Assembly (NCBI GenBank): GCA_006212115.1
Contig: PDUK01000016.1
Coordinates: 1 to 64,000 of the forward strand
Length of the DNA: 64,000 nucleotides
Direction of reading: 5' to 3'
Origin: Thalassolituus sp.
GTDB lineage: Bacteria; Pseudomonadota; Gammaproteobacteria; Pseudomonadales; Oceanobacteraceae
Positions within the stretch are counted from its first letter, which is position 1; each line of letters starts with the position of its first letter. The notes under the pieces were generated by a model that had not been told where the DNA came from, made no database searches, and was given only the letters and a program-made list of their open reading frames with translations. Below, one piece after another: positions 1 to 64,000 of the stretch. Made by a program: the position numbers and the translations under genes.

Positions 1-4
1 GTGT

Positions 5-80
5 TGGCTCCCCGAGCTGGACTTGAACCAGCGACCAATAGATTAACAGTCTACTGCTCTACCGACTGAGCTATCGGGGA
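5..80 (-). tRNA. tRNA-Asn (anticodon GTT)
   Basis: On the minus strand a complete cloverleaf can be read. The 7-bp acceptor stem TCCCCGA/TCGGGGA is followed by a G discriminator and an encoded CCA (positions 5-7). The D-loop is AGCTCAGTCGGTAGAGC, the anticodon loop CTGTTAA carries GTT, and the T-arm contains GGTTCAAGTCC. The gene is transcribed away from galU, towards the left window edge. Confidence 0.97.
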
Positions 81-183
81 ACATCTCAACAGCGCGACGA
101 ATATTACGGATTCGCTTCGTTGCCGTCAACACCTTTTGTTAAAAAATCTTAAAAAACAAAAAGATAGGCCAGAACACAAGCTT

Positions 184-203
184 AGGGGGCATGGTTGCCC
201 CCT
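184..203 (-). terminator. Likely terminator of galU
   Basis: GGGGGC at 185-190 and GCCCCC at 197-202 form a perfect 6-bp GC stem (7 bp with the flanking A-T pair) and a 6-nt loop, just past the galU stop codon. On the minus strand a T-rich run lies only about 15-40 bases further on, so this is a strong hairpin but not a textbook U-tract terminator. Confidence 0.55.
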
Positions 204-212
204 TCGTCGGGC

Positions 213-1046
213 TTAACCCTTCTTAAAGATGTTCTCGTACACGTGGTTCGTTGCTTCAACGAATCCATCGATACTTCCGCAATCGAAGCGAGTACCACGG
301 AACTTATACGCGAGAACGCAGCCTTCCTGAGCCTGCTTCAGCAGCGCGTCAGTAATCTGTACCTCACCATTTTTACCCGGAGGTGTATCTTTAATCTTGT
401 CAAAGATGTCTGGAGTCAGAATGTAGCGACCAATAATGGCGAGGTTGCTAGGGGCATCTTCGTTGGCAGGTTTCTCAACCATGTCGGTGACACGGAAGAG
501 GCCATCTTTCATTTCTTCGCCTGCGATCACGCCGTACTTGTGCACTTCTTCCTGTGGCACTTCTTGTACCGCAACGACAGAGCAGCGGAACTGATTGAAA
601 ATTTTGACCATCTGAGAAAGAACACCCTCGCCGTCTTCGGCCGGGATACACAGGTCATCCGCCAGTACGACCGCGAATGGCTCATCACCCATGAGGTATT
701 TGCCCGACAGGATAGCGTGGCCAAGGCCTTTCATGTGGTTCTGACGTTTGAACGCGAACTCGTTCTCGTCAATCAGTTTGCGGATAGAAGTCAGAAGGTT
801 TTCTTTACCTGAACCCTCGATTTCCTTTTCAAGCTCGTAGGAGATATCGAAATGGTCAGCAATGGCACGTTTACCTCGGCCAGTGATGAAGCCTATGCGA
901 TTCATTCCCGCCTCAGCGGCTTCTTCTACGCCATACTGTACGAGAGGTTTGTTTACTACCGGGAGCATTTCCTTCGGCATCGCTTTTGTGGCCGGGAGGA
1001 AGCGGGTGCCGTAGCCAGCAACCGGAAACAGGCATTTGCGGATCAT
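213..1046 (-). CDS. galU: UTP--glucose-1-phosphate uridylyltransferase
   Basis: GalU makes UDP-glucose from UTP and glucose-1-phosphate in the cytoplasm, supplying envelope sugars and glucosyltransferases. The N-terminus carries the nucleotidyltransferase signature PVAGYGTRFLPATKAMPKEM, followed by KPLVQYGVEEA and, further on, VVLADDLC and EKPANEDAPSNLAIIGRYIL, all typical of bacterial GalU. Length (277 aa) fits the family. The frame is open from an upstream ATG at 1070, but the ATG at 1046 has a good AAGGA ribosome site nine bases ahead and gives the usual GalU start MIRKCLFPV, so I chose it. The gene diverges from zwf and lies near genes that use or release glucose-1-phosphate, so it may help feed the glucosylglycerate synthase at 7931-9157. 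Confidence 0.95.
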   Translation of the reverse strand: MIRKCLFPVAGYGTRFLPATKAMPKEMLPVVNKPLVQYGVEEAAEAGMNRIGFITGRGKRAIADHFDISYELEKEIEGSGKENLLTSIRKLIDENEFAFKRQNHMKGLGHAILSGKYLMGDEPFAVVLADDLCIPAEDGEGVLSQMVKIFNQFRCSVVAVQEVPQEEVHKYGVIAGEEMKDGLFRVTDMVEKPANEDAPSNLAIIGRYILTPDIFDKIKDTPPGKNGEVQITDALLKQAQEGCVLAYKFRGTRFDCGSIDGFVEATNHVYENIFKKG

Positions 1047-1334
1047 TGACGTCTTTCCTTGTTCAGACATGGGAGTTAGTACCTTTTAAAGAGGGCAGAT
1101 TATGGCAGATTCGTTACCGTTTTGCGTCATTCTGCGAGCTTGCCCTGATTATTTTTGAGCACTTTTCTGCTCGTCCTGAATCACAATGGTGCAAGTATGA
1201 TGCCGACGGTATGGAACATGCTTGATCGTTAATCATTGGCAAGAAACTGACTTGGTTGCAATCAAGCCGCATGAATCTTGGTATGCAGGCCGGGACTCGA
1301 CAGGGCTTCTATACTGTAAGGGCTGAGGCTCTCT

Positions 1335-1349
1335 TGATTGCATACTACA
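1335..1349. promoter_or_regulatory. Possible HexR-type half-palindrome upstream of zwf
   Basis: TGATTGCATACTACA matches one half (ACTACA) of the HexR consensus TGTARTWWWAYTACA exactly, but the other half poorly. It lies about 30 bases before the zwf start, where HexR controls zwf and edd in many gammaproteobacteria. No hexR gene is adjacent. This is a weak motif match and an inference. Confidence 0.22.
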
Positions 1350-1380
1350 GCGCCCCAAAATGAAACACTGGAGGTATTGA

Positions 1381-2838
1381 ATGCACATTGATGCACCGTT
1401 TGAACTGGTTTTGTTTGGTGGGTTAGGGGACCTGGCACTGCGCAAGCTTATGCCAGCTTTGTTTCTGTTACATAGGGATGGACGTCTTCCCGATGGCGTT
1501 ATCTATGCCGTGACCCGGCGTGACATTCCGCGCGATGCGTTTGTCGCCAAAATAGAGTCATCGATCAAATCGCATGTGCCATCTAATTATCTGGAAAAGG
1601 AACCTGTTGAATCCTTTCTGGAGAAGGTCCAGTGCTTTACGCTCGATGTGAATGAATCGAAAGGCTACAAGGCGCTTGCCAAGGCGCTGTCATCGAATGA
1701 CATAAACCGCCTTTTTTACATGGCCACAGGTTCAGACCTGTACACGCCCATATGTCGTGGATTACACGATGCGGACCTGATTAAGTCGCAGAGTAAGATC
1801 GTTCTGGAGAAACCCATCGGTCATGACCTCAAGACCGCGGAGATCATTAATCAGACCGTTGCTGAATTTTTTGCCGAAAAGCAGATCTACCGTATTGATC
1901 ACTACCTCGGTAAAGAAACGGTTCAGAACCTGATGGTATTACGATTTGCCAACTCCTTGTTTGAGTCGCAATGGAATCAGCACTACATCGACCACATACA
2001 AATCACTATTTCAGAGCAGCTTGGTGTTGAGCAACGCGCTGAGTTTTATGAGCACGTAGGCGCAATGCGCGACATGTTCCAGAACCATCTTCTGCAGCTT
2101 CTCTGTATTACTGCGATGGAACCCCCTGCAAAGCTTGAACCCGATGCTGTGCGCGATGAGAAAGTGAAAGTACTCAAAGCACTGAAACCCATCACAGGTG
2201 AAATGATTAACGAAAACGTGGTGCGGGGTCAGTATGACTCGGGAGTCGCCGATGGTAAGCCGGTTCCACGGTACCGTGATGAGCCCGGAGTACACGACAA
2301 ATCGTTGACCGAAACTTTTATCGCCGCGAAAGTCGAAATAGATAACTGGCGTTGGGCTGGTGTGCCTTTTTATCTGAGAACGGGCAAACGCCTGGCGGAA
2401 AGGGCGTGTGAAATTGTCGTGCAATTTAAAGAAATTCCGCACTCCATATTTCCACTTCAGCATAAAAATACGATGGCGAACAAATTGATATTTCGTCTAC
2501 AGCCGGACGAAGGTGTGCGCTTAATGCTGTGTGAAAAGCGCGTCGGGCCGGGAATGAATGTGCGTCCGATGAATTTGAGTCTTAATCCATCCAATCAACG
2601 CCAGACACGGGTGCCAGAGGCCTACGAACGACTGCTCTACGATGCACTTAGTGGCAATGCAACCCTGTTCCTGAGAGACGATGAACTTATAGAGGCCTGG
2701 CGTTGGGTCGATCCGATTATTAAATTCTGGCAAGAACAGGAGCAACGGCCGGAACCCTACACTGCAGGAACCTGGGGTCCTGCGGCCGCCACGTTGCTGC
2801 TAGCTCGTGATGGACGTCTCTGGGACGAAAATAGCTGA
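1381..2838 (+). CDS. zwf: Glucose-6-phosphate 1-dehydrogenase
   Basis: Zwf oxidises glucose-6-phosphate to 6-phosphogluconolactone with NAD(P)+, the entry step to the Entner-Doudoroff and pentose phosphate routes. The N-terminal Rossmann motif reads FGGLGDLALRKLMPALF; family members usually have GASGDL, so the loop is slightly unusual. The active-site signature RIDHYLGKE sits at residues 171-179. EKPIGHD and RTGKRL are also present. The 485-aa length is normal. An ATG with GGAGG upstream fixes the start. This is the first gene of a plus-strand operon with pgl, edd, eda and a GH13 phosphorylase. The gap to pgl is 69 bases and all later junctions are tight. Confidence 0.97.
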   Translation: MHIDAPFELVLFGGLGDLALRKLMPALFLLHRDGRLPDGVIYAVTRRDIPRDAFVAKIESSIKSHVPSNYLEKEPVESFLEKVQCFTLDVNESKGYKALAKALSSNDINRLFYMATGSDLYTPICRGLHDADLIKSQSKIVLEKPIGHDLKTAEIINQTVAEFFAEKQIYRIDHYLGKETVQNLMVLRFANSLFESQWNQHYIDHIQITISEQLGVEQRAEFYEHVGAMRDMFQNHLLQLLCITAMEPPAKLEPDAVRDEKVKVLKALKPITGEMINENVVRGQYDSGVADGKPVPRYRDEPGVHDKSLTETFIAAKVEIDNWRWAGVPFYLRTGKRLAERACEIVVQFKEIPHSIFPLQHKNTMANKLIFRLQPDEGVRLMLCEKRVGPGMNVRPMNLSLNPSNQRQTRVPEAYERLLYDALSGNATLFLRDDELIEAWRWVDPIIKFWQEQEQRPEPYTAGTWGPAAATLLLARDGRLWDENS

Positions 2839-2907
2839 AATCGTAGATACGTGATAAGCCTGAAAATAAATACATCAAATGACAAGGCAGTTTGGGAGAG
2901 AGAAAAC

Positions 2908-3612
2908 ATGACAGATAACCGATTTACATCACCCGATGCTTTAGCGCGACAGCTTGCGGATGATCTGGCGGGGAAAATGCGTGAATCGATTGCTGCTCGC
3001 GGTCGTGTCTGTATTGCTGTCAGCGGAGGGTCGACACCCGTTCGTTTTTTGGAAGAGTTATCAAAGCGCAAGCTCGATTGGAGCAAAGTACGGGTTACGC
3101 TGGTTGACGAACGCTGGGTAGATGAGTCTGATGCAGCGAGCAATGCAGCTTTGGTGAAACGTCACCTGCTACAGAATGAGGCCTCTCAGACCTATTTCTT
3201 TTCATTAAAAAATAAAGCACCTGGCCCGGTAGATGGATTCATGGAATGCGAAAATGGCTTACATGAATTAATGGTGAGACTGGACTTTGCGGTACTTGGC
3301 ATGGGGAACGACGGTCATACTGCATCCTGGTTTCCTGATTCAGATGCGCTACCGAAATGTCTTGATGAAGGCAATTCAGCCTGGTGTTGTCCCGTTATTG
3401 ATGAGCCCACAGGTTTACCAAGAATGACGCTGACCTGGGGGCTGTTATCCAACTGTCGCCATCTCTATCTGCACTTTGAAGGCGATGAAAAGAATCGTGT
3501 GTACGCCAAAGCATGTGAAGAGAAGGAGCGGCAGAATATCAGTGCGATGCCCATACGGTCGGTGCTGTATCAGTCGCAAGTCCCATTGAGCATTTATCGG
3601 AGTGAAGAATGA
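2908..3612 (+). CDS. pgl: 6-phosphogluconolactonase
   Basis: Pgl hydrolyses 6-phosphogluconolactone to 6-phosphogluconate, the step after Zwf. Family marks are the sugar-phosphate loop AVSGGSTPVRFLEEL, the VTLVDERWV segment and GMGNDGHTASWFPDS. The frame stays open 19 codons upstream, but the ATG at 2908 has a GGGAGAG ribosome site and starts the conserved region properly, giving 234 aa, normal for DevB-type lactonases. Its stop overlaps the edd start by four bases (ATGA), indicating translational coupling. Confidence 0.95.
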   Translation: MTDNRFTSPDALARQLADDLAGKMRESIAARGRVCIAVSGGSTPVRFLEELSKRKLDWSKVRVTLVDERWVDESDAASNAALVKRHLLQNEASQTYFFSLKNKAPGPVDGFMECENGLHELMVRLDFAVLGMGNDGHTASWFPDSDALPKCLDEGNSAWCCPVIDEPTGLPRMTLTWGLLSNCRHLYLHFEGDEKNRVYAKACEEKERQNISAMPIRSVLYQSQVPLSIYRSEE

Positions 3613-5432
3613 TCCATTCTGTTGTTGAGAGCGTTACCGATAAAATTCGCCGCCGAAGCAGTGATACTCGCCAGAAATACCTGGAGGATATGGAAGCGGC
3701 TTCGGCGAAAGGTACAGTGCGTTCCGCACTTAGTTGTACCAATCTGGCTCATGACTATGCATCAGCGAACGACGATGAAAAGCTCATACTAAAAAGCAGC
3801 AGTCGTAGTGCTAATGTGGCCATTATTAATGCCTACAACGACGTCCTTTCTGCTCATGCACCGTACCGGCATTACCCGGATTTGCTGAAGAAATTTCTCT
3901 CCGAAAAAGGCCACGTTGCACAGATGGCTGGTGGTGTTCCTGCAATGTGTGATGGCGTCACTCAGGGACAGACAGGGATGGAACTGTCGTTATTCAGCCG
4001 CGACGTGATCGCGATGAGCACGGCTGTGGCGTTGTCTCACCAGGTCTTTGACGGCAGTCTGATGTTGGGTATTTGTGACAAGATTGTCCCCGGTTTAGTC
4101 ATGGCCGCCTTGCGTTTTGGTCACCTGCCAGCGGTATTTGTCCCTTCCGGGCCAATGCACAGCGGTATCAGTAATTCAGAGAAAGCGAAAACAAGGCAGG
4201 CATTCGCTCGGGGGGAGGTCGGCGAAGCCGAATTACTCGAAAGTGAAATGGGGTCCTACCACAGTGAAGGAACCTGCACATTTTACGGCACTGCTAACTC
4301 AAATCAGATGTTGATGGAGATAATGGGCCTTCAGCTTCCTGGCTCTTCGTTCGTTAACCCCGACGCTGGACTGCGTGAACCCCTGACCCGGGCTGCAGCA
4401 CATCGTCTGGCAGAGATCACTGCACTGGAGCCCGGCTACATGCCGATGGCAAAAATCGTCGATGAGAAAGTCATGGTCAATGCCATGGTCGGGTTATTAG
4501 CGACGGGTGGATCGACTAATCACAGTATTCATCTGGTCGCCATTGCTCGTATGGCTGGAATCCTGATTGACTGGCAGGACATGGCAGAGCTGTCAGAAGT
4601 GGTGCCCCTCCTGACGCGTATGTACCCAAATGGCAGTGCCGATGTGAATGCGTTTGAACGTGCCGGTGGGATGCCATTTCTTATTCGTGAATTGTTGGAT
4701 GCAGGCTTACTTCATGAAGATGTAAATACCATTTTAGGCGCGGGCTTACGTCAATGGTGTCGCCGTCCAGTTCTGACGGATGGGGGCGAACTGGAATGGG
4801 AAGCAATGGAAGGTGAGTCGGCCGATCTCAGTGTACTGGCCCCCGCACACGCGCCATTCTTACGTGAAGGCGGGATGAAGTTGGTCAGCGGAAACTTGGG
4901 CAGGGCCATTATGAAGGTATCAGCGGTTCCTGATGACCGCTGGGTTATTGATGCCCCCGCGCGTGTATTTACCGATCAGCAACAGGTATTGGTGGCGTAT
5001 CAAGCTGGTGAGTTAAATCAGGATGTTATCGTCGTCGTAAAAGGGCAGGGACCAAAAGCCAACGGTATGCCAGAGCTGCATCAGCTTACCCCTGCATTGA
5101 CCAATCTGCAGGAAGCCGGTTACCGGGTGGCACTAGTAACCGATGGAAGGTTATCGGGCGCATCCGGAAAAGTTCCAGCTGCAATACATTTGAGTCCGGA
5201 AGCGTTGGATGATGGTCCAATTCATGCGGTGAGGGACGGAGATCGTATTCTCCTGGACGGTCATAAAGGTGTATTGGGCGTGGTAGATGGCAACTTCGAA
5301 CAACGTCTGAAAGAAGACCGAGCGCCACTGGATGTCAGTGATTCACAGCAAGGCGTTGGACGGGAGTTATTTGCCGGATTCCGCCAGCTTGCCGGCCCAG
5401 CGGATCAGGGCGCCATCAGTCTGGGCCTCTGA
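3609..5432 (+). CDS. edd: Phosphogluconate dehydratase
   Basis: Edd dehydrates 6-phosphogluconate to 2-keto-3-deoxy-6-phosphogluconate (KDPG), the committing step of the Entner-Doudoroff path. It belongs to the IlvD/Edd family of Fe-S dehydratases. Visible marks are AMCDGVTQGQTGMELSL, ICDKIVPG, EGTCTFYGTANSNQM and the C-terminal VTDGRLSGASGKVPAAIHL. The cluster cysteines fall in the first three of these segments. The 607-aa length matches the family. The start overlaps the pgl stop. The eda gene follows 50 bases later with no terminator between. Confidence 0.97.
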   Translation: MIHSVVESVTDKIRRRSSDTRQKYLEDMEAASAKGTVRSALSCTNLAHDYASANDDEKLILKSSSRSANVAIINAYNDVLSAHAPYRHYPDLLKKFLSEKGHVAQMAGGVPAMCDGVTQGQTGMELSLFSRDVIAMSTAVALSHQVFDGSLMLGICDKIVPGLVMAALRFGHLPAVFVPSGPMHSGISNSEKAKTRQAFARGEVGEAELLESEMGSYHSEGTCTFYGTANSNQMLMEIMGLQLPGSSFVNPDAGLREPLTRAAAHRLAEITALEPGYMPMAKIVDEKVMVNAMVGLLATGGSTNHSIHLVAIARMAGILIDWQDMAELSEVVPLLTRMYPNGSADVNAFERAGGMPFLIRELLDAGLLHEDVNTILGAGLRQWCRRPVLTDGGELEWEAMEGESADLSVLAPAHAPFLREGGMKLVSGNLGRAIMKVSAVPDDRWVIDAPARVFTDQQQVLVAYQAGELNQDVIVVVKGQGPKANGMPELHQLTPALTNLQEAGYRVALVTDGRLSGASGKVPAAIHLSPEALDDGPIHAVRDGDRILLDGHKGVLGVVDGNFEQRLKEDRAPLDVSDSQQGVGRELFAGFRQLAGPADQGAISLGL

Positions 5433-5482
5433 TACACGTCTCAGAGCAGCGATTCAGCAGCCTTAAACGGAGTACAACAATT

Positions 5483-6091
5483 ATGTGGACGACTTGGTTA
5501 AAGCAGGCAAAGCCTGTGATGCCCGTCATTGTAATCGACGATATTGAATACGCGGTGCCTATGGCGGAAGCACTTGTTGCGGGTGGTGTGAAGTTTCTGG
5601 AAATAACGCTTCGTACGCCTGCTGCACTCGAAGCCATTGGTTTGATCAGTCAGGAAGTTCCCGATGCCATTATTGGTGTTGGTACAGTGACTACACCGAA
5701 GCAGTTGCATGATGCACTGAACCAGGGCGCAGAGTTTGCGGTGAGCCCCGGTTTTACCCCAAAGCTGTTGGACGCTGCCAAAGAGTGGGGCGGAGCATAT
5801 TTGCCCGGTGTTGCGACACCCAGTGAAGTGATGCAAGCACGGGAAGCGGGATTTCAATATATGAAGTTTTTTCCTGCGGTGCCGAGCGGCGGACGCTCAA
5901 TGCTTAAGGCGATTGGTGCTCCAATTCCAGATGTGAAGTTCTGTCCGACCGGTGGCATCAGCGCCGAAACTTTTCACGACTTTCTTGCCCTGGAAAATGT
6001 CTTCGCTGTTGGTGGTAGCTGGTTGACACCCGCTTCGGCTATTTCGGCACAGAATTGGCAGGAGATTAAAGATCTCGCTTCACAAATTTAA
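5483..6091 (+). CDS. eda: KDPG/KHG aldolase
   Basis: Eda cleaves KDPG into pyruvate and glyceraldehyde-3-phosphate, completing the Entner-Doudoroff pathway. The class I aldolase residues are visible: Glu40 in LEITLRTP and the Schiff-base lysine Lys128 in QYMKFFPA, with the phosphate-binding stretch CPTGGIS further on. The 202-aa length is typical. The GH13 phosphorylase gene starts nine bases after the stop codon, so that enzyme is almost certainly co-transcribed with the Entner-Doudoroff genes. Confidence 0.97.
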   Translation: MWTTWLKQAKPVMPVIVIDDIEYAVPMAEALVAGGVKFLEITLRTPAALEAIGLISQEVPDAIIGVGTVTTPKQLHDALNQGAEFAVSPGFTPKLLDAAKEWGGAYLPGVATPSEVMQAREAGFQYMKFFPAVPSGGRSMLKAIGAPIPDVKFCPTGGISAETFHDFLALENVFAVGGSWLTPASAISAQNWQEIKDLASQI

Positions 6092-6100
6092 GGGAATTGC

Positions 6101-7843
6101 ATGACTCTCGCTGCGCTCGAACAATTTACACAACGTGCACAACAAATCTATGGCGACGAGCAGGACTGTGCGGCAATCGCACGTGAAGTACTGAATCTTT
6201 GTCAGCGGTTCGCGGGTGCGACATCCCGTTCCGTGCTGGATGAGGCCACGCCGGTAAGTCACAAGCGTTGGTCAGAAAAAGACGTCATTCTGATCACCTA
6301 TGGCAATAGCATTCAGACGGCGGATGAAATGCCGTTAAAAACATTGTCGGACTTTCTTAAAGACAGACTGGCAGACGTCATCAACTCCGTTCATATATTG
6401 CCGTTTTTTCCGTACAGCTCCGATGACGGATTCTCTGTTATTGATTACAAGCAGGTTCATCCTGACTGGGGCGACTGGGGAGACGTAGCGTCGATAGCGC
6501 AGAATTTTGATCTGATGATTGATCTGGTGATCAACCATTGCTCTCGCGAAAACCTTTGGTTTATTGACTACATCGGTAACCGTGAGCCCTATATCGATTA
6601 CTTTATCGAGGTAGATCCGGAGACTGACGTCTCTTTGGTTACCCGACCGCGTAACACTCCTTTGCTGACGCCGGTCTACACCCACCATGGCATTAAACAT
6701 GTTTGGGCGACCTTTTCTGAGGATCAGATTGATCTGAACTTTGCTAACCCGGCGGTTTTGTTCGAGTTTATTAAAATCTATCTCTTTTATATTGAGCAGG
6801 GTGCCCGATTCATTCGTCTGGATGCGGTGGCATTTCTATGGAAGCAACTTGGAACAACCTGCCTTCACCTGAGTCAGACTCATGCTGCGGTTAAGTTACT
6901 CAGGGATGTGGTTAATTTCGTTGCACCCGAAGTCGTTGTTATCACGGAGACCAACGTTCCCGTGGAAGAGAACCTGAGTTATTTTGGTGAGTCCGACGAA
7001 GCGCATATGGTGTACCAGTTTGGATTACCGCCTCTGGTTTTACATGCGTTAAATCGCGGTAATGCCTCCTTTCTGACCGACTGGGCAGATGCCATACCAC
7101 CGTTACCGGAAGGGTGTACTTATCTGAACTTCACTGCGTCACATGATGGCATTGGAGTACGCCCGGTTGAAGGGTTATTACCTGAGCGTGAAGTACAGGA
7201 CCTGATTGACTCTATGCACCGCTTTGGTGGTTTCGTCAGTATGAAGGCGAACAGCGACGGTACCGAGAGCCCTTATGAAATCAATATAACTTTGTTTGAT
7301 GCCTGCATGGGCACACGACGTGGCCCAGATCATTATCAGGTTCAACGCTTCCTGTGTTCACAGGCGATTATGCTGGCAATGCAGGGTGTACCTGCAGTGT
7401 ATATTCATAGTCTTACAGCGTCCCCGAATGATATTGAGCACGTTGAACAGACAGGGCGAACCCGTTCTATCAACCGGCGAATATGGGATGAACAGGAATT
7501 AGAACATTTGCTGTCGAACCCCGTTACACCACAGGCTGAAGTATTTACCGAATTGACGCGTATGCTTCGTATCCGACGCGATCAACCCGCATTTCATCCC
7601 GATGCACGTCAGGACGTGATTAAAATTAATACCGATTTATTTATTCTGAAGCGCACCAGTGAGGATGGAGAACAACGCTTGTTTGCCTTATCCAATGTGA
7701 CGGAGCGTATTCTGAAGTTACCGTTGGCAACCCTGGGATTCCTGGAGAATGGCTTGTCAGACCTTCTCGCTCATGAACCGAGCATTATCGAAGATGAGCT
7801 GGTCTTATTTCCGTACCAAACAGTCTGGTTATCAAACACTTGA
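6101..7843 (+). CDS. GH13_18 phosphorylase, probably glucosylglycerate phosphorylase
   Basis: This is a sucrose-phosphorylase-type glycoside hydrolase (GH13 subfamily 18), 580 aa. The retaining triad is readable: nucleophile Asp241 in RLDAVAF, acid/base Glu283 in ITETNVP, and Asp349 in ASHDGIGVRP. Such enzymes use phosphate to split an alpha-glucoside into glucose-1-phosphate and an acceptor. Members of this subfamily act on sucrose, sucrose-6-phosphate, glucosylglycerol or glucosylglycerate, and sequence alone does not separate these safely. The neighbouring convergent operon makes glucosylglycerate and phosphorylates glycerate, which points to glucosylglycerate as substrate. It is the last gene of the zwf-pgl-edd-eda operon, so its product can enter the Entner-Doudoroff route after phosphoglucomutase. 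A bidirectional terminator follows. Confidence 0.8.
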   Translation: MTLAALEQFTQRAQQIYGDEQDCAAIAREVLNLCQRFAGATSRSVLDEATPVSHKRWSEKDVILITYGNSIQTADEMPLKTLSDFLKDRLADVINSVHILPFFPYSSDDGFSVIDYKQVHPDWGDWGDVASIAQNFDLMIDLVINHCSRENLWFIDYIGNREPYIDYFIEVDPETDVSLVTRPRNTPLLTPVYTHHGIKHVWATFSEDQIDLNFANPAVLFEFIKIYLFYIEQGARFIRLDAVAFLWKQLGTTCLHLSQTHAAVKLLRDVVNFVAPEVVVITETNVPVEENLSYFGESDEAHMVYQFGLPPLVLHALNRGNASFLTDWADAIPPLPEGCTYLNFTASHDGIGVRPVEGLLPEREVQDLIDSMHRFGGFVSMKANSDGTESPYEINITLFDACMGTRRGPDHYQVQRFLCSQAIMLAMQGVPAVYIHSLTASPNDIEHVEQTGRTRSINRRIWDEQELEHLLSNPVTPQAEVFTELTRMLRIRRDQPAFHPDARQDVIKINTDLFILKRTSEDGEQRLFALSNVTERILKLPLATLGFLENGLSDLLAHEPSIIEDELVLFPYQTVWLSNT

Positions 7844-7873
7844 GTACCGTGTAATCGCATTTTCTGGCAAAAG

Positions 7874-7914
7874 AAAAACGCCCCGTTCATATTACTGATA
7901 CGGGGCGTTTTTTA
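7874..7914. terminator. Bidirectional terminator between converging operons
   Basis: A perfect 13-bp inverted repeat, AAAAACGCCCCGT at 7874-7886 and ACGGGGCGTTTTT at 7900-7912, has a 13-nt loop. The A and T tracts on either side make it work in both directions, for the plus-strand phosphorylase operon and the minus-strand gpgS operon. Confidence 0.93.
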
Positions 7915-7930
7915 TATCAGAGCGACTTAC

Positions 7931-9157
7931 TTATTCGCTACCGAATTCGCTGTTATCTGCTTCCACTGCTTCGTACAGACGATCCAGAATATCAGGCACC
8001 GCAGAAATGACACGGTTCCAGCTTGGAATAAACGGTGTTTCCATTGGATTCGCGAGGAAATGCTCACCGGCGTTCATGATATTCTCAGCGAATAACTCAA
8101 CCGCTTTCTCTTCAGCGTGGCGATCAAGCTCCAGGCCATTCATGCGCGCATCGTTGTGGTAAGTTTCGATGAAGTCCAGTGCAACGCGGAAATACGTCGC
8201 TTTGATCGTACGGAAGGTCTCAGTCGTGAAGACCTCACCTTGCGTGGCAAGCTTGCGGAAAATAGCTTTACAGATATCCGTACTCATTTTTGACAGACCG
8301 GCGCTGGCGTCTTCTTCCGAAAGCGGCTGGTGCTTATGGTCGTAGACGTCCGCAATATCAACCTGACAGATACGGTTAGTCGAATAGTTCCGTTTCATTT
8401 CAGACAGTACGCCGATCTCAAGACCCCAGTCACTCGGGATACGGATATCGTTCAGAGCATCGGTTCGCATTGAGAATTCACCCGAGAGTGGATAGCGGAA
8501 GCTGTCTAAATACTCCAGAAAATCGAGAGATCCATACACTTTCTTAAGTGCGCGCAGGAGAGGGGTAACCAGCAAGCGGCTGACCCGACCATTCAATTTT
8601 TGCTCTGCGATACGGGTGTAGTAGCCCTTACCAAACACGTAGTTAAACCCAGGATGGGCAACCGGATAAATCAGGCGAGCAAGCAGGCTACGGTCGTAGG
8701 TTACGATATCGCAATCATGCAGAGCCACGGATTCCGCACGCCCTGACGCCAGGACATAGCCATAGCAATACCAAACGTTACGGCCTTTACCCATTTCAGT
8801 TGGAGCGAGGCCTTTTTCCTGCAGCATGGCATCCAAAGCTTTGAGGCGTGGGCCGTCATTCCAGAGGATGCGATGGTGTTGCGGCAGGCGAGAGAAAAAT
8901 GTTTGAGCAAACTCGTGTTGTGCTTTGTCGGCACGGTCCAGGCCAATCACAATTTCGTTCAGGTAGGGGACTTGTGCAACTTCATCAACAATATGACTGA
9001 GGGCAGGGCCCTCCAGCTCGGAAAAGAGGGAAGGCAACACCAGAGACATCGGGCGTAAACGTGAAAAACTCATAAGTTCACGTTCTAAATCTTCAACCGG
9101 TCGATCGGTGAGGTTGTGCAGAGTGGTTACAATGCCGTTCTGATAAAAATCAGCCAC
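7931..9157 (-). CDS. gpgS: Glucosyl-3-phosphoglycerate synthase (GT81-type)
   Basis: The enzyme transfers glucose from an NDP-glucose to 3-phosphoglycerate, making glucosyl-3-phosphoglycerate, precursor of the compatible solute glucosylglycerate. Family marks are the N-terminal nucleotide-binding LPSLFSEL, the IVIGLDRAD strand, the metal-binding DCD in LHDCDIVTYDRS, and GEFSMRTDAL with GLEIGVLSEM, as in GpgS and MpgS-like GT-A enzymes. Length 408 aa fits bacterial GpgS. It is the last gene of a three-gene minus-strand operon and its start overlaps the phosphatase gene by eight bases. An assignment to mannosyl-3-phosphoglycerate synthase is less likely from overall similarity but cannot be excluded by eye. 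Confidence 0.85.
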   Translation of the reverse strand: MADFYQNGIVTTLHNLTDRPVEDLERELMSFSRLRPMSLVLPSLFSELEGPALSHIVDEVAQVPYLNEIVIGLDRADKAQHEFAQTFFSRLPQHHRILWNDGPRLKALDAMLQEKGLAPTEMGKGRNVWYCYGYVLASGRAESVALHDCDIVTYDRSLLARLIYPVAHPGFNYVFGKGYYTRIAEQKLNGRVSRLLVTPLLRALKKVYGSLDFLEYLDSFRYPLSGEFSMRTDALNDIRIPSDWGLEIGVLSEMKRNYSTNRICQVDIADVYDHKHQPLSEEDASAGLSKMSTDICKAIFRKLATQGEVFTTETFRTIKATYFRVALDFIETYHNDARMNGLELDRHAEEKAVELFAENIMNAGEHFLANPMETPFIPSWNRVISAVPDILDRLYEAVEADNSEFGSE

Positions 9158-9980
9158 TGCAGGTCTCCTTAAGCAGTTTTTCTAGTAAAGATAAAATGGC
9201 GCTGTTCCAGCCCTTCGGGCCTTTAAAGTCAGCGGTAATCGTATTTGTATTGTTAAGTTCGAGGGTACCCGATTCGCCGGGGATAACAACCGGGTAGTCG
9301 GACGCTTCAAGCATGGCTTTATCGTTCTCTCCATCGCCAAGCGCAATGACGATGGGCGGTGTATCCAACAGCCAGCGTTGGGTGTAGTGATGGCGGAAGA
9401 AATCGACAGCGGAGGCTTTATCTGCGTCGCCCATCACGTGATAAAAACGCCCACCTTTTAACAGGCGCAGTCCGTGAGCATTCAGGGCCTGACGAAAATG
9501 CTCAATGTCACCAGTATCGTCACCGCGCCAGAGCAGGGGCTCGGTTGCTGCTCTCTGACGGGCAAAGTGTGCGTCGTCTGTACTCAGGCCAGTTACCGCC
9601 GCGACTTCGGTGTCGGTCATGTCATTAAAACCGCGAAAGTTGAACCCGTCTTTTCTCAGATCATGCAGTACGTGCAGAATATCGGAGTAACTCGCTCCGG
9701 GCAGTTCGCAAAGCCATTCTGGCTCGCCGTCAGTATCGACAGTCGAGTAGTAAATAGCGCCACCATTCTCACACACGTAGGGAGACGTATTCGCTAGTGT
9801 ACGGCGCAGTTGCAGTACCTCAGGCTGGGTTTTACTGGTGTTAAAAATGACGGGTATCTGGAGGCGCTTAAGAAGCGTCAGCGCCTCTGTTGCGGCGGTG
9901 GTGCTGTAGTCGTGATGATCAAGTAAGGTGCCGTCGAGATCGGTCAGTACGATAATCGGTACCGTCGGGCATTGAGTCAT
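9150..9980 (-). CDS. HAD phosphatase, glucosyl-/mannosyl-3-phosphoglycerate phosphatase family
   Basis: This 276-aa HAD-superfamily protein should dephosphorylate glucosyl-3-phosphoglycerate to glucosylglycerate. Motif I is LTDLDGTLLDHHDY, motif II lies at IFNTSKTQ, and the acidic motif IV is ALGDGENDKAML, with the Cof-type cap between them. The family is usually annotated as mannosyl-3-phosphoglycerate phosphatase (MpgP/YedP), whose members often accept both sugars. Overlaps of four bases with the kinase gene upstream and eight bases with gpgS downstream show one translationally coupled operon, which argues for the glucosyl substrate here. Confidence 0.85.
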   Translation of the reverse strand: MTQCPTVPIIVLTDLDGTLLDHHDYSTTAATEALTLLKRLQIPVIFNTSKTQPEVLQLRRTLANTSPYVCENGGAIYYSTVDTDGEPEWLCELPGASYSDILHVLHDLRKDGFNFRGFNDMTDTEVAAVTGLSTDDAHFARQRAATEPLLWRGDDTGDIEHFRQALNAHGLRLLKGGRFYHVMGDADKASAVDFFRHHYTQRWLLDTPPIVIALGDGENDKAMLEASDYPVVIPGESGTLELNNTNTITADFKGPKGWNSAILSLLEKLLKETCSG

Positions 9981-10915
9981 GTTCTGAATTCCCTGGTTTG
10001 AATGTCAGCGACTTTGTGTTCGTCGTTGATCGACAGTATCAGGTTGGCAAGTTCTGGCAGGCGGGTCAATGCCTGTCGGGTTAAACGCTCATAATGTTGG
10101 ATAAAGCGTTGTATTGCGGCCTCATCAAGACTGCGGTCGGTCGCACCTTTCGCCATTTTTTTATTGCCGACTTCCTGTTGTGTTCGCCAACGCTGTACCG
10201 CAGCCATATCCGGAACCTTCAACATGATCAGGAAGTCGATTGCGGAAAACCATTCTTTGTAGGGGCCTGCGAGCTGCTGGTTTACCCAACCTCGCCATAC
10301 ACCGTCTTCATCTTCCTGTTCTTCAAGCTCATTAACTGGGCTGTACAGCAATTCATCCTGCACGGATTGGCAGCCGACACACCAACCTTCGAACAGAATG
10401 GCATCAACAGGCCCAGAGACCTGATGCCATTGCGATTCGGGCAAGCGATCGTCGCTGGCTTTGTCGAATGCTGGAATCGAGCAGGTGTCGCCTTGCTTTA
10501 GTTGTCTCAGTGTCTTAAACAGCGCAATTCCACGGTCTACCTCGTGCGTACCCGGGACTCCGCGAGTGGCAAGGAGGGGGTGGATATCTTTGCTGAGAGA
10601 CTGTCGATCGGCGTGGGAAAGGTAGAGGTCATCAATCGACACGACGACGATATTCCAGCCAAACACAGCCTTGTATATATCTTTAAGCGCGAGCGAAAGT
10701 GTACTTTTACCGGAGCCCTGTCCGCCGTGAATACCAATAACCGGCGGTAGCGGAGAATCTGAGATTATCCCTGCCAATGTTGCCGCCAATGGCGCCCAGA
10801 CTTCTTGCCACTGGCTAAGCCACCCCTCAGGGATACGAGTATCTGCTGGGGGGTGTGGAAGGATGGCATTTAACCTCGATGTATCGGGTGTCAGGTTTTC
10901 GGGCCAGCCAGTCAT
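9977..10915 (-). CDS. D-glycerate 3-kinase (GLYK type)
   Basis: A P-loop kinase of 312 aa resembling plant-type glycerate kinase and E. coli YggC. The Walker A motif is GIHGGQGSGKSTLS, followed by VVSIDDLYLSHADR and the conserved RGVPGTHEVDRG and FDKASDDRLP segments, then LFEGWCVGC. GLYK enzymes convert D-glycerate to 3-phosphoglycerate. As first gene of the gpgS operon it would recover the glycerate released when glucosylglycerate is phosphorolysed, and so regenerate the acceptor used by GpgS. The ATG at 10915 lies close to the divergent prephenate dehydratase promoter. Confidence 0.87.
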   Translation of the reverse strand: MTGWPENLTPDTSRLNAILPHPPADTRIPEGWLSQWQEVWAPLAATLAGIISDSPLPPVIGIHGGQGSGKSTLSLALKDIYKAVFGWNIVVVSIDDLYLSHADRQSLSKDIHPLLATRGVPGTHEVDRGIALFKTLRQLKQGDTCSIPAFDKASDDRLPESQWHQVSGPVDAILFEGWCVGCQSVQDELLYSPVNELEEQEDEDGVWRGWVNQQLAGPYKEWFSAIDFLIMLKVPDMAAVQRWRTQQEVGNKKMAKGATDRSLDEAAIQRFIQHYERLTRQALTRLPELANLILSINDEHKVADIQTREFRT

Positions 10916-10995
10916 AGTCTATTCCTTTCGATCGTCGTTACGTGCTCGTCTTATTAACATAACCGTCTGCACGCACTGTGCCATAGCACTGTGCA

Positions 10996-11025
10996 TTGTA
11001 TTGCTGTGCGGGTGGGAAGTATGAT
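10996..11025 (+). promoter_or_regulatory. Possible sigma-70 promoter for prephenate dehydratase
   Basis: TTGTAT at 10996-11001 and TATGAT at 11020-11025 are separated by 18 bases and lie about 85 bases before the chosen start. The intergenic segment 10916-11111 shows nothing else striking. Confidence 0.35.
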
Positions 11026-11111
11026 CTTGAGGAATGCGATAGAGGATAGTGGCACTTAATCAGTGCACGTCCTCTATGCAAACCTATTTTGCACTATTTT
11101 GGAGCATCGTA

Positions 11112-11960
11112 ATGGCACGAGTCGCCTATCAGGGAACCGCAGGGGCCTATTCCCATTTGGCCTGCACACAGGTATTTCCAGATTGGGAGTATCTGGCCTG
11201 TGACGATTTTCTGAGTGCACTGGATCTGGTCAGTGGTGGCTTTGCCGAGCGTGCAATGATTCCTCTGGAGAACTCCACGGCAGGTCGTGTAGAAGAGATT
11301 TATCGTCTGATTCCGCGTACTCAACTATGCGTAATCGCTGAGCATTTTGAACCTGTGAATCATTGCTTACTGGCGTTACCCGGTGTCAGTGTGGAAGAGC
11401 TAAAGACCGTCCGTTCTCACCCACAGGCTCTCGCCCAATGTCATCAGAGATTGTTGAGTATGGGGTTGAAGGCGGAGGCAGCGGTAGACACGGCCATGTC
11501 CGCTCGAGATCTGATAACCCGTGGCGACCGGAGTAATGCGGCAATTGCTTCCTCACTGGCGGCCGAGCTGTATGGCTTGGATATATTGCAAGAGCAGTTT
11601 CAGGATGTCTCGGGTAATACGACCCGGTTTCTGGTGTTTGCCCGAGAGCCAGAACACAGCGAATACCAGTCTGGCATCCGCTATATCACCAGCTTATTGT
11701 TCTCTGTAAGAAACATGCCCGCGGCTTTGTATAAAGCCTTGGGTGGGTTTGCAACCAACGGTGTGAACATGGCAAAGCTTGAGAGTTATATGGACGGCGG
11801 CACCATGGAGGCCAGTCATTTTCATCTGGATATCTACGGACATCCTGAGCAGGCGCATGTACGAAACGCACTGGAAGAGCTGAGTTATTTTGCCAGCGAA
11901 GTACGTATCTTGGGGAGCTATCCGGCCCATGGCTACAGAAAAACGACTGAGTTTGTTTGA
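11112..11960 (+). CDS. pheA: Prephenate dehydratase (monofunctional)
   Basis: The enzyme converts prephenate to phenylpyruvate in phenylalanine synthesis. The catalytic domain fills roughly residues 1-185 (start MARVAYQGTAGAYSH, then IPLENSTAGRV and the catalytic NTTRFLV), and a C-terminal ACT domain with NMAKLESYMDGG senses phenylalanine. No chorismate mutase domain is attached, unlike the usual gammaproteobacterial P-protein, so this resembles the alphaproteobacterial monofunctional form. The frame is open 21 codons upstream, but the ATG at 11112 has GGAG eight bases before it and starts at the conserved residue. It stands alone, diverging from the glycerate kinase operon. Confidence 0.92.
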   Translation: MARVAYQGTAGAYSHLACTQVFPDWEYLACDDFLSALDLVSGGFAERAMIPLENSTAGRVEEIYRLIPRTQLCVIAEHFEPVNHCLLALPGVSVEELKTVRSHPQALAQCHQRLLSMGLKAEAAVDTAMSARDLITRGDRSNAAIASSLAAELYGLDILQEQFQDVSGNTTRFLVFAREPEHSEYQSGIRYITSLLFSVRNMPAALYKALGGFATNGVNMAKLESYMDGGTMEASHFHLDIYGHPEQAHVRNALEELSYFASEVRILGSYPAHGYRKTTEFV

Positions 11961-12018
11961 AGGCTACTTTTCTCTAGTTATTTATTCAGAGTTACTTTTT
12001 CAGAGCTACTTCTCAGGA

Positions 12019-14709
12019 TTATAAGGGCATCCAGGTAGCGAACAGATCGCGCAGAGTATGCTTGCGGATAGGCTTGTTGATGAGCCCGTCCATGCCCGCC
12101 CTGCGAGCTAACTCCTCAAATTCTCCGCCCAGATGCGCTGTCAGCGCAATAATTGGAATATTATCCCTACGGTGGTCGGATTGGTTGCTGTTCTGCGCTT
12201 CTAGCTTGCGTATTTCGCGGCTGGCATCGTAGCCATCCATGACCGGCATTTCACAGTCCATCAAAATCAGATCTGGTGCTTGGGGCCGTTTACCAAAGGC
12301 CGCCAGAATCTGGGCGCCATTCGAAAATACCTCACACTCCATTTCGAGGTGGCGAAGCATACCGGCAATCACTTTCTGGTTGACGATATTGTCCTCTGCT
12401 ACCCAAACGGTGCCTTTTCTATATGCCTCGTTAGTACTGTCCACTGTGCTTTGAAGCTGGATCAGGTTGACCACTTGATTGAGAAGGATATGCGACCGTA
12501 ATGGACGCTCGCACTGACGATCCTGACTGATGCGCGGCCAGAAACTATCGACAACACAGATCAGGTTGTCCGGAATATTGTTATCGGCCGGGAGCGAGTC
12601 GACGATCATGCAGTCGAGCGGAGTATGGTAACGGCTGGTCACTTCAGTCAGACCCAGCCGTTCGGTCATGGTTTTAACGAACGCGCGCTCGGTTGGGTCA
12701 GAGAGTTCAATAAAGCAGGTTTTGCCGCTCAGGTCCGGAAAGGAATAGGCGCCTTCTGGAGACATATCGGGCAGTTCGACGGTAAAGCTGGAGCCCTCGC
12801 CAACGGCACTGCTCACGCGGATATTACCGCCTAACAGTTCGGTAAGACGTTGGCTGATTGTCAGGCCGAGTCCCGTGCCTCCGTAGTATTTGCTGGTCGT
12901 GGAGGTAGCCTGTGTAAAGCTGGTAAACAGATTATCCTGCTGCTCGGCTGAGATGCCGATACCGGTGTCCTGGATGGTGACAGTCAGCGTGTCTTTATTC
13001 CAGTTCAGGCGTACTTCTACGTGCCCTTTGTCGGTAAATTTAACAGCATTATTGATCAGATTATTCAGCACCTGCCGCAGTCGCATTTCATCGGTTTTTA
13101 CCAGCGAATACTGCGGTTGACCGAGATCCGCTATCAGAGTCAGTTGCTTATCCAGTGCTTTACGGCTGTGCAATAAAAGGCACTCATTGACCAGTGCCGT
13201 AATCTCTACCGGACGTTTTTCTAACGTCATTTTTCCTGATTCAATTTTGGATAAATCCAGTACGTCGTTAAGCAAAGACAGAAGGTTCTCCCCAGAACCC
13301 GATATCGTTTCAACGTAGCGTTTTTGCTGACTGTCCAAGCGAGTGTGCTGTAGGAGTTCGACCATGCCCAGAACGCCATTCAAAGGGGTACGTATTTCAT
13401 GGCTCATCATTGCTAAGAAAGCAGATTTAGCGCTGGCCTCGGCGTCTTTTTCAGCAAGAGATGCTTCTGATTTTCGTAATCTTTCCTCGCTTTGGGCAGA
13501 GCGTTGACGGGCAGCGATAATATCTTTACGAGCTTTGATCTGTTCCAGTCGTTGTTCGTAGAGTCGTAGAACAATTGCCAGACTGTGAATAGCAATCAGG
13601 CTGATCGCTCCGATGTGCGCGGCGTAAGCAATGACATCGTTAGTCGGGATAACACTTTGACGTGCGAGGCTATGTACAACGATAGCCGATGCCAGAGCGT
13701 ACACGCCAAGCGTATATACAAAGCGGGACATGGAGCTGAACGGCTGCGACAGGGCCGCTGCAATCATCAGGAATACAGGGGTCAGCAGAGTAACGACACG
13801 CATCACATTTGATGTGGTGTGGACATCACTGAGGAGTACGGTAATGACCCCAAGGGAGGTAATACCGATAGCGCCTTTGTATAGAAAAACTAATGCTTTC
13901 CGATAGGCGCCGGTGATCCCGAGGAAGCTCATGCTGAAGAGGATGATCAGCAGCATCGCAAAGCAGGATGTAATAAAGCTCGCTTGTTCTTCAAACTCAG
14001 GAGAACCCGGCCAGAGATGGCGGAATCCAAGACCGGTATGCGCCCAGAAAAACGTCAGATAGGTGATCACAAAGCCACAGAAGAACAGCATATAGCGTTC
14101 ACGGATCACCAGATAGACAGATAAGTTGTAAAGAAAAAGAGCCAGCAGGAAACCACTGAATAAACCAAAAAATAGCTGCTTATTCCGTTGGCTGCTGTGC
14201 AGGCTTTGCTCACGATACAGTCGTAGTGGCAGGTTCAGAAGAGCGGTATTCTCGACCCGCAAATACACCATGTAATCGCCTGCCTGGTCGAAGGGCAAGG
14301 CAAAATTGAAAGCCAGTTTAGCGCGCTCTGACATGGGCGTTGTCAGTGAATTTCCATCGTACCCAGAGGCTATCAGTGTGTTACCCCGGTACATACGGAA
14401 GTCCACCCGTTCGACCCGCGCGTAGTCAATTTCTATATGCCAACGTTCATTGGTATCACGCACCGACAACGGTAACCGGTACCAAAGCGGGGGACTGGAT
14501 ACACCGGGGTTGGGGATCAAAGCTCTGACGGGACGCCACGGCAGTTGCGAGGAGTGTATGGCGTTGGCGTCAAATCCTTCCGACTCGGACCATTCCTGAA
14601 GCGACAGACCTAATAGCTTTCCCTCCAGTTCTGGCGACAGAGGAATCGCAAGAACCGAAGCGGGGAGTAAGGCAATTAAAAGCAGGAGTATCCGTACCGC
14701 CACACGCAT
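12019..14709 (-). CDS. 7TMR-DISM hybrid sensor histidine kinase
   Basis: An 896-aa membrane sensor. A signal peptide (about 1-21) leads into a periplasmic 7TMR-DISM sensing domain (about 30-180), then seven predicted membrane helices (about 180-390). A short coiled coil connects to HisKA with the phosphorylated His437 in MMSHEIRTPLNG. HATPase_c follows with NLINNAVKFTD, DTGIGIS and GGTGLGL. The C-terminal receiver has Asp818 in LMDCEMPVMDGYD and the lysine in INKPIRK. Between ATPase and receiver (about 650-760) lies a domain that looks like a second receiver without its aspartate. The extracellular domain often binds carbohydrate-like ligands; the ligand is unknown here. No dedicated response regulator is adjacent. 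Confidence 0.92.
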   Translation of the reverse strand: MRVAVRILLLLIALLPASVLAIPLSPELEGKLLGLSLQEWSESEGFDANAIHSSQLPWRPVRALIPNPGVSSPPLWYRLPLSVRDTNERWHIEIDYARVERVDFRMYRGNTLIASGYDGNSLTTPMSERAKLAFNFALPFDQAGDYMVYLRVENTALLNLPLRLYREQSLHSSQRNKQLFFGLFSGFLLALFLYNLSVYLVIRERYMLFFCGFVITYLTFFWAHTGLGFRHLWPGSPEFEEQASFITSCFAMLLIILFSMSFLGITGAYRKALVFLYKGAIGITSLGVITVLLSDVHTTSNVMRVVTLLTPVFLMIAAALSQPFSSMSRFVYTLGVYALASAIVVHSLARQSVIPTNDVIAYAAHIGAISLIAIHSLAIVLRLYEQRLEQIKARKDIIAARQRSAQSEERLRKSEASLAEKDAEASAKSAFLAMMSHEIRTPLNGVLGMVELLQHTRLDSQQKRYVETISGSGENLLSLLNDVLDLSKIESGKMTLEKRPVEITALVNECLLLHSRKALDKQLTLIADLGQPQYSLVKTDEMRLRQVLNNLINNAVKFTDKGHVEVRLNWNKDTLTVTIQDTGIGISAEQQDNLFTSFTQATSTTSKYYGGTGLGLTISQRLTELLGGNIRVSSAVGEGSSFTVELPDMSPEGAYSFPDLSGKTCFIELSDPTERAFVKTMTERLGLTEVTSRYHTPLDCMIVDSLPADNNIPDNLICVVDSFWPRISQDRQCERPLRSHILLNQVVNLIQLQSTVDSTNEAYRKGTVWVAEDNIVNQKVIAGMLRHLEMECEVFSNGAQILAAFGKRPQAPDLILMDCEMPVMDGYDASREIRKLEAQNSNQSDHRRDNIPIIALTAHLGGEFEELARRAGMDGLINKPIRKHTLRDLFATWMPL

Positions 14710-14737
14710 CTTCTTTTGTTCGGTTTAAAGGGAATAA

Positions 14738-14763
14738 ACGAAGCTATGAGTCTATAGCTTCGT
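14738..14763 (-). terminator. Terminator of the AraC-type regulator gene
   Basis: A perfect 10-bp inverted repeat, ACGAAGCTAT / ATAGCTTCGT, with a 6-nt loop is followed on the minus strand by TTTATT. It separates the regulator gene from the histidine kinase gene downstream. Confidence 0.75.
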
Positions 14764-14784
14764 TCTGTTTATGTCATTGACACA

Positions 14785-15810
14785 TCAGGCCCGATCGGAC
14801 GCTTTTTTACGCTCGTAACTGGTGCGTCGGAACTGAACCGGAGACGCATCTTCCCAGCGTGTGAACGCGCGCGTAAACGCACTGGTCTCCGAAAAACCCG
14901 TAGCAATCGCAATGTCTGCAATGCTTTGCTCTGTGGAGGCCAATAAGTGTTTTGCTTCGAGTGCGCGAATGTCGTCTTTTATCTTTTGATAGGTGGTACC
15001 TTCTGCCCTGAGCCAGCGTCGAAGTGTCGCACCAGACACAGACAGCATTTCGGCGACGGTTGAGAGGTCAGGCAGTTGACTGACGTCGTGTTGATTCAGG
15101 CGGTAGCGAATTTGGGCACTGACACTTTGATGGGGATCGGGGCGCGCCAATAAATCCGCCGGAGAATGACTTAAAAACAACTCCAGAGTATTGGCTGTCT
15201 GCACCAGTGGCAGCTGTATTGCCTGAGTCGGTAAAGTCAGTGCCAGTACAGGGGCATCAAAGGTAACTGGGGTTGCAAAGAGATCCTGATAGAGTGCCGA
15301 GTGAACCGGGGCGGGGTAGGGACATTCAACTTTCAATAACGGAATTCCTCGTCCCGTTAACCAGCTACTGAAGCGGTGCCAGATCACCAGAAGAGACTCA
15401 CTCAGGAAATGATCCGTGTCGTACTCGCTGGCGTGACTGATAAGCAACCGTGTGCGTTGCTCATCCTGCTCAAGTAATACCTGTGGGGAATGAGGCAGCA
15501 AACGATAAAAGGCGCTGGCACGTCGCATGGCGTGCTCCAGCGTCGCGCAGGTAATAACGGAGCGACACATCATTGCAAAGGTGCGAAACAGAACGGGTTC
15601 TGGGTTTAAACCCATCGCTTCATCATTAGTCGTGCGCCAGATGGTCAACATCAGGCGGGCGTAGGTATCGGGTGAGAGTGATCCATCATCTGCAAAGTCA
15701 TCCTTATGGATACCCGCTTGAGCGAATAACTGATGGTCGGATACACCGTGCCGGGCAGCTCCGTCCAGTGGAGCGCGAATAAACGCTGCGGGAATAGAAA
15801 AGGTGGCCAT
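14785..15810 (-). CDS. AraC family transcriptional regulator
   Basis: A 341-aa regulator of the 'Arabinose_bd' AraC subgroup. The N-terminal two-thirds resembles the ligand-binding domain (residues about 20-210). The C-terminal AraC double helix-turn-helix is clear: VAEMLSVSGATLRRWLRAEG for the first helix pair and IADIAIATGFSETSAFTRAF for the second, ending in W-x-ASPVQFRR. This subgroup often regulates lipid or aromatic catabolism, but nothing in the neighbourhood names a target. It is in its own transcription unit, with a terminator after it and a 48-base gap to the GGDEF gene upstream in the same direction. Confidence 0.9.
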   Translation of the reverse strand: MATFSIPAAFIRAPLDGAARHGVSDHQLFAQAGIHKDDFADDGSLSPDTYARLMLTIWRTTNDEAMGLNPEPVLFRTFAMMCRSVITCATLEHAMRRASAFYRLLPHSPQVLLEQDEQRTRLLISHASEYDTDHFLSESLLVIWHRFSSWLTGRGIPLLKVECPYPAPVHSALYQDLFATPVTFDAPVLALTLPTQAIQLPLVQTANTLELFLSHSPADLLARPDPHQSVSAQIRYRLNQHDVSQLPDLSTVAEMLSVSGATLRRWLRAEGTTYQKIKDDIRALEAKHLLASTEQSIADIAIATGFSETSAFTRAFTRWEDASPVQFRRTSYERKKASDRA

Positions 15811-15858
15811 ACGTTAGATGTGGTCGAGAGCGCGATAACCAATAGAGTGATTATCTTA

Positions 15859-16794
15859 TCAGTTCTTAAAAAGCGACGTTCGATTGCGTCCACTTTCTTT
15901 TGCGTGATACAGCGCCTTGTCGGCGTTGCTCAACCACTCCATTGCCGAACCATTCTGATCAGAACGCTCAGCAACACCGATGCTGGCGCTGATGTCGTGT
16001 TGCGAATTACGACCGAGATTCAGAACTGAGCGTCGCAGTTTTTCGGCCAGCTCCATGGAACTGGCGGCATCGTGGTTATCGAGAATGACTGAGAAAATCT
16101 CACCGCCAAAGCGTGCGGCGTAGTTATCAGCGCTCAGGGACTTCAGGCCTTGCCCAATGCGGCGCAGCAGCTCGTCACATTGTTGATGCCCGATGCTGTG
16201 GTTCAGGTCGCGAAAGTGATCCATGTCCATTAACAACAGACAACCGGGCTGTTGAGACTGGAAGTAGTCTTCGAGAACAGGCAACCATGATGACTTGTTC
16301 AGTAGTCCTGTCAGACTGTCGCGTGTCTGAATTTGCGACAGCGTTTCGTTTGCCCGGCTGACATCGAGTTTACCGACAGCGGTATCGGTGACGTCGTAGA
16401 TAATCACGCATATGTGATCAGCCTGACGGTTCACCGATTCGAGCGGAATGATACTGGTGTTCTGATACATGAACTCGCTGCGGCCAGTAATGGGGCGCGA
16501 ATTGCGGAAATGGAACAGATAGGGGCGCTGTTCCCAGATGGTGAACGTACGTGTTTTCAGCTGAAAAACGGGTTCAGCTTTCTGGCGGAACCAGGATTCG
16601 TCGATATCGGGAAACAGGGAAAACAGGTTTTCACCCTTTGCACGCTGCGGACTCAGGCCACTGTGGCCTTCCATAAATGCATTCCATAGCTGTACGTCGT
16701 AGTTTCTGTCCAATACAACGAGGCCAACATCGATATTCTGCAGAATATCCATCAGCCAATGAATGTCGTTTATGCCGTCGCTGTTTGCAGCCAT
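15859..16794 (-). CDS. PAS-GGDEF protein with altered GGEIF signature
   Basis: A 311-aa cytoplasmic protein with an N-terminal PAS domain (about 12-130) and a C-terminal GGDEF domain (about 150-311). The substrate-binding stretch MDMDHFRDLNHSIGHQQCDE is normal. The signature, however, reads GGEIF at residues 230-234, so the fourth position is Ile instead of the highly conserved Glu that helps bind metal. No RxxD inhibitory site precedes it. The domain may be a weak or inactive diguanylate cyclase, or act as a GTP or c-di-GMP sensor. It is the third gene of an operon with CheY-like and CheC-like genes, 31 bases after CheC. Confidence 0.88.
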   Translation of the reverse strand: MAANSDGINDIHWLMDILQNIDVGLVVLDRNYDVQLWNAFMEGHSGLSPQRAKGENLFSLFPDIDESWFRQKAEPVFQLKTRTFTIWEQRPYLFHFRNSRPITGRSEFMYQNTSIIPLESVNRQADHICVIIYDVTDTAVGKLDVSRANETLSQIQTRDSLTGLLNKSSWLPVLEDYFQSQQPGCLLLMDMDHFRDLNHSIGHQQCDELLRRIGQGLKSLSADNYAARFGGEIFSVILDNHDAASSMELAEKLRRSVLNLGRNSQHDISASIGVAERSDQNGSAMEWLSNADKALYHAKESGRNRTSLFKN

Positions 16795-16825
16795 TCAGAT
16801 CGTATCCTGTGTCCAGTCGAGTCGA

Positions 16826-17440
16826 TTAGTCCAGCAGGTAATCGACTTTTTTATTCAGGGTTTTGACGGATTCTTCGGTAAAAAGAAGAAGCAGCTCACA
16901 ATCAATATTTACGTGCTCAATGGTGTAATGGATTTCAATCGCCAGAGCTTTATCCCAGCCGTTATTGCCGTAGGCCACGAGGTCCTTAAGATCGCAATGT
17001 TGCCCCAGAACAACCGGGTGCCCCTGATTGAAGACGATCTCAAGCTGGTCGCCGATGCCGTGAATACAGGCCCCAATCAACACAGAAGCCGTGTCCATCA
17101 ACAGCTCAAGCTCAGCCTCCTGTGTCAGGGGGCCCTCGTACTTCATCAGCGAAGCAAGGCTTGCGAAGGACGCATCATTAAACATCAACATGGCTTCACC
17201 AGAGATGCCTGCGCCAATAAAGCCCTGGCACACGGCAGACACGCTGGAATCGCCGGTTGCGCCCTGCAAAGCCATATTCAGATCACTGTTTTCAATCACG
17301 CTGATCTTCGGAATAGGCAGAACAACATACGCATTGAGCAAACGAGCCAACCGATCTGCCGCTTGTCCCATCGCAACGTTGGTCAGCTCCTGATAACAGT
17401 CGCGTTGATCCTCTGTCAGAATTTCTGCCGCAGCTGGCAT
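16826..17440 (-). CDS. CheC-like CheY-P phosphatase family protein
   Basis: A 204-aa protein of the CheC/CheX/FliY family, which dephosphorylates CheY-like receivers. The first phosphatase motif is present near the N-terminus (QELTNVAMGQAADRLARLL, with the Glu and Asn pair). The pseudo-symmetrical second half (LLMDTASVLIGACIHGIGD) keeps the fold but has Asp and Ser where Glu and Asn are expected, so only one active site seems intact. It follows the CheY-like gene after one base, which makes that receiver the likely partner. There are no other chemotaxis genes in the window, so the pair may serve a non-motility circuit with the downstream PAS-GGDEF protein. Confidence 0.85.
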   Translation of the reverse strand: MPAAAEILTEDQRDCYQELTNVAMGQAADRLARLLNAYVVLPIPKISVIENSDLNMALQGATGDSSVSAVCQGFIGAGISGEAMLMFNDASFASLASLMKYEGPLTQEAELELLMDTASVLIGACIHGIGDQLEIVFNQGHPVVLGQHCDLKDLVAYGNNGWDKALAIEIHYTIEHVNIDCELLLLFTEESVKTLNKKVDYLLD

Positions 17441-17441
17441 A

Positions 17442-17816
17442 TCACACTCCGGTCATGATGCCGTACTCAGTCAGTACAGCACGTGCCTTTTCGGCATCAA
17501 TGGGTTTCTTGATAAAGGCCATCGCGCCCAGGTTTTTCACGCGCTCCTGAGCGTCTGGCTGGATGTCTCCGGAGACAACGATGACCATTGCAGGCAGGTC
17601 ATCCCGGCGGATGGTTTCTAACACACCGTATCCGTCCATGTTGGGCATGGTGAGATCAAGAAAGACGACGTCGCCTTTGCCGTCACGAATGGCTTCAACA
17701 CCCTCCAGGCCGTCACCGGCAAAGTGCACGGTCACTTCCCATTCCTTCGGCAGGGCTCGGGCCATCTGTTTTCGGGCAAAACTGGAGTCGTCACATATCA
17801 ATACATTGAGGCTCAT
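17442..17816 (-). CDS. CheY-like single-domain response regulator
   Basis: A 124-aa stand-alone receiver. The acidic pair is in LICDDSSFARKQM, the phosphorylated Asp in VVFLDLTMPNMDGYGVL, the Thr/Ser position in VIVVSGD and the lysine in FIKKPIDAE. There is no output domain. I chose the ATG at 17816, which begins MSLNVLICDD. An in-frame GTG at 17831 is possible, but its ribosome site would sit directly against it. It is the first gene of the CheY-CheC-GGDEF operon, so phosphorylation here, perhaps from the orphan hybrid kinase at 12019-14709, could be reset by CheC and relayed to the GGDEF protein; that link is inference. Confidence 0.88.
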   Translation of the reverse strand: MSLNVLICDDSSFARKQMARALPKEWEVTVHFAGDGLEGVEAIRDGKGDVVFLDLTMPNMDGYGVLETIRRDDLPAMVIVVSGDIQPDAQERVKNLGAMAFIKKPIDAEKARAVLTEYGIMTGV

Positions 17817-17931
17817 AGTTCGGGTCTTCACTTCCTGTCAGGCGAATCATTGCACTACCCGAATCGGACACTGCTGCGCCCAAACTCGTATACATTAACC
17901 ATTTCGATGTTGTTCAGATCGGAAGATAGGA

Positions 17932-17962
17932 ACTTAAGGCATCGTCTGGCAATGCCTTAAGT
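17932..17962. terminator. Strong 11-bp hairpin between signalling operon and thioesterase gene
   Basis: ACTTAAGGCAT and ATGCCTTAAGT form a perfect 11-bp stem with a 9-nt loop, downstream of the minus-strand thioesterase gene. There is no T tract on either side, so it could be a weak or factor-assisted terminator or an operator-like palindrome. Confidence 0.45.
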
Positions 17963-18007
17963 AATAGTTGCTGAACTGAGGTTAAGCAAGGAAGAGGGAA
18001 GGAAAGT

Positions 18008-18817
18008 TCAGGAGCGTTTGTCGTAGACCACAACCAATTGGCGAGACAGCGCTAGCAGAGTTCCATCGGCGCGATAGATCTTGGCCGTGGTATGGGCGTA
18101 TCCGCCGTGTGCTTCCATGATGTCCACCTCGTAGTAGAGCCAGTCATTGGCAGCGAGCGGTGTGTCGCCATCTCTGGGTGAGCTCATCAATTCGAGGCTC
18201 CAGGTGATACTCGCGCAAGGTGCAACAGAACGAAGTTTCTGCAGCGTTGCTGGTGGCCAGGCATCGATCAGTGCGACCAGATGTGCCTCTGTCATAGGGC
18301 CTGTGCTGTCATTGAAGCGCATCCAGCCGTGGATATGATTGTCTTTGCTCCCGGTAAATGGCAGCCCTCCACTGACGTAGCTGAAATCAATGTGACGGAC
18401 GAACTCGGGAGTCAGACCAGCAATGTAGCCCAGCTTGGTTCCGCTTCCCGGTTCTCCGGTTTCGATCGCCGCCGGTTCGACAACGACGTCACTCTCGCGC
18501 TGACTGCCGTAGCAGGCGGTGACGACCGTGGCGCAGTCGTCGTTCTGCAGAACTTCTGCCTGTAAGTGAGAAATTGAACGTCCACTCTTTAACTCGCGGG
18601 TTTCAATCTCGTAGGGCTGTTCGGTTACCAGTGCACCGCAGAAATGGATGCTCAGGGAGCGCAGTGGCGCTTTTTGAGGAAAATCTCTCTCAATAGCGGT
18701 GAGCGCGAGAGCCGCCGACATTCCCCCAAAGGTCGTTTTTCCCTGACCCCAGCTACCATCAACCGGCGGCAGATCATTCTTTGAGATGGCATCGTAATAG
18801 AAGTCGAACGGGTTCAT
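18008..18817 (-). CDS. Acyl-CoA thioesterase, TesB-like double hot-dog
   Basis: A 269-aa protein that looks like the two-hot-dog thioesterase family (acyl-CoA thioesterase II-like). The N-terminal half contains QGKTTFGGMSAALALTAIER and PLRSLSIHFCGAL, the C-terminal half YVSGGLPFTGS and the closing LYYEVDIMEAHGGYAHTTAKIY with SRQLVVVYDKR. It should hydrolyse acyl-CoA esters in the cytoplasm; chain length cannot be read. It diverges from two smaller single hot-dog thioesterase genes across a 143-base promoter region, so all three may serve related acyl-CoA turnover. Confidence 0.82.
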   Translation of the reverse strand: MNPFDFYYDAISKNDLPPVDGSWGQGKTTFGGMSAALALTAIERDFPQKAPLRSLSIHFCGALVTEQPYEIETRELKSGRSISHLQAEVLQNDDCATVVTACYGSQRESDVVVEPAAIETGEPGSGTKLGYIAGLTPEFVRHIDFSYVSGGLPFTGSKDNHIHGWMRFNDSTGPMTEAHLVALIDAWPPATLQKLRSVAPCASITWSLELMSSPRDGDTPLAANDWLYYEVDIMEAHGGYAHTTAKIYRADGTLLALSRQLVVVYDKRS

Positions 18818-18960
18818 CTATACTCCAATTTTGCTGTATGGATCACGTACAGAGTTTTTACGTGATCGTAAATGTCAATATAACTGCTCGGATGCGCCAT
18901 TGCTCCAAAGCCTTGGGCCGCGTACTTTAGCGACATTGATCACGAGGAGTGAGTCCTGAA

Positions 18961-19428
18961 ATGTCAGAACAACTGACCCAGAGAGCGGCGCGATTTGTCT
19001 CAGTCTTGCCGCATTGTCGCCTACTCAAGATGTCGGTGGAATACGCAGACGGTGAAAAAGTCATTCTCAAACTGCCTTACAGTGAACAGATTATAGGCAA
19101 TCCCGAGAATGGCGTGGTGGCGGGCGGCAGTCTGACCACCCTTATGGATACCGCATGTGGAACGGCTGCATTTAACTGTTTTGAAGATGGTGAGGTCTGC
19201 CCCACACTGGATTTACGCATGGATTATCACCGCGCAGCCAGCCCCGGCGAGAACTTGATCGGTGAGGCAAAGATTGTACGGAAAGCAAACAGTCTGGTCT
19301 TTACTCAGGGAGAAGTGCGTCAGGAGAGCGACAACAAGGTCATCGCTACGTGTACGGCTAACTTTATGCGTATCGGCCTGAAACTCGGCGGAACAGCGCA
19401 GTCTAGTAATGGAGGCAAGTCAGCATGA
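18961..19428 (+). CDS. PaaI-type hot-dog thioesterase
   Basis: A 155-aa single hot-dog protein of the PaaI/YdiI kind, expected to hydrolyse acyl-CoA thioesters. The core motif is VVAGGSLTTLMDTACGTAAF, in which the Gly-Gly and Asp form the usual thioesterase site, followed by TLDLRMDYHRAASPGENL. I chose ATG 18961, with GAGGAG about 11 bases upstream; an in-frame GTG at 18949 overlaps that ribosome site. Its last codons overlap the next gene by four bases, so the two are translationally coupled and might form a hetero-oligomer. Confidence 0.85.
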   Translation: MSEQLTQRAARFVSVLPHCRLLKMSVEYADGEKVILKLPYSEQIIGNPENGVVAGGSLTTLMDTACGTAAFNCFEDGEVCPTLDLRMDYHRAASPGENLIGEAKIVRKANSLVFTQGEVRQESDNKVIATCTANFMRIGLKLGGTAQSSNGGKSA

Positions 19429-19880
19429 GCAATGAGATGCCTGATGAGCTACGCACTGTTCTTCTGAATAGTCGCCAGAGCGGTAACTTCGATGCCGTTG
19501 TTGAGGCGGTTCCCTACGCAAAGCTGCTGGGTATTCAGCTGCACTCTATGGATCTGCAACCAACGTTTATCGTACCGGCGAACAAAGACAATATAGGTAA
19601 CCCCATGCTACCGGCGATTCACGGTGGAGTGATTGCAGGTAGCATGGAAACCGCTGGTGCGCTGCACTTACTGATGACGATGGAGAGCATCGCGTTACCA
19701 AAGATTATCGACTTCTCTATCGATTATCTGCGTGCAGGACGCCTGCAGGACACCTACATCAGTTGTCAGGTCTGGAGGCAGGGCAGCAGGGTTGCTAATG
19801 TCGCGATTAACGCCTGGCAATCTGATCCGGCTGAGCCTATCGCAACGGCCCGGGCTCACTTCTTACTGGTGCAGGACTAA
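19425..19880 (+). CDS. Second PaaI-type hot-dog thioesterase
   Basis: A 151-aa relative of the preceding gene. The motif LPAIHGGVIAGSMETAGALHL carries the typical His-Gly-Gly and an acidic Glu in the position equivalent to the catalytic Asp/Glu, followed by IIDFSIDYLRAGRLQDTY. It overlaps the upstream thioesterase gene by four bases. The tandem arrangement of two distinct hot-dog genes is common in hydrocarbon- and lipid-degrading marine bacteria. The exact substrate is unknown. Confidence 0.82.
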   Translation: MSNEMPDELRTVLLNSRQSGNFDAVVEAVPYAKLLGIQLHSMDLQPTFIVPANKDNIGNPMLPAIHGGVIAGSMETAGALHLLMTMESIALPKIIDFSIDYLRAGRLQDTYISCQVWRQGSRVANVAINAWQSDPAEPIATARAHFLLVQD

Positions 19881-19996
19881 GGATTCAGTCGTACAGCGCG
19901 TGAGTGCTGTAGTGTTTCAGATCGAGGCGTTGATTGAAGGTAATGATGCGTCCTTGCCAAGCACTGGACGACGGCTTTACACTACTTGCGAATTAT

Positions 19997-20098
19997 CTGT
20001 CGGGGTGCCTGACCCGTTATTAATTTAACGACACAGGCTGAGATCGCGAATGCGGGTCCCGTTGAACCTGATCTGGTTAGTGCCAGCGTAGGGAACAG
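19997..20098 (+). ncRNA. TPP riboswitch (thi box)
   Basis: Conserved TPP aptamer parts are visible in order: the closing helix CTGT (19997-20000) with ACAG (20095-20098), GGGGTGCCTGA, the CTGAGA box at 20038-20043, the P4/P5 segment with CCCGTTGAACCTGATCTGG, and the 3' GTTAGTGCCAGCGTAGGGAA. It precedes thiC by about 155 bases and should turn the thi operon off when thiamine pyrophosphate is plentiful. A 7-bp hairpin (CACGAAG/CTTCGTG, 20109-20128) follows directly and may belong to the expression platform. The rest of 19881-20252 holds no gene. Confidence 0.96.
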
Positions 20099-20234
20099 AG
20101 ATGCCTATCACGAAGCCTTGTCTTCGTGTCTATGCGTAAGCGCGCCTTAGCCTGCAGCTGGCCTTTATCCGGCTAGTATTCTTGGTTTTGGTCGTGTGCA
20201 TGCACGTCTTTATTTCTCGTCGCTGCCTGCCTGA

Positions 20235-22069
<1,835 letters not shown>

Positions 22070-22070
<1 letters not shown>

Positions 22071-23248
22071 TGACCCAAGCCGTTATTGTTGGGGCTGGGT
22101 TAATGGGCCGACTGCTGGCCTGGCGACTCAGTAAAAGCGGTGTGAAGGTATCTGTCTATGATGCGTCCCGAGAGGATGCATCTTTATCGGCAGCGTGGAC
22201 TGCTGCGGCTATGATTGCCCCCATCTCAGAAAAGCCCCTGTGCCACCCAGATGTGTTCCAGCTTGGTCTGCGTTCTCTACAGTTGTGGCCACAATTATTA
22301 GCAGAACTGCAACGTGATACCGGACAGTCGGTTCGGTATTTACGTCGTGGCACTCTGGTGGTTGCGCATCCGTCGGATGCTGCAGAACTGACATTATTCA
22401 AAAATAAAGTCTGTGATGCGGAATTACCCGGTGAATCGTATGCCGTTGCACTCGATCAAGAAGGCATAGCCAAAAAAGAACCTCAGCTCTCAACTTCGTT
22501 CGACAGAGGTTTCTGGTTGCCTGATGAAGCTCAGGTAGATAACCGTACTTTACTGTCGGCACTGTCCTCCGCAGCGGAGCAGTATGGTGCTGAGTTTCAT
22601 TATTCTGCTCCAGTCCAGTTTGATGGTGATCGCCATCTCTATCGACGAGATGATTCGGAGCTTACGGCAGACATCGTGATCGATTGTCGTGGTGCCGGGA
22701 TGGTGTCACGTGCGCACTATCCAGAACAGTATCCCGAACAGCATCCAGAAAAGGACAGGAGCACCCAGTCCATTGAAGGAATACGCGGAATTCGCGGTGA
22801 AACCATCTGGGTTGCGTGTCCGGAAATCGAGATCCATCGACCGGTACGTTTGCTTCATCCGCGCTATCACCTGTATCTGGTTCCCAGGGGCGAGGGGAAA
22901 TATCAACTCGGTGCGACCGAACTGGAAACCAATGATCGCTCACCCGTGAGTGTCCGTTCTGCAATGGAAATGCTGAGCGCTTTTTGGGCGCTAGCGCCTG
23001 AATTTTCCGAAGCCCGGATTTTGTCGATGGAGACTAATTTGCGGCCAGCGACGCAAGATCATCGCCCCGTCATTATCGACGACATACATGATAACGGTCG
23101 CATTGTCGTAAATGGGCTTTTCAGACACGGTTTTCTTCTTGCGCCAGCCTTACTCGAAAAACTCACGCTCGGTGCATTATCGGGATTAATGTCTTTGCCA
23201 AAACGGTCGTCAACAGGCCCGCGGAGGGTGTATGAAACTGGTTATTAA
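22070..23248 (+). CDS. thiO: Glycine oxidase, FAD-dependent
   Basis: ThiO oxidises glycine to dehydroglycine for thiazole synthesis. The DAO-type FAD-binding fold starts with AVIVGAGLMGRLLAWRLS and includes the later RGETIWVACPE and ATQDHRPVI segments near the C-terminal FAD site. Length 392 aa is slightly above average because residues about 215-245 hold a repetitive insert (YPEQYPEQHPEKD, then IEGIRGIRG). It starts at the thiC stop and overlaps thiS by 17 bases, tightly coupled in the thi operon. Confidence 0.93.
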
Positions 23249-23441
23249 CGGTGAGAGTACTGAGGTCGCTACGCCGGAGTCATTGTTTGATCTGGTTGTT
23301 AATCATCTGCAATACCCGGACGAATCTGGCCGCTACATCGTTGCGGTGAACAGCGAGTTGGTAACAAAAGACCGATGGACGGACGTTGCACTGAAAGACA
23401 ATGACTTGGTTGATATTCTGGGGGTAATAACCGGTGGCTAA
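23232..23441 (+). CDS. thiS: Sulfur carrier protein ThiS
   Basis: A 69-aa ubiquitin-like sulfur carrier ending in the obligatory Gly-Gly (DILGVITGG), which is adenylated and thiocarboxylated to deliver sulfur to the thiazole synthase. The central AVNSELVTKDRW stretch is typical. It overlaps thiO by 17 bases and thiG by 8, in the usual order thiO-thiS-thiG. No thiF is seen in the window, so the adenylating enzyme (ThiF or MoeB) must be encoded elsewhere. Confidence 0.95.
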   Translation: MKLVINGESTEVATPESLFDLVVNHLQYPDESGRYIVAVNSELVTKDRWTDVALKDNDLVDILGVITGG

Positions 23442-24258
23442 TACAGAGAGTTCGACTTCCCAGCTGACGATTGCGGAAACGGTAATATCCAGTCGGTTCT
23501 GGCTCGGCAGTTCTGATTATCCTTCTCCGGATATCATGGGGGCAGCGTTTGCTGCAGCCAATCCAGGGTTCGTCACGGTTTCGTTGCGACGCCAGACTGC
23601 GGGGCAGGTAAAGCACAATGACTATCGTCACCGTATTGAAGAATGGTTGGCATCGAGTCGGGCAAAGTTATTGCCGAATACGGCCGGAGCAACGTCCGCA
23701 AAAGAGGCCATTCATCTCGCCGTTCTCGCACGCGAACTGTTTAATACCCAATGGATTAAGCTCGAAGTTATTGGCGATGACTACAGCCTTCAGCCGGATG
23801 TCTTTGAGCTGGTGGCTGCTGCTAAAGAACTACAGCAACAAGGCTTTTCTGTGTTGCCATATTGCACGGATGATCTTGGTGTCTGTGAGAAGTTACTGTC
23901 GCTGGGGTGCCCTGCGGTGATGCCTCTCGCGGCACCCATCGGAACCGGAAAGGGCTTGCTCAACCCGTATCAGTTTCAAACCTTACGCTCGTCGTTAAAA
24001 GAGGCAGTGATCGTCATCGACGCTGGGATCGGGCGTCCCTCTCAGGCGATGCAAGCGATGGAGCTGGGGGCCGATGCAGTGTTGCTCAATACTGCAGTGG
24101 CAAAGTCGAATGATCCAGTCGCGATGGCCAGTGCCTTCGCCAGTGCCATTGAGGCAGGACGGCGGGCGTATCTGGCCGGTGTTATCCCGGAAAGAGATCG
24201 GGCAGTACCGAGTACGCCCAATGCGGGGCTGCCGTTCTGGCATCAGAGTGCACCATGA
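23434..24258 (+). CDS. thiG: Thiazole synthase
   Basis: ThiG is a TIM barrel that joins deoxyxylulose-5-phosphate, dehydroglycine and ThiS-bound sulfur into the thiazole phosphate. The Schiff-base lysine lies in WIKLEVIGDD. The phosphate-binding C-terminal loops are VIDAGIGRPSQAMQAMELGADAVL-like and AMASAFASAIEAGRRAYLAG, both canonical (only short pieces quoted). Length 274 aa. A GTG start overlaps thiS by eight bases, and its end overlaps thiDE by four. Confidence 0.95.
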   Translation: MANTESSTSQLTIAETVISSRFWLGSSDYPSPDIMGAAFAAANPGFVTVSLRRQTAGQVKHNDYRHRIEEWLASSRAKLLPNTAGATSAKEAIHLAVLARELFNTQWIKLEVIGDDYSLQPDVFELVAAAKELQQQGFSVLPYCTDDLGVCEKLLSLGCPAVMPLAAPIGTGKGLLNPYQFQTLRSSLKEAVIVIDAGIGRPSQAMQAMELGADAVLLNTAVAKSNDPVAMASAFASAIEAGRRAYLAGVIPERDRAVPSTPNAGLPFWHQSAP

Positions 24259-25922
24259 TGGCAAGGGGTTATATGCTGGTGATATGTGCCTCTGACAGTC
24301 GGGGCGGTGCAGGATTACAGGCGGCCCTGGCACAGGCCGCATTGATTGAGTGCGAATGTCGTACTGTTCTGACGTCGGTCACGGTACAGAGTCACGAGGG
24401 TGTCGAGCACGCAGAAGCGGTGTCGTGCTCATTGGTACGGCAGCAATTTGAATCCGCGCTGAAAGACGGGCTGCCCAATGTCGTTCTGATTGGTTGGCTG
24501 CCGCCTGACCCGGCCATGATAGGCCTGATCAGAGAGTTGTTGACCGAACTCCGCAGCAGGACTGGAGTGCAGATCGTCTGGGACCCGGTTCTCAAGTCTA
24601 CCTTAGGCCATTTACCAGCTCATCATACCGAGCTGATGTCACTTTTGCCTTTAGTCAGTGTTATTACGCCAAGCCTTTGCGAAGCACGGGCACTCTGTAG
24701 CGTTGTGAATGACGATCATCAGGCAAACGCCACGCTGAACGCCGACAGCGCTGCGCGGCAATTACAGAAATTAGGCGCATCGACGGTCGTGATTACTGGT
24801 GGCGACATTGCGGGTGATGAGCATCAGAAAGCTTGGGCTGAAAACGACGAGACGGAAAACGACGGGACTGAAAACGACGCGCTAACCTGCCACCAAGATG
24901 CAGGCTGTTGGATCACCGATCGGGTGTACAGTCGTCGTGACGAGGGGATTCCAGAGACGGGCGTCCTGACAGAGTTCGCCATGCATCAACGTCGTGTATC
25001 AGCTTCTGCGCACGGCACAGGAAGTCACTTCTCTGCGGCTGTGGCAGCGTATCTGTCAGTAGGAGAGCGTCTGTACGATGCTCTGTTAAAGGGTGCCGCA
25101 GCGACGCGTCAGGCGTTGCTGAATGCATCCGGTTGCGAGCGTTTCGATTACGGCAATGCACAGGCGCGCGCTCTGCCAGAGGACGGCGATGTATGGCCCA
25201 TCGTTACAAATATTGTCAGTAGTATCGTCTCTGACCAAACATCCCAATCAATAGGACGTCGTTCACATGAGCAAGCTGCGTTTGCGCCTTATAAACCCGG
25301 ATTGTATGCACTGACGGATTCGGTTGAGCACGCAAAGATTCTTATCAGACAAGGTATCGATACATTGCAGTGGCGCGTAAAAGATTCTCGCCCGGATTAT
25401 CGCGAACAAACTCTTGAGGTCCTTAATCTTTGTCGCGAAGCAGGCGTTGGGTTCTGGTTGAATGATGATTGGCGCCTAGCGTTGGATATTCACCCGGATG
25501 GTGTGCATTTGGGGCAGGAAGATCTATTGGACGCTGACATTCCCGCATTGCGTGCGTCGGGTGTTGGCCTTGGAATCAGCAATCATACGGATTGGGAAAT
25601 TGCGCGAGCGCGCTCTTTTGAACCGAGTTACATCGCATTTGGCCCCGTGTTTCCTCCGTTATCGAAAAAACTGAAATATCCGCCGCTGGGCATTGACCGT
25701 CTGACCGCCTGGTCGAAGCGGTACAAGGCATGGCCACGTACCTGCATCGGCGGGATAGTGCCCGACAATGTCGCCGCTGTCGCAGCAACGGGAGTGGGCT
25801 CGTTTGCGCTGGTCACCTGTATCGCGGGTGGTCCGGCAGATGAACCACGTATCGGAGAGACCCTGCGAATTCTGCGCAACGCACTCGATGCATCGCAATC
25901 AGGAGGCGACAAAATCAACTGA
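24255..25922 (+). CDS. thiDE: ThiD-ThiE fusion: HMP-P kinase / thiamine-phosphate synthase
   Basis: A 555-aa two-domain protein. Residues about 1-290 resemble the HMP/HMP-P kinase ThiD (SDSRGGAGLQAALAQA, then HGTGSHFSAAVAAYLS). Residues about 350-545 resemble thiamine-phosphate synthase ThiE (YALTDS, FWLNDDW, GVHLGQEDL, FGPVFPPLSKK, CIGGI). The kinase half is divergent: the GTGC catalytic motif of ThiD reads GTGS (Ser257), and a repeat-rich low-complexity insert lies near residues 195-210. The ThiE half looks intact, although its substrate loop reads LQWRVKDS rather than the usual QLR/QYR-K form. It completes the riboswitch-controlled operon by coupling the pyrimidine and thiazole halves. Confidence 0.9.
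   Translation: MMARGYMLVICASDSRGGAGLQAALAQAALIECECRTVLTSVTVQSHEGVEHAEAVSCSLVRQQFESALKDGLPNVVLIGWLPPDPAMIGLIRELLTELRSRTGVQIVWDPVLKSTLGHLPAHHTELMSLLPLVSVITPSLCEARALCSVVNDDHQANATLNADSAARQLQKLGASTVVITGGDIAGDEHQKAWAENDETENDGTENDALTCHQDAGCWITDRVYSRRDEGIPETGVLTEFAMHQRRVSASAHGTGSHFSAAVAAYLSVGERLYDALLKGAAATRQALLNASGCERFDYGNAQARALPEDGDVWPIVTNIVSSIVSDQTSQSIGRRSHEQAAFAPYKPGLYALTDSVEHAKILIRQGIDTLQWRVKDSRPDYREQTLEVLNLCREAGVGFWLNDDWRLALDIHPDGVHLGQEDLLDADIPALRASGVGLGISNHTDWEIARARSFEPSYIAFGPVFPPLSKKLKYPPLGIDRLTAWSKRYKAWPRTCIGGIVPDNVAAVAATGVGSFALVTCIAGGPADEPRIGETLRILRNALDASQSGGDKIN
24840..24882 (+). repeat. Three 15-bp tandem units inside the thiDE gene
   Basis: Three consecutive 15-bp units share GAAAACGACG at 24840, 24855 and 24870. 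They encode END-E-T, END-G-T, END-A-L in a linker of the ThiD domain. In-frame unit length means copy-number change would not break the gene. Confidence 0.85.
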
Positions 25923-25925
25923 AGT

Positions 25926-25953
25926 CTTGAAAAGCCCTCAGCTGCCCCCAGAT
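25926..25953 (+). promoter_or_regulatory. Sigma-32 heat-shock promoter of htpG
   Basis: CTTGAAA at 25926-25932 and CCCCAGAT at 25946-25953 are separated by 13 bases. This matches the sigma-32 consensus (CTTGAAA, 11-16 bases, CCCCATNT) with at most one or two mismatches, 63 bases before the htpG start. It begins four bases after the thiDE stop codon. Confidence 0.85.
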
Positions 25954-26015
25954 AGAGCGCTGTACACTGTTGTGGGTCGCCGAGCAGGCGACAACTAAGT
26001 TGAAAGGAGAGACGA

Positions 26016-27917
26016 ATGACCGCCGCAAGCAAAGAAACTTTGGGGTTTAAAACAGAGGTTAAGCAGCTTCTGCACCTGATGATTCATTCCTTGTATTCCA
26101 ACAAAGAGATCTTCCTGCGTGAGCTTGTATCCAACGCATCCGATGCGTGTGACAAGCTGCGTTTCCAGGCTCTGAGTAATAATGACCTGTACGAATCAGA
26201 AGCGGATCTCAAAGTCGACATCACCTTCGACAAAGAAGCAAAAACACTGACCATTGCCGACAACGGCATTGGTATGACCCGCGATGACGTGGTGAACCAC
26301 CTTGGTACCATCGCTAAGTCGGGTACAGCTGAATTCCTGAGCCAGTTGAGCGGTGATCAGCAAAAAGACTCCCAGCTGATTGGTCAGTTCGGTGTGGGTT
26401 TTTATTCGGCGTTTATCGTTGCTGATAAAGTGGTTGTCGAAACTCGCCGTGCGGGTGAGAGCGCTGACCAAGGTACTCGTTGGGAATCCGAAGGCGAGGG
26501 TGAATTCAGCCTCGAAAGCATTGAAAAGGCCGGTCGTGGTACGCAGATTACGCTTCACCTGAAAGAAGGCGAAGACGAGTTTGCCGACAGTTTCCGACTC
26601 CAGAACCTGATTAAAAAGTATTCAGATCACATTGCCATCCCAGTATTCGTTCAGCAGGATGCCAATGAAGAAGACAGCGAAGGTGAAGAGTCGTCAGCGC
26701 CAGAGGCGGTCAACCAGGCACAAGCCATGTGGACCCGCGCGAAGAGCGACCTGAGCGAAGACGAGTACAAAGAATTTTATAAGCACGTTTCTCACGACTG
26801 GAACGAGCCACTGACCTGGATGCACAACACGGTTGAGGGCAAGCTTAACTACACCAGCCTGCTGTATATCCCGGCACAAGCGCCGTTCGATATGTGGAAC
26901 CGTGAGGCAAGTCGCGGTGTTAAATTGTACGTTCAGCGCGTGTTCATCATGGACGACGCTGAACAGTTCCTACCAGCCTACCTACGTTTTGTGAAGGGTG
27001 TGCTGGATAGCAACGACCTGTCACTGAACGTATCCCGTGAAATCCTGCAGCAGGATAAACAAGTTGATAGTCTGCGTTCGGCGCTGGTGAAGCGAGTTCT
27101 CGATACGCTCGAGAAAATGGCGAAGAAAGATCCGGAGAAATACCAGACCTTCTGGAGCCAGTTTGGTGAAGTGCTGAAAGAAGGCCCGGCTGAAGATTTT
27201 GCCAACCGTGAAAAGGTTGCAGGCTTGTTCCGCTTCGCAACAACAACCAGCGAAGGCACTGAGCAAACTGTTTCTCTGGCTGATTACATTGCGCGTATGC
27301 GTGAAGGTCAGAAGAAAATTTACTACATCACTGGCGAAAACCACGAAGCGGTTGCCGCGAGTCCGCATCTTGAGTACTTCCGTAAGAAGGGTATTGAAGT
27401 CCTGTTGCTTACCGACCGGGTCGATGAGTGGATGGTGGGTCACCTGAGTGATTTCGACGGTAAAGCCTTCCAGGATGTCACGAAAGGCGAACTGGATCTG
27501 GACGAGCTGGCTGACGACTCTGAAAAAGAAGAGCAGAAGCAGCTTGAGGAGTCCCATAAGGCACTGATTGAGCGTCTGGAAACCGCGTTGAAAGACGAAG
27601 TGAAAGAGGTTCGCGTCAGCTCTCGACTGTCCGATTCACCTGCTTGTCTTGTTGTTGGCCAGTATGACATGGGCGGACACATGCGCCGTTTGATGGAAGC
27701 GGCAGGGCAGAAAGTACCAGAGCCAGAAATTGCTCTGGAAGTGAACCCATCGCATCCATTGATTGAACGCCTTGATCAAGAAGCAGACGAAGATCGCTTT
27801 GCAGAACTGGCACAGGTGATCCATGCGCAGGCTCAACTGGCAGAAGGTAGCCAGCTCAAGCAGCCTGCACAATATGTCACCCGTCTGAATAAGCTGCTGC
27901 TTGATCTGATGAAGTGA
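26016..27917 (+). CDS. htpG: Molecular chaperone HtpG (Hsp90)
   Basis: HtpG is the bacterial Hsp90, an ATP-dependent cytosolic chaperone. The 633-aa protein has the GHKL ATPase domain ([36 protein letters not shown]), the middle domain with catalytic Arg in [10 protein letters not shown] and the C-terminal dimerisation domain. An acidic linker ([14 protein letters not shown]) separates the first two. AAGGAGAG precedes the ATG. The sigma-32 promoter just upstream indicates heat-shock control independent of the thi operon. Confidence 0.98.
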
Positions 27918-27970
27918 TCCTGTCCGCTCGCCACCGGTTTGCATTCGCATTCTGGTAGGGCGGGCGACGA

Positions 27971-27999
27971 TACTCCACTGGCTACCCGTCAGTGGAGTA
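27971..27999 (+). terminator. Hairpin downstream of htpG
   Basis: TACTCCACTG (27971-27980) and CAGTGGAGTA (27990-27999) make a perfect 10-bp stem with a 9-nt loop. No T tract follows, so it may stop transcription weakly or only protect the mRNA end. The rest of 27918-28139 shows no gene. Confidence 0.5.
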
Positions 28000-28139
28000 C
28001 TCCCTGACACTCCCGTACACAGTTTGCGCTTTATACTCAGGTCGGCGCACTTTTCCCCGTATATCCCGCGCTGTTATCATAGACAGCAATCGTGATCAGT
28101 CCGTATTGCGGATACTTTGATATAGGATGCTTTGAGACA

Positions 28140-28709
28140 ATGAAAATAACTACCTTGGTTCGTCGTGCTGCCATTGCTGCTGCGTGCGTTGTATCCACTC
28201 AAACCATGGCGGGCGGTAGCCTGGACATCAGCCTTGCAGACACAACGGCTCGTATTGGTTGGGATGCAACCAGAATGGATACAGGTCTGCACCTGAATCT
28301 GGCTGCTCTGCATGAGAGTTCTCAGGGCGATATCGTTTCTGGTGGTGTGCACGTTGTCGACGTTCGTAACCCTAATTCCGATCTCTACATCGGTGTCGGT
28401 GCAAACGCTTATGGCATCATTACTGATGACTACGACGGTGCTGCAATCGGTGTGGGTGGTTTCGCCCGTTACAACTTCCCGTTTAACCGCAATTTCGGTG
28501 TCAGTGGCCACGCCTACTACGCGCCACCTGTGGTTTCATTCAGCGATGTCAGCAACTTTGTCGATGCTGATGTCCGCTTGCACTTTAATATTCTTCCAAC
28601 CGCCCACCTCTACACGGGCTTCCGTATGACATCCGTGTCGTTTGAAGACCGCAGCGGTCGCTACAAAATCGGTGATGGACTGCACCTCGGCCTGAAGTTG
28701 AATTTCTGA
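28140..28709 (+). CDS. YfaZ-like outer membrane protein
   Basis: A 189-aa secreted protein: signal peptide MKITTLVRRAAIAAACVVSTQTMA, then a series of alternating hydrophobic strands with glycine-rich turns, ending in a beta-barrel-type C-terminus (GDGLHLGLKLNF with terminal Phe). The pattern matches the YfaZ family of small outer membrane barrels, whose function is not known. ATG 28140 begins the signal peptide; codons upstream in the frame do not resemble it. It ends on the start codon of the next gene, so the two are coupled. Confidence 0.75.
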   Translation: MKITTLVRRAAIAAACVVSTQTMAGGSLDISLADTTARIGWDATRMDTGLHLNLAALHESSQGDIVSGGVHVVDVRNPNSDLYIGVGANAYGIITDDYDGAAIGVGGFARYNFPFNRNFGVSGHAYYAPPVVSFSDVSNFVDADVRLHFNILPTAHLYTGFRMTSVSFEDRSGRYKIGDGLHLGLKLNF

Positions 28710-29191
28710 TGCGGCCTTGGCTGGGACAAACCAACCATAAGCTTTATCAAGCGCGTCTTGTGCTTGATAAAGCGCGTCAGTGTTCAGATGACGCTGTGTT
28801 GCAGGATGCTCTTGAGACATCAGCACTGTACCTGACCTATGACGCCTACATTTCATACCTCAATGAGCTGTATGAGCTTGCTGGTGGAAGTTCAATGGTC
28901 TCATCGCTGGATGAGGCGATGGAGCAAACCCGCCTGATTATCGGTGAAATGCGAGAGTTAGACTCATTACGTCGTGACTCCTTTGGTTGGTTGGCAACAC
29001 TTTTGCGTCAGGTAGAAGAATGTCGTCGTCCACAACAATCGAAGCCGCGTACTACCGAACCTGCGCCTGCGAAACTCATCACTCTTGCCGCTGTCTCAGA
29101 TAATACTGAGCGTGGGGAAGAGATCGCTGGGTGGCGGCAATCCCTGTCAGACCTGATAGACAGGCAGCGTGAGAACAGACAAGAGTCCTGA
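28709..29191 (+). CDS. DUF6586-like conserved protein
   Basis: A 160-aa soluble, largely helical protein starting MRPWLGQTNHKLYQARLVLD, with an acidic helical core and a charged proline-containing tail. From position and remembered similarity it corresponds to the DUF6586 protein found between topA and lexA in Pseudomonas. No catalytic motif is visible and the function is unknown. It begins on the stop of the outer-membrane protein gene. Confidence 0.65.
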   Translation: MRPWLGQTNHKLYQARLVLDKARQCSDDAVLQDALETSALYLTYDAYISYLNELYELAGGSSMVSSLDEAMEQTRLIIGEMRELDSLRRDSFGWLATLLRQVEECRRPQQSKPRTTEPAPAKLITLAAVSDNTERGEEIAGWRQSLSDLIDRQRENRQES

Positions 29192-29258
29192 GCCTGTTTT
29201 CCATATAACCGTTATCCTCTCTGTGATATCATCCGCGCTCGCAACCGATGAGGCATTT

Positions 29259-29510
29259 ATGGCTGGTTTTTTTGAAATAGTAGAGTTGTCCAATGGTGAC
29301 GTTGCTCTGCGTCGTGCTGATGAGCAGGACAGCGATGCCCTGGTACGCATTTGTTTCTCAGAAGATGCAAAGGCGAGTCTGCAAGAGCACCATCTTGATG
29401 TGGCCCGCGTGATGCTGGAGGCAGGTGTTCGATTGGTCGGTGACTTGTCAGGCATGGAAGTCGCAAGTGATGACTTCGATGTGCCACAGGATACTCAGCA
29501 GTTACATTGA
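29259..29510 (+). CDS. Small conserved hypothetical protein
   Basis: An 83-aa acidic protein (starts MAGFFEIVELSNGDVALRRA). The open frame extends 30 codons upstream, but GAGG lies seven bases before the ATG at 29259 and the upstream residues look non-conserved. Location matches the small hypothetical gene next to sulA-lexA in Pseudomonas. No domain or function is recognised. A bidirectional terminator follows. Confidence 0.7.
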   Translation: MAGFFEIVELSNGDVALRRADEQDSDALVRICFSEDAKASLQEHHLDVARVMLEAGVRLVGDLSGMEVASDDFDVPQDTQQLH

Positions 29511-29529
29511 CAATAACTGCAGAAAGATA

Positions 29530-29562
29530 AAAAGCCGGTATCACTCAGTGATATCGGCTTTT
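29530..29562. terminator. Bidirectional terminator before sulA
   Basis: AAAAGCCGGTATCACT (29530-29545) pairs with AGTGATATCGGCTTTT (29547-29562), with one G-T wobble and A/T tracts on both ends. It ends both the plus-strand gene at 29259-29510 and the minus-strand lexA-sulA unit. Confidence 0.9.
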
Positions 29563-29565
29563 GTT

Positions 29566-29997
29566 TTATTCACCACGCACAATAAAGAGATAAGTACCGT
29601 TTTGCTCAGCGCAGGTGCGCAACGCAGCGCGTTCCTGCGTAGTCAGACAGCCCGACCACTCTACAATTAAGTGGCTACGTGCCGCGCTGAGTGCTTTCAA
29701 GCAGAGAGAAAGCTGGTTCTGCGCATTGATGTTCATATGCAACACAGGTGAATTGTCCAACCCCGCGCGGGTGAGCCACTGCTTATTCATCGCTTGGTTT
29801 GGACTTAGCCACATTAGCCAACGCTGCTGGTCATTACAGAGAGCCAGTGCAGGGAGAAGCTGAAACGGCTGTAACGCGCTGCCTTCAGATACGATGATTT
29901 CCGTCATGCTACCTTTGATAGCACTGCCTTCGGCCGCGTTTTGAGCCGAGCTCAGCGGAACAGCTTGTGGACAAACTTCAAACGATAACTGACGCAT
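29566..29997 (-). CDS. sulA: SulA-like SOS cell-division inhibitor
   Basis: A 143-aa protein resembling SulA, which binds FtsZ and halts division during DNA damage. The core TEIIVSEGSALQPFQLLPAL, then WLMWLSPNQAMNKQWLTRAGL, aligns by eye with the SulA/RecA-like fold. I chose ATG 29997, preceded by AGGAGAG, over an in-frame start at 30024. It lies 31 bases downstream of lexA on the same strand, as in Pseudomonas, so it would be induced by the same two SOS boxes. Confidence 0.82.
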   Translation of the reverse strand: MRQLSFEVCPQAVPLSSAQNAAEGSAIKGSMTEIIVSEGSALQPFQLLPALALCNDQQRWLMWLSPNQAMNKQWLTRAGLDNSPVLHMNINAQNQLSLCLKALSAARSHLIVEWSGCLTTQERAALRTCAEQNGTYLFIVRGE

Positions 29998-30028
29998 ACA
30001 ATCTCTCCTGCGGGTTAAATTCACGTAA

Positions 30029-30628
30029 TCAGTGACGGCGCACTACGCCAACGTATTTGCCTTCAATCGCAAACTCTTGCTCTTTCAGGTTAACTTCAAT
30101 GGGTGCATAGCTGTCGTTTTCAGCAAACAGGGTCACCTGATTACGGCTCTTGTGATAGCGCTTAACCGTCACTTCTTCGCCTACACGTGCTACCACAATC
30201 TCACCATTACGTGCCGTTTCAGCTTTATGAACGGCGATGTAGTCACCATCCATAATGCCGATGTTAATCATGCTGTCGCCATGCACTTCGAGTAGGAAGT
30301 CTGCATCTGGCTTAAAGAAAGACGGTGGTATCTCGCAATAATCTTCAATGTGCTCCTGAGCCAGAATGGGCTCACCGGCGGCAACACGTCCGATGACGGG
30401 AAGGCCGGGCGATTCTTCGCCGAGGATACGGATACCGCGGCTGGCACCAGGCATCATTTCAATTGCACCTTTGCGGGCGAGCGCTTTCAGGTGCTCTTCT
30501 GCGGCATTTGGAGAACGGAAGCCTAATTCCTTAGCGATCTCAGCACGGGTAGGCGGGTAGCCAGTGTCTTCGATGGCGGAGCGAATCAGGTCGAGGACTT
30601 CCTGTTGGCGCGCAGTTAGCTTTTCCAT
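30029..30628 (-). CDS. lexA: LexA repressor
   Basis: LexA represses SOS genes and cleaves itself when RecA is activated. The 199-aa protein has the winged helix domain ([31 protein letters not shown]), the cleavage site Ala84-Gly85 in RVAAGEP, and the Ser119/Lys156 dyad ([14 protein letters not shown]), the same numbering as in E. coli. Two SOS boxes lie 15 and 59 bases upstream, so it is autoregulated. sulA follows in the same operon. Confidence 0.98.
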
Positions 30629-30642
30629 GATGTTTATCCAGT

Positions 30643-30658
30643 CTGTTGTTTTATACAG
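30643..30658. promoter_or_regulatory. LexA (SOS) box 1
   Basis: CTGTTGTTTTATACAG fits CTGT-N8-ACAG exactly and lies 15 bases upstream of the lexA start codon. Confidence 0.92.
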
Positions 30659-30686
30659 TAATTGGAAATATATACAGTATTTTATA

Positions 30687-30702
30687 CTGTGTAAATACCC
30701 AG
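30687..30702. promoter_or_regulatory. LexA (SOS) box 2
   Basis: CTGTGTAAATACCCAG matches CTGT-N8-ACAG with one mismatch. Two boxes before lexA match the double-operator layout known from E. coli. A further inverted ACAG/CTGT pair lies between the two boxes. Confidence 0.65.
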
Positions 30703-30769
30703 TCTGAGTTTTTTGTTAAACGGCAATTTTGTCCTCTTGTGCTCCGTCGTCTTGCGCTTAAAACGTTTT

Positions 30770-30781
30770 AAACGTATGTTT
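30770..30781. promoter_or_regulatory. PsrA-type operator
   Basis: AAACGTATGTTT fits the PsrA recognition pattern AAAC-N2-4-GTTT, followed by G, 28 bases before the psrA start. An overlapping AAAACGTTTT palindrome lies just upstream. PsrA is known to repress its own gene, so autoregulation is likely. Confidence 0.65.
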
Positions 30782-30809
30782 GAAACACTTGTTAGTTGGA
30801 TGAGCTTTT

Positions 30810-31451
30810 ATGGCGCAGAAAGAGACCGCGCGCAGCATTCTGGATGCCGCTGAAGAACTGTTTTCCGAGCGGGGCTTTGCGGAGACATCTCTGCGTAATA
30901 TCACGACCAAGGCAGACGTGAATCTTGCCGCCGTGAATTATCATTTTGGTTCCAAGAAAGCCTTGATACAGGCAGTCTTCGCCCGTTTCCTTACGCCCTT
31001 CGTGGCCGAGCTTGATACCGCTCTTAATGATTGGACAAAAAACAAAGATGCCGATCCGACAGATCTGATGGCACTTCTCCGTTTGTTGTCAGATACCGCT
31101 TTGCGCTCTGGTGCTGAGCGCCCTGAGAGACTTCGTATTTTCATGCGTCTACTGGGTCTCGCTTACAGTCAGGGGCAGGGGCACCTTCGACGTTTTATCC
31201 GGGTCGAGTACGGTCAGGTTTTCCGTCGTTATTCTGAGTTGTTGTCTGAAGCAACGCCTGAGTTATCCCACGAAGACCGGTTCTGGCGTTTCCACTTTAT
31301 GCTGGGTGCCACCATGTTCACCTTAAATGGGGTTGATTCGCTCAGCGCGATGGCGGAGCATGATTTGGGTAAAGCCACTACCACGCCGGATGTCATTGAG
31401 CAGTTGTTGCCGTTCCTTGCGAGCGGGCTGCAATCACCGGTCGGTTCCTGA
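30810..31451 (+). CDS. psrA: TetR-family regulator PsrA
   Basis: A 213-aa TetR regulator. The helix-turn-helix is in FAETSLRNITTKADVNLAAVNYHFGSKKALIQAVF (quoted in part: NLAAVNYHFGSKKALIQAVF), nearly identical to Pseudomonas PsrA, which senses long-chain fatty acids and controls beta-oxidation and rpoS. The C-terminal half is the ligand and dimer domain. It diverges from lexA as in Pseudomonas and has a PsrA-type palindrome upstream. In this genome it may connect fatty-acid state with the nearby YkuD and nagZ genes, which begin 10 and 659 bases after its stop. Confidence 0.88.
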   Translation: MAQKETARSILDAAEELFSERGFAETSLRNITTKADVNLAAVNYHFGSKKALIQAVFARFLTPFVAELDTALNDWTKNKDADPTDLMALLRLLSDTALRSGAERPERLRIFMRLLGLAYSQGQGHLRRFIRVEYGQVFRRYSELLSEATPELSHEDRFWRFHFMLGATMFTLNGVDSLSAMAEHDLGKATTTPDVIEQLLPFLASGLQSPVGS

Positions 31452-31461
31452 CGGATTCGCT

Positions 31462-31983
31462 ATGTCCGAGCCATCGCTTATTGAAGTCTCTATTGCTGAT
31501 CAGGCACTGCGTTTGATCGAGGGCGATACGGTCACTCAGTTCTCCATATCAACGGCCTTGAATGGTGTTGGTGAACAAGAAGGATCTGGCTGCACCCCGA
31601 GAGGATGGCATCGCATCTGTGCTGTAATCGGCCAAGGTCAGCCGGAAGGCAGTGTGTTCGTAGGGCGTCGGGTGACGGGCGAAATATACAGTACCGAACT
31701 TGCTCAGGCTTATCCTCACCGAGATTGGATACTCAGTCGTATACTCTGGCTTCAGGGCCTGGAAGTTGGAAAGAACCGCTTTGGTTCGGTCGACTCCCAA
31801 CGGCGATTTATCTATATCCACGGCACGCCAGATACTGAGCCGATGGGCGAAGCAAAATCCCACGGATGCATACGTATGCGCAATGCGGATGTGATCACGC
31901 TTGCTGAGCGTGTTTCAGCTGCAACGCGTGTCTGGATTCAGGAAGCCAGTTTCCAACGTATTTGTTGCATTAACGTGCCATGA
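31462..31983 (+). CDS. Cytoplasmic YkuD-family protein, possible murein L,D-carboxypeptidase
   Basis: A 173-aa single-domain YkuD protein with the full active site: His120 (YIHGTPD) and SHGCIRM with His134 and Cys136. Classical L,D-transpeptidases of this family are exported, but this N-terminus (MSEPSLIEVSIADQ) has no signal peptide or membrane anchor. Signal-less YkuD proteins are known in Acinetobacter (ElsL) as cytoplasmic L,D-carboxypeptidases of murein recycling. Lying directly before nagZ, this one probably trims recycled muropeptides. ATG 31462 is ten bases after psrA; longer starts in the frame lie inside psrA and look spurious. Confidence 0.8.
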   Translation: MSEPSLIEVSIADQALRLIEGDTVTQFSISTALNGVGEQEGSGCTPRGWHRICAVIGQGQPEGSVFVGRRVTGEIYSTELAQAYPHRDWILSRILWLQGLEVGKNRFGSVDSQRRFIYIHGTPDTEPMGEAKSHGCIRMRNADVITLAERVSAATRVWIQEASFQRICCINVP

Positions 31984-31986
31984 CTT

Positions 31987-32046
31987 CTGTGCTGATGGCT
32001 TCTGTGGTGCAGACTACCGTGCTGACGGCTCCTGTGCTCCTGACTC
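31987..32046 (+). repeat. Diverged 30-bp tandem duplication before nagZ
   Basis: Positions 31987-32016 and 32017-32046 align as two 30-bp units with 23 of 30 identical bases (core GTGCTGAYGGCTYCTGTG). They sit between the YkuD stop and the nagZ start and encode no recognised protein. Confidence 0.7.
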
Positions 32047-32110
32047 TGCGGCCAGCTTGCCTTGCCGGTTTTCAGGTCAGCTTGAGTTCCTATTATTCGA
32101 TGAGACGTGT

Positions 32111-33966
<1,856 letters not shown>

Positions 33967-33972
33967 AGTGTT

Positions 33973-33994
33973 GGCCCTGGACTGCGTCAGGGCC
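33973..33994. terminator. Hairpin between converging genes
   Basis: GGCCCTG (33973-33979) and CAGGGCC (33988-33994) form a 7-bp GC-rich stem with an 8-nt loop between the phosphorylase and csiV stop codons. There is no clear T tract. Confidence 0.5.
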
Positions 33995-34008
33995 TCAGAA
34001 TTGAAGCG

Positions 34009-35031
34009 TTAGCTCTGATTTGAGTCACTGCTGCTCGATGTGCTGCTGGAGCTCGACTCTGTTTTGTCTACAGGGGTATCTGACGCTTTTTCTTCTTCTT
34101 CGGGGCTTGCGACCCAAGGGGATACCTTAACCACGATGCCAAGCAGTGGGTGGTCCAGATAGTGGACCTCGTCGCTGCGCATACGTCGACTGCGCTCAAT
34201 CTTCGCTGCACGCAGTGGAATCCACTCTGGCTCCACCTTCATTGCCGGTGACGGAGTACTCTCTTGAGTGAGACTTTCTGTCATGACTGGGCTTGTCATC
34301 TCCGGCTGGCTGTTCATTTGCCCCATCTGTACCGCTGACTCCGGTGTCGTTTCTTCTGGAGTTTCAGTGATGTTATCGGCGACCGGCGCATCATCCGGAA
34401 TCGTGAAAATCTCCTGGTTCACTTCCAGATCAGGCTGGATGTGAATAAAACGGCTGCGGTACAGGCTGATCGTTCCGGACAGGTCGATGCGAAAATTCTC
34501 TTTTTCAATCTGACCAGTGATTTCATGAGGATAAGCGGTTTCGGCTGTGTCCAGGGCTTCTACCCAGGCCTGATGCCAGATCACCTCGATGTCGCTACGA
34601 TAGGCAAAACGTTCAACAGTGTTCGCAAACTCAAGCGTGTCGAGCACCATAATCTGTGAAGAGGCCGTCTCTTCTTCGATTATTTCCTGATCTTGGCCTT
34701 GCTCTTGGCCAGGTTCAAAATCTTGTTCTGACTGGCTGTCGGTTGCGCTAAGGGCATCAACCACTGTCATAGAGTCGGAATCTAACCCGATTTCTGCGAG
34801 TGCATCCATTTCTTCGTTCTCAGCAGCGAGAAGAGCAGCAGCGATTGCAGCTTCCTCTTCCAACGCTTGCTGCGCGGCGCGCTCTTCCAATAATGGCCAG
34901 TGCTCTTCACGGGCGCTGTTTTCATCAAGATAAGCAAACATCATGACTTCAATGCGGTACTTCTCGGCCGCAGCACTGATGGCAGGGGCGCACAATAAGC
35001 CTGCGCAAAGCAGTGCAGAAAAGGTTTTCAC
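34009..35031 (-). CDS. csiV: CsiV-like periplasmic protein
   Basis: A 340-aa exported protein: signal peptide MKTFSALLCAGLLCAPAISAAA, a short conserved N-terminal strand (YRIEVMMFAYL), a long Ala/Glu-rich acidic stretch, then a conserved C-terminal part (RIDLSGTISLYRSRFIHIQP, DHPLLGIVVKVSPW). The pattern fits CsiV, a peptidoglycan-binding accessory protein also found next to mfd in Pseudomonas and Vibrio relatives. It ends in a serine-rich tail. Its start overlaps the mfd stop by four bases, so both are co-translated. Confidence 0.8.
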   Translation of the reverse strand: MKTFSALLCAGLLCAPAISAAAEKYRIEVMMFAYLDENSAREEHWPLLEERAAQQALEEEAAIAAALLAAENEEMDALAEIGLDSDSMTVVDALSATDSQSEQDFEPGQEQGQDQEIIEEETASSQIMVLDTLEFANTVERFAYRSDIEVIWHQAWVEALDTAETAYPHEITGQIEKENFRIDLSGTISLYRSRFIHIQPDLEVNQEIFTIPDDAPVADNITETPEETTPESAVQMGQMNSQPEMTSPVMTESLTQESTPSPAMKVEPEWIPLRAAKIERSRRMRSDEVHYLDHPLLGIVVKVSPWVASPEEEEKASDTPVDKTESSSSSTSSSSDSNQS

Positions 35032-38000
35032 GAATTCGGGTCCTTCTGTAAATCAGTCAGTAGCTGGTCGATGGTGCGGAAGCGCTTATCGAGGCTTTCC
35101 ATGTTGGCATAGAAACGCAGGGAGTTTCCATCGTCCAGCTTGTAGGCGTCTGGCCGTGTTTGTACCAGTTTAATCAAGGTAAATGGATTGATCTCAGTAT
35201 CGCGGCTGAATTCAATCTTACCTGTACTGTCATTGGCGTCGAGACGGGCAATCCCCAGCGGCTGCAATCTGAATTTGAGCGATGCTATACGGAATAAGTT
35301 CTTCACCTGATCAGGAAGAAGCCCAAAACGGTCGATCATCTCAACCTGAAGCTCTTTCAGTTGGTGATCATCCTTCGCGCTGGCAATTCGCTTATACAGC
35401 GTCAGACGGCTGTTAACGTCTGGCAGGTAGTCGTCCGGTATCAGGGCAGGAATATGCAGATTGACGTCTGCGCCGTGCGTGGCCGCCAGGTCGACCGAAG
35501 GCTCTTTGCCTGCGCGGATGGCATTCACTGCCTGTTCCAGCATTTCCATGTACAGGGTGAAGCCGATGGTTTCAATCTGACCAGACTGTTCGTCACCTAA
35601 CAATTCACCTGCACCACGAATCTCGAGATCGTGGGTAGCAAGCATAAATCCTGCGCCGAGATCCTGAGAGGCGGAAATAGCGTCGAGACGTTTCTCCGCG
35701 TCTTTCGTCAGTTGTTTCGGTGGCGGTGTCAGCAGGTAGGCATAGGCCTGATGGTGTGAGCGACCGACCCGACCACGCAGCTGGTGTAGCTGCGCGAGGC
35801 CGAACTTATCGGCACGCTCAATGATGATGGTGTTGGCGGATGGGATATCGATACCCGTTTCAATGATGGTGGTACACACCAACATATTGAAGCGCTTGTG
35901 GTAGAAGTCGCTCATGACGCTTTCCAGTTCGCGCTCCGACATCTGGCCATGTGCCACGCCGATACGCGCCTCCGGAATCGACTCACCTAATTCGCGAGCC
36001 GTTTTCTCAATACTTTTTACTTCGTTATGGAGGTAGTACACCTGACCACCACGGAGGATCTCACGCAGCACGGCCTCTTTGGTCGTTGCATCGTCCTGCT
36101 GGCGAATAAAGGTTTTCACACTGAGTCGTTTGGCAGGTGGCGTCGCAATAATAGACAGGTCGCGAATGCTGGCCATCGCCATATTCAGGGTTCGCGGAAT
36201 TGGGGTCGCCGTCAACGTGAGAATATCGACTTCTGCTCTCAAGGCTTTGATTTTCTCTTTCTGGGCAACACCAAAGCGGTGTTCTTCGTCGATGATTAGT
36301 AAGCCCAGATGATCAAACTGCACGTCTTTCTGAAGCAGCTTGTGAGTGCCGACGACGATATCGGTTTTGCCCTCAAGCATGCGATCGAGCGCCGCCTGTG
36401 TTTCTTTGGCTGATTTAAAGCGAGACAGCACATCGACTTTTACCGGCCACTCAGCGAAGCGGTCTGCGAAATTCTGATAATGCTGCTGCGCCAATAGGGT
36501 AGTCGGAACCAGTACAGCAACTTGTTTGCCGCTCTGCACCGCCATAAAGGCCGCACGCATGGCGACCTCGGTTTTACCGAAACCAACGTCACCACACACC
36601 AAACGATCCATTGGGCGAGGAGAGCACATATCGCCAATAACAGCTTCAATGGCGGCTTGTTGATCGGGTGTTTCTTCGTAAGGGAAGCCTGCTGCAAACC
36701 GGTCGTAATCGGTATCCGGTTCGTCGAATGCAAACCCTTTCCGAGCCTGGCGTCGAGCATAAATGTCCAGTAGCTCAGCCGCTGTATCACGGATTTTTTC
36801 GGCGGCTTTGCGTTTGGCCGCAGACCACTTATCCGTGCCCAGTTTGTTCATCGGTGCGGTTTCTTCTGCACCGCCACCGTAGCGGGAAATCAGATGCAGA
36901 CTCGATACCGGTACATACAGTTTATCGTTACCCGAGTATTCCAGTACGACGAACTCATTGACCTGGCCACCGGCATCAAGAGTCTGAAGTCCGGTATAGC
37001 GGCCGACGCCGTGATCAAGATGGACGACCGGAGCACCTTCTTTGAGTTCCGACAAATCCCGGATAACCATATCGCTGTCGGTTTTCTGTTTCTGACGACG
37101 GCGGGTCTGGCGGATTCGCTGGCCAAATAATTCGTTTTCGGTGATGAGATGGATGGTCCGGGTACCGTCGGCCAGCGACGCGCCGGCTTCAATCGGACCT
37201 GTCAGCATCAATACCGTTTTATCGCAGGCCAGAGCATCCGGCCAGCGCTCAAACTCATCGGGCAGAACCTTGATGCGCTGCAGGAGTTCCTTCAAAGCTT
37301 CGCGTCGACCTGCGGACTCGGCGCAGAAGAAGATTTGTCCTGTCGTGCTGGCAAGCCAGGCCTGTAATCTTTGCAGAGGTTGATCCAGTCTGGAATCGAC
37401 CGTGAGGTCTGGAAGTTTCTGCGTATCAAATGCAACCGCGCCAGCACGATCGGGAAGGGCATCTGTGTGCAGCTGGATACGCGGATAGTTGTTCAGAGCA
37501 CTAAATAGCTCGTTGTGAGCAAGGAACAGATACGAAGGCGCAACGATTGGACGCTGAATATCGTAGCGACGGCTTTCGTAGCGCGCTTCCACGTCGTCAC
37601 GGAAATGTTTAGCAGCGTCTTCAATCCCTGCATCGTGAATGACTAACGTGTTCTTTGGCAGGTGCTCGAATAAGTTGCCGAGATCGTCACTGAAGAACAG
37701 GGGGAGGTAGTATTCGACGCCTGCAGGGGCAATACCCTGAGCTACGTCGGTGTAGACGCTGCAGGCTTTGGGGTCCTGTTCAAAAAAATCAAACCAGCGC
37801 GTCTTGAATGTTCGGATCGCAGTTGTATCGAGTGGAAATTCGCGGGCCGGAAGAATACGAACCTGCTCAATCTTGTCGAGCGTGCGCTGGTTGTCCGGGT
37901 CAAACGTCCTTAGCGATTCGATTTCATCGTCGAACAACTCGATGCGGAAGGGCAGAGGTTGCCCCATCGGGAAGATATCGACGATGGAGCCCCTCACAGC

Positions 38001-38489
38001 GTACTCACCGTGCTCATAAACAGTATCAACACAGTGATAGCCCGCGTTTTCGAGTTGCAGGCGTGTGTTACCGACGTTGAAGGTGCTGCCGATGTCGAGA
38101 ACAAACGTCTGCCCCTGAAAAAAGCTCGCCGGTGGCAAACGCTGCAGCAAAGTCGAAACCGGGATGATCAGGACGCCATGACGAACATCGTGAAGTTGAC
38201 TCAGTGTGGCGATACGTTGAGAAATAATGTCCTGATGGGGTGAGAACACATCGTAGGCGAGGATTTCCCAATCGGGAAAGTGCATGACCTCGAGATCAGG
38301 CGCGAAATAACGGATCTCTTCTTCTAGGCGCAGAGCTGAGCTGGTGTCGGTTGTAACAACGAGAGTCAGGCCTTTGTGGTCGGTGGCTGCACTGGACAAT
38401 GCCATTGCCTGAGTCGAGCCCTGAAGATGCCCCCAAAAACGACGTTCGCCTGCACGCTGGGGAAGTTCGGGGTGTAAAGGGCTGGACAT
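35028..38489 (-). CDS. mfd: Transcription-repair coupling factor
   Basis: Mfd removes stalled RNA polymerase at DNA lesions and recruits UvrA. The 1153-aa protein shows the UvrB-like N-terminal module (ATDHKGLTLVVTTDT, YCHCVDTVYEHGEYA-like region), the RNA polymerase interaction domain around 480-550 (PVVHLDHGVGRYTGLQ), and the RecG-type translocase with Walker A GDVGFGKTEVA, LLIIDEEHRFGV, TATPIPRTL and QLRGRVGRS. The C-terminal regulatory D7 region is complete. It diverges from gap and is followed by csiV. Confidence 0.98.
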   Translation of the reverse strand: MSSPLHPELPQRAGERRFWGHLQGSTQAMALSSAATDHKGLTLVVTTDTSSALRLEEEIRYFAPDLEVMHFPDWEILAYDVFSPHQDIISQRIATLSQLHDVRHGVLIIPVSTLLQRLPPASFFQGQTFVLDIGSTFNVGNTRLQLENAGYHCVDTVYEHGEYAVRGSIVDIFPMGQPLPFRIELFDDEIESLRTFDPDNQRTLDKIEQVRILPAREFPLDTTAIRTFKTRWFDFFEQDPKACSVYTDVAQGIAPAGVEYYLPLFFSDDLGNLFEHLPKNTLVIHDAGIEDAAKHFRDDVEARYESRRYDIQRPIVAPSYLFLAHNELFSALNNYPRIQLHTDALPDRAGAVAFDTQKLPDLTVDSRLDQPLQRLQAWLASTTGQIFFCAESAGRREALKELLQRIKVLPDEFERWPDALACDKTVLMLTGPIEAGASLADGTRTIHLITENELFGQRIRQTRRRQKQKTDSDMVIRDLSELKEGAPVVHLDHGVGRYTGLQTLDAGGQVNEFVVLEYSGNDKLYVPVSSLHLISRYGGGAEETAPMNKLGTDKWSAAKRKAAEKIRDTAAELLDIYARRQARKGFAFDEPDTDYDRFAAGFPYEETPDQQAAIEAVIGDMCSPRPMDRLVCGDVGFGKTEVAMRAAFMAVQSGKQVAVLVPTTLLAQQHYQNFADRFAEWPVKVDVLSRFKSAKETQAALDRMLEGKTDIVVGTHKLLQKDVQFDHLGLLIIDEEHRFGVAQKEKIKALRAEVDILTLTATPIPRTLNMAMASIRDLSIIATPPAKRLSVKTFIRQQDDATTKEAVLREILRGGQVYYLHNEVKSIEKTARELGESIPEARIGVAHGQMSERELESVMSDFYHKRFNMLVCTTIIETGIDIPSANTIIIERADKFGLAQLHQLRGRVGRSHHQAYAYLLTPPPKQLTKDAEKRLDAISASQDLGAGFMLATHDLEIRGAGELLGDEQSGQIETIGFTLYMEMLEQAVNAIRAGKEPSVDLAATHGADVNLHIPALIPDDYLPDVNSRLTLYKRIASAKDDHQLKELQVEMIDRFGLLPDQVKNLFRIASLKFRLQPLGIARLDANDSTGKIEFSRDTEINPFTLIKLVQTRPDAYKLDDGNSLRFYANMESLDKRFRTIDQLLTDLQKDPNS

Positions 38490-38597
38490 TCGCGCTCCTG
38501 AGTGGGATCTGCTGATGTTTGAGGGCGGCTAGTTTACCCAAAGCGTCCGGCGCTGTTAACCGAATGAATTGGCGTGGGAGGGCGCGCGGCGAAAGAT

Positions 38598-38626
38598 TTG
38601 TCGGCGAGCCCGAAAGTCGGCATAAT
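38598..38626 (+). promoter_or_regulatory. Possible sigma-70 promoter of gap
   Basis: TTGTCG at 38598-38603 and CATAAT at 38621-38626 with a 17-base spacer, 47 bases before the GTG start of gap in the mfd-gap intergenic region. Confidence 0.5.
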
Positions 38627-38673
38627 ACCGCGCGATTTTTACTCTTAAATTAACTTCTTTGTAAGGTGACCCC

Positions 38674-40119
38674 GTGAGCAAAGACATGCGCGACGCCTGT
38701 TTACAGGACTGGATGGACCGTGAAGCCATCGCCGAGTCAATGATCCCACTGATTGGTACCCTGTACCGCCAGAAAAGCATCGTTTCTTCTATCTATGGCC
38801 GTCCGGTCATTAACCGTTCAGTGATTGACCTGCTGAAAGCGCACCGCTTCGTACGTCACATGGAAAACGAAGAGCTGTCTGTTCAGGACACCTACCCACT
38901 GCTGCAAGCTCTGACTGAAATGGATGTCGCACAGGCGCACATCGATCTGGGCAAGCTGGCTGTTCAATACCGCAAAGAAGGTAACGGCAAAGACGTTAAA
39001 GAATTCCTTGCAGAAGAACTGAGCAAGCTGAACGGTGAAGCTGGCGACAGCGAAAACCGTGATGTTGTTCTGTACGGCTTCGGTCGTATCGGTCGTCTGT
39101 TGGCGCGCATCCTGATTGAAAAAGAAGGTGGCGGTAACGGTCTGCGTCTGCGTGCAATCGTTGTTCGTCGTGGTAAAGGCGACGACCTGGTTAAGCGTGC
39201 GTCTCTGCTGCGTCGTGATTCTGTACACGGTACGTTCCGTGGCTCTATCAGCATCGATCACGAAAACGAAGCCATCATCGCAAACGGCACTTACATCAAA
39301 ATCATCTACGCCAACAACCCGGCTGAGATTGATTACACCGAGTTTGGTATCGAGAACGCACTGGTTATCGATAACACAGGTGTTTGGCGCGACCAGGCTG
39401 GCTTGGCTCAGCACCTGGAAGCAAAAGGTACCGCTCGTGTGCTGCTGACTGCACCAGGTAAAGGCGACCTGAAAAACATCGTTTACGGTATCAACAACAA
39501 AGATATCGAAGCGTCTGACACTATCCTGTCTGCGGCTTCTTGTACCACCAACGCGATCACGCCAGTACTGAAAGTAATGAACGATCAGTACGGCATCGAA
39601 AACGGTCACGTTGAAACGGTTCACTCTTACACCAATGACCAGAACCTGATCGACAACTACCACAAAGGTGATCGTCGTGGCCGTTCTGCTCCACTCAACA
39701 TGGTTATCACTGAAACTGGTGCAGCAAGCGCAGTAGCGAAAGCACTGCCAGAGCTGAAAGGCCTGCTGACTGGTAACGCTATCCGCGTTCCAACGCCTAA
39801 CGTTTCTATGGCGATCCTGTCTCTCAACCTGAAGAAAGATGCAACTGCAGAAGAAGTGAATGAGTTCCTGCGTGATCAGGCTCTGCACTCATCTGTTCAG
39901 AAGCAGATCGATTGGGTTAACTCTCCAGAAGTGGTTTCTACTGACTTCGTTGGTAACAGCCATGCCGGTATCGTTGATGCGAAAGCAACCATCGCAAACG
40001 GTAACCGCGTCAATCTGTATGTATGGTACGACAACGAGTACGGTTACAGCCGTCAGGTCGTACGCATCGCTCAGCAGGTATGCGGCGTCGAGTATCCGAC
40101 GTACCCTGCACGCGGTTAA
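38674..40119 (+). CDS. gap: Glyceraldehyde-3-phosphate dehydrogenase, long form
   Basis: A 481-aa GAPDH with an extra N-terminal helical domain of about 125 residues before the NAD-binding fold (VVLYGFGRIGRLLARIL). The catalytic Cys290 is in SAASCTTNAITP. This long form occurs beside mfd in Pseudomonas and many marine gammaproteobacteria; it probably works in gluconeogenic or glycolytic flux with NAD(P), but which direction cannot be read. The GTG start at 38674 has AAGG eleven bases ahead. Codon use is strongly biased (high expression). A clear terminator follows. Confidence 0.95.
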   Translation: MSKDMRDACLQDWMDREAIAESMIPLIGTLYRQKSIVSSIYGRPVINRSVIDLLKAHRFVRHMENEELSVQDTYPLLQALTEMDVAQAHIDLGKLAVQYRKEGNGKDVKEFLAEELSKLNGEAGDSENRDVVLYGFGRIGRLLARILIEKEGGGNGLRLRAIVVRRGKGDDLVKRASLLRRDSVHGTFRGSISIDHENEAIIANGTYIKIIYANNPAEIDYTEFGIENALVIDNTGVWRDQAGLAQHLEAKGTARVLLTAPGKGDLKNIVYGINNKDIEASDTILSAASCTTNAITPVLKVMNDQYGIENGHVETVHSYTNDQNLIDNYHKGDRRGRSAPLNMVITETGAASAVAKALPELKGLLTGNAIRVPTPNVSMAILSLNLKKDATAEEVNEFLRDQALHSSVQKQIDWVNSPEVVSTDFVGNSHAGIVDAKATIANGNRVNLYVWYDNEYGYSRQVVRIAQQVCGVEYPTYPARG

Positions 40120-40132
40120 GACAGGTAGAAGG

Positions 40133-40166
40133 AAGCCGTTGTCTCTGTGACAGCGGCTTTTTTTTT
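40133..40166 (+). terminator. Rho-independent terminator of gap
   Basis: AAGCCGTTGTC (40133-40143) pairs with GACAGCGGCTT (40149-40159), one G-T wobble and a 5-nt loop, followed by a run of eight or more T. Confidence 0.95.
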
Positions 40167-40239
40167 GTCTAAAATTTATACATGACTTATGCAGATGCAT
40201 CTGACTATGTCCTCTTGGCGGGATTGACCGTATCGCAAG

Positions 40240-40268
40240 TGGATAAAAGTCAGTTGCGTCATTATAAT
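40240..40268 (+). promoter_or_regulatory. Likely promoter of the nqr operon
   Basis: A consensus -10 TATAAT at 40263-40268 has a weak -35 TGGATA at 40240-40245, spacing 17. Transcription would start near 40275, leaving a leader of about 130 nt before nqrA. Confidence 0.5.
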
Positions 40269-40293
40269 TAGCGCGATTTTTTATTTGGGAAAT

Positions 40294-40359
40294 GGGTAGT
40301 CCCCACGCAGGTGAGTGCGTGAACCTACACTTTGCAGTATCCAATACTTCAAAGGGTGT
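40294..40359 (+). ncRNA. Structured nqr leader RNA: three consecutive hairpins
   Basis: In the untranslated leader, GGG/CCC (40294-40303), ACGCA/TGCGT (40305-40320) and a long interrupted stem follow one another. The third pairs ACAC-TTTG with CAAA-GTGT and, inside, AGTAT with ATACT (40327-40359). AGGT at 40309-40312 could pair with ACCT at 40323-40326 as a pseudoknot. Conserved RNA motifs before nqrA have been described in some gammaproteobacteria; whether this is one of them cannot be told here. Confidence 0.5.
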
Positions 40360-40408
40360 TTCCGTGCGCCTGAAGGTGACAAAATCCAAACGTGATTAGG
40401 CGAGGCAT

Positions 40409-41743
40409 ATGATCAACATTAAAAAAGGTCTCGACTTACCAATCACCGGTAGCCCTGAACAGGCAATATCGGATGCAGCTAAGGTTACGCAAGTAGCCGT
40501 AGTTGGGCCCGATTACGTTGGTATGAAACCAACAATGGCTGTTCAGGAAGGTGATCGAGTCAAGAAAGGCCAGGTGGTGTTTACCGACAAGAAAACCGAG
40601 GGCGTGCAGTATACTGCGCCGGCCGCGGGTGTCGTGAAAGCCATCAATCGCGGTGAACGCCGTGTTCTCCTCTCCGTCGTAATCGAAATTGATGGTAACG
40701 ACGAAGAAACATTCGATAGCTATCCCGCTGATAAACTGGGCACCCTGAGTGCTGGTGACATTGAGAAGAACCTGGTCGCATCCGGTCTCTGGACCGCTCT
40801 GCGCACTCGTCCTTTCTCAAGAGTGCCAGAACTTGGTAGCCGCCCTGAAGCCATCTTCATCAATGCCATGGATACCAATCCACTGGCCGGTGACCCTCAG
40901 GTCATCATCAGTGCTGAAGAAGATGCGTTCAAACAAGGCGTGATCGTTCTCAGCCGTCTGACAGATGGCGACACCTGGGTCTGTAAGGCGCCGGGTTCCT
41001 CTGTTCCATCTGCTGGTGTTGAAAAAACCGAAGAGTTTGGTGGTCCACACCCAGCTGGCCTGACGGGTACGCATGTTCACTTCCTGCATCCAGTAAGCGA
41101 AAACCGCAAAATCTGGAGCGTGGGTTACCAGGACGTTATCGCAATCGGTAAGTTGTTCACGACAGGTAAGCTGAGCAGTGAACGTGTTGTTGCGCTCGCA
41201 GGTCCTCAGGTGAACAAGCCGCGTCTGGTTCGTACTCTTGTGGGTGCCTCCCTGACTGAATTGACTAAAGGCGAACTGAAAGACGGCGAGAACCGTCTGA
41301 TTTCAGGTTCTGTCTTTGGTGGCCGTAATGCCGCCGCTGAACTGGCTTTCCTTGGACGTTATCACACTCAGGTGTCGGTGCTGGAAGAGGGCCGTGCGCG
41401 TCCGATGCTGCACTACCTGCGTCCGGGTTTTGACCGTTTCTCATCGATGCCGATCTACATCACTAAGCTGATGAAGAAAATGTTCGACTTCACCACGACC
41501 ACCAACGGTTCTGAGCGAGCCATGGTGCCAATCGGTACGTACGAACGCATCATGCCACTGGACGTTCTCCCGACTCAGCTGCTGCGTGCGCTGATCGTAG
41601 AGGATATGGAAAGTGCCATTGCGCTGGGTGCACTGGAATTGGATGAAGAAGACCTCGCACTGTGCAGTTTCGTCTGCCCAGGTAAGTACGAATACGGTCC
41701 AATTCTGCGTCAGAATCTCACCAGAATCGAAGCGGAGGGTTAA
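40409..41743 (+). CDS. nqrA: Na+-translocating NADH:quinone reductase subunit A
   Basis: NqrA is the peripheral cytoplasmic subunit of the sodium-pumping NADH dehydrogenase and takes part in quinone binding. The 444-aa protein starts [14 protein letters not shown] and shows [19 protein letters not shown] and the [13 protein letters not shown] segment, all NqrA hallmarks. There are no membrane helices, as expected. It is the first of six tightly packed genes; nqrB follows after two bases. Confidence 0.98.
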
Positions 41744-41745
41744 CC

Positions 41746-42957
41746 ATGGGTTTACGTAGTATTCTCGACAATCTCGAACCTCACTTTGTAAAAGGTGGTA
41801 AGTTCGAAAAGATGTATCCGCTGTACGAGGCAATTGACACAGGTCTGTATTCGCCTCCAAGCGTAACCAACAATACGGCGCACGTGCGTGACGGCATCGA
41901 CCTGAAGCGCATCATGATCACCGTATGGATGTGTACATTCCCGGCTATGTTCTTCGGTATGTACAACATCGGTCTGCAGGCAAACGATGCCATTGCTGCT
42001 GGCGCAGGTACTGCACTGGAAGGTTGGCGTGAGATGCTGATCGCTATGCTGGGTGGTTCAGCACATGATCCGTCCAGTCTCTGGGACAACATGGTCTTCG
42101 GTGCCGCTTACTTCCTACCTGTTTATGCGACCACCTTTATTGTGGGTGGCTTCTGGGAAGTACTGTTCGCGACGGTGCGTAAGCACGAAGTGAACGAAGG
42201 CTTCTTTGTAACGTCTGTGCTCTTCGCATTGACGCTCCCTCCGACGATTCCTCTGTGGCAGGTCGCACTGGGTATTACCTTCGGTGTTGTGATCGGTAAA
42301 GAGATCTTCGGTGGTACAGGTAAAAACTTCCTCAACCCAGCACTGACTGGTCGTGCATTCCTGTTCTTTGCTTACCCGGCGAACATGTCTGGTAACGCAG
42401 TATGGACTGCCGCTGATGGCTACACAGGTGCGACGGCTCTTGGCCTTGCAGCTGAAGGTGGCGTTGAGAAGGTCGTTGATTCAGGTATTACCTGGATGGA
42501 CGCGTTCCTCGGTTTCGTTCCCGGTTCTATGGGTGAAGTCAGCACGTTGGCCATCATGATTGGTGGTGCGGTACTGCTGGTAATGAATATCGCTGCATGG
42601 CGAATTGTCGCTGGTGTCATGATCGGTATGGTCGGTATGACGCTACTGCTAAATGCGATTGGTTCTGACACAAATCCTCTGTTTGACATGCCGTGGTACT
42701 GGCATCTGGTTGTGGGTGGTTTTGCGTTCGGTATGTTCTTTATGGCAACCGATCCAGTTTCTGCATCCATGACACACAAAGGTAAGTGGTTCTTTGGCGC
42801 TCTGATCGGTGTGATGGTGATCATGATTCGTGTGATCAACCCAGCGTATCCAGAAGGTATGATGCTGGCGATTCTGTTCGCTAACCTGTTCTCGCCGCTG
42901 ATCGATCACTTTGTAGTTCAGGCTAACGTTAAGCGGAGGGTGGCACGTGTCAGCTAA
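41746..42957 (+). CDS. nqrB: Na+-NQR subunit B
   Basis: NqrB is the large membrane subunit (403 aa, about nine to ten helices) that carries covalent FMN and riboflavin and forms part of the Na+ path. The FMN-attachment motif reads YTGATAL, making Thr230 the flavinylated residue. Its C-terminus ([10 protein letters not shown]) overlaps nqrC by 11 bases. Flavinylation needs ApbE, which is not encoded in this window. Confidence 0.98.
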
Positions 42958-43744
42958 TAACGACAGCATCCAGAAGACACTCACCGTTGCCGTTTTATTG
43001 TGCTTGGTGTGTGCAATCATTGTGGCGGGTGCTGCGGTTTCTCTGAAACCAATGCAGATCGCTAACAAAGCAGAAGACAAGAAGAAAAACGTTCTGGCGG
43101 CAGCGGGTATGCTGGAGCCGGGCGTTAGCGTTGAAGACCAATTCAAGAAAATCACGACTCGCATCGTGAACCTTGAAGAAGGTCGTTTCGCAACAGACGC
43201 TGAACTTCAGGAAATCCGTGCTGCGGGTCTCGACCCAGACAACTACGATCAGCGTAAAGCATCATCGATGCCTGAGCTGTCCAAGGCTCTGTCCGGTGAC
43301 GAAGATCCAGCCAGCATCAAGCGTCTGGAAAAATACGCAGCGGTTTACATGATCCAGAGCGAAGGTGAAATCGAGAAGATTATCCTGCCGATTCATGGTT
43401 ATGGACTGTGGTCGACCCTGTACGGCTTTGTGGCTCTGAAGGGCGATATGGATACCATCGTAGGTCTGGGTTTCTACTCTCATGCAGAAACACCGGGACT
43501 GGGTGGCGAAGTGGATAACCCTAAATGGAAATCCATCTGGGAAGGCAAAGAAGTCTTTGACGACAGCGGCGACGTCGCAATCAAAGTTGTTAAAGGCCCA
43601 GCTGAACAGGGTAATCCATATCAGGTAGACGGACTTTCTGGTGCGACACTGACTAGTCGTGGCGTCAGTGAACTGGTTCGCTTCTGGGTTGGCGACCGCG
43701 CGTTCGGTGGCCTCTTAACCAAACTCAAAGAACAGGGGGCCTGA
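42947..43744 (+). CDS. nqrC: Na+-NQR subunit C
   Basis: NqrC (265 aa) has one N-terminal membrane helix ([20 protein letters not shown]) and a periplasmic domain with covalently bound FMN at Thr234 in the [11 protein letters not shown] motif. A GTG start with GCGGAGGG upstream overlaps nqrB. It passes electrons from the NqrD/E iron centre to NqrB. Confidence 0.98.
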
Positions 43745-43745
43745 G

Positions 43746-44408
43746 ATGTCACAGATTAAATCTGTTCTGACCGAACCGCTATTCAGTAAGAACCCGATTG
43801 CGGTACAGATTCTCGGTATCTGTTCTGCACTGGCCGTAACGACCAGCCTGCAAGTTACTTTGGTAATGTGTCTGGCTCTGACGTCCGTAACCGCGTTCTC
43901 GAACGTGGGTATTGCACTGATCCGTAACCATATTCCGAACAACATCCGGATTATTGTTCAGATGACCATTATTGCCTCACTGGTAATCGTGGTAGACCAG
44001 CTTCTCAAGGCGTTTGCTTACGAAATCAGTAAGCAGCTGTCTGTATTCGTTGGTCTGATCATCACTAACTGTATCGTAATGGGCCGTGCTGAAGCCTTTG
44101 CGATGAAGAACGGCCCAGTGCTGAGCTTCTTCGACGGTATTGGTAACGGCCTTGGTTACTCAGTCGTTCTGATCACCGTTGCCGTGGTTCGTGAGCTGTT
44201 CGGTGCAGGTAAGCTGATGGGCGTTGAAATTCTGCCGCTGGTCACCGAAGGTGGCTGGTACCAGTCGAACGGTCTGCTATTGCTGCCACCGTCGGCGTTC
44301 TTCATCATCGGTGGTTTCATCTGGGTACTGCGTACCTGGAAGAAAGATCAGGTGGAGAAAGCAGAATTCAAGATCCTGCCAAACACTGAACACAGCGGAG
44401 GTCACTGA
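43746..44408 (+). CDS. nqrD: Na+-NQR subunit D
   Basis: NqrD (220 aa) is a six-helix membrane subunit which with NqrE holds the intramembrane iron-sulfur centre. Typical stretches are [20 protein letters not shown] and [13 protein letters not shown] with the conserved cysteine pair ([16 protein letters not shown]). It starts one base after nqrC and ends overlapping nqrE. Confidence 0.98.
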
Positions 44409-45022
44409 TGGAACATTATATCAGTCTGCTGGTTAAGGCAGTCTTTGTTGAAAACATGGCGTTGGCCTTCTTCCTCGGGATGTGTACCTTCCTGGCGATC
44501 TCGAAGAAGATTCAGACGTCACTGGGCCTGGGCATCGCGGTTGTCGTCGTATTGGCGATCACCGTGCCAGTGAACAACCTGATTTATACCTACCTGTTGA
44601 AAGAAGGTGCACTGACTTGGATCAGTGCTGATCTGGCAACCGTTGACCTGAGCTTCCTTGGTCTTCTCACCTACATCGGTGTGATCGCGGCTATGGTTCA
44701 GATTCTCGAAATGGTTCTGGATAAGTACGTACCATCACTGTACAACGCGCTGGGTGTATTCCTGCCGCTGATTACGGTGAACTGTGCGATTCTGGGTGCC
44801 TCTCTGTTCATGGTTGAGCGTGACTACGACTTCACAGAATCAACAGTGTACGGCGTAGGTGCTGGTATCGGTTGGGCATTGGCCATTACAGCTCTGGCGG
44901 GTATTCGCGAAAAACTGAAATACAGCGACGTACCAGCAGGACTCGAAGGTCTGGGCATTACCTTTATGACGGTAGGCCTGATGTCTCTTGGCTTTATGTC
45001 ATTCTCTGGCGTATCACTGTAA
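44408..45022 (+). CDS. nqrE: Na+-NQR subunit E
   Basis: NqrE (204 aa) is the inverted-topology partner of NqrD in the membrane. [10 protein letters not shown] and [12 protein letters not shown] carry the conserved cysteines matching those of NqrD. The N-terminal [20 protein letters not shown] is characteristic. It is separated from nqrF by only ten bases with an AAGGAG ribosome site. Confidence 0.98.
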
Positions 45023-45032
45023 GGAGTCGGTT

Positions 45033-46256
45033 GTGGATATAGAAATCATACTCGGCGTTGTGATGTTCACCGTGGTCGTATTGTCACTGGTGTTCATCAT
45101 CCTTGGAGCGCGCAGCAAGCTGGTTAACTCCGGTAAAGTTAAAATTCTGGTCAACGGTGAGCGCACTGTTGAAACAGAAGCCGGTGGCAAGCTGCTGAAC
45201 ACGCTCGCCGCAAACAACATCTTCCTGTCATCTGCCTGTGGCGGTGGTGGTACCTGTGCACAGTGTAAGTGTGTGATTAAGTCGGGTGGTGGTGAAATGC
45301 TGCCGACTGAAGCGTCTCACTTCACCAAAGGCGAAGCCCGTGAAGGCTGGCGTCTGTCGTGTCAGGCTCCGGTTAAGCAGGATATGGAAGTTGAAGTTCC
45401 TGAAGAAGTATTCGGTGTCAAGAAGTGGGAGACCACGGTTGTTTCTAACCCGAACATGGCAACCTTCATTAAAGAACTGACACTGGCATTGCCTGAAGGC
45501 GAGAACGTTGACTTCCGTGCCGGTGGTTACGTGCAGCTGGAATGTCCTCCATTCGAGATCAACTTCTCCGACTTCGACATCGAAGAAGAATATCGCGGTG
45601 ACTGGGAACACTTCGGTTTCTTTGACCTGAAAACGGTAAACAAAGAAAACGTAATCCGCGCTTACTCGATGGCGAACTACCCAGAAGAGAAGGGTGTTGT
45701 TAAGTTCAACATCCGTATCGCAACGCCGCCTCCGGGTAGTAAAGGCATCAACCCAGGTATCATGTCTTCATACGTGTTTAACCTGAAGCCGGGCGATAAA
45801 GTGACGGTATACGGTCCATTTGGTGAATTCTTCGCTAAAGACACAGACGCTGAAATGGTGTTCGTCGGCGGTGGTGCTGGTATGGCGCCAATGCGTTCGC
45901 ACATTTTCGATCAGCTCAAGCGTCTGAACTCGAAGCGTAAGATCAGCTTCTGGTACGGTGCTCGTTCGCTGCGTGAACTCTTCTATCAGGATGAATATGA
46001 CATGCTGGCCGAAGAGAACGATAACTTCGAATGGCACGTTGCGATGTCTGACCCTCAGCCAGAGGATAACTGGGAAGGCCTGACGGGCTTTATTCATAAC
46101 GTACTGTACGAAGAGTACCTTAAGAATCACCCAGCTCCAGAAGACTGTGAGTTCTACATGTGTGGGCCACCAATCATGAACCAGTCGGTCATTACGATGC
46201 TTGAGAACCTCGGGGTAGAACCTGAGAACATCATGCTTGATGACTTCGGCGGCTAA
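45033..46256 (+). CDS. nqrF: Na+-NQR subunit F (NADH dehydrogenase module)
   Basis: NqrF takes electrons from NADH. An N-terminal membrane helix (residues about 3-25) is followed by a 2Fe-2S ferredoxin domain with Cys69, Cys75, Cys78 and Cys110, and then the FAD/NADH reductase domain ([40 protein letters not shown]). I chose GTG 45033, placed after AAGGAG, giving 407 aa; an upstream start inside nqrE is unlikely. A terminator follows, so apbE and nqrM are not part of this operon. Confidence 0.98.
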
Positions 46257-46276
46257 TGATTTGGTCAGCTTAAAAG

Positions 46277-46301
46277 AACCGCGCTACGGCGCGGTTTTTT
46301 T
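46277..46301 (+). terminator. Rho-independent terminator of the nqr operon
   Basis: AACCGCGC and GCGCGGTT form a perfect 8-bp stem with a 4-nt loop followed by seven T. The following segment 46302-46527 holds no recognised feature. Confidence 0.95.
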
Positions 46302-46527
46302 ATGTCTGAAAATGACACAGGTATTATCCATTTGGGCCTTGCATTGCTGATTCTGCGGAAAGAGAGCGTTGAACAGGGGCCTTTTGGACCAATATTTACA
46401 CGAAACAGCAACATATCTGGGTAATCGGGACATCCTTACCTGACTAATTCCGGTATCATGTCGCCCAAGTGTCATGCGCCATCGCTACACTGCGTAGAAT
46501 GACTGACCTAACCTTTATGAGTTGTCT

Positions 46528-47670
46528 ATGAGTAAATCAGTACAGAAAGAAAAAGCCCCAATGAATTGGACGGCCACCATCATGTTTATCATCACAACAG
46601 GTGTGGCTGTGACTTTGGTGCCTTGGTATGGCATTACCTACGGATACGAGACATCTGCATGGGTGTCTTACCTGGTCCTGACCTGGATTACCGGTATGGC
46701 CATCACGGGTGGTTATCATCGCCTGTGGTCACACAACTCCTATGATGCTCACCCGCTACTGCGTGTCTGGTACGCACTGTGGGGGGCTGCGGCTCTCGAA
46801 AACACTATCCTTGACTGGTGTTCTGGTCACCGAGTTCACCATCGTCACTGCGACGATGTCGAGAAAGACCCGTATTCTGCCAAGCGCGGTCTGTGGTTCT
46901 CGCACATGGGCTGGATGCTGCGCGAATACCCAAGCGGTCGCGTAGATTTCGCCAACGTGAAAAACCTGATGAAAGATCCGATCGTAATGTGGCAGTACAA
47001 GTACTACGTGCCGATCGTATTTGCGATGAACATTGGTGTGCCTCTGGCACTGGGTCTGATCTTCGGTGATGTATGGGGCATGCTGCTGTTAGCTGGCTTC
47101 CTGCGCATCGTGACGACTCACCATGTGACCTTCTTTATTAACTCGATCGCGCACAAATGGGGCTCTCAGCCATACACCGACGAGAACACCGCGCGTGACA
47201 ATGCATTCTTCGCATTCCTGACGCACGGTGAGGGTTACCACAACTATCACCACATCTTCCAGACAGACTACCGTAACGGTATCCGTTGGTTTCACTGGGA
47301 CCCAACCAAGTGGTTCATCAAAGGCTGCTCGTACGTTGGTCTGACCAGCAACCTGCGTACTGTTCCGGATTTCAAAATCCGTCGTGCCATGGTGAAGATG
47401 CAGTTTAAGCGCGCCCAAGAGAAGCTTGCGAAAGCCGAGAACTCAGAGAAGTGGACCGAACTGCTTGAGAAAGAGTACGAGAAGTACCACGCTATGCTGA
47501 ATGAATGGGCAGAAGCACAGAGCGAAAAAATCGATGAGACGCGCAAGCAGCTCAAAGAGAAGTGGGAAACGGCGATCAGCCAGCAGTACCACGAACTGGA
47601 AGAGCAGCTGCATGAGCAGAGCCGTCGCATTAAAGAGTTGATGGCGGAGTACAAGGCGTCTGTTGCCTGA
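46528..47670 (+). CDS. Acyl-CoA delta-9-type fatty acid desaturase with coiled-coil tail
   Basis: A 380-aa membrane di-iron desaturase. The three histidine boxes are HRLWSH, HRVHHRH and HNYHH, spaced as in stearoyl-CoA-type desaturases, with four predicted membrane helices around them. It should introduce a cis double bond into acyl-CoA chains for membrane fluidity. The last 100 residues or so form a highly charged heptad-like helix (EEQLHEQSRRIKELMAEYKA), longer than in many relatives. ATG 46528 is chosen over an adjacent in-frame TTG. It is flanked by terminators, so monocistronic. Confidence 0.93.
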   Translation: MSKSVQKEKAPMNWTATIMFIITTGVAVTLVPWYGITYGYETSAWVSYLVLTWITGMAITGGYHRLWSHNSYDAHPLLRVWYALWGAAALENTILDWCSGHRVHHRHCDDVEKDPYSAKRGLWFSHMGWMLREYPSGRVDFANVKNLMKDPIVMWQYKYYVPIVFAMNIGVPLALGLIFGDVWGMLLLAGFLRIVTTHHVTFFINSIAHKWGSQPYTDENTARDNAFFAFLTHGEGYHNYHHIFQTDYRNGIRWFHWDPTKWFIKGCSYVGLTSNLRTVPDFKIRRAMVKMQFKRAQEKLAKAENSEKWTELLEKEYEKYHAMLNEWAEAQSEKIDETRKQLKEKWETAISQQYHELEEQLHEQSRRIKELMAEYKASVA

Positions 47671-47694
47671 TCCGTTGCTTCAAATCGCTTCTGT

Positions 47695-47720
47695 AAAAAA
47701 GCCGCTTATGCGGCTTTTTT
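47695..47720. terminator. Terminator after the desaturase gene
   Basis: AAAAAAGCCGC (47695-47705) and GCGGCTTTTTT (47710-47720) form a perfect stem with a TTAT loop; symmetrical A/T tracts make it potentially bidirectional. Confidence 0.95.
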
Positions 47721-47813
47721 ATTGTCTTTAATTTATACCGTTATCTATTTTGATGTGCGAGACGTGACGACCGATAATCGTTAGACTGGCGGCATTAATT
47801 TCAGGAGGTGAGT

Positions 47814-48485
47814 ATGGCGAACATAGTAATTACAGGTGCTAACCGGGGTATAGGCCTGGCGTTGGCCAAACTCTACGAGGCTCGTGGGGATTCAGTTACC
47901 GCGATCTGTCGCGAGACCAATGATGAGATCGAAGAAATCGCCGATCAGGTATTTTCCGATATCGATATCACCAAAGAAGATCAGCTTCCCAGCATCGCGA
48001 TGGTGCTGGACAAGATCCTGGATGATCCGATTGATGTACTGATTAACAATGCCGGCTTGTTCACCAACGAAACTCTGCACGACCTCGACAGTGATCGTAT
48101 CCGTGCTCAGTTTGAAGTTAATGCGATCGCACCTTTGATGGTCGCTCGTGAGCTTCTGCCGTTAATGGCTGAAGGCACAAAGATCGCCAACATCACCAGT
48201 CGCATGGGATCTATCGAGGATAATACGTCCGGTGCTTACTACGGCTACCGTGCCTCTAAGGCCGCCGTGAATGCGATTGGAAAGAGCCTGGCAAACGATC
48301 TGAAAGAACACGGCGTTATGGTTGCGCAGATCCATCCGGGATTCGTGCAGACGCGCATGGTCGGCTTCAATGGTGATATTACACCCGAGCAGGCAGCAGC
48401 AGGCATTGCGTCGCGCATTGATGAGCTGACTCTCGAAACCACCGGTGGGTTCTGGCACTCTAATGGCCAGCCGTTACCTTGGTAA
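47814..48485 (+). CDS. Short-chain dehydrogenase/reductase
   Basis: A 223-aa classical SDR. The coenzyme loop is ITGANRGIGLAL, the structural NNAG motif appears in VLINNAGLF, the catalytic Ser lies in NITSRMGSI and the Tyr/Lys pair in YYGYRASKAAVN. Cofactor and substrate cannot be read with certainty; the family often includes C-factor-like or ketoreductase enzymes. ATG 47814 follows AGGAGG with five bases between. The next gene begins 25 bases downstream, probably co-transcribed. Confidence 0.9.
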   Translation: MANIVITGANRGIGLALAKLYEARGDSVTAICRETNDEIEEIADQVFSDIDITKEDQLPSIAMVLDKILDDPIDVLINNAGLFTNETLHDLDSDRIRAQFEVNAIAPLMVARELLPLMAEGTKIANITSRMGSIEDNTSGAYYGYRASKAAVNAIGKSLANDLKEHGVMVAQIHPGFVQTRMVGFNGDITPEQAAAGIASRIDELTLETTGGFWHSNGQPLPW

Positions 48486-48510
48486 CTCTTTACGCGTAGA
48501 CGGGATATTC

Positions 48511-48867
48511 ATGAAACCACGTATATTGAAAAAAATTCACAATCGTTTTTTGGCGGAATTTCTTGTTGAGGCGAGCCAGTCCGATGATTGGAAAAAGAAA
48601 CTACAGACGCTGAACGACGAGAATAAGCTGGATACCTCGGTAGAGGGCTTCCCGTCTGAGTTGCTGGAGTACTGCCCAGAGGTAGAAGCGTATCAGCTGG
48701 AGTACAGTATCGAGCGTGTCGCTTTGGCGGACGTACCGCGTGCAGCATCATGTTGGTGGCCGATTGAGCAGGACACGCACTTCTATGTTGCGTACCCAAC
48801 TGCCTTTCCGGAAACAAAACTGTATATGGCAGTGGACTTTGATGACCACTCCAGCTGTTGCGGTTAA
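48511..48867 (+). CDS. Unrecognised 118-aa protein
   Basis: A soluble acidic protein beginning MKPRILKKIHNRFLAEFLVE and ending DDHSSCCG, with a cysteine pair at the extreme C-terminus that could bind metal or act in redox. No family is recognised. ATG 48511 gives a plausible start; the frame runs further up into the SDR gene. Codon use resembles the neighbouring chromosomal genes, so it seems native. It is followed after nine bases by the HEPN-like gene. Confidence 0.7.
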   Translation: MKPRILKKIHNRFLAEFLVEASQSDDWKKKLQTLNDENKLDTSVEGFPSELLEYCPEVEAYQLEYSIERVALADVPRAASCWWPIEQDTHFYVAYPTAFPETKLYMAVDFDDHSSCCG

Positions 48868-48876
48868 CAATCTGCG

Positions 48877-49515
48877 ATGACGATGACACCGGACGATCTG
48901 CACCAGCGTCTGCGCGAACAGCGCGACTTGTTCAATGAAGCACATTCAACCCGTTTGCACCGCGCCATCAGTTGGTGGCGTGCAGCAAAGGAGCAGGATG
49001 GTAACGCGGACCTGCAGTTTATTACTGCCTGGATTGCGCTGAGCGCCTGCAGTGTGACGGACGAGAGTCAGGCTGGTGAAGACGGACTTCTGCGCCTGAT
49101 CGAACGTCTGGTAGCGCTCGATAAAGAACAGGCTATCTACAACATGCTCTGGCACCAGTACTCTGGACCCGTCAAAGCCTTGCTAAAAAACCAGTTTGTG
49201 TACGGTCCTTTCTGGGATGCTCAGCGGTTGAACAGCGAAGGAGTTGAAGGTAGGGAAGATAAGCAAGGCTCAGTCACCGACTGGAGAACCCGCTTCGAAC
49301 GCTCTTCGGTCGAGGCATTGAATTGCCTCAGCCGTAAGAAAGTACCAGAGCTGTTGGCGATCACGCTGGAGCGTCTTGGGGTGCTGAAGGCTCAGGTTAT
49401 TGGCGGTGGCGCTACATTCAACAGTCGCGTAAATCGTGAGCAGGTTGAGACTGGAGCAGGGCTGCTGATGACTCTCCTCCCGGTCGTGTTGAATATAATT
49501 GAATATAATGCTTGA
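48877..49515 (+). CDS. HEPN-like (Apea-type) protein with altered catalytic motif
   Basis: A 212-aa helical protein. The C-terminal GGATFNSRVNREQVETGAG and the N-terminal RAISWWRAAKE...FITAWIALSAC resemble Apea-like HEPN domain proteins, in which the conserved stretch reads RNQLxHGGATWNS. Here the equivalent residues are Lys171-Ala172-Gln-Val-Ile-Gly176, so the R/N and His of the RNase motif are missing. It may be a non-catalytic HEPN relative. It sits in a likely unit with the SDR and the 118-aa gene, just before an AT-rich insert. Function unknown. Confidence 0.65.
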   Translation: MTMTPDDLHQRLREQRDLFNEAHSTRLHRAISWWRAAKEQDGNADLQFITAWIALSACSVTDESQAGEDGLLRLIERLVALDKEQAIYNMLWHQYSGPVKALLKNQFVYGPFWDAQRLNSEGVEGREDKQGSVTDWRTRFERSSVEALNCLSRKKVPELLAITLERLGVLKAQVIGGGATFNSRVNREQVETGAGLLMTLLPVVLNIIEYNA

Positions 49516-49643
49516 GCATCCTCATGATGACTGGGGTGAGCTGGCCTTTCCTGTCGTTACTGAGCAAATTCTCTGAACCAGTTGCTGATATTTGAGTCTT
49601 GGCATGCCATAAAGTTAGTAAACTCATTCTAGGATGAGGAACG

Positions 49644-51092
49644 CTAAAACCTAACCCCACCCCCGATCCAAGTAGAATCTAACTCATAACGAAGAAAAGT
49701 ATTGAATCGAGAGTTTATTTTTATTCTATAATTTAATTTAAATAGATTCCCTTCGTTATCTGATTTTAAAGTTGCCACAATCTCATGCTTCCTTGTGTGT
49801 AATGCTATCGCTGTCAATATGCCACAGCCTCTCTTGATATCACAGCCAACGTTAATGGCTACTCCTGAACCGGACCTGAACAACCCAATTCCTCCATAAT
49901 AATGGGCATTAAGTGAATTTACGTATTCTATATTCAGAAAACTACTTGCTCTATTATCTGAATAATCATTGATTACATTCTTCTCAATTAGTTCAATTCC
50001 AACGCGTGATTGGTCAGGGAATAGAGTTAGACCCGCAATTTTTGAATCATAATATCGAGTTTCCATTCCTGATGATGGCTGGCTAAATTTGATGGCTGTA
50101 AACTCAATTACAGATCTTTTAAAGTCGCTTTGGAGTGATAAATCCGAGGGGTACCTGGTACTGTGTTTCAGGTAATTTTGATCAATATAGCTAAATTCAT
50201 GATTTTCAAACTTACTACTCAGGGTTGATTCATACTCAAGATGACCATGTTTTATTAGTTGGTCAATATGTTTCGCCGGAGGCTCAAATCCACTTACTCT
50301 GAGTTTCTCCTCTTTTGCCTCAAGTAATAGATTTAATAAATTTGTTGAGCAGTTTTTATAGAAGAAATTATATGGTTGAGTTTTTCCTAGGTTTTCAATT
50401 ATATGCTTGTCAAAATGCTTAATGTGGCCTGGGTTGGAATCTAATATTTTATATTTCTGGATTTCTCTCTTGTCTCGTTTTGCCAAGTCATGGTAATGAT
50501 CAAAAAAGTAATTGACACTGAAACGTCCGTTTAGATGACTTAAGCCTCCTTTCAGGTAGTATGCGATTGATGACTGTTCCTCTTCTAAACTATAAAAGCT
50601 ATCAGCTGAAAACATAATTGCTGGACTAAAAAATAGATTTTCTGGATCCTGATATAATATTGCGATATGCCCTAATGAGGACTCCACTCTCACTGTAGAT
50701 TCACTAGCGAAAAGTATGAAGCGGTCTCCCGAGAAACTAGATATTTGGCTTTGTAAGCTGGTGAGTTCATCTATCTGAGCGAGGTTCTTATTTCCAGCAG
50801 GGCAGAGCGTCGCTCGATTTTGAAAAATATTATTAACGCGCTTTATGGTTTCACTGGGATGTTCAGGGCGAAATTGAAATTTTATAGTTGTATCGGTATG
50901 ACAAATTAAATTAAGCTCAGTACTTAATCTTTGCTGGAATGCCTCTTGATATTTTGGTAAGGAGAAGTCGGAATGAAATTTGTAGGTGAATCTAACTAGA
51001 GCTTTGGAAGCTGCATTGGATTCAGGAGAAAAAAATACTAGTAAGAAGATAATTACGGAGTAGTGAACCACTCCGTAATATTTATTGAGCAT
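49644..51092 (-). CDS. Lnb/DUF4105-like exported protein with probable C-terminal barrel
   Basis: A 482-aa AT-rich gene. A signal peptide (about 1-27) is followed by a domain of about 230 residues that carries the DUF4105 (Lnb N-terminal) landmarks: His142 in SSLGHIAIL and Cys248 in FFYKNCSTNLL, the pair that forms the cysteine-type active site in that family. The C-terminal half (about 300-482) alternates beta-strand-like stretches and ends in a terminal Phe (WIGGGVRF), suggestive of an outer membrane barrel. Lnb proteins remodel lipoproteins by acyl transfer; whether this one does is unknown. It starts one base after the PEGA lipoprotein gene. Composition suggests horizontal gain. Confidence 0.65.
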   Translation of the reverse strand: MLNKYYGVVHYSVIIFLLVFFSPESNAASKALVRFTYKFHSDFSLPKYQEAFQQRLSTELNLICHTDTTIKFQFRPEHPSETIKRVNNIFQNRATLCPAGNKNLAQIDELTSLQSQISSFSGDRFILFASESTVRVESSLGHIAILYQDPENLFFSPAIMFSADSFYSLEEEQSSIAYYLKGGLSHLNGRFSVNYFFDHYHDLAKRDKREIQKYKILDSNPGHIKHFDKHIIENLGKTQPYNFFYKNCSTNLLNLLLEAKEEKLRVSGFEPPAKHIDQLIKHGHLEYESTLSSKFENHEFSYIDQNYLKHSTRYPSDLSLQSDFKRSVIEFTAIKFSQPSSGMETRYYDSKIAGLTLFPDQSRVGIELIEKNVINDYSDNRASSFLNIEYVNSLNAHYYGGIGLFRSGSGVAINVGCDIKRGCGILTAIALHTRKHEIVATLKSDNEGNLFKLNYRIKINSRFNTFLRYELDSTWIGGGVRF

Positions 51093-51093
51093 G

Positions 51094-51453
51094 TTAGTTA
51101 TCTGGTGTCATCTCAATGAAGTAGCTGTTCTCTTCATATTTAAAGATTGCACCAGTAATAGCATCAGTAGTGCTGAGGTCCCAAAAAACATTTATCAATG
51201 CAACGCCGTCGAATTGCTTGTTTAGGTCTCTATTTATAGTTATGTAACCTTCTTTTTCTATGCGCATTGTATTGTATTTATTTTTCTGAGCTGAGAATGT
51301 AAATGGTGTAACGCCAACGATCTTACCATTTAAAAATACTTTCGCACCTTCAGGATTGGAGTTGAACGTAATGTCTTGACTAGTGCCACTAATAATGCTC
51401 GCACAGCCAGTAGTTAAAAGACCAACAATTGCTAAGATACTTAATAACTTCAT
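51094..51453 (-). CDS. PEGA-domain lipoprotein
   Basis: A 119-aa lipoprotein: signal peptide with lipobox LTTGC (Cys17), then a PEGA-type domain (FNSNPEGAKVFLNGKIVGVTPF) that in other proteins binds surface or cell-wall structures, then a hydrophobic stretch near residues 85-105. The gene is AT-rich like its downstream partner, the Lnb-like gene, one base away, so the two form a cassette. Confidence 0.85.
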   Translation of the reverse strand: MKLLSILAIVGLLTTGCASIISGTSQDITFNSNPEGAKVFLNGKIVGVTPFTFSAQKNKYNTMRIEKEGYITINRDLNKQFDGVALINVFWDLSTTDAITGAIFKYEENSYFIEMTPDN

Positions 51454-51709
51454 TCTTTCTTATTCCATTAGATTGTATTTCGGGCGCTCAAGCGTACAAA
51501 CTTTCTCGATAAATGGCAACTTAATCGAGGTTTTCTTGTCTATTAAAAGTATACGTCAATGGGTATGCAGTGAGGTGTTGAGTTAGGTTCTCGTCTCGGT
51601 TGTCTTTACAGAAGTACAGGTACATTCGGAAACCAGATGAAGATATCTTGTGGAGAGTAACTATCTGGCGCGCGGTTTTATTATGTTTACGGTGGCTAGG
51701 GTAAAGTTT

Positions 51710-51949
51710 ATGAAGCACAGAAACAATGAGGAACATCGTATCGAACATCGCCTGCGTAAAATTGAAGCCCAATTACACGACATTCTGTTGGTGTTGGAGC
51801 AAAGATCATCACAAGAAGGCGAGGAAGCTGATCAGGCACTGATCAGAGAGGCTCTGCGGGATTTGCAGAGAAATCAGCAAGACATTGCACTCAACTTATT
51901 TGCCATGAAGGCAGCGAATGACCCGGATGGTGCATCCGGGTCGGATTGA
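51710..51949 (+). CDS. Small coiled-coil protein, function unknown
   Basis: A 79-aa charged helical protein (MKHRNNEEHRIEHRLRKIEA...), probably a coiled coil. The start at 51710 has GGGTAAAG upstream; longer starts exist in the frame. Its last 59 bases overlap the end of the convergent saccharopine-dehydrogenase-like gene, an arrangement that leaves room for one of the two C-termini to be misread. No family recognised. Confidence 0.5.
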   Translation: MKHRNNEEHRIEHRLRKIEAQLHDILLVLEQRSSQEGEEADQALIREALRDLQRNQQDIALNLFAMKAANDPDGASGSD

Positions 51950-53279
51950 CGCTCCGGGCTGGCGTTAAGCGGCTTGCTCGGCCAGACTCCTTGTCTGTTG
52001 AATCAGCAGGAGTGATGTCTTCAAACGTCATGTTAGCGTTCTTCTGCAGGCGCTCCATGAATACCTCACCGAACAGCGATCCCGGTGTCCAGAAACCGCC
52101 TTTGCCCCAACGTTTCTTACCTCGGTTGTGGTAATCCAATGCCAGACAAACGGCTGCCTCACCCAGCATCTTGCCGGTAAAACCGTAACCCGGGTCTTTA
52201 TCGCCGGTCACTTTGGTGGCAATCACGGGCTCTTTACCGTGCTTGTACTCTTTATCGAAACCGTAGAAACGGATATCGAAATAACCGGTTTCCTGCTCTT
52301 TCGGTGATGGCCCTTGGCCTGGCTTAGGCAGGACAAATTTTTCGAGCAGCGCGCGGGTCGGTTTAATAGCCGCGCCAACGATAAAGGCACCTAGCCCAAG
52401 CGTCATCGCCTTAGCCATACGACGGCCTTTTGCACCTTTGCCCGTCAGCATGCCTTCATTGTAGAGGAAGCGTTCGCCGTATTCTTTTTCGAGCAGTGCA
52501 TTAGTGCGATGTACGACGCGTGTATTGATTGCCGCCATAATAAACGGCATTCCCCAGGCGTTGGACGCACGATCGAAAAACGCACCTTTGATATCCGGTT
52601 GTTTGGCTCGGAAGCCGTGATCAGGCGGGCAGAGCGAGTAGGGGTTAGCCAGTTCTTTCTTCAGGGAAGGGTTGGCCATAACTTCTTTGGTAAGCTGCAA
52701 CATACTGGCGATGGTGCCTCCCGACATACCGCCTTTCGCCGCTTTCACACGCATCTCAACTTTGCTGAGTGTGTGCCCAACTTTCTCTTTAGCCAGCTCC
52801 TGAAGGTGGCGAACACCCATATCAGAAGGGATGGAGTCAAAACCACAGCAGTGCACGATCCGTGCGCCGGTTTCTGCGGCCTTTGATTCGTACTTGTCGA
52901 GCATACGTTTAATCCACTGAGGCTCACCCGTCAGGTCGCAATAATCGATCCCTGTTTCGACGCAGGCTTTCACTAGCGGCTCGCCATACAGCGCGTAGGG
53001 GCCAACAGTAGAGACAATCACGCGAGTGGACTCGCAAAGCTCAGTCAGGCTCGCTTCGTCTGCAGCGTCGGCAATGATGTACTCAACATCGCCTGCCTGA
53101 TCACCCAGAATCGGTGCAAGGGTACCGCGAACCTGTTGTAGTTTACGTTCCGAGCGACCCGCCATCGCCCATTTCAGGTCTTTATTCCAGCCGTACTGCT
53201 CAGCGATGTAGCGGGTGAGAATGCCACCCACAAAAGAAGTGGCACCAAAAATAATGACGTCGTACTTACCGCGTGGCAT
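51891..53279 (-). CDS. Saccharopine-dehydrogenase-like oxidoreductase (trans-acting enoyl reductase family)
   Basis: A 462-aa protein with an N-terminal Rossmann fold (VIIFGATSFVGGILTRYIAE) and AMAGRSERKLQQV, typical of the saccharopine-dehydrogenase-related enoyl reductase family. Later motifs are STVGPYALYGEPLV, DYCDLTGEP and HCCGFDSIPSD. Members are linked to lipid metabolism, but the substrate is not readable. The conserved part ends near residue 425; the last 37 residues look non-homologous and overlap the convergent small gene. Confidence 0.85.
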   Translation of the reverse strand: MPRGKYDVIIFGATSFVGGILTRYIAEQYGWNKDLKWAMAGRSERKLQQVRGTLAPILGDQAGDVEYIIADAADEASLTELCESTRVIVSTVGPYALYGEPLVKACVETGIDYCDLTGEPQWIKRMLDKYESKAAETGARIVHCCGFDSIPSDMGVRHLQELAKEKVGHTLSKVEMRVKAAKGGMSGGTIASMLQLTKEVMANPSLKKELANPYSLCPPDHGFRAKQPDIKGAFFDRASNAWGMPFIMAAINTRVVHRTNALLEKEYGERFLYNEGMLTGKGAKGRRMAKAMTLGLGAFIVGAAIKPTRALLEKFVLPKPGQGPSPKEQETGYFDIRFYGFDKEYKHGKEPVIATKVTGDKDPGYGFTGKMLGEAAVCLALDYHNRGKKRWGKGGFWTPGSLFGEVFMERLQKNANMTFEDITPADSTDKESGRASRLTPARSVNPTRMHHPGHSLPSWQIS

Positions 53280-53395
53280 TCGTCGCTCCTAAAGCTCTGT
53301 TTCAATAAGTCTGTGATAACACTAGCAGCCTTTTAGTTGCATGAAAAAGGGGCAATCCGGCCGTTTATAACGGGGGAATCTTGCATATATGGAAA

Positions 53396-53422
53396 AACAT
53401 ATATATGGTCAGCCATATGTTT
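53396..53422. promoter_or_regulatory. Probable ArsR operator
   Basis: AACATATATATGG and CCATATGTTT form an interrupted inverted repeat around TCAG, about 56 bases before arsR, with a further CATATATGG copy just upstream (53384-53392). AT-rich palindromes of this kind are typical ArsR sites. Confidence 0.5.
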
Positions 53423-53477
53423 AATGCGTGCCGAAGGCACGATGGTAATTGTGCTGACGGTGGTAATGGTACTGATG

Positions 53478-53795
53478 ATGGAACCAGTTGAACTGATGAA
53501 GCTTCTGGCGGACGACACACGGCTGACGTCGTTGATCGCAATGACCTCGGGGCCACGCTGCGTTTGCGACCTGATGGCATTGTTGGATCAAAGCCAGCCT
53601 AAGGTATCCCGTCATCTCGCGACTCTCCGTGAAGCTGGCGTAGTCGACACGGAACGGCGCGGGCAATGGGTGTATTACTCACTGGCGCCCGATTTACCGG
53701 CTTGGGTACACGATGTGCTCAATACACTGGTTCCGGTTGTCAAAGCGCGATTCCCTGACCTTCTTTCCGATAAAACCCAACTTGATTGCTGTTGA
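53478..53795 (+). CDS. arsR: ArsR-family arsenic-responsive repressor
   Basis: A 105-aa winged-helix repressor beginning MEPVELMKLLADDTRLTSLI. The metal-sensing motif CVCDLMALL carries the Cys pair of arsenite-responsive ArsR, next to the recognition helix QSQPKVSRHLATLREAG. The C-terminus ends DCC, possible extra ligands. The frame extends 47 codons upstream, but the operator palindrome lies there, so ATG 53478 (or the adjacent ATG 53475) is the start. First gene of the ars operon. Confidence 0.9.
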   Translation: MEPVELMKLLADDTRLTSLIAMTSGPRCVCDLMALLDQSQPKVSRHLATLREAGVVDTERRGQWVYYSLAPDLPAWVHDVLNTLVPVVKARFPDLLSDKTQLDCC

Positions 53796-53805
53796 GGCTG
53801 AAACT

Positions 53806-54288
53806 ATGAAAATCTTGTTTATTTGTACGCACAACCGCTGCCGCAGCATTCTAGCCGAGGCACTTACCCGGCATATTTCTGCTGGTAAGATCGACGCACG
53901 CAGCGCGGGCAGTCAGCCTGCAGGTGTGGTGTTTCCCGGCACACTCACTTACCTCAAGAGTCAAAATATTCCAACCGATGGACTGACCAGCCAAAGCTGG
54001 GACGATCACGAAGCATTCGCCCCTGACGTGGTAATTACCGTATGCGACAGTGCAGCTGGAGAAACCTGTCCGGTTTGGTTTGGGCAGGCAGCGCGAGTGC
54101 ATTGGGGATTGCCCGACCCGTCTAAACTGCCGGCGGAAACAGAGCAGCAAGAGAAATTTAAAGAGGTAGGAGCCATGATGCAGCAACGACTGGCGCTGCT
54201 GGCCTCTGCGGATCTGGACAGCGCGATGGATAAATCATCATTAGAAGTGGCAATAAAGCAGCTTCTCGTATCGGAGCAAACAGTCTGA
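53806..54288 (+). CDS. arsC: Arsenate reductase, low-molecular-weight phosphatase type
   Basis: A 160-aa arsenate reductase of the LMW-PTPase fold. The P-loop Cys7-X5-Arg13 reads CTHNRCR, and the general-acid region is PDPSKLP. Other Cys residues ([10 protein letters not shown]) could relay electrons from thioredoxin or glutaredoxin. It reduces arsenate to arsenite for export by the next gene, which starts on its stop codon. ATG 53806 follows arsR by ten bases. Confidence 0.92.
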
Positions 54289-55292
54289 TGGGTATTTTTG
54301 AGCGTTATTTATCGGTCTGGGTCGGTCTTGCAATAGCGGGTGGTATTGCCGCAGGTTTGATCATGCCAGGTGCCTTTCAGGTTATTGCTGACGCCGAGGT
54401 GGCGAACGTTAATTTACCGATCGCAATTCTGATCTGGCTAATGATTTATCCCATGATGATGCAGGTCGATTTTGCGTCAATCAAAGATGTCACAAAGCAG
54501 CCACAAGGCTTGGCGCTGACGTTAGTTATTAACTGGTTGATCAAACCGTTCAGCATGGCCGCTCTGGGTTGGCTATTTTTCCACATTATTTTTGCCGATC
54601 TGGTTTCAGCAGAAACTGCGCAGGAATACATCGCCGGGATGATTTTGTTGGGCGTAGCGCCTTGTACCGCCATGGTATTTGTCTGGAGTCACCTGACCCG
54701 CGGCGATGCCAATTACACCTTGCTGCAGGTATCAGTAAACGACGTCATTATGATCTTTGCCTTCGCACCGATTGCAGGGTTTTTGTTAGGTATATCCGAT
54801 ATCGAAGTACCGTGGGAGACGCTGCTGATATCTGTCGTGCTGTATGTGGTGTTGCCGCTTCTGGCCGGTGTGCTTACACGAAAGCTTCTTGGCGCGGAAG
54901 GCGTAGGGCGATTATCGGACAGCATTAAGCCGCTCTCGATCCTCGGCTTGTTAGCCACAGTGCTGATTTTATTTGGTTTGCAGGCCCCCCGGATTGTCGA
55001 GAATCCGCTAGATATGTTGCTGATTGCCATTCCACTACTGATTCAGACGTACGGCATCTTTGCCATTACCTACTACATTGCAATACGCATGAAGTTGAAG
55101 CATAACGTTGCGGCACCTGCTTGTATGATTGGCACCAGTAATTTCTTCGAGCTTGCTGTCGCGGTGGCTATTGCCTTGTTCGGTCTGAACTCTGGCGCGG
55201 CGTTGGCGACAGTGGTCGGTGTTCTCGTTGAAGTGCCGGTCATGCTCTCACTGGTCGCTTTTGCTAACCGTACTAAGCACTGGTTTGAATAA
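54288..55292 (+). CDS. acr3: Acr3-family arsenite efflux permease
   Basis: A 334-aa inner-membrane protein with about ten helices. The ACR3 landmark [15 protein letters not shown] with the essential Cys126 and the [11 protein letters not shown] region identify it. It exports arsenite (or arsenite/antimonite) driven by the proton gradient. It completes arsR-arsC-acr3, coupled by an overlapping stop/start. Confidence 0.95.
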
Positions 55293-55314
55293 GTACTTTG
55301 ATCAAGCAGTTTGA

Positions 55315-55854
55315 ATGACAGCATTTAATTTTGACGTTGGGCTGGGAGACCCGCAGGCGACATTGCGGGTTTACCTGGCTAACAAACCATCTCTCGAGCC
55401 ATTTGCCTATCCGGGGGAGATCTTACCTCTGGCAGATGGCGATATCGCTCAGATTAACTCGCATGAGGGTAATCACTGGCGCAAGATTTTTAATGTTTTT
55501 GCTAAATTTCTGTATGAGCTGAAATTCAACGGCACTGATGACTTCAGTCGCTGGCAGGATTACAAAGATGTTCGCATGTTGCAGCCGGGCAGTGGCGTAG
55601 CGCTTTGCTACGGGCCGCCTGCGTTTCCGGAAGCCGATATCACAGCGCACGACAGCACGAGCAGTCGCGTTATTCTAATGGGAAAACAGTTTGCCGAAGA
55701 ATGCGGCTTTTTCAAAACAGATGGTGCAAAATGGCTGGACAGCCGGTTCGCAATGAATGACAACGGAGTCATCGTGTGTCCGTATTTCGACTATCGCCAG
55801 CTATCCGATGAGCGCATCCGTTACCTGGTATCCTTGATCAAAAATGAGGCCTAG
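55315..55854 (+). CDS. Conserved hypothetical protein downstream of acr3
   Basis: A 179-aa soluble protein starting MTAFNFDVGLGDPQATLRVY, rich in aromatic residues, with a GKQFAEECGFF stretch and a terminal helix. No family is recognised with confidence and no export signal is seen. It starts 23 bases after acr3 and ends where the DUF599 gene begins, so it may ride on the ars transcript, although nothing ties it to arsenic. Confidence 0.7.
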   Translation: MTAFNFDVGLGDPQATLRVYLANKPSLEPFAYPGEILPLADGDIAQINSHEGNHWRKIFNVFAKFLYELKFNGTDDFSRWQDYKDVRMLQPGSGVALCYGPPAFPEADITAHDSTSSRVILMGKQFAEECGFFKTDGAKWLDSRFAMNDNGVIVCPYFDYRQLSDERIRYLVSLIKNEA

Positions 55855-55859
55855 TGTTC

Positions 55860-56615
55860 ATGTCCGACATGGAGTTTGCAGGGATTGGTATTCTGAATTT
55901 TGTCAGTCTCGTCTGGATGGTTCTATGTTGGTTTGGATACGCAAAGTTTGCTCACTATCGCGCTAAGCGATCTGCGTCATTGTCTTCTGTATTGCACGTG
56001 CATCGTATTAACTGGATGCGACGTATGCTCAAGCGCGAAATTCGCGTCGGTGATGCCGCCTTGCTGGCCAACATCGAGCGTAACGTAAACTTTTTCGCAT
56101 CCTCGTGCGTTCTGATTATCGCTGGTTTACTCACAGCTCTGACTGCAACAGACAAAATCAGCGACATGCTCAGTACCGTCTCCTTCGTGCAAGGCGATAC
56201 CCTGACTGAGCTGGAGTTTAAACTCGCCGTGTTGGTTGTGATATTTATCTATGCCTACTTCACGTTTACCTGGTCGATGCGCCAGTTTGGCTTTGCTTCT
56301 GTCTTGGTCGGGGCTGCACCCATGCCAGATGATAATTCGGTGACACCGGGCGACCGTCGCAGCATGGCGCTGTACAGTGCAAAGGTGATTGATCAGGCCA
56401 GCCACAGTTACAACAACGGACTGCGTGCGTTTTATTTCTCGATGGCGGGGTTGTCGTGGTTTGTATCTGAGTGGTTCTTTATGGCAACGTCGGCGTTGAT
56501 TACCGCGGTGTTATATTCGCGCGAATTCCGCTCAAGTTCTCTGAAGGCTCTCAAGCAAGCTGAGAATGTCGGGGATAAGATCTTTACTGACGATAAAGAA
56601 CTATATCGCCAGTAA
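55860..56615 (+). CDS. DUF599 family membrane protein
   Basis: A 251-aa integral membrane protein with about four helices (GIGILNFVSLVWMVLCWFGY near the start, then SSCVLIIAGLLTALTA, LAVLVVIFIYAYFTFTW and WFFMATSALITAVLYS). The RNVNFFASSCVLIIAGL and RAFYFSMAGLSWF segments fit the DUF599 family, whose role is unknown. ATG 55860 has GAGG ten bases upstream; an adjacent GTG at 55854 overlaps the previous stop. It converges on putA. Confidence 0.82.
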   Translation: MSDMEFAGIGILNFVSLVWMVLCWFGYAKFAHYRAKRSASLSSVLHVHRINWMRRMLKREIRVGDAALLANIERNVNFFASSCVLIIAGLLTALTATDKISDMLSTVSFVQGDTLTELEFKLAVLVVIFIYAYFTFTWSMRQFGFASVLVGAAPMPDDNSVTPGDRRSMALYSAKVIDQASHSYNNGLRAFYFSMAGLSWFVSEWFFMATSALITAVLYSREFRSSSLKALKQAENVGDKIFTDDKELYRQ

Positions 56616-56637
56616 AGCAATAACGGCTTTGTATTAA

Positions 56638-59600
56638 TTATTCCTCGGTAGGGCGCTTGCGTAGTAGCTCTGCATTCCCCCCGATGGCACTGGTATTGAT
56701 ACTTACCGTGCGTTCGCAAGCAAAGCGTCTCACATAATCCGGGCCTCCGGCTTTTGGCCCGGTGCCCGAGCGCGCCAACCCACCAAACGGTTGTACGCCA
56801 ACAACGGCCCCAATCTGATCGCGATTAATATAAACATTGCCAACGCGAGCACTGCGAGCAATCAAACCGGATACTTCAGGGTTGCGTGAATGTACCGACA
56901 AGGTAAGTCCGAAATCGGTATTGTTGATGTCTTCAATAACTGTATCTAGGTCCGCATTACGGTAGCGGATAACGTGCAAAATCGGACCGAAGTGTTCGTC
57001 CTTTAACTCGGATATGGATTCAATTTCGTACGCCGCCGGGGCGACGTAGAAGCCTTCCTCTGGCACGTCTTCTACTTTCGCAATCAGCTTGCCATGGCTT
57101 TTCAGGTAACGGTTATGCGCGTGCAGAGCATTTTTCGCCTGCATAGAAATCACGGGGCCTATGTCAGTAGCAGGATCACCCGGATTGCCCACTAATAATT
57201 CTTTAATCGCGCCTTTTAATAAGCGAATAACTTCTTCCGCGATGTCTTCCTGAAGATACAGCACGCGCAAAGCAGAACACCGCTGCCCAGCACTGCCAAA
57301 TGCAGATCGGATTACATCTTTCACGACTTGCTCGGGCAGTGCGGTGGAATCAACGATCATGGCATTCTGACCGCCGGTTTCAGCAATAAAACTGGCAATA
57401 GGGCCACGGCGATGGGCGAGATCCATCGCAATTTTATGCGCCGTTTTATGTGAGCCGGTAAACGCGACACCGGCAAGACGTCTGTCGTTACAGAATACAT
57501 CGCCAAGAATAGGGCCAGAGCCAGGTACACACTGCAATAACTCTTGAGGAATCCCTGCGCTGTAAGCCAGTTCCACGGCGCGGGCGGCGATTAAACTGGT
57601 CGCCTCTGCAGGTTTTGCAATGACGGCATTTCCAGCGGCGATGGCAGCGGTGATTTGGCCAATAAAAATTGCGAGAGGGAAGTTCCAGGGGCTGATACAC
57701 AGCCAGATACCTCGCCCTTCATAATGCAGTTGATTCAGTTCACCCGTTGGCCCGGGGAGGCGAATGGGTTCTGCAAAACCGTTATCAATAAATCCTGCGT
57801 AATAGCGGCAGAAGTCTACCGCTTCGCGAATTTCGTCGACGGCATCCTGTAACGTTTTCCCCGCCTCGCGAACGCACAGAGTGATGAGCTCGTGGCGGTG
57901 TTCCTCTAAGAGGTCCGCAACGGTGTAAAGCCACGTCTGGCGAAGTGCGGCAAAAGCAGGGCGCGGTTCATTATTCCATTTTTTAAATGCATGCTCCGCA
58001 GTTTGAAGGATGGCATACGCATCGTCAGGGTGAACCCACTGGACTAAGCCGACTTTATCTTGTGCACTAAACGGACAACGTACAACCACATCCGGCTGGT
58101 ACGTCGTCAAGCTACTCACCTGTACCTGGGGGCGAGCATGCCACTGATGTGTCTGCCAGCGCTGCATACCAGCAACTAGTGCGTCGCACTCATCGCGATT
58201 ATTCAGATTTAACCCCGTGGAGTTCTTGCGGGGCGCAAGTATGTCCGCAGGAGAGGGAATATCCTTAGCCGGTGCAAAGCTGTGCTCACGTGCAATATCC
58301 AATGGGGATGCCGCAAGTGTTTCCGGGCTGATGTCCGTCTTCCAAAGATGGTGTACAAACGAGGTATTCGCGCCGTTCTCGAGCAGGCGTCGAACTAAGT
58401 AGGGCAACAGCTCCTTGTGTTCACCAACGGGGGCATAAGTGCGGATGTAATCGCGTCGTTTTTCTTGCCACTGTTCGTATAGGGGCTCGCCCATACCCTG
58501 AAGGCGCTGGAATTCACAGGTATCCTCAGTACTAATACAGTTGGATAACGCATCAGCCATCGCCGATACCGCGATCAGTGTGTGGGCATTATGAGTGGCA
58601 AACTGCGGATATAGCTGCGCGCTCTTCAACATAAAGGCGGCACAGGCCAGATACGATAGATCTGTGTGCTCTTTACGCGTAAATACCGGATAGCCGGGTA
58701 AGCCACGCTGCTGTGCAAGTTTTATCTCATTATCCCAGTAGGCTCCCTTGACCAGCCTAACCGGAATGCGGACATTCTCTTCACGAGCCAATGCGTCCAG
58801 CCAGCCGAGAACAGGCAGCGCACGTTTGCTGTAGGCCTGAACAGCGAGGCCAAACTCCCCCCAGCCTGTCGCTTCTGTTGCCAGCACTTGCTCAAACAGT
58901 TCAAGGGATAGCACTAAACGATCTGCCTCTTCGGCATCTATCGTTACCGGTACCGAGAGCTCGCGTGCCTCTCGCACCAGACTTGCCAGCCGTTGGTAGA
59001 GCTCTGCTTTTACGTTTTGCTTCTTTGTGTCTTCATAACGAGGGTGGAGAGCAGAGAGCTTAATCGACAACGAGCAGGGCCGCTTGCCAGTCTCCGCACC
59101 GGAGGCATTCTGCTGAGCGATTTCCTGCAGCGCAGATCGATACGCGCTGAGGTACCTCTCTGCATCGTCATTGCAGACGGCCGCCTCACCAAGCATATCG
59201 TAGGAGAAAGCCGACACTTCAGAGTGTGTCCTGTCGGCAATGGCGCGGGCGCTGCTGATATTCTCACCCGATACAAACTGATTCCCCAGCATCTGCATTG
59301 CGTATTGCAGGGCATTGCGAATCACGGGTTCGCCGGGGCGAGTGATTAGCCGGCCGAGTGCATTCTTTAAACGTGCCATACGGCCGCTAACCGACAGGCC
59401 GCGCGTTGCCATATTGACCCAGTTTGACGGGCTATGGCTTAAATGCTTCTCCCAGTCCGCCTGCGAGATCTCTGCGCGGATAAACGCATCGCGCGAGGCC
59501 TTATCGGGTATACGTAATAGCGCCTCAGCGATAATCATCAGCGTCAGGCCTTCGTCGTTATCCAGGCTGTACTCCTGCATAAACTGGTCAAACAAGGACA

Positions 59601-59826
59601 ACTCGTCGGTATGCTCGCGCAGCTCAGTGATCATTCGACATGCCTCGCGGGAGGCATGGGCCATCAATGGCTCTGACATCTGCTCTGCCATAGAGCGGAC
59701 GAGTTGAGTCTCATCTGAACAGCCACCCGTGTAATAACCCGCTCGAATCAACGACATCCAGCCCGATACCGGCATTGACGACATCTTGCCCGTTAGCATT
59801 CTTTCTGCACTGAAGTTCTCAGCCAT
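56638..59826 (-). CDS. putA: Bifunctional proline dehydrogenase / P5C dehydrogenase, minimal PutA
   Basis: PutA oxidises proline to glutamate in two steps. Residues about 90-480 form the FAD-dependent proline dehydrogenase barrel (IDAEEADRL, RLVKGAYWDNEIK). Residues about 550-1040 form the aldehyde dehydrogenase (SPWNFPLAIFIGQITAA, FTGSHKTA, catalytic Cys850 in FGSAGQRCSALR, QPFGGLARSGTGPKAGG). There is no N-terminal ribbon-helix-helix and no C-terminal extra domain, so it is the 1062-aa minimal type A form without DNA binding. A separate regulator would be needed. It converges on DUF599 and starts at the edge of the AT-rich right-hand region. Confidence 0.97.
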   Translation of the reverse strand: MAENFSAERMLTGKMSSMPVSGWMSLIRAGYYTGGCSDETQLVRSMAEQMSEPLMAHASREACRMITELREHTDELSLFDQFMQEYSLDNDEGLTLMIIAEALLRIPDKASRDAFIRAEISQADWEKHLSHSPSNWVNMATRGLSVSGRMARLKNALGRLITRPGEPVIRNALQYAMQMLGNQFVSGENISSARAIADRTHSEVSAFSYDMLGEAAVCNDDAERYLSAYRSALQEIAQQNASGAETGKRPCSLSIKLSALHPRYEDTKKQNVKAELYQRLASLVREARELSVPVTIDAEEADRLVLSLELFEQVLATEATGWGEFGLAVQAYSKRALPVLGWLDALAREENVRIPVRLVKGAYWDNEIKLAQQRGLPGYPVFTRKEHTDLSYLACAAFMLKSAQLYPQFATHNAHTLIAVSAMADALSNCISTEDTCEFQRLQGMGEPLYEQWQEKRRDYIRTYAPVGEHKELLPYLVRRLLENGANTSFVHHLWKTDISPETLAASPLDIAREHSFAPAKDIPSPADILAPRKNSTGLNLNNRDECDALVAGMQRWQTHQWHARPQVQVSSLTTYQPDVVVRCPFSAQDKVGLVQWVHPDDAYAILQTAEHAFKKWNNEPRPAFAALRQTWLYTVADLLEEHRHELITLCVREAGKTLQDAVDEIREAVDFCRYYAGFIDNGFAEPIRLPGPTGELNQLHYEGRGIWLCISPWNFPLAIFIGQITAAIAAGNAVIAKPAEATSLIAARAVELAYSAGIPQELLQCVPGSGPILGDVFCNDRRLAGVAFTGSHKTAHKIAMDLAHRRGPIASFIAETGGQNAMIVDSTALPEQVVKDVIRSAFGSAGQRCSALRVLYLQEDIAEEVIRLLKGAIKELLVGNPGDPATDIGPVISMQAKNALHAHNRYLKSHGKLIAKVEDVPEEGFYVAPAAYEIESISELKDEHFGPILHVIRYRNADLDTVIEDINNTDFGLTLSVHSRNPEVSGLIARSARVGNVYINRDQIGAVVGVQPFGGLARSGTGPKAGGPDYVRRFACERTVSINTSAIGGNAELLRKRPTEE

Positions 59827-60074
59827 ACGTCATCCACCTGTTTCACTCACTTAAGTTTAGGGCTTCATTGGCAAGTGCGCATCCTACGAGTTGGCATAAA
59901 TTAATAAGTAAGTGCTAGAGCCGAATAGCGATGCGGACAAACTGAACGTAAAGAAAGTAGGGGTGTTAACCAGTATATTAGGCAGTTGTGAGCAAACTTG
60001 GCACGCTTCACATTGAAGCTTGCGTGTATTACTGAGGGGTAGTACGGTAAATCTCATACCAATCAGGCAGTTAC

Positions 60075-60093
60075 AAACTTGATTTCCAAGTTT
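60075..60093. other. Small perfect hairpin in the putA upstream region
   Basis: AAACTTG and CAAGTTT form a 7-bp stem with a 5-nt loop. The surrounding 59827-60170 is AT-rich, carries no gene and presumably includes the putA promoter. Confidence 0.4.
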
Positions 60094-60171
60094 ATGTGCG
60101 CAGGATATCGAATTAGCAGGCGTGCACGTTATTCTGGAAGGAATACTTGAGGTATGGACAACTCTTAAACG

Positions 60172-60294
60172 ATGCCAATGGTTTACTTTGGAGACCTCGA
60201 GGGATTCTCCAAGGATAAATGCACACGCATAATGATATTCTATTACGTGCTAAACGAGTATGAGCACTTAGAATATATTTGGAAGGAAAGCTGA
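60172..60294 (+). pseudogene. C-terminal-looking coding fragment (40 codons)
   Basis: From an ATG at 60172 the frame encodes a coherent stretch with FGDLEGFSKDKCTRIMIFYY and ending EYIWKES, then stops. It is too short for a normal gene, looks like the tail of a longer protein, and touches the next remnant. Family unknown. Confidence 0.35.
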
Positions 60295-60295
60295 T

Positions 60296-60597
60296 AAATA
60301 TAGGAGGGGTATTGCAGCCATTGCTGAAATTGAGGCTGAGTTGAAATCCATTGGCTTTTGGTCAAGCAATCCTTCAGAGTTCAATGTTTCAAATTTCACA
60401 GAAGCATTTTATTTTTACTTGTGGTTGCAATGTACTTTCATATCAAATGCTAGGGTGTCTGCAAGCACAGGTGAATACCCTTAAAGAAGCTAGGTAGGGT
60501 AAATGGTCTTAAGGAATACTACTACCGCAGTCACGTTGAAGAGGCACAGAACTTGATAAACCTACTTAATCTTTTTAATAAAATTGTTGCGGGATAA
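60296..60597 (+). pseudogene. Frameshifted remnant, tentatively YqcC-like
   Basis: The first part (60296-60484) reads AIAEIEAELKSIGFW...FYFYLWLQCTFI and stops; the second part (60484-60597), in another frame, reads NGLKEYYYRSHVEEAQNLINL-like (in part) LLNLFNKIVAG before a stop. The order and spacing recall YqcC-family proteins, which start with an IE-x-EL helix, have a WLQ-x-x-FI/L core and end with LLN-x-FN. One frameshift near 60482 and the lack of a good start mark it as decayed. Confidence 0.45.
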
Positions 60598-60826
60598 TGG
60601 ATGTACTGAATAAACTCAAGAAACAATAGTTGCTGCATTCCAGGGATAGCCTTTTGTTCAGGGCTTCGACAGTAGCTGCAAAAAGTAACAAGATGTCTGC
60701 CGCTGTTGGCGGCGATATATAAGAGAAGTGTAGTGGTATAGTTAACTGGGCAACTGTAATAATCCGAGTAGCTGCTCGCGATCGATTAACGTTTGATTTA
60801 ATGAAAATTAGTATGGAGGCTAAATT

Positions 60827-61303
60827 ATGTCCGATGAACACCAAACTCCCGAATTGAATGCTCTATCTGAGAGAGAGCAAATGTCTAAGGAGTTAAAAAG
60901 CTTAAAGTACTTTCGATACAAACACCCACGAGGAGGGCAATATAATGATGGCTTTTCTTTGCAGGCTAACTTTAAACATTCATATGATGACGACCTTATA
61001 AGTCTACTCAATGAATTAGGCGTGAGACCGGTTTTAGAATCTACTGAGCCACCTTTGCCTAAGCAATACCCGGATCCTGTGTATGATGAAATTGAGGTCG
61101 ACGGAGTTAAAAAGTGGCTTCAACACGTAGGGTGGCATAAGATTGACGGAGACTTTTTCTATATAAGCTATGGGGAAAAAGGTCTAATAATACTTGCTAA
61201 TGGGGGCTATGATGTTGAATTGTCAGACGTTCTACAGGCAAAGAGAATCGAGAGTAGGATGAATGATGAATTTTTTATTTCGCGCATCGATCTGGAAGAG
61301 TGA
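60827..61303 (+). CDS. Unrecognised 158-aa protein in AT-rich region
   Basis: An intact gene with GGAGG and an ATG at good distance. The protein is soluble, charged and starts MSDEHQTPELNALSEREQMS; the middle YFRYKHPRGGQYNDGFSLQA and the acidic C-terminus (EFFISRIDLEE) show no recognised domain. Size, acidity and surroundings would suit an immunity protein, but that is only a guess from context. Confidence 0.65.
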   Translation: MSDEHQTPELNALSEREQMSKELKSLKYFRYKHPRGGQYNDGFSLQANFKHSYDDDLISLLNELGVRPVLESTEPPLPKQYPDPVYDEIEVDGVKKWLQHVGWHKIDGDFFYISYGEKGLIILANGGYDVELSDVLQAKRIESRMNDEFFISRIDLEE

Positions 61304-61381
61304 TTAAATTTAATCGATACGATGGTGATAACAGTTTTACAGATTACCAAGGTGGTTGGCTAATTACTATAAAAGGTTGTT

Positions 61382-61649
61382 CACCCATGGAACGTGAGCG
61401 AATTACAGCGTGAAGCTAAAAAATTCCGTACTATCCGGAGATATCAAAAAGCAAAAGACGCGTCGACTGGACCTGCTGACACTTTGGGCATTTGAATGTT
61501 GGTATGAACGTCGACTTTCTTAGATAACTCACTCCCTTGATGAACCTGACAATTGCGAAGAGTGTCATAAGGAAGATCTTAGAGGTAGGATTGATATCAA
61601 TGAGCCGGGGAAAATATTACAAAACTGCGGAGGTAGAGTCGCTGCTTAA
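61382..61649 (+). pseudogene. Decayed coding fragment with frameshift and stop
   Basis: Reading 61382 on gives HPWNVSELQREAKKFRTIRR, then after a shift near 61455 the frame from 61458 gives TRRLDLLTLWAFECWYERRL, a stop, and in the same frame ITHSLDEPDNCEECHKEDL. The chemically coherent peptides across the break suggest one broken gene with a possible Cys-x2-Cys pair. The rest of 61304-61961 shows nothing readable. Confidence 0.35.
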
Positions 61650-61961
61650 AAAGAGAGATTAAACCGTTAAAAAATTTAGAGATAACTTCGTTCGGTTGAT
61701 ACGGTTAGATCTACTCTGATAATCCTTATAGTGGAAGTAGTATATGTTAGTGTATCTCTTTTAACGGCAATTTCTTCTTGGAATTGGAAATAGCTTATCC
61801 TTGGGAAAGATACTAGGCATGCAGGATGCCAGCTAGTATCCGGCGAGAACTAAATGTATCTGATGAAGTCAATCCATTACGCCTTTTCTGGATGGGTGTG
61901 AGATCGTAGAGAATGGCAAGTGTGTGATAGGCACCTTGCATGGATATTGAGCAATATAAGT

Positions 61962-62330
61962 ATGAGCCGAAGAGATAAATACGGACTTGATCTTGCAATG
62001 AAAACTGCAGAGTATTTAAAGGTCCATGGAAGTATCAAGAATAACCATTACGGATACTGTGGAGTAGGCTTTGTGGCTTCAGATGGAATTATAATTTACA
62101 CTCATTTTGATGAATTTCTTTGTTACACTCGAGGAGAATGGTATGTGCCAGGTGGAGAGTATGAGGGGATAATTAAAATGTTCGAAACTGAAGATGCCTT
62201 TGTTAATTGGCTTGCGGATCAGTCTGACAGCTCTATGTCGGGAAAGGAAACTAACGATGGCTGGTATATTGATAACCAAAGAATTACAAGGAAAAGGCTT
62301 CTTCATGCTATTGATAGTAACAATGCTTAA
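61962..62330 (+). CDS. Unrecognised 122-aa protein in AT-rich region
   Basis: A soluble protein starting MSRRDKYGLDLAMKTAEYLK, with DGIIIYTHFDEFLCYTRGEW and a WYIDNQRITRKRLLHAID C-terminus. ATG 61962 is preferred because the 14 upstream codons look random; its ribosome site is weak. No family can be named; the size and compact alpha/beta look recall small immunity proteins. Its frame stays open for 50 more codons after its stop. Confidence 0.55.
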   Translation: MSRRDKYGLDLAMKTAEYLKVHGSIKNNHYGYCGVGFVASDGIIIYTHFDEFLCYTRGEWYVPGGEYEGIIKMFETEDAFVNWLADQSDSSMSGKETNDGWYIDNQRITRKRLLHAIDSNNA

Positions 62331-62483
62331 CGAACCGCTGAAATTCGTTTTGGCAAAAAAAGAGCGTGGCCTAAGCGGGATTCGTTTCGCTCGCCGTCTA
62401 ATAAGACGCGTGTCGGAAGTGCATACTTAGTGCTACCGGATCACATCCATTTAGCCATACATTATGAAATTCGATCATTCTGA
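62331..62483 (+). pseudogene. Open stretch with a HUH-transposase-like peptide
   Basis: Continuing in frame after the previous stop, 50 codons read through AWPKRDSFRSPSN and then AYLVLPDHIHLAI before a stop. The last peptide matches the xVLPDHxHL signature of IS200/REP-associated tyrosine transposases, but there is no other support. It could be coincidence. Confidence 0.25.
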
Positions 62484-62491
62484 TAGTATTT

Positions 62492-62650
62492 TCCAAAAGG
62501 TGATTTCGATTTTATCGAAAGTCCTGGCTCTTCCGTTTTGGGTGAGTATCGTCTGTAGATGACAGGTGGGTTCTATTATTCATCAACTGAAGTGCATACT
62601 TGATAGGACTGGATTGAGGAAGCGCGAGTGGCTTACGAAAGAAGATAATG
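62492..62650 (+). pseudogene. Decayed fragment with several in-frame stops
   Basis: One frame reads FPKGDFDFIESPGSSVLGEY, a stop, MTGGFYYSSTEVHT, two stops and DWIEEARVAYERR. Coherent peptides separated by stops suggest gene decay. No family recognised. The rest of 62331-62756 carries nothing further. Confidence 0.3.
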
Positions 62651-62756
62651 TAGGATTTAACGGAATTTGGAGCTAAAAAAGTGGAGAGCTTTTTCGGCTA
62701 TAAAGAATTTGGTGCCTCTAGCGAAACATTGTAATCTACTTTAACAAGGGTTTTTT

Positions 62757-63179
62757 ATGAAAAATATTTTACTTATTTTGGTTTTACTGTTTTCAAATAT
62801 ATCTTTGTCAGAAACATTAAAGGATAAAGAAGAAGCCAAGATGCTTGCTAAATCAATAATGGAGTTGGTAGGTAAAGGTGAGGTAGAGAAAGGGCTCTCC
62901 TTGGCTAAGCCATATTTGATTATTCCGGATCATGAATTTAAAGGTTTTTTGAATTCTCTGAATATGCAAGCACCAATAATAGAACAAAGATTCGGAAAAA
63001 CTGTCGGTATGGAACCTTCTTAAGTACAAGAGGTGGGCGAATCGCTAATGCTGGTTGTGTATATTCAGAAATTTGAAAGGCACATGATGCGCTGGAAATT
63101 TTACTTTTATAATCCTGGTGGTGGTTGGGTACTAAATACATTTAATACTGATGATAAAATTAGTTTAATGTTTGACTAG
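62757..63179 (+). pseudogene. Secreted-protein gene broken by one stop codon
   Basis: The frame opens with a signal peptide (MKNILLILVLLFSNISLSET) after AAGGG and runs to a TAA at 63021-63023, giving 88 aa. In the same frame the sequence continues without another stop to TAG at 63177, reading EVGESLMLVVYIQKFERHMM and RWKFYFYNPGGGWVLNTF. The hydrophobic/aromatic pattern of the second half looks like the natural end of a small secreted domain, so the original gene was about 140 codons and is now truncated. Function unknown. Confidence 0.6.
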
Positions 63180-63213
63180 ACCTAATTCTAATAGTTAAAG
63201 GAAGTGACGAATA

Positions 63214-63440
63214 TTGGGCTCGATTTTCTATATGATCAGAACGACAGTAGATGCCCGCAGACTGTTTCCTGCAGAGGAGAGGAAGTTTCCTCAGGGAAAG
63301 AACTTGCATTTCACACATAGTGGATGGCGCCGTGAACGCAAAGCATCGGCGGAGAATATGCCTTTCACAGCAATGAGGTGTTTCCGTAAATGGCAGGCCT
63401 ATTCTTGGAGTTCCCACCCCTTGTTGGAACCGTAGGTTCA
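63214..63440. other. GC-richer block inside the AT-rich region
   Basis: About 225 bases with visibly higher G+C than either flank, open in a plus frame (73 codons) and a minus frame but without a convincing protein in either. It contains short palindromes such as GGAAGTTTCC. It may be a repeat unit or the remains of an inserted element. Confidence 0.35.
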
Positions 63441-63470
63441 TGTGTTATGCACTTATATCGGAATAAAGCA

Positions 63471-63809
63471 ATGAATATGATTGAGAAATTCAATGAGCTG
63501 ATGGAAGGTTTCATCGAAGAAAGTATCACTATGGAGTACCTCTTGAATAATCCGGAGGGAATTCTTGTAAATGGTTCCAGTAGTTGCAGATATAAACTTA
63601 AAGAATTTGGTAGTAGTAAGGTATTGGGTGCTTACGGAGTGAGCCGATTCGCGAACTGGCGATTTTATGAGATATCAGAATCCGGTGAAATTCTCTACGA
63701 GTGGTATCAACAAGAAGGCTACAACCCAAATGATACTCGTTCATTAGAAGATATGAATAGAAAGAACCAGCTAGGTCATGATCGAATTGAAGCATTTGGC
63801 ATAAAATAA
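63471..63809 (+). CDS. Unrecognised 112-aa protein
   Basis: A soluble protein starting MNMIEKFNELMEGFIEESIT, with an SSSCRYKLKEFGSSKVLGAY stretch and FYEISESGEILYEWYQQEGY. A start at 63477 is equally possible; GGAATAA lies upstream. No family is recognised; like the other small genes here it could be an orphan immunity protein. The remaining 63810-64000 shows no gene. Confidence 0.55.
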   Translation: MNMIEKFNELMEGFIEESITMEYLLNNPEGILVNGSSSCRYKLKEFGSSKVLGAYGVSRFANWRFYEISESGEILYEWYQQEGYNPNDTRSLEDMNRKNQLGHDRIEAFGIK

Positions 63810-64000
63810 TAGATTGGTAAATGGAGAGCTAGCTACGGTTTTCAACTACTCATGGTTTCGCGACGTTCGCTTATTTAGAAGCTCGTTTTGTTATGTTGAT
63901 AAGCTGATTGGTATGGTAACTTTCCGGGTAGTCTTTAATGAGTAGACATCTAACTTTGACCCACGGGTCGGTGACACAACGAAAGGCGCAGCTATTAAAT

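Follow-up and report, generated by a model that had tools for sequence, protein, structure and literature searches.

Organisation of the locus

The window, a 64,000-nucleotide stretch of the genome of a marine Thalassolituus bacterium (contig PDUK01000016.1), carries near its start two convergent operons with a hairpin between them and a galU-like gene on the flank. The features are as follows.

213..1070, minus strand: galU-like nucleotidyltransferase (PF00483, E 2.4e-31)
1381..2838, plus strand: zwf, glucose-6-phosphate dehydrogenase (TIGR00871, 582.1 bits, cut-off 400.6)
2908..3612, plus strand: pgl, 6-phosphogluconolactonase (TIGR01198, 163.8 bits, cut-off 124.45)
3609..5432, plus strand: edd, phosphogluconate dehydratase (TIGR01196, 917 bits, cut-off 708.25)
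5483..6091, plus strand: eda, KDPG aldolase (TIGR01182, 246.5 bits, cut-off 156.05)
6101..7843, plus strand: ggaP, predicted GH13_18 glucosylglycerate phosphorylase (GGaP), 580 amino acids (TETN motif, loop-A Glu, identity to YcjM)
7873..7913, no strand assigned: terminator-like hairpin (fold −24.4 kcal/mol, z −5.83)
7931..9157, minus strand: gpgS, glucosyl-3-phosphoglycerate synthase-like glycosyltransferase (NF040724, 364.9 bits, residues 3-404)
9150..9980, minus strand: gpgP, HAD-IIB mannosyl/glucosyl-3-phosphoglycerate phosphatase family (TIGR01486, 218.4 bits, cut-off 164.75)
9977..10915, minus strand: glyK, D-glycerate 3-kinase-like P-loop kinase (7xpc, 6ckg; PF00485, 23.9 bits, cut-off 22)

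The name galU denotes UTP-glucose-1-phosphate uridylyltransferase, and the product of this gene is a possible source of UDP-glucose for GpgS. The reading frame of pgl opens at GTG 2851; the gene probably starts near ATG 2908 instead, because the T. maritimus gene begins MTDNRFKS. The zwf gene is the single match in the genome of the window, and the edd gene is the sole one above cut-off found there. The gap between eda and ggaP is 9 bases, with ggaP the last gene of zwf-pgl-edd-eda-ggaP, all on the plus strand. The facing genes overlap by 4 bases (glyK/gpgP) and 8 bases (gpgP/gpgS). The original prediction had placed a GH13_18 phosphorylase with an intact catalytic triad nine bases past eda, at the end of zwf-pgl-edd-eda, which the coordinates and the alignment confirm. 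It had also described a coupled operon of a GpgS-like synthase, a HAD phosphatase and a glycerate 3-kinase converging on the phosphorylase, as is borne out by the overlapping coordinates.

The hairpin contains 17 pairs, is T-rich on both strands and was equalled in stability by none of 200 shuffles. It is absent from the list of a simple terminator scan, which gave 9 terminator-like sites in 1000-11500 versus 10.8 expected. A promoter scan of the same region gave 2 sites versus 11.2 expected, none of them upstream of zwf or glyK. Control of both operons by HexR was considered using a HexR-type palindrome and was rejected, with no site in either promoter; alignments of the upstream regions of the closest relatives revealed no common palindrome visible by eye.

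Identity of the enzymes

The alignment showed that the catalytic Asp/Glu/Asp of GH13 enzymes is intact in the ggaP protein, with Asp in FIRLDA, Glu in ITETN and Asp in ASHDG (motifs starting at residues 237, 281 and 346). Franceus 2017 is said to be the founding paper on glucosylglycerate phosphorylase. The signatures given for this specificity in the consulted part of a 2020 review are (T/S)ETN at the tip of strand 5 and a Glu replacing Gln in loop A (PMC7178133). Both occur in the ggaP protein (ITETN and SPYEIN), which is 44% identical (232/526) to Escherichia coli YcjM, a protein with glucosylglycerate phosphorylase activity and the same residues at the strand-5 tip. In a 94-row alignment, from which identical sequences had been removed, TETN and the loop-A Glu are found in the window protein, YcjM and 84/84 clade rows, not all of them independent; the other 10 rows comprise 7 remoter GH13 proteins and 3 entries for a phosphorylase of the glucosylglycerol type together with its split copy.

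Loop A of three solved chains (one sucrose and two glucosylglycerol phosphorylases) reads YQ, in contrast with SPYEIN in the ggaP protein, which contains neither the sucrose phosphorylase motif N(L/V)D(I/L/V)YQ nor the glucosylglycerol phosphorylase motif VGAIYQ. The sucrose phosphorylase model TIGR03852 gave 226.6 bits, below its cut-off of 334.4, in a test that separates specificities poorly, given that the GAIYQ paralogue on contig C144 of the same genome passes with 503.1 bits. By the published signatures, the ggaP product is therefore predicted to be a glucosylglycerate phosphorylase.

Contig C224 of the bin carries a second ggaP, retained in the alignment, along with pieces of eda and gpgS. 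This copy matches that of a relative, RS342 (L006), at 93% identity along its full length but the window copy at only 76%, and is therefore probably DNA of another strain and not a paralogue. The reading of two GGaP paralogues in the genome of the window was accordingly rejected.

The product of gpgS resembles glucosyl-3-phosphoglycerate synthases over its whole length, as covered by NF040724, and contains a metal-binding DxD, its DCD being aligned to the DSD of solved GpgS in a weak local match (E 1.9e-5). Its scores are below the NCBIfam equivalog cut-offs (364.9 versus 700 bits for NF040724, 72.5 versus 262 bits for NF010496), so that on these models it is alike to, yet outside, both equivalogs. 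For gpgP, the HAD-IIB MPGP subfamily model (TIGR01486) is exceeded, whereas the scores stay below the narrower phosphatase equivalogs; its structure matches are E. coli 1xvi and the mannosyl-3-phosphoglycerate phosphatase 3ztw. The best solved matches of the P-loop kinase GlyK are the D-glycerate 3-kinases 7xpc (E 2.6e-23) and 6ckg (E 2.8e-20). Going by the names of these relatives, its product would be 3-phosphoglycerate and not 2-phosphoglycerate.

Conservation of the operon and gene content

We compared 80 of 453 related loci, namely the 19 nearest and 61 more distant ones. Of the 19 nearest relatives, 14 share the order zwf-pgl-edd-eda-ggaP with the window, about 5 to 55 bases separating eda from ggaP, and chance therefore does not account for it. 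One of the 14 is the cultured strain Thalassolituus maritimus DSM 24913 (L005). The original prediction is partly supported and stands in two further respects: the wiring to the Entner-Doudoroff (ED) pathway, taken as gene order, is real and conserved, and the enzyme identities and the closed glucosylglycerate cycle are supported by the published signatures and the solved relatives. Among the 61 more distant loci, of which 47 extend more than 9 kb upstream and 40 more than 9 kb on both sides, zwf was found near ggaP in none, 35 have gpgS and 2 have a glyK-like kinase near ggaP. A galU-like gene lies beside zwf in 11/19 nearest relatives (L005-L009, L015, L017, L019, L020, L022, L023). The converging layout is not obligatory, since gpgS lies on a different contig in genome G013.

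In three relatives (L019, L020 and L023) ggaP follows zwf-pgl at gaps of about 154-316 bases and edd is elsewhere; in L014 ggaP is separate from zwf. A requirement of the ED genes for the linkage is ruled out by these three zwf-pgl-ggaP stretches. Since 3/5 genomes without the fusion keep ggaP after zwf-pgl, the gene may be linked to the oxidation of glucose-6-phosphate instead of the ED pathway.

Gene content was surveyed in 20 genomes, those of the 19 nearest loci and of the window, 15 of which (the window included) carry the fusion of ggaP to the ED operon. The genome of the window is 84.5% complete with 4.86% contamination, and absences weigh less for a single genome than for the set of 20. 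GpgS and edd are present in 20/20. Phosphofructokinase of family PF00365, which is not known to cover PfkB-type kinases, was found in 0/20, as was PTS EIIC (PF02378) in a transporter search of PTS type. No gluconate kinase scored above cut-off in the 20 genomes, 10 of which gave weak matches of 21-27 bits. All 20 have at least two PF02878 (mutase-family) genes, a family that also covers phosphoglucosamine mutase; mutase identity was checked on one of them (L016).

Each fusion genome has one zwf and one edd above cut-off. A Glk-type glucokinase above 30 bits was found in none of the 15, and the weak glucokinase matches in 8 of them are ROK genes. The five non-fusion genomes have Glk at 314-357 bits and edd elsewhere, beside Glk in four. 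ROK kinases occur in 15/15 fusion genomes versus 0/5 others, with identity checked on one protein (L089), for which the best match is a fructokinase model, below cut-off. The ROK kinase might phosphorylate glucose, and its presence rules out that fusion genomes have no sugar kinase at all. GT5 glycogen synthase was not found in 14/15 fusion genomes.

A four-gene tree was built from the window, two outgroups and 17 of the 19 nearest relatives, L017 and L018 being without synthesis genes on their stretch. The five genomes with no edd-eda in the operon group there as a single clade. The fusion/Glk contrast is therefore probably a single evolutionary event, and no independent repeats were found in this tree. 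In a tree of ggaP alone, L022 splits from the other non-fusion genomes.

Glucosylglycerate as a proposed internal feed and comparison with known systems

We propose, with a probability of about 0.6, that the genes of this locus synthesise 2-O-glucosylglycerate, recycle it and burn it as an internal feed for the ED pathway. The observed basis is the gene order, its conservation, the sequence signatures and the gene-content contrast. From these we infer the substrate, co-transcription, accumulation, the direction in vivo and the role as fuel. GpgS would transfer glucose to 3-phosphoglycerate from a nucleotide sugar, which may be UDP-glucose made by GalU, and GpgP would strip the phosphate, allowing the solute to accumulate. 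When no longer needed, it would be phosphorolysed by GGaP to glucose-1-phosphate and D-glycerate. GlyK would return the glycerate to 3-phosphoglycerate, and a candidate phosphoglucomutase would convert glucose-1-phosphate to glucose-6-phosphate, to be oxidised by Zwf and Pgl with formation of NADPH and cleaved through Edd and Eda to pyruvate and glyceraldehyde-3-phosphate. The phosphate saving of the original prediction would apply only relative to hydrolysis plus a glucose kinase: a full cycle still consumes a nucleotide sugar and, in the glycerate kinase step, one ATP. With ggaP closing the one operon that holds zwf and edd, in a cell whose genome gave no PFK, PTS EIIC or Glk-type glucokinase in the searches, the osmolyte would be the internal feed of this pathway, and the gene content of the fusion genomes fits such an arrangement.

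The phosphorylase could instead serve plain osmolyte turnover, trimming glucosylglycerate after a drop in salinity, with its place after eda giving steady expression and the return of carbon incidental. Glucosylglycerate is a published compatible solute whose level GGaP has been suggested to regulate, according to the consulted part of the review (PMC7178133). A salt-adapted lifestyle is indicated by ectoine synthase in 19/20 genomes and by the glucosylglycerol pathway on C144, so glucosylglycerate need not be abundant. We nevertheless consider turnover alone rather unlikely, as the five-gene order is kept with short gaps in 14/19 relatives, whereas the glucosylglycerol phosphorylase (GAIYQ) of the same genome is not in an operon of this kind.

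It is improbable that phosphorolysis feeds Zwf for NADPH under oxidative or carbon stress with the ED genes as bystanders: the zwf-pgl-ggaP stretches without edd, which hold the single zwf of genomes G016 and G019, favour this, but the ED genes remain inside the operon in 14/19 relatives, the pgl-ggaP gaps of the three exceptions could hold a promoter, and L014 has ggaP apart from zwf. That the enzyme acts on another alpha-glucoside, or runs in reverse to provide a further route to glucosylglycerate from glucose-1-phosphate and glycerate, has some footing in the reversibility of GH13_18 reactions and in XpGP, which uses both sucrose and glycerate in the part of the literature consulted. It is very improbable here, where none of the loop-A motifs published for sucrose, sucrose-6-phosphate or glucosylglycerol is seen, TETN and the Glu are present, and GpgS occurs in 20/20 genomes.

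Beyond the internal-feed reading, we suggest only tentatively that in the Thalassolituus/Oleibacter lineage the ED pathway burns an internal store and not outside sugar, a small charged osmolyte replacing glycogen as hexose reserve, with the phosphorylase built into the single operon for zwf and edd and a clade with Glk beside a separate edd lacking this wiring. Thalassolituus is classed among hydrocarbon-degrading bacteria in the sources partly consulted; the available part of PMC6379940 reports tests bearing on sugar non-use in Alcanivorax, Marinobacter and Planomicrobium, not Thalassolituus. Experimental confirmation of the role of glucosylglycerate phosphorylase in vivo was pending according to the consulted part of the 2020 review (PMC7178133). 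The fusion lineage and the unfused related clade form a natural pair for asking if such a solute doubles as a store of carbon and NADPH.

The zwf-pgl-edd-eda-ggaP operon is new as far as our literature search reached: no description was found in the consulted parts of sources including PMC11009771, PMC7178133, PMC10873239, PMC11787520, PMC11631117, PMC12636525, PMC5507952, PMC6379940 and PMC2874817. The closed glucosylglycerate cycle, in contrast, is already in print. TETN and the loop-A Glu are common to the window protein and the glucosylglycerate phosphorylases (EC 2.4.1.352) of Meiothermus silvanus, Spirochaeta thermophila and E. coli (YcjM). In the review, as far as consulted, GH13_18 phosphorylases are often accompanied by genes for glycerate kinase, GpgS or GpgP (PMC7178133), and all three adjoin ggaP in the window. 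In E. coli, putative ABC transporter genes come after ycjM, whereas ggaP of the window ends the ED operon.

Prochlorococcus NATL2A and Synechococcus PCC 7002 (gpgS, gpgP, ggaP; gene tags A2021-A2023) likewise combine synthesis with recycling; the consulted part of the Prochlorococcus paper draws an operon returning the solute to glucose-1-phosphate and 3-phosphoglycerate, and discusses solutes as a possible energy store. The term Entner-Doudoroff does not occur in that paper, and, unlike in these cyanobacteria, the solute in the window would be made by a separate convergent operon. A role of glucosylglycerate as fuel is plausible and has precedents: in mycobacteria, according to the partly consulted source, the glucosylglycerate hydrolase pathway makes it an energy source on recovery from nitrogen starvation, by hydrolysis to glucose and glycerate, whereas phosphorolysis to glucose-1-phosphate is predicted in the window. 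In the Marinobacter ggpPS-ggp pathway, as described in the consulted part of its source, a solute synthesis gene also adjoins a GH13_18 phosphorylase, and a version lies on C144; its substrate, in contrast, is glucosylglycerol, its loop A reads GAIYQ and it has no link to the zwf operon.

Locus layout and enzyme assignments

The window covers the first part of contig C205, which belongs to a genome bin spanning 3.28 Mb, with completeness of 84.5% and contamination of 4.86%. It contains the following genes:

zwf, pgl, edd, eda and then the GH13 phosphorylase gene (ggaP, 6101-7843), + strand
glyK, gpgP and gpgS, opposite strand, overlapping by 4 and 8 bases
galU-like gene, divergent from zwf

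The gene coordinates bear out the original prediction that the phosphorylase gene lies 9 bases past eda at the end of zwf-pgl-edd-eda, and the predicted convergent, coupled operon glyK-gpgP-gpgS was also found; the observation on this locus was correct. The two operons converge on a strong hairpin that is rich in T whichever strand is read. A histidine kinase gene comes after pheA.

The 580-residue phosphorylase shares 44% identity with Escherichia coli YcjM, and ITETN and SPYEIN are present in both aligned proteins. According to a 2020 review (PMC7178133), two features mark glucosylglycerate phosphorylases (GGaP): strand 5 ends in (T/S)ETN at its tip, and loop A contains Glu in place of the Gln typical of most other GH13_18 clades. 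At that loop-A position, YQ occurs in three aligned chains, one from a sucrose phosphorylase and two from glucosylglycerol phosphorylases. The NCBIfam sucrose phosphorylase model (cut-off, 334.4 bits) fails the window protein (226.6 bits) and passes a GAIYQ paralogue (503.1 bits), so this model is no guide to substrate. Compared by phosphorylase, Thalassolituus maritimus and MAGs related to it come closest among named records, at 89% identity, in a search that may omit records very close to the window's genome.

The GpgS model covers the gpgS product along its length at about half the cut-off score, and the match to solved GpgS is weak, around DxD. GpgP is over the cut-off of the HAD-IIB MPGP subfamily, and the solved structures closest to GlyK are D-glycerate 3-kinases. 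Judged from sequence, GpgS, GpgP and GlyK would complete the published gene set around GGaP; these assignments are plausible, and the glucosylglycerate cycle is already known.

The paralogue (480 residues, glucosylglycerol type) belongs to a second, parallel osmolyte cassette in the same genome, on contig C144 (L086:2410-7628, − strand), holding in order the phosphorylase, an MFS transporter and a fused glucosylglycerol-phosphate phosphatase/synthase, GgpPS (767 residues; TIGR02398, 753.1 bits, cut-off 569). In Marinobacter, ggpPS is described as lying immediately upstream of the phosphorylase gene, whereas here the transporter gene separates the two. On two short contigs, C224 (L088) and C213 (L087), eda-ggaP-gpgS and the glucosylglycerol cassette each appear a second time, their genes broken over two frames. 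The identity of C224 to the relative RS342 is 93%, so this contig probably comes from another strain binned with the window's genome.

Gene order across relatives

Eighty loci were fetched from 453 matches, the 19 nearest being from the Thalassolituus-Oceanobacter-Bacterioplanes group. The order zwf-pgl-edd-eda-ggaP recurs in 14 of these 19 (L005-L013, L015-L018, L021). In three (L019, L020, L023) ggaP follows zwf-pgl at a distance of about 154-316 bases; in L022 zwf-pgl lies 3.5 kb upstream of ggaP, and L014 has ggaP without zwf. No zwf was found near ggaP in the remaining 61 fetched loci, which extend more than 9 kb upstream in 47 and on both sides in 40. The placement of ggaP in the Entner-Doudoroff (ED) operon is conserved and, as far as searched, new: no description of it was found in the open-licence literature, searched mostly at listing level.

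Among the 61 more distant loci, gpgS is close to ggaP in 35 and a GlyK-like kinase gene in 2; in Desulfuromonas BM304 (L027), glyK-gpgP-gpgS-ggaP all run in one direction. The ggaP-gpgS distance is 0.5-1.4 kb in L010-L013, L015, L016 and L021, and a regulator-like ORF stands between the two genes in L010 (11736-12422, − strand). Beyond pheA, some relatives have a GH13 gene (L016:16644-18299; L013:16600-18207) that is presumably alpha-glucosidase-like; every NCBIfam match of these two was under cut-off, and GH13 matches also occur in L010-L012, L019-L021 and L023.

Gene content and a possible fuel role

Gene content was searched in the window's genome and the genomes of the 19 nearest loci (n = 20), of which 15 have the full zwf-pgl-edd-eda-ggaP row. 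Each of these 15 has one zwf and one edd above cut-off, both in the row with ggaP. The other five (G010, G015, G016, G018, G019) have edd away from the ggaP operon, and two of them, G015 and G018, carry an additional zwf. TIGR01196 scores for edd are 1021-1037 bits in the five versus 899-938 in the 15; the group holds two kinds of edd (L091, L092, L095), with those outside the ggaP operon about 100 bits higher.

No Glk match above 30 bits was found in the 15 genomes, the weak matches in eight of them falling on ROK genes. In four of the other five, Glk lies at most about 160 bases after edd (on another contig in G010), and no ROK kinase was found in these five. Glk-type glucokinase (5/20) and full-length ROK kinase (15/20) are exact complements, tracking the position of edd. 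GT5 glycogen synthase was found in 1 of the 15 versus 4 of the 5. Because the five form a single clade in a four-gene tree (support, 1.00), the Glk and glycogen contrast probably goes back to one event; a tree of ggaP alone places L022 apart.

GpgS was found in all 20 genomes and ectoine synthase in 19. None of the 20 gave PFK (control positive in 9 of 14 known genomes), PTS EIIC (7 of 14) or gluconate kinase above cut-off. With PFK not found, the ED and pentose pathways are the hexose-breaking routes visible. These data support glucosylglycerate as a putative internal feed for the ED route, since in the 15 the sole zwf and edd stand in the ggaP row and glucose-1-phosphate released by GGaP would need only phosphoglucomutase to enter. 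On general biochemical grounds, the round trip would cost one nucleotide sugar and one ATP, cheaper than hydrolysis followed by glucose kinase. If the solute were made and broken down at once, the result would be a futile cycle, and this is perhaps the reason for a separate synthesis operon.

At least two PF02878 genes were found in every genome, a family that includes phosphoglucosamine mutase as well. A mutase-like gene adjoins galU in L015, L017 and L022 (a 267-residue frame in L022) and immediately precedes zwf in L016 and L021; none was found at zwf or galU in L005. The L016 protein, the one scanned, resembles a CpsG-like phosphomannomutase, under cut-off.

Against an internal feed, the ROK kinase could phosphorylate glucose; the one scanned scored 364.5 bits with a fructokinase model (cut-off, 443). 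The link of GGaP could instead be to NADPH, as the three relatives with zwf-pgl-ggaP would allow. For the internal feed, as for the unsettled role of GGaP in general, the conserved arrangement offers a good test bed.

Such roles have precedents. Use of glucosylglycerate as an energy source in mycobacteria and its turnover in Synechococcus PCC 7002 are described (PMC11009771). For Prochlorococcus, a published scheme returns the solute to glucose-1-phosphate and 3-phosphoglycerate, and a storage role is weighed, with an outside source favoured (PMC11631117).
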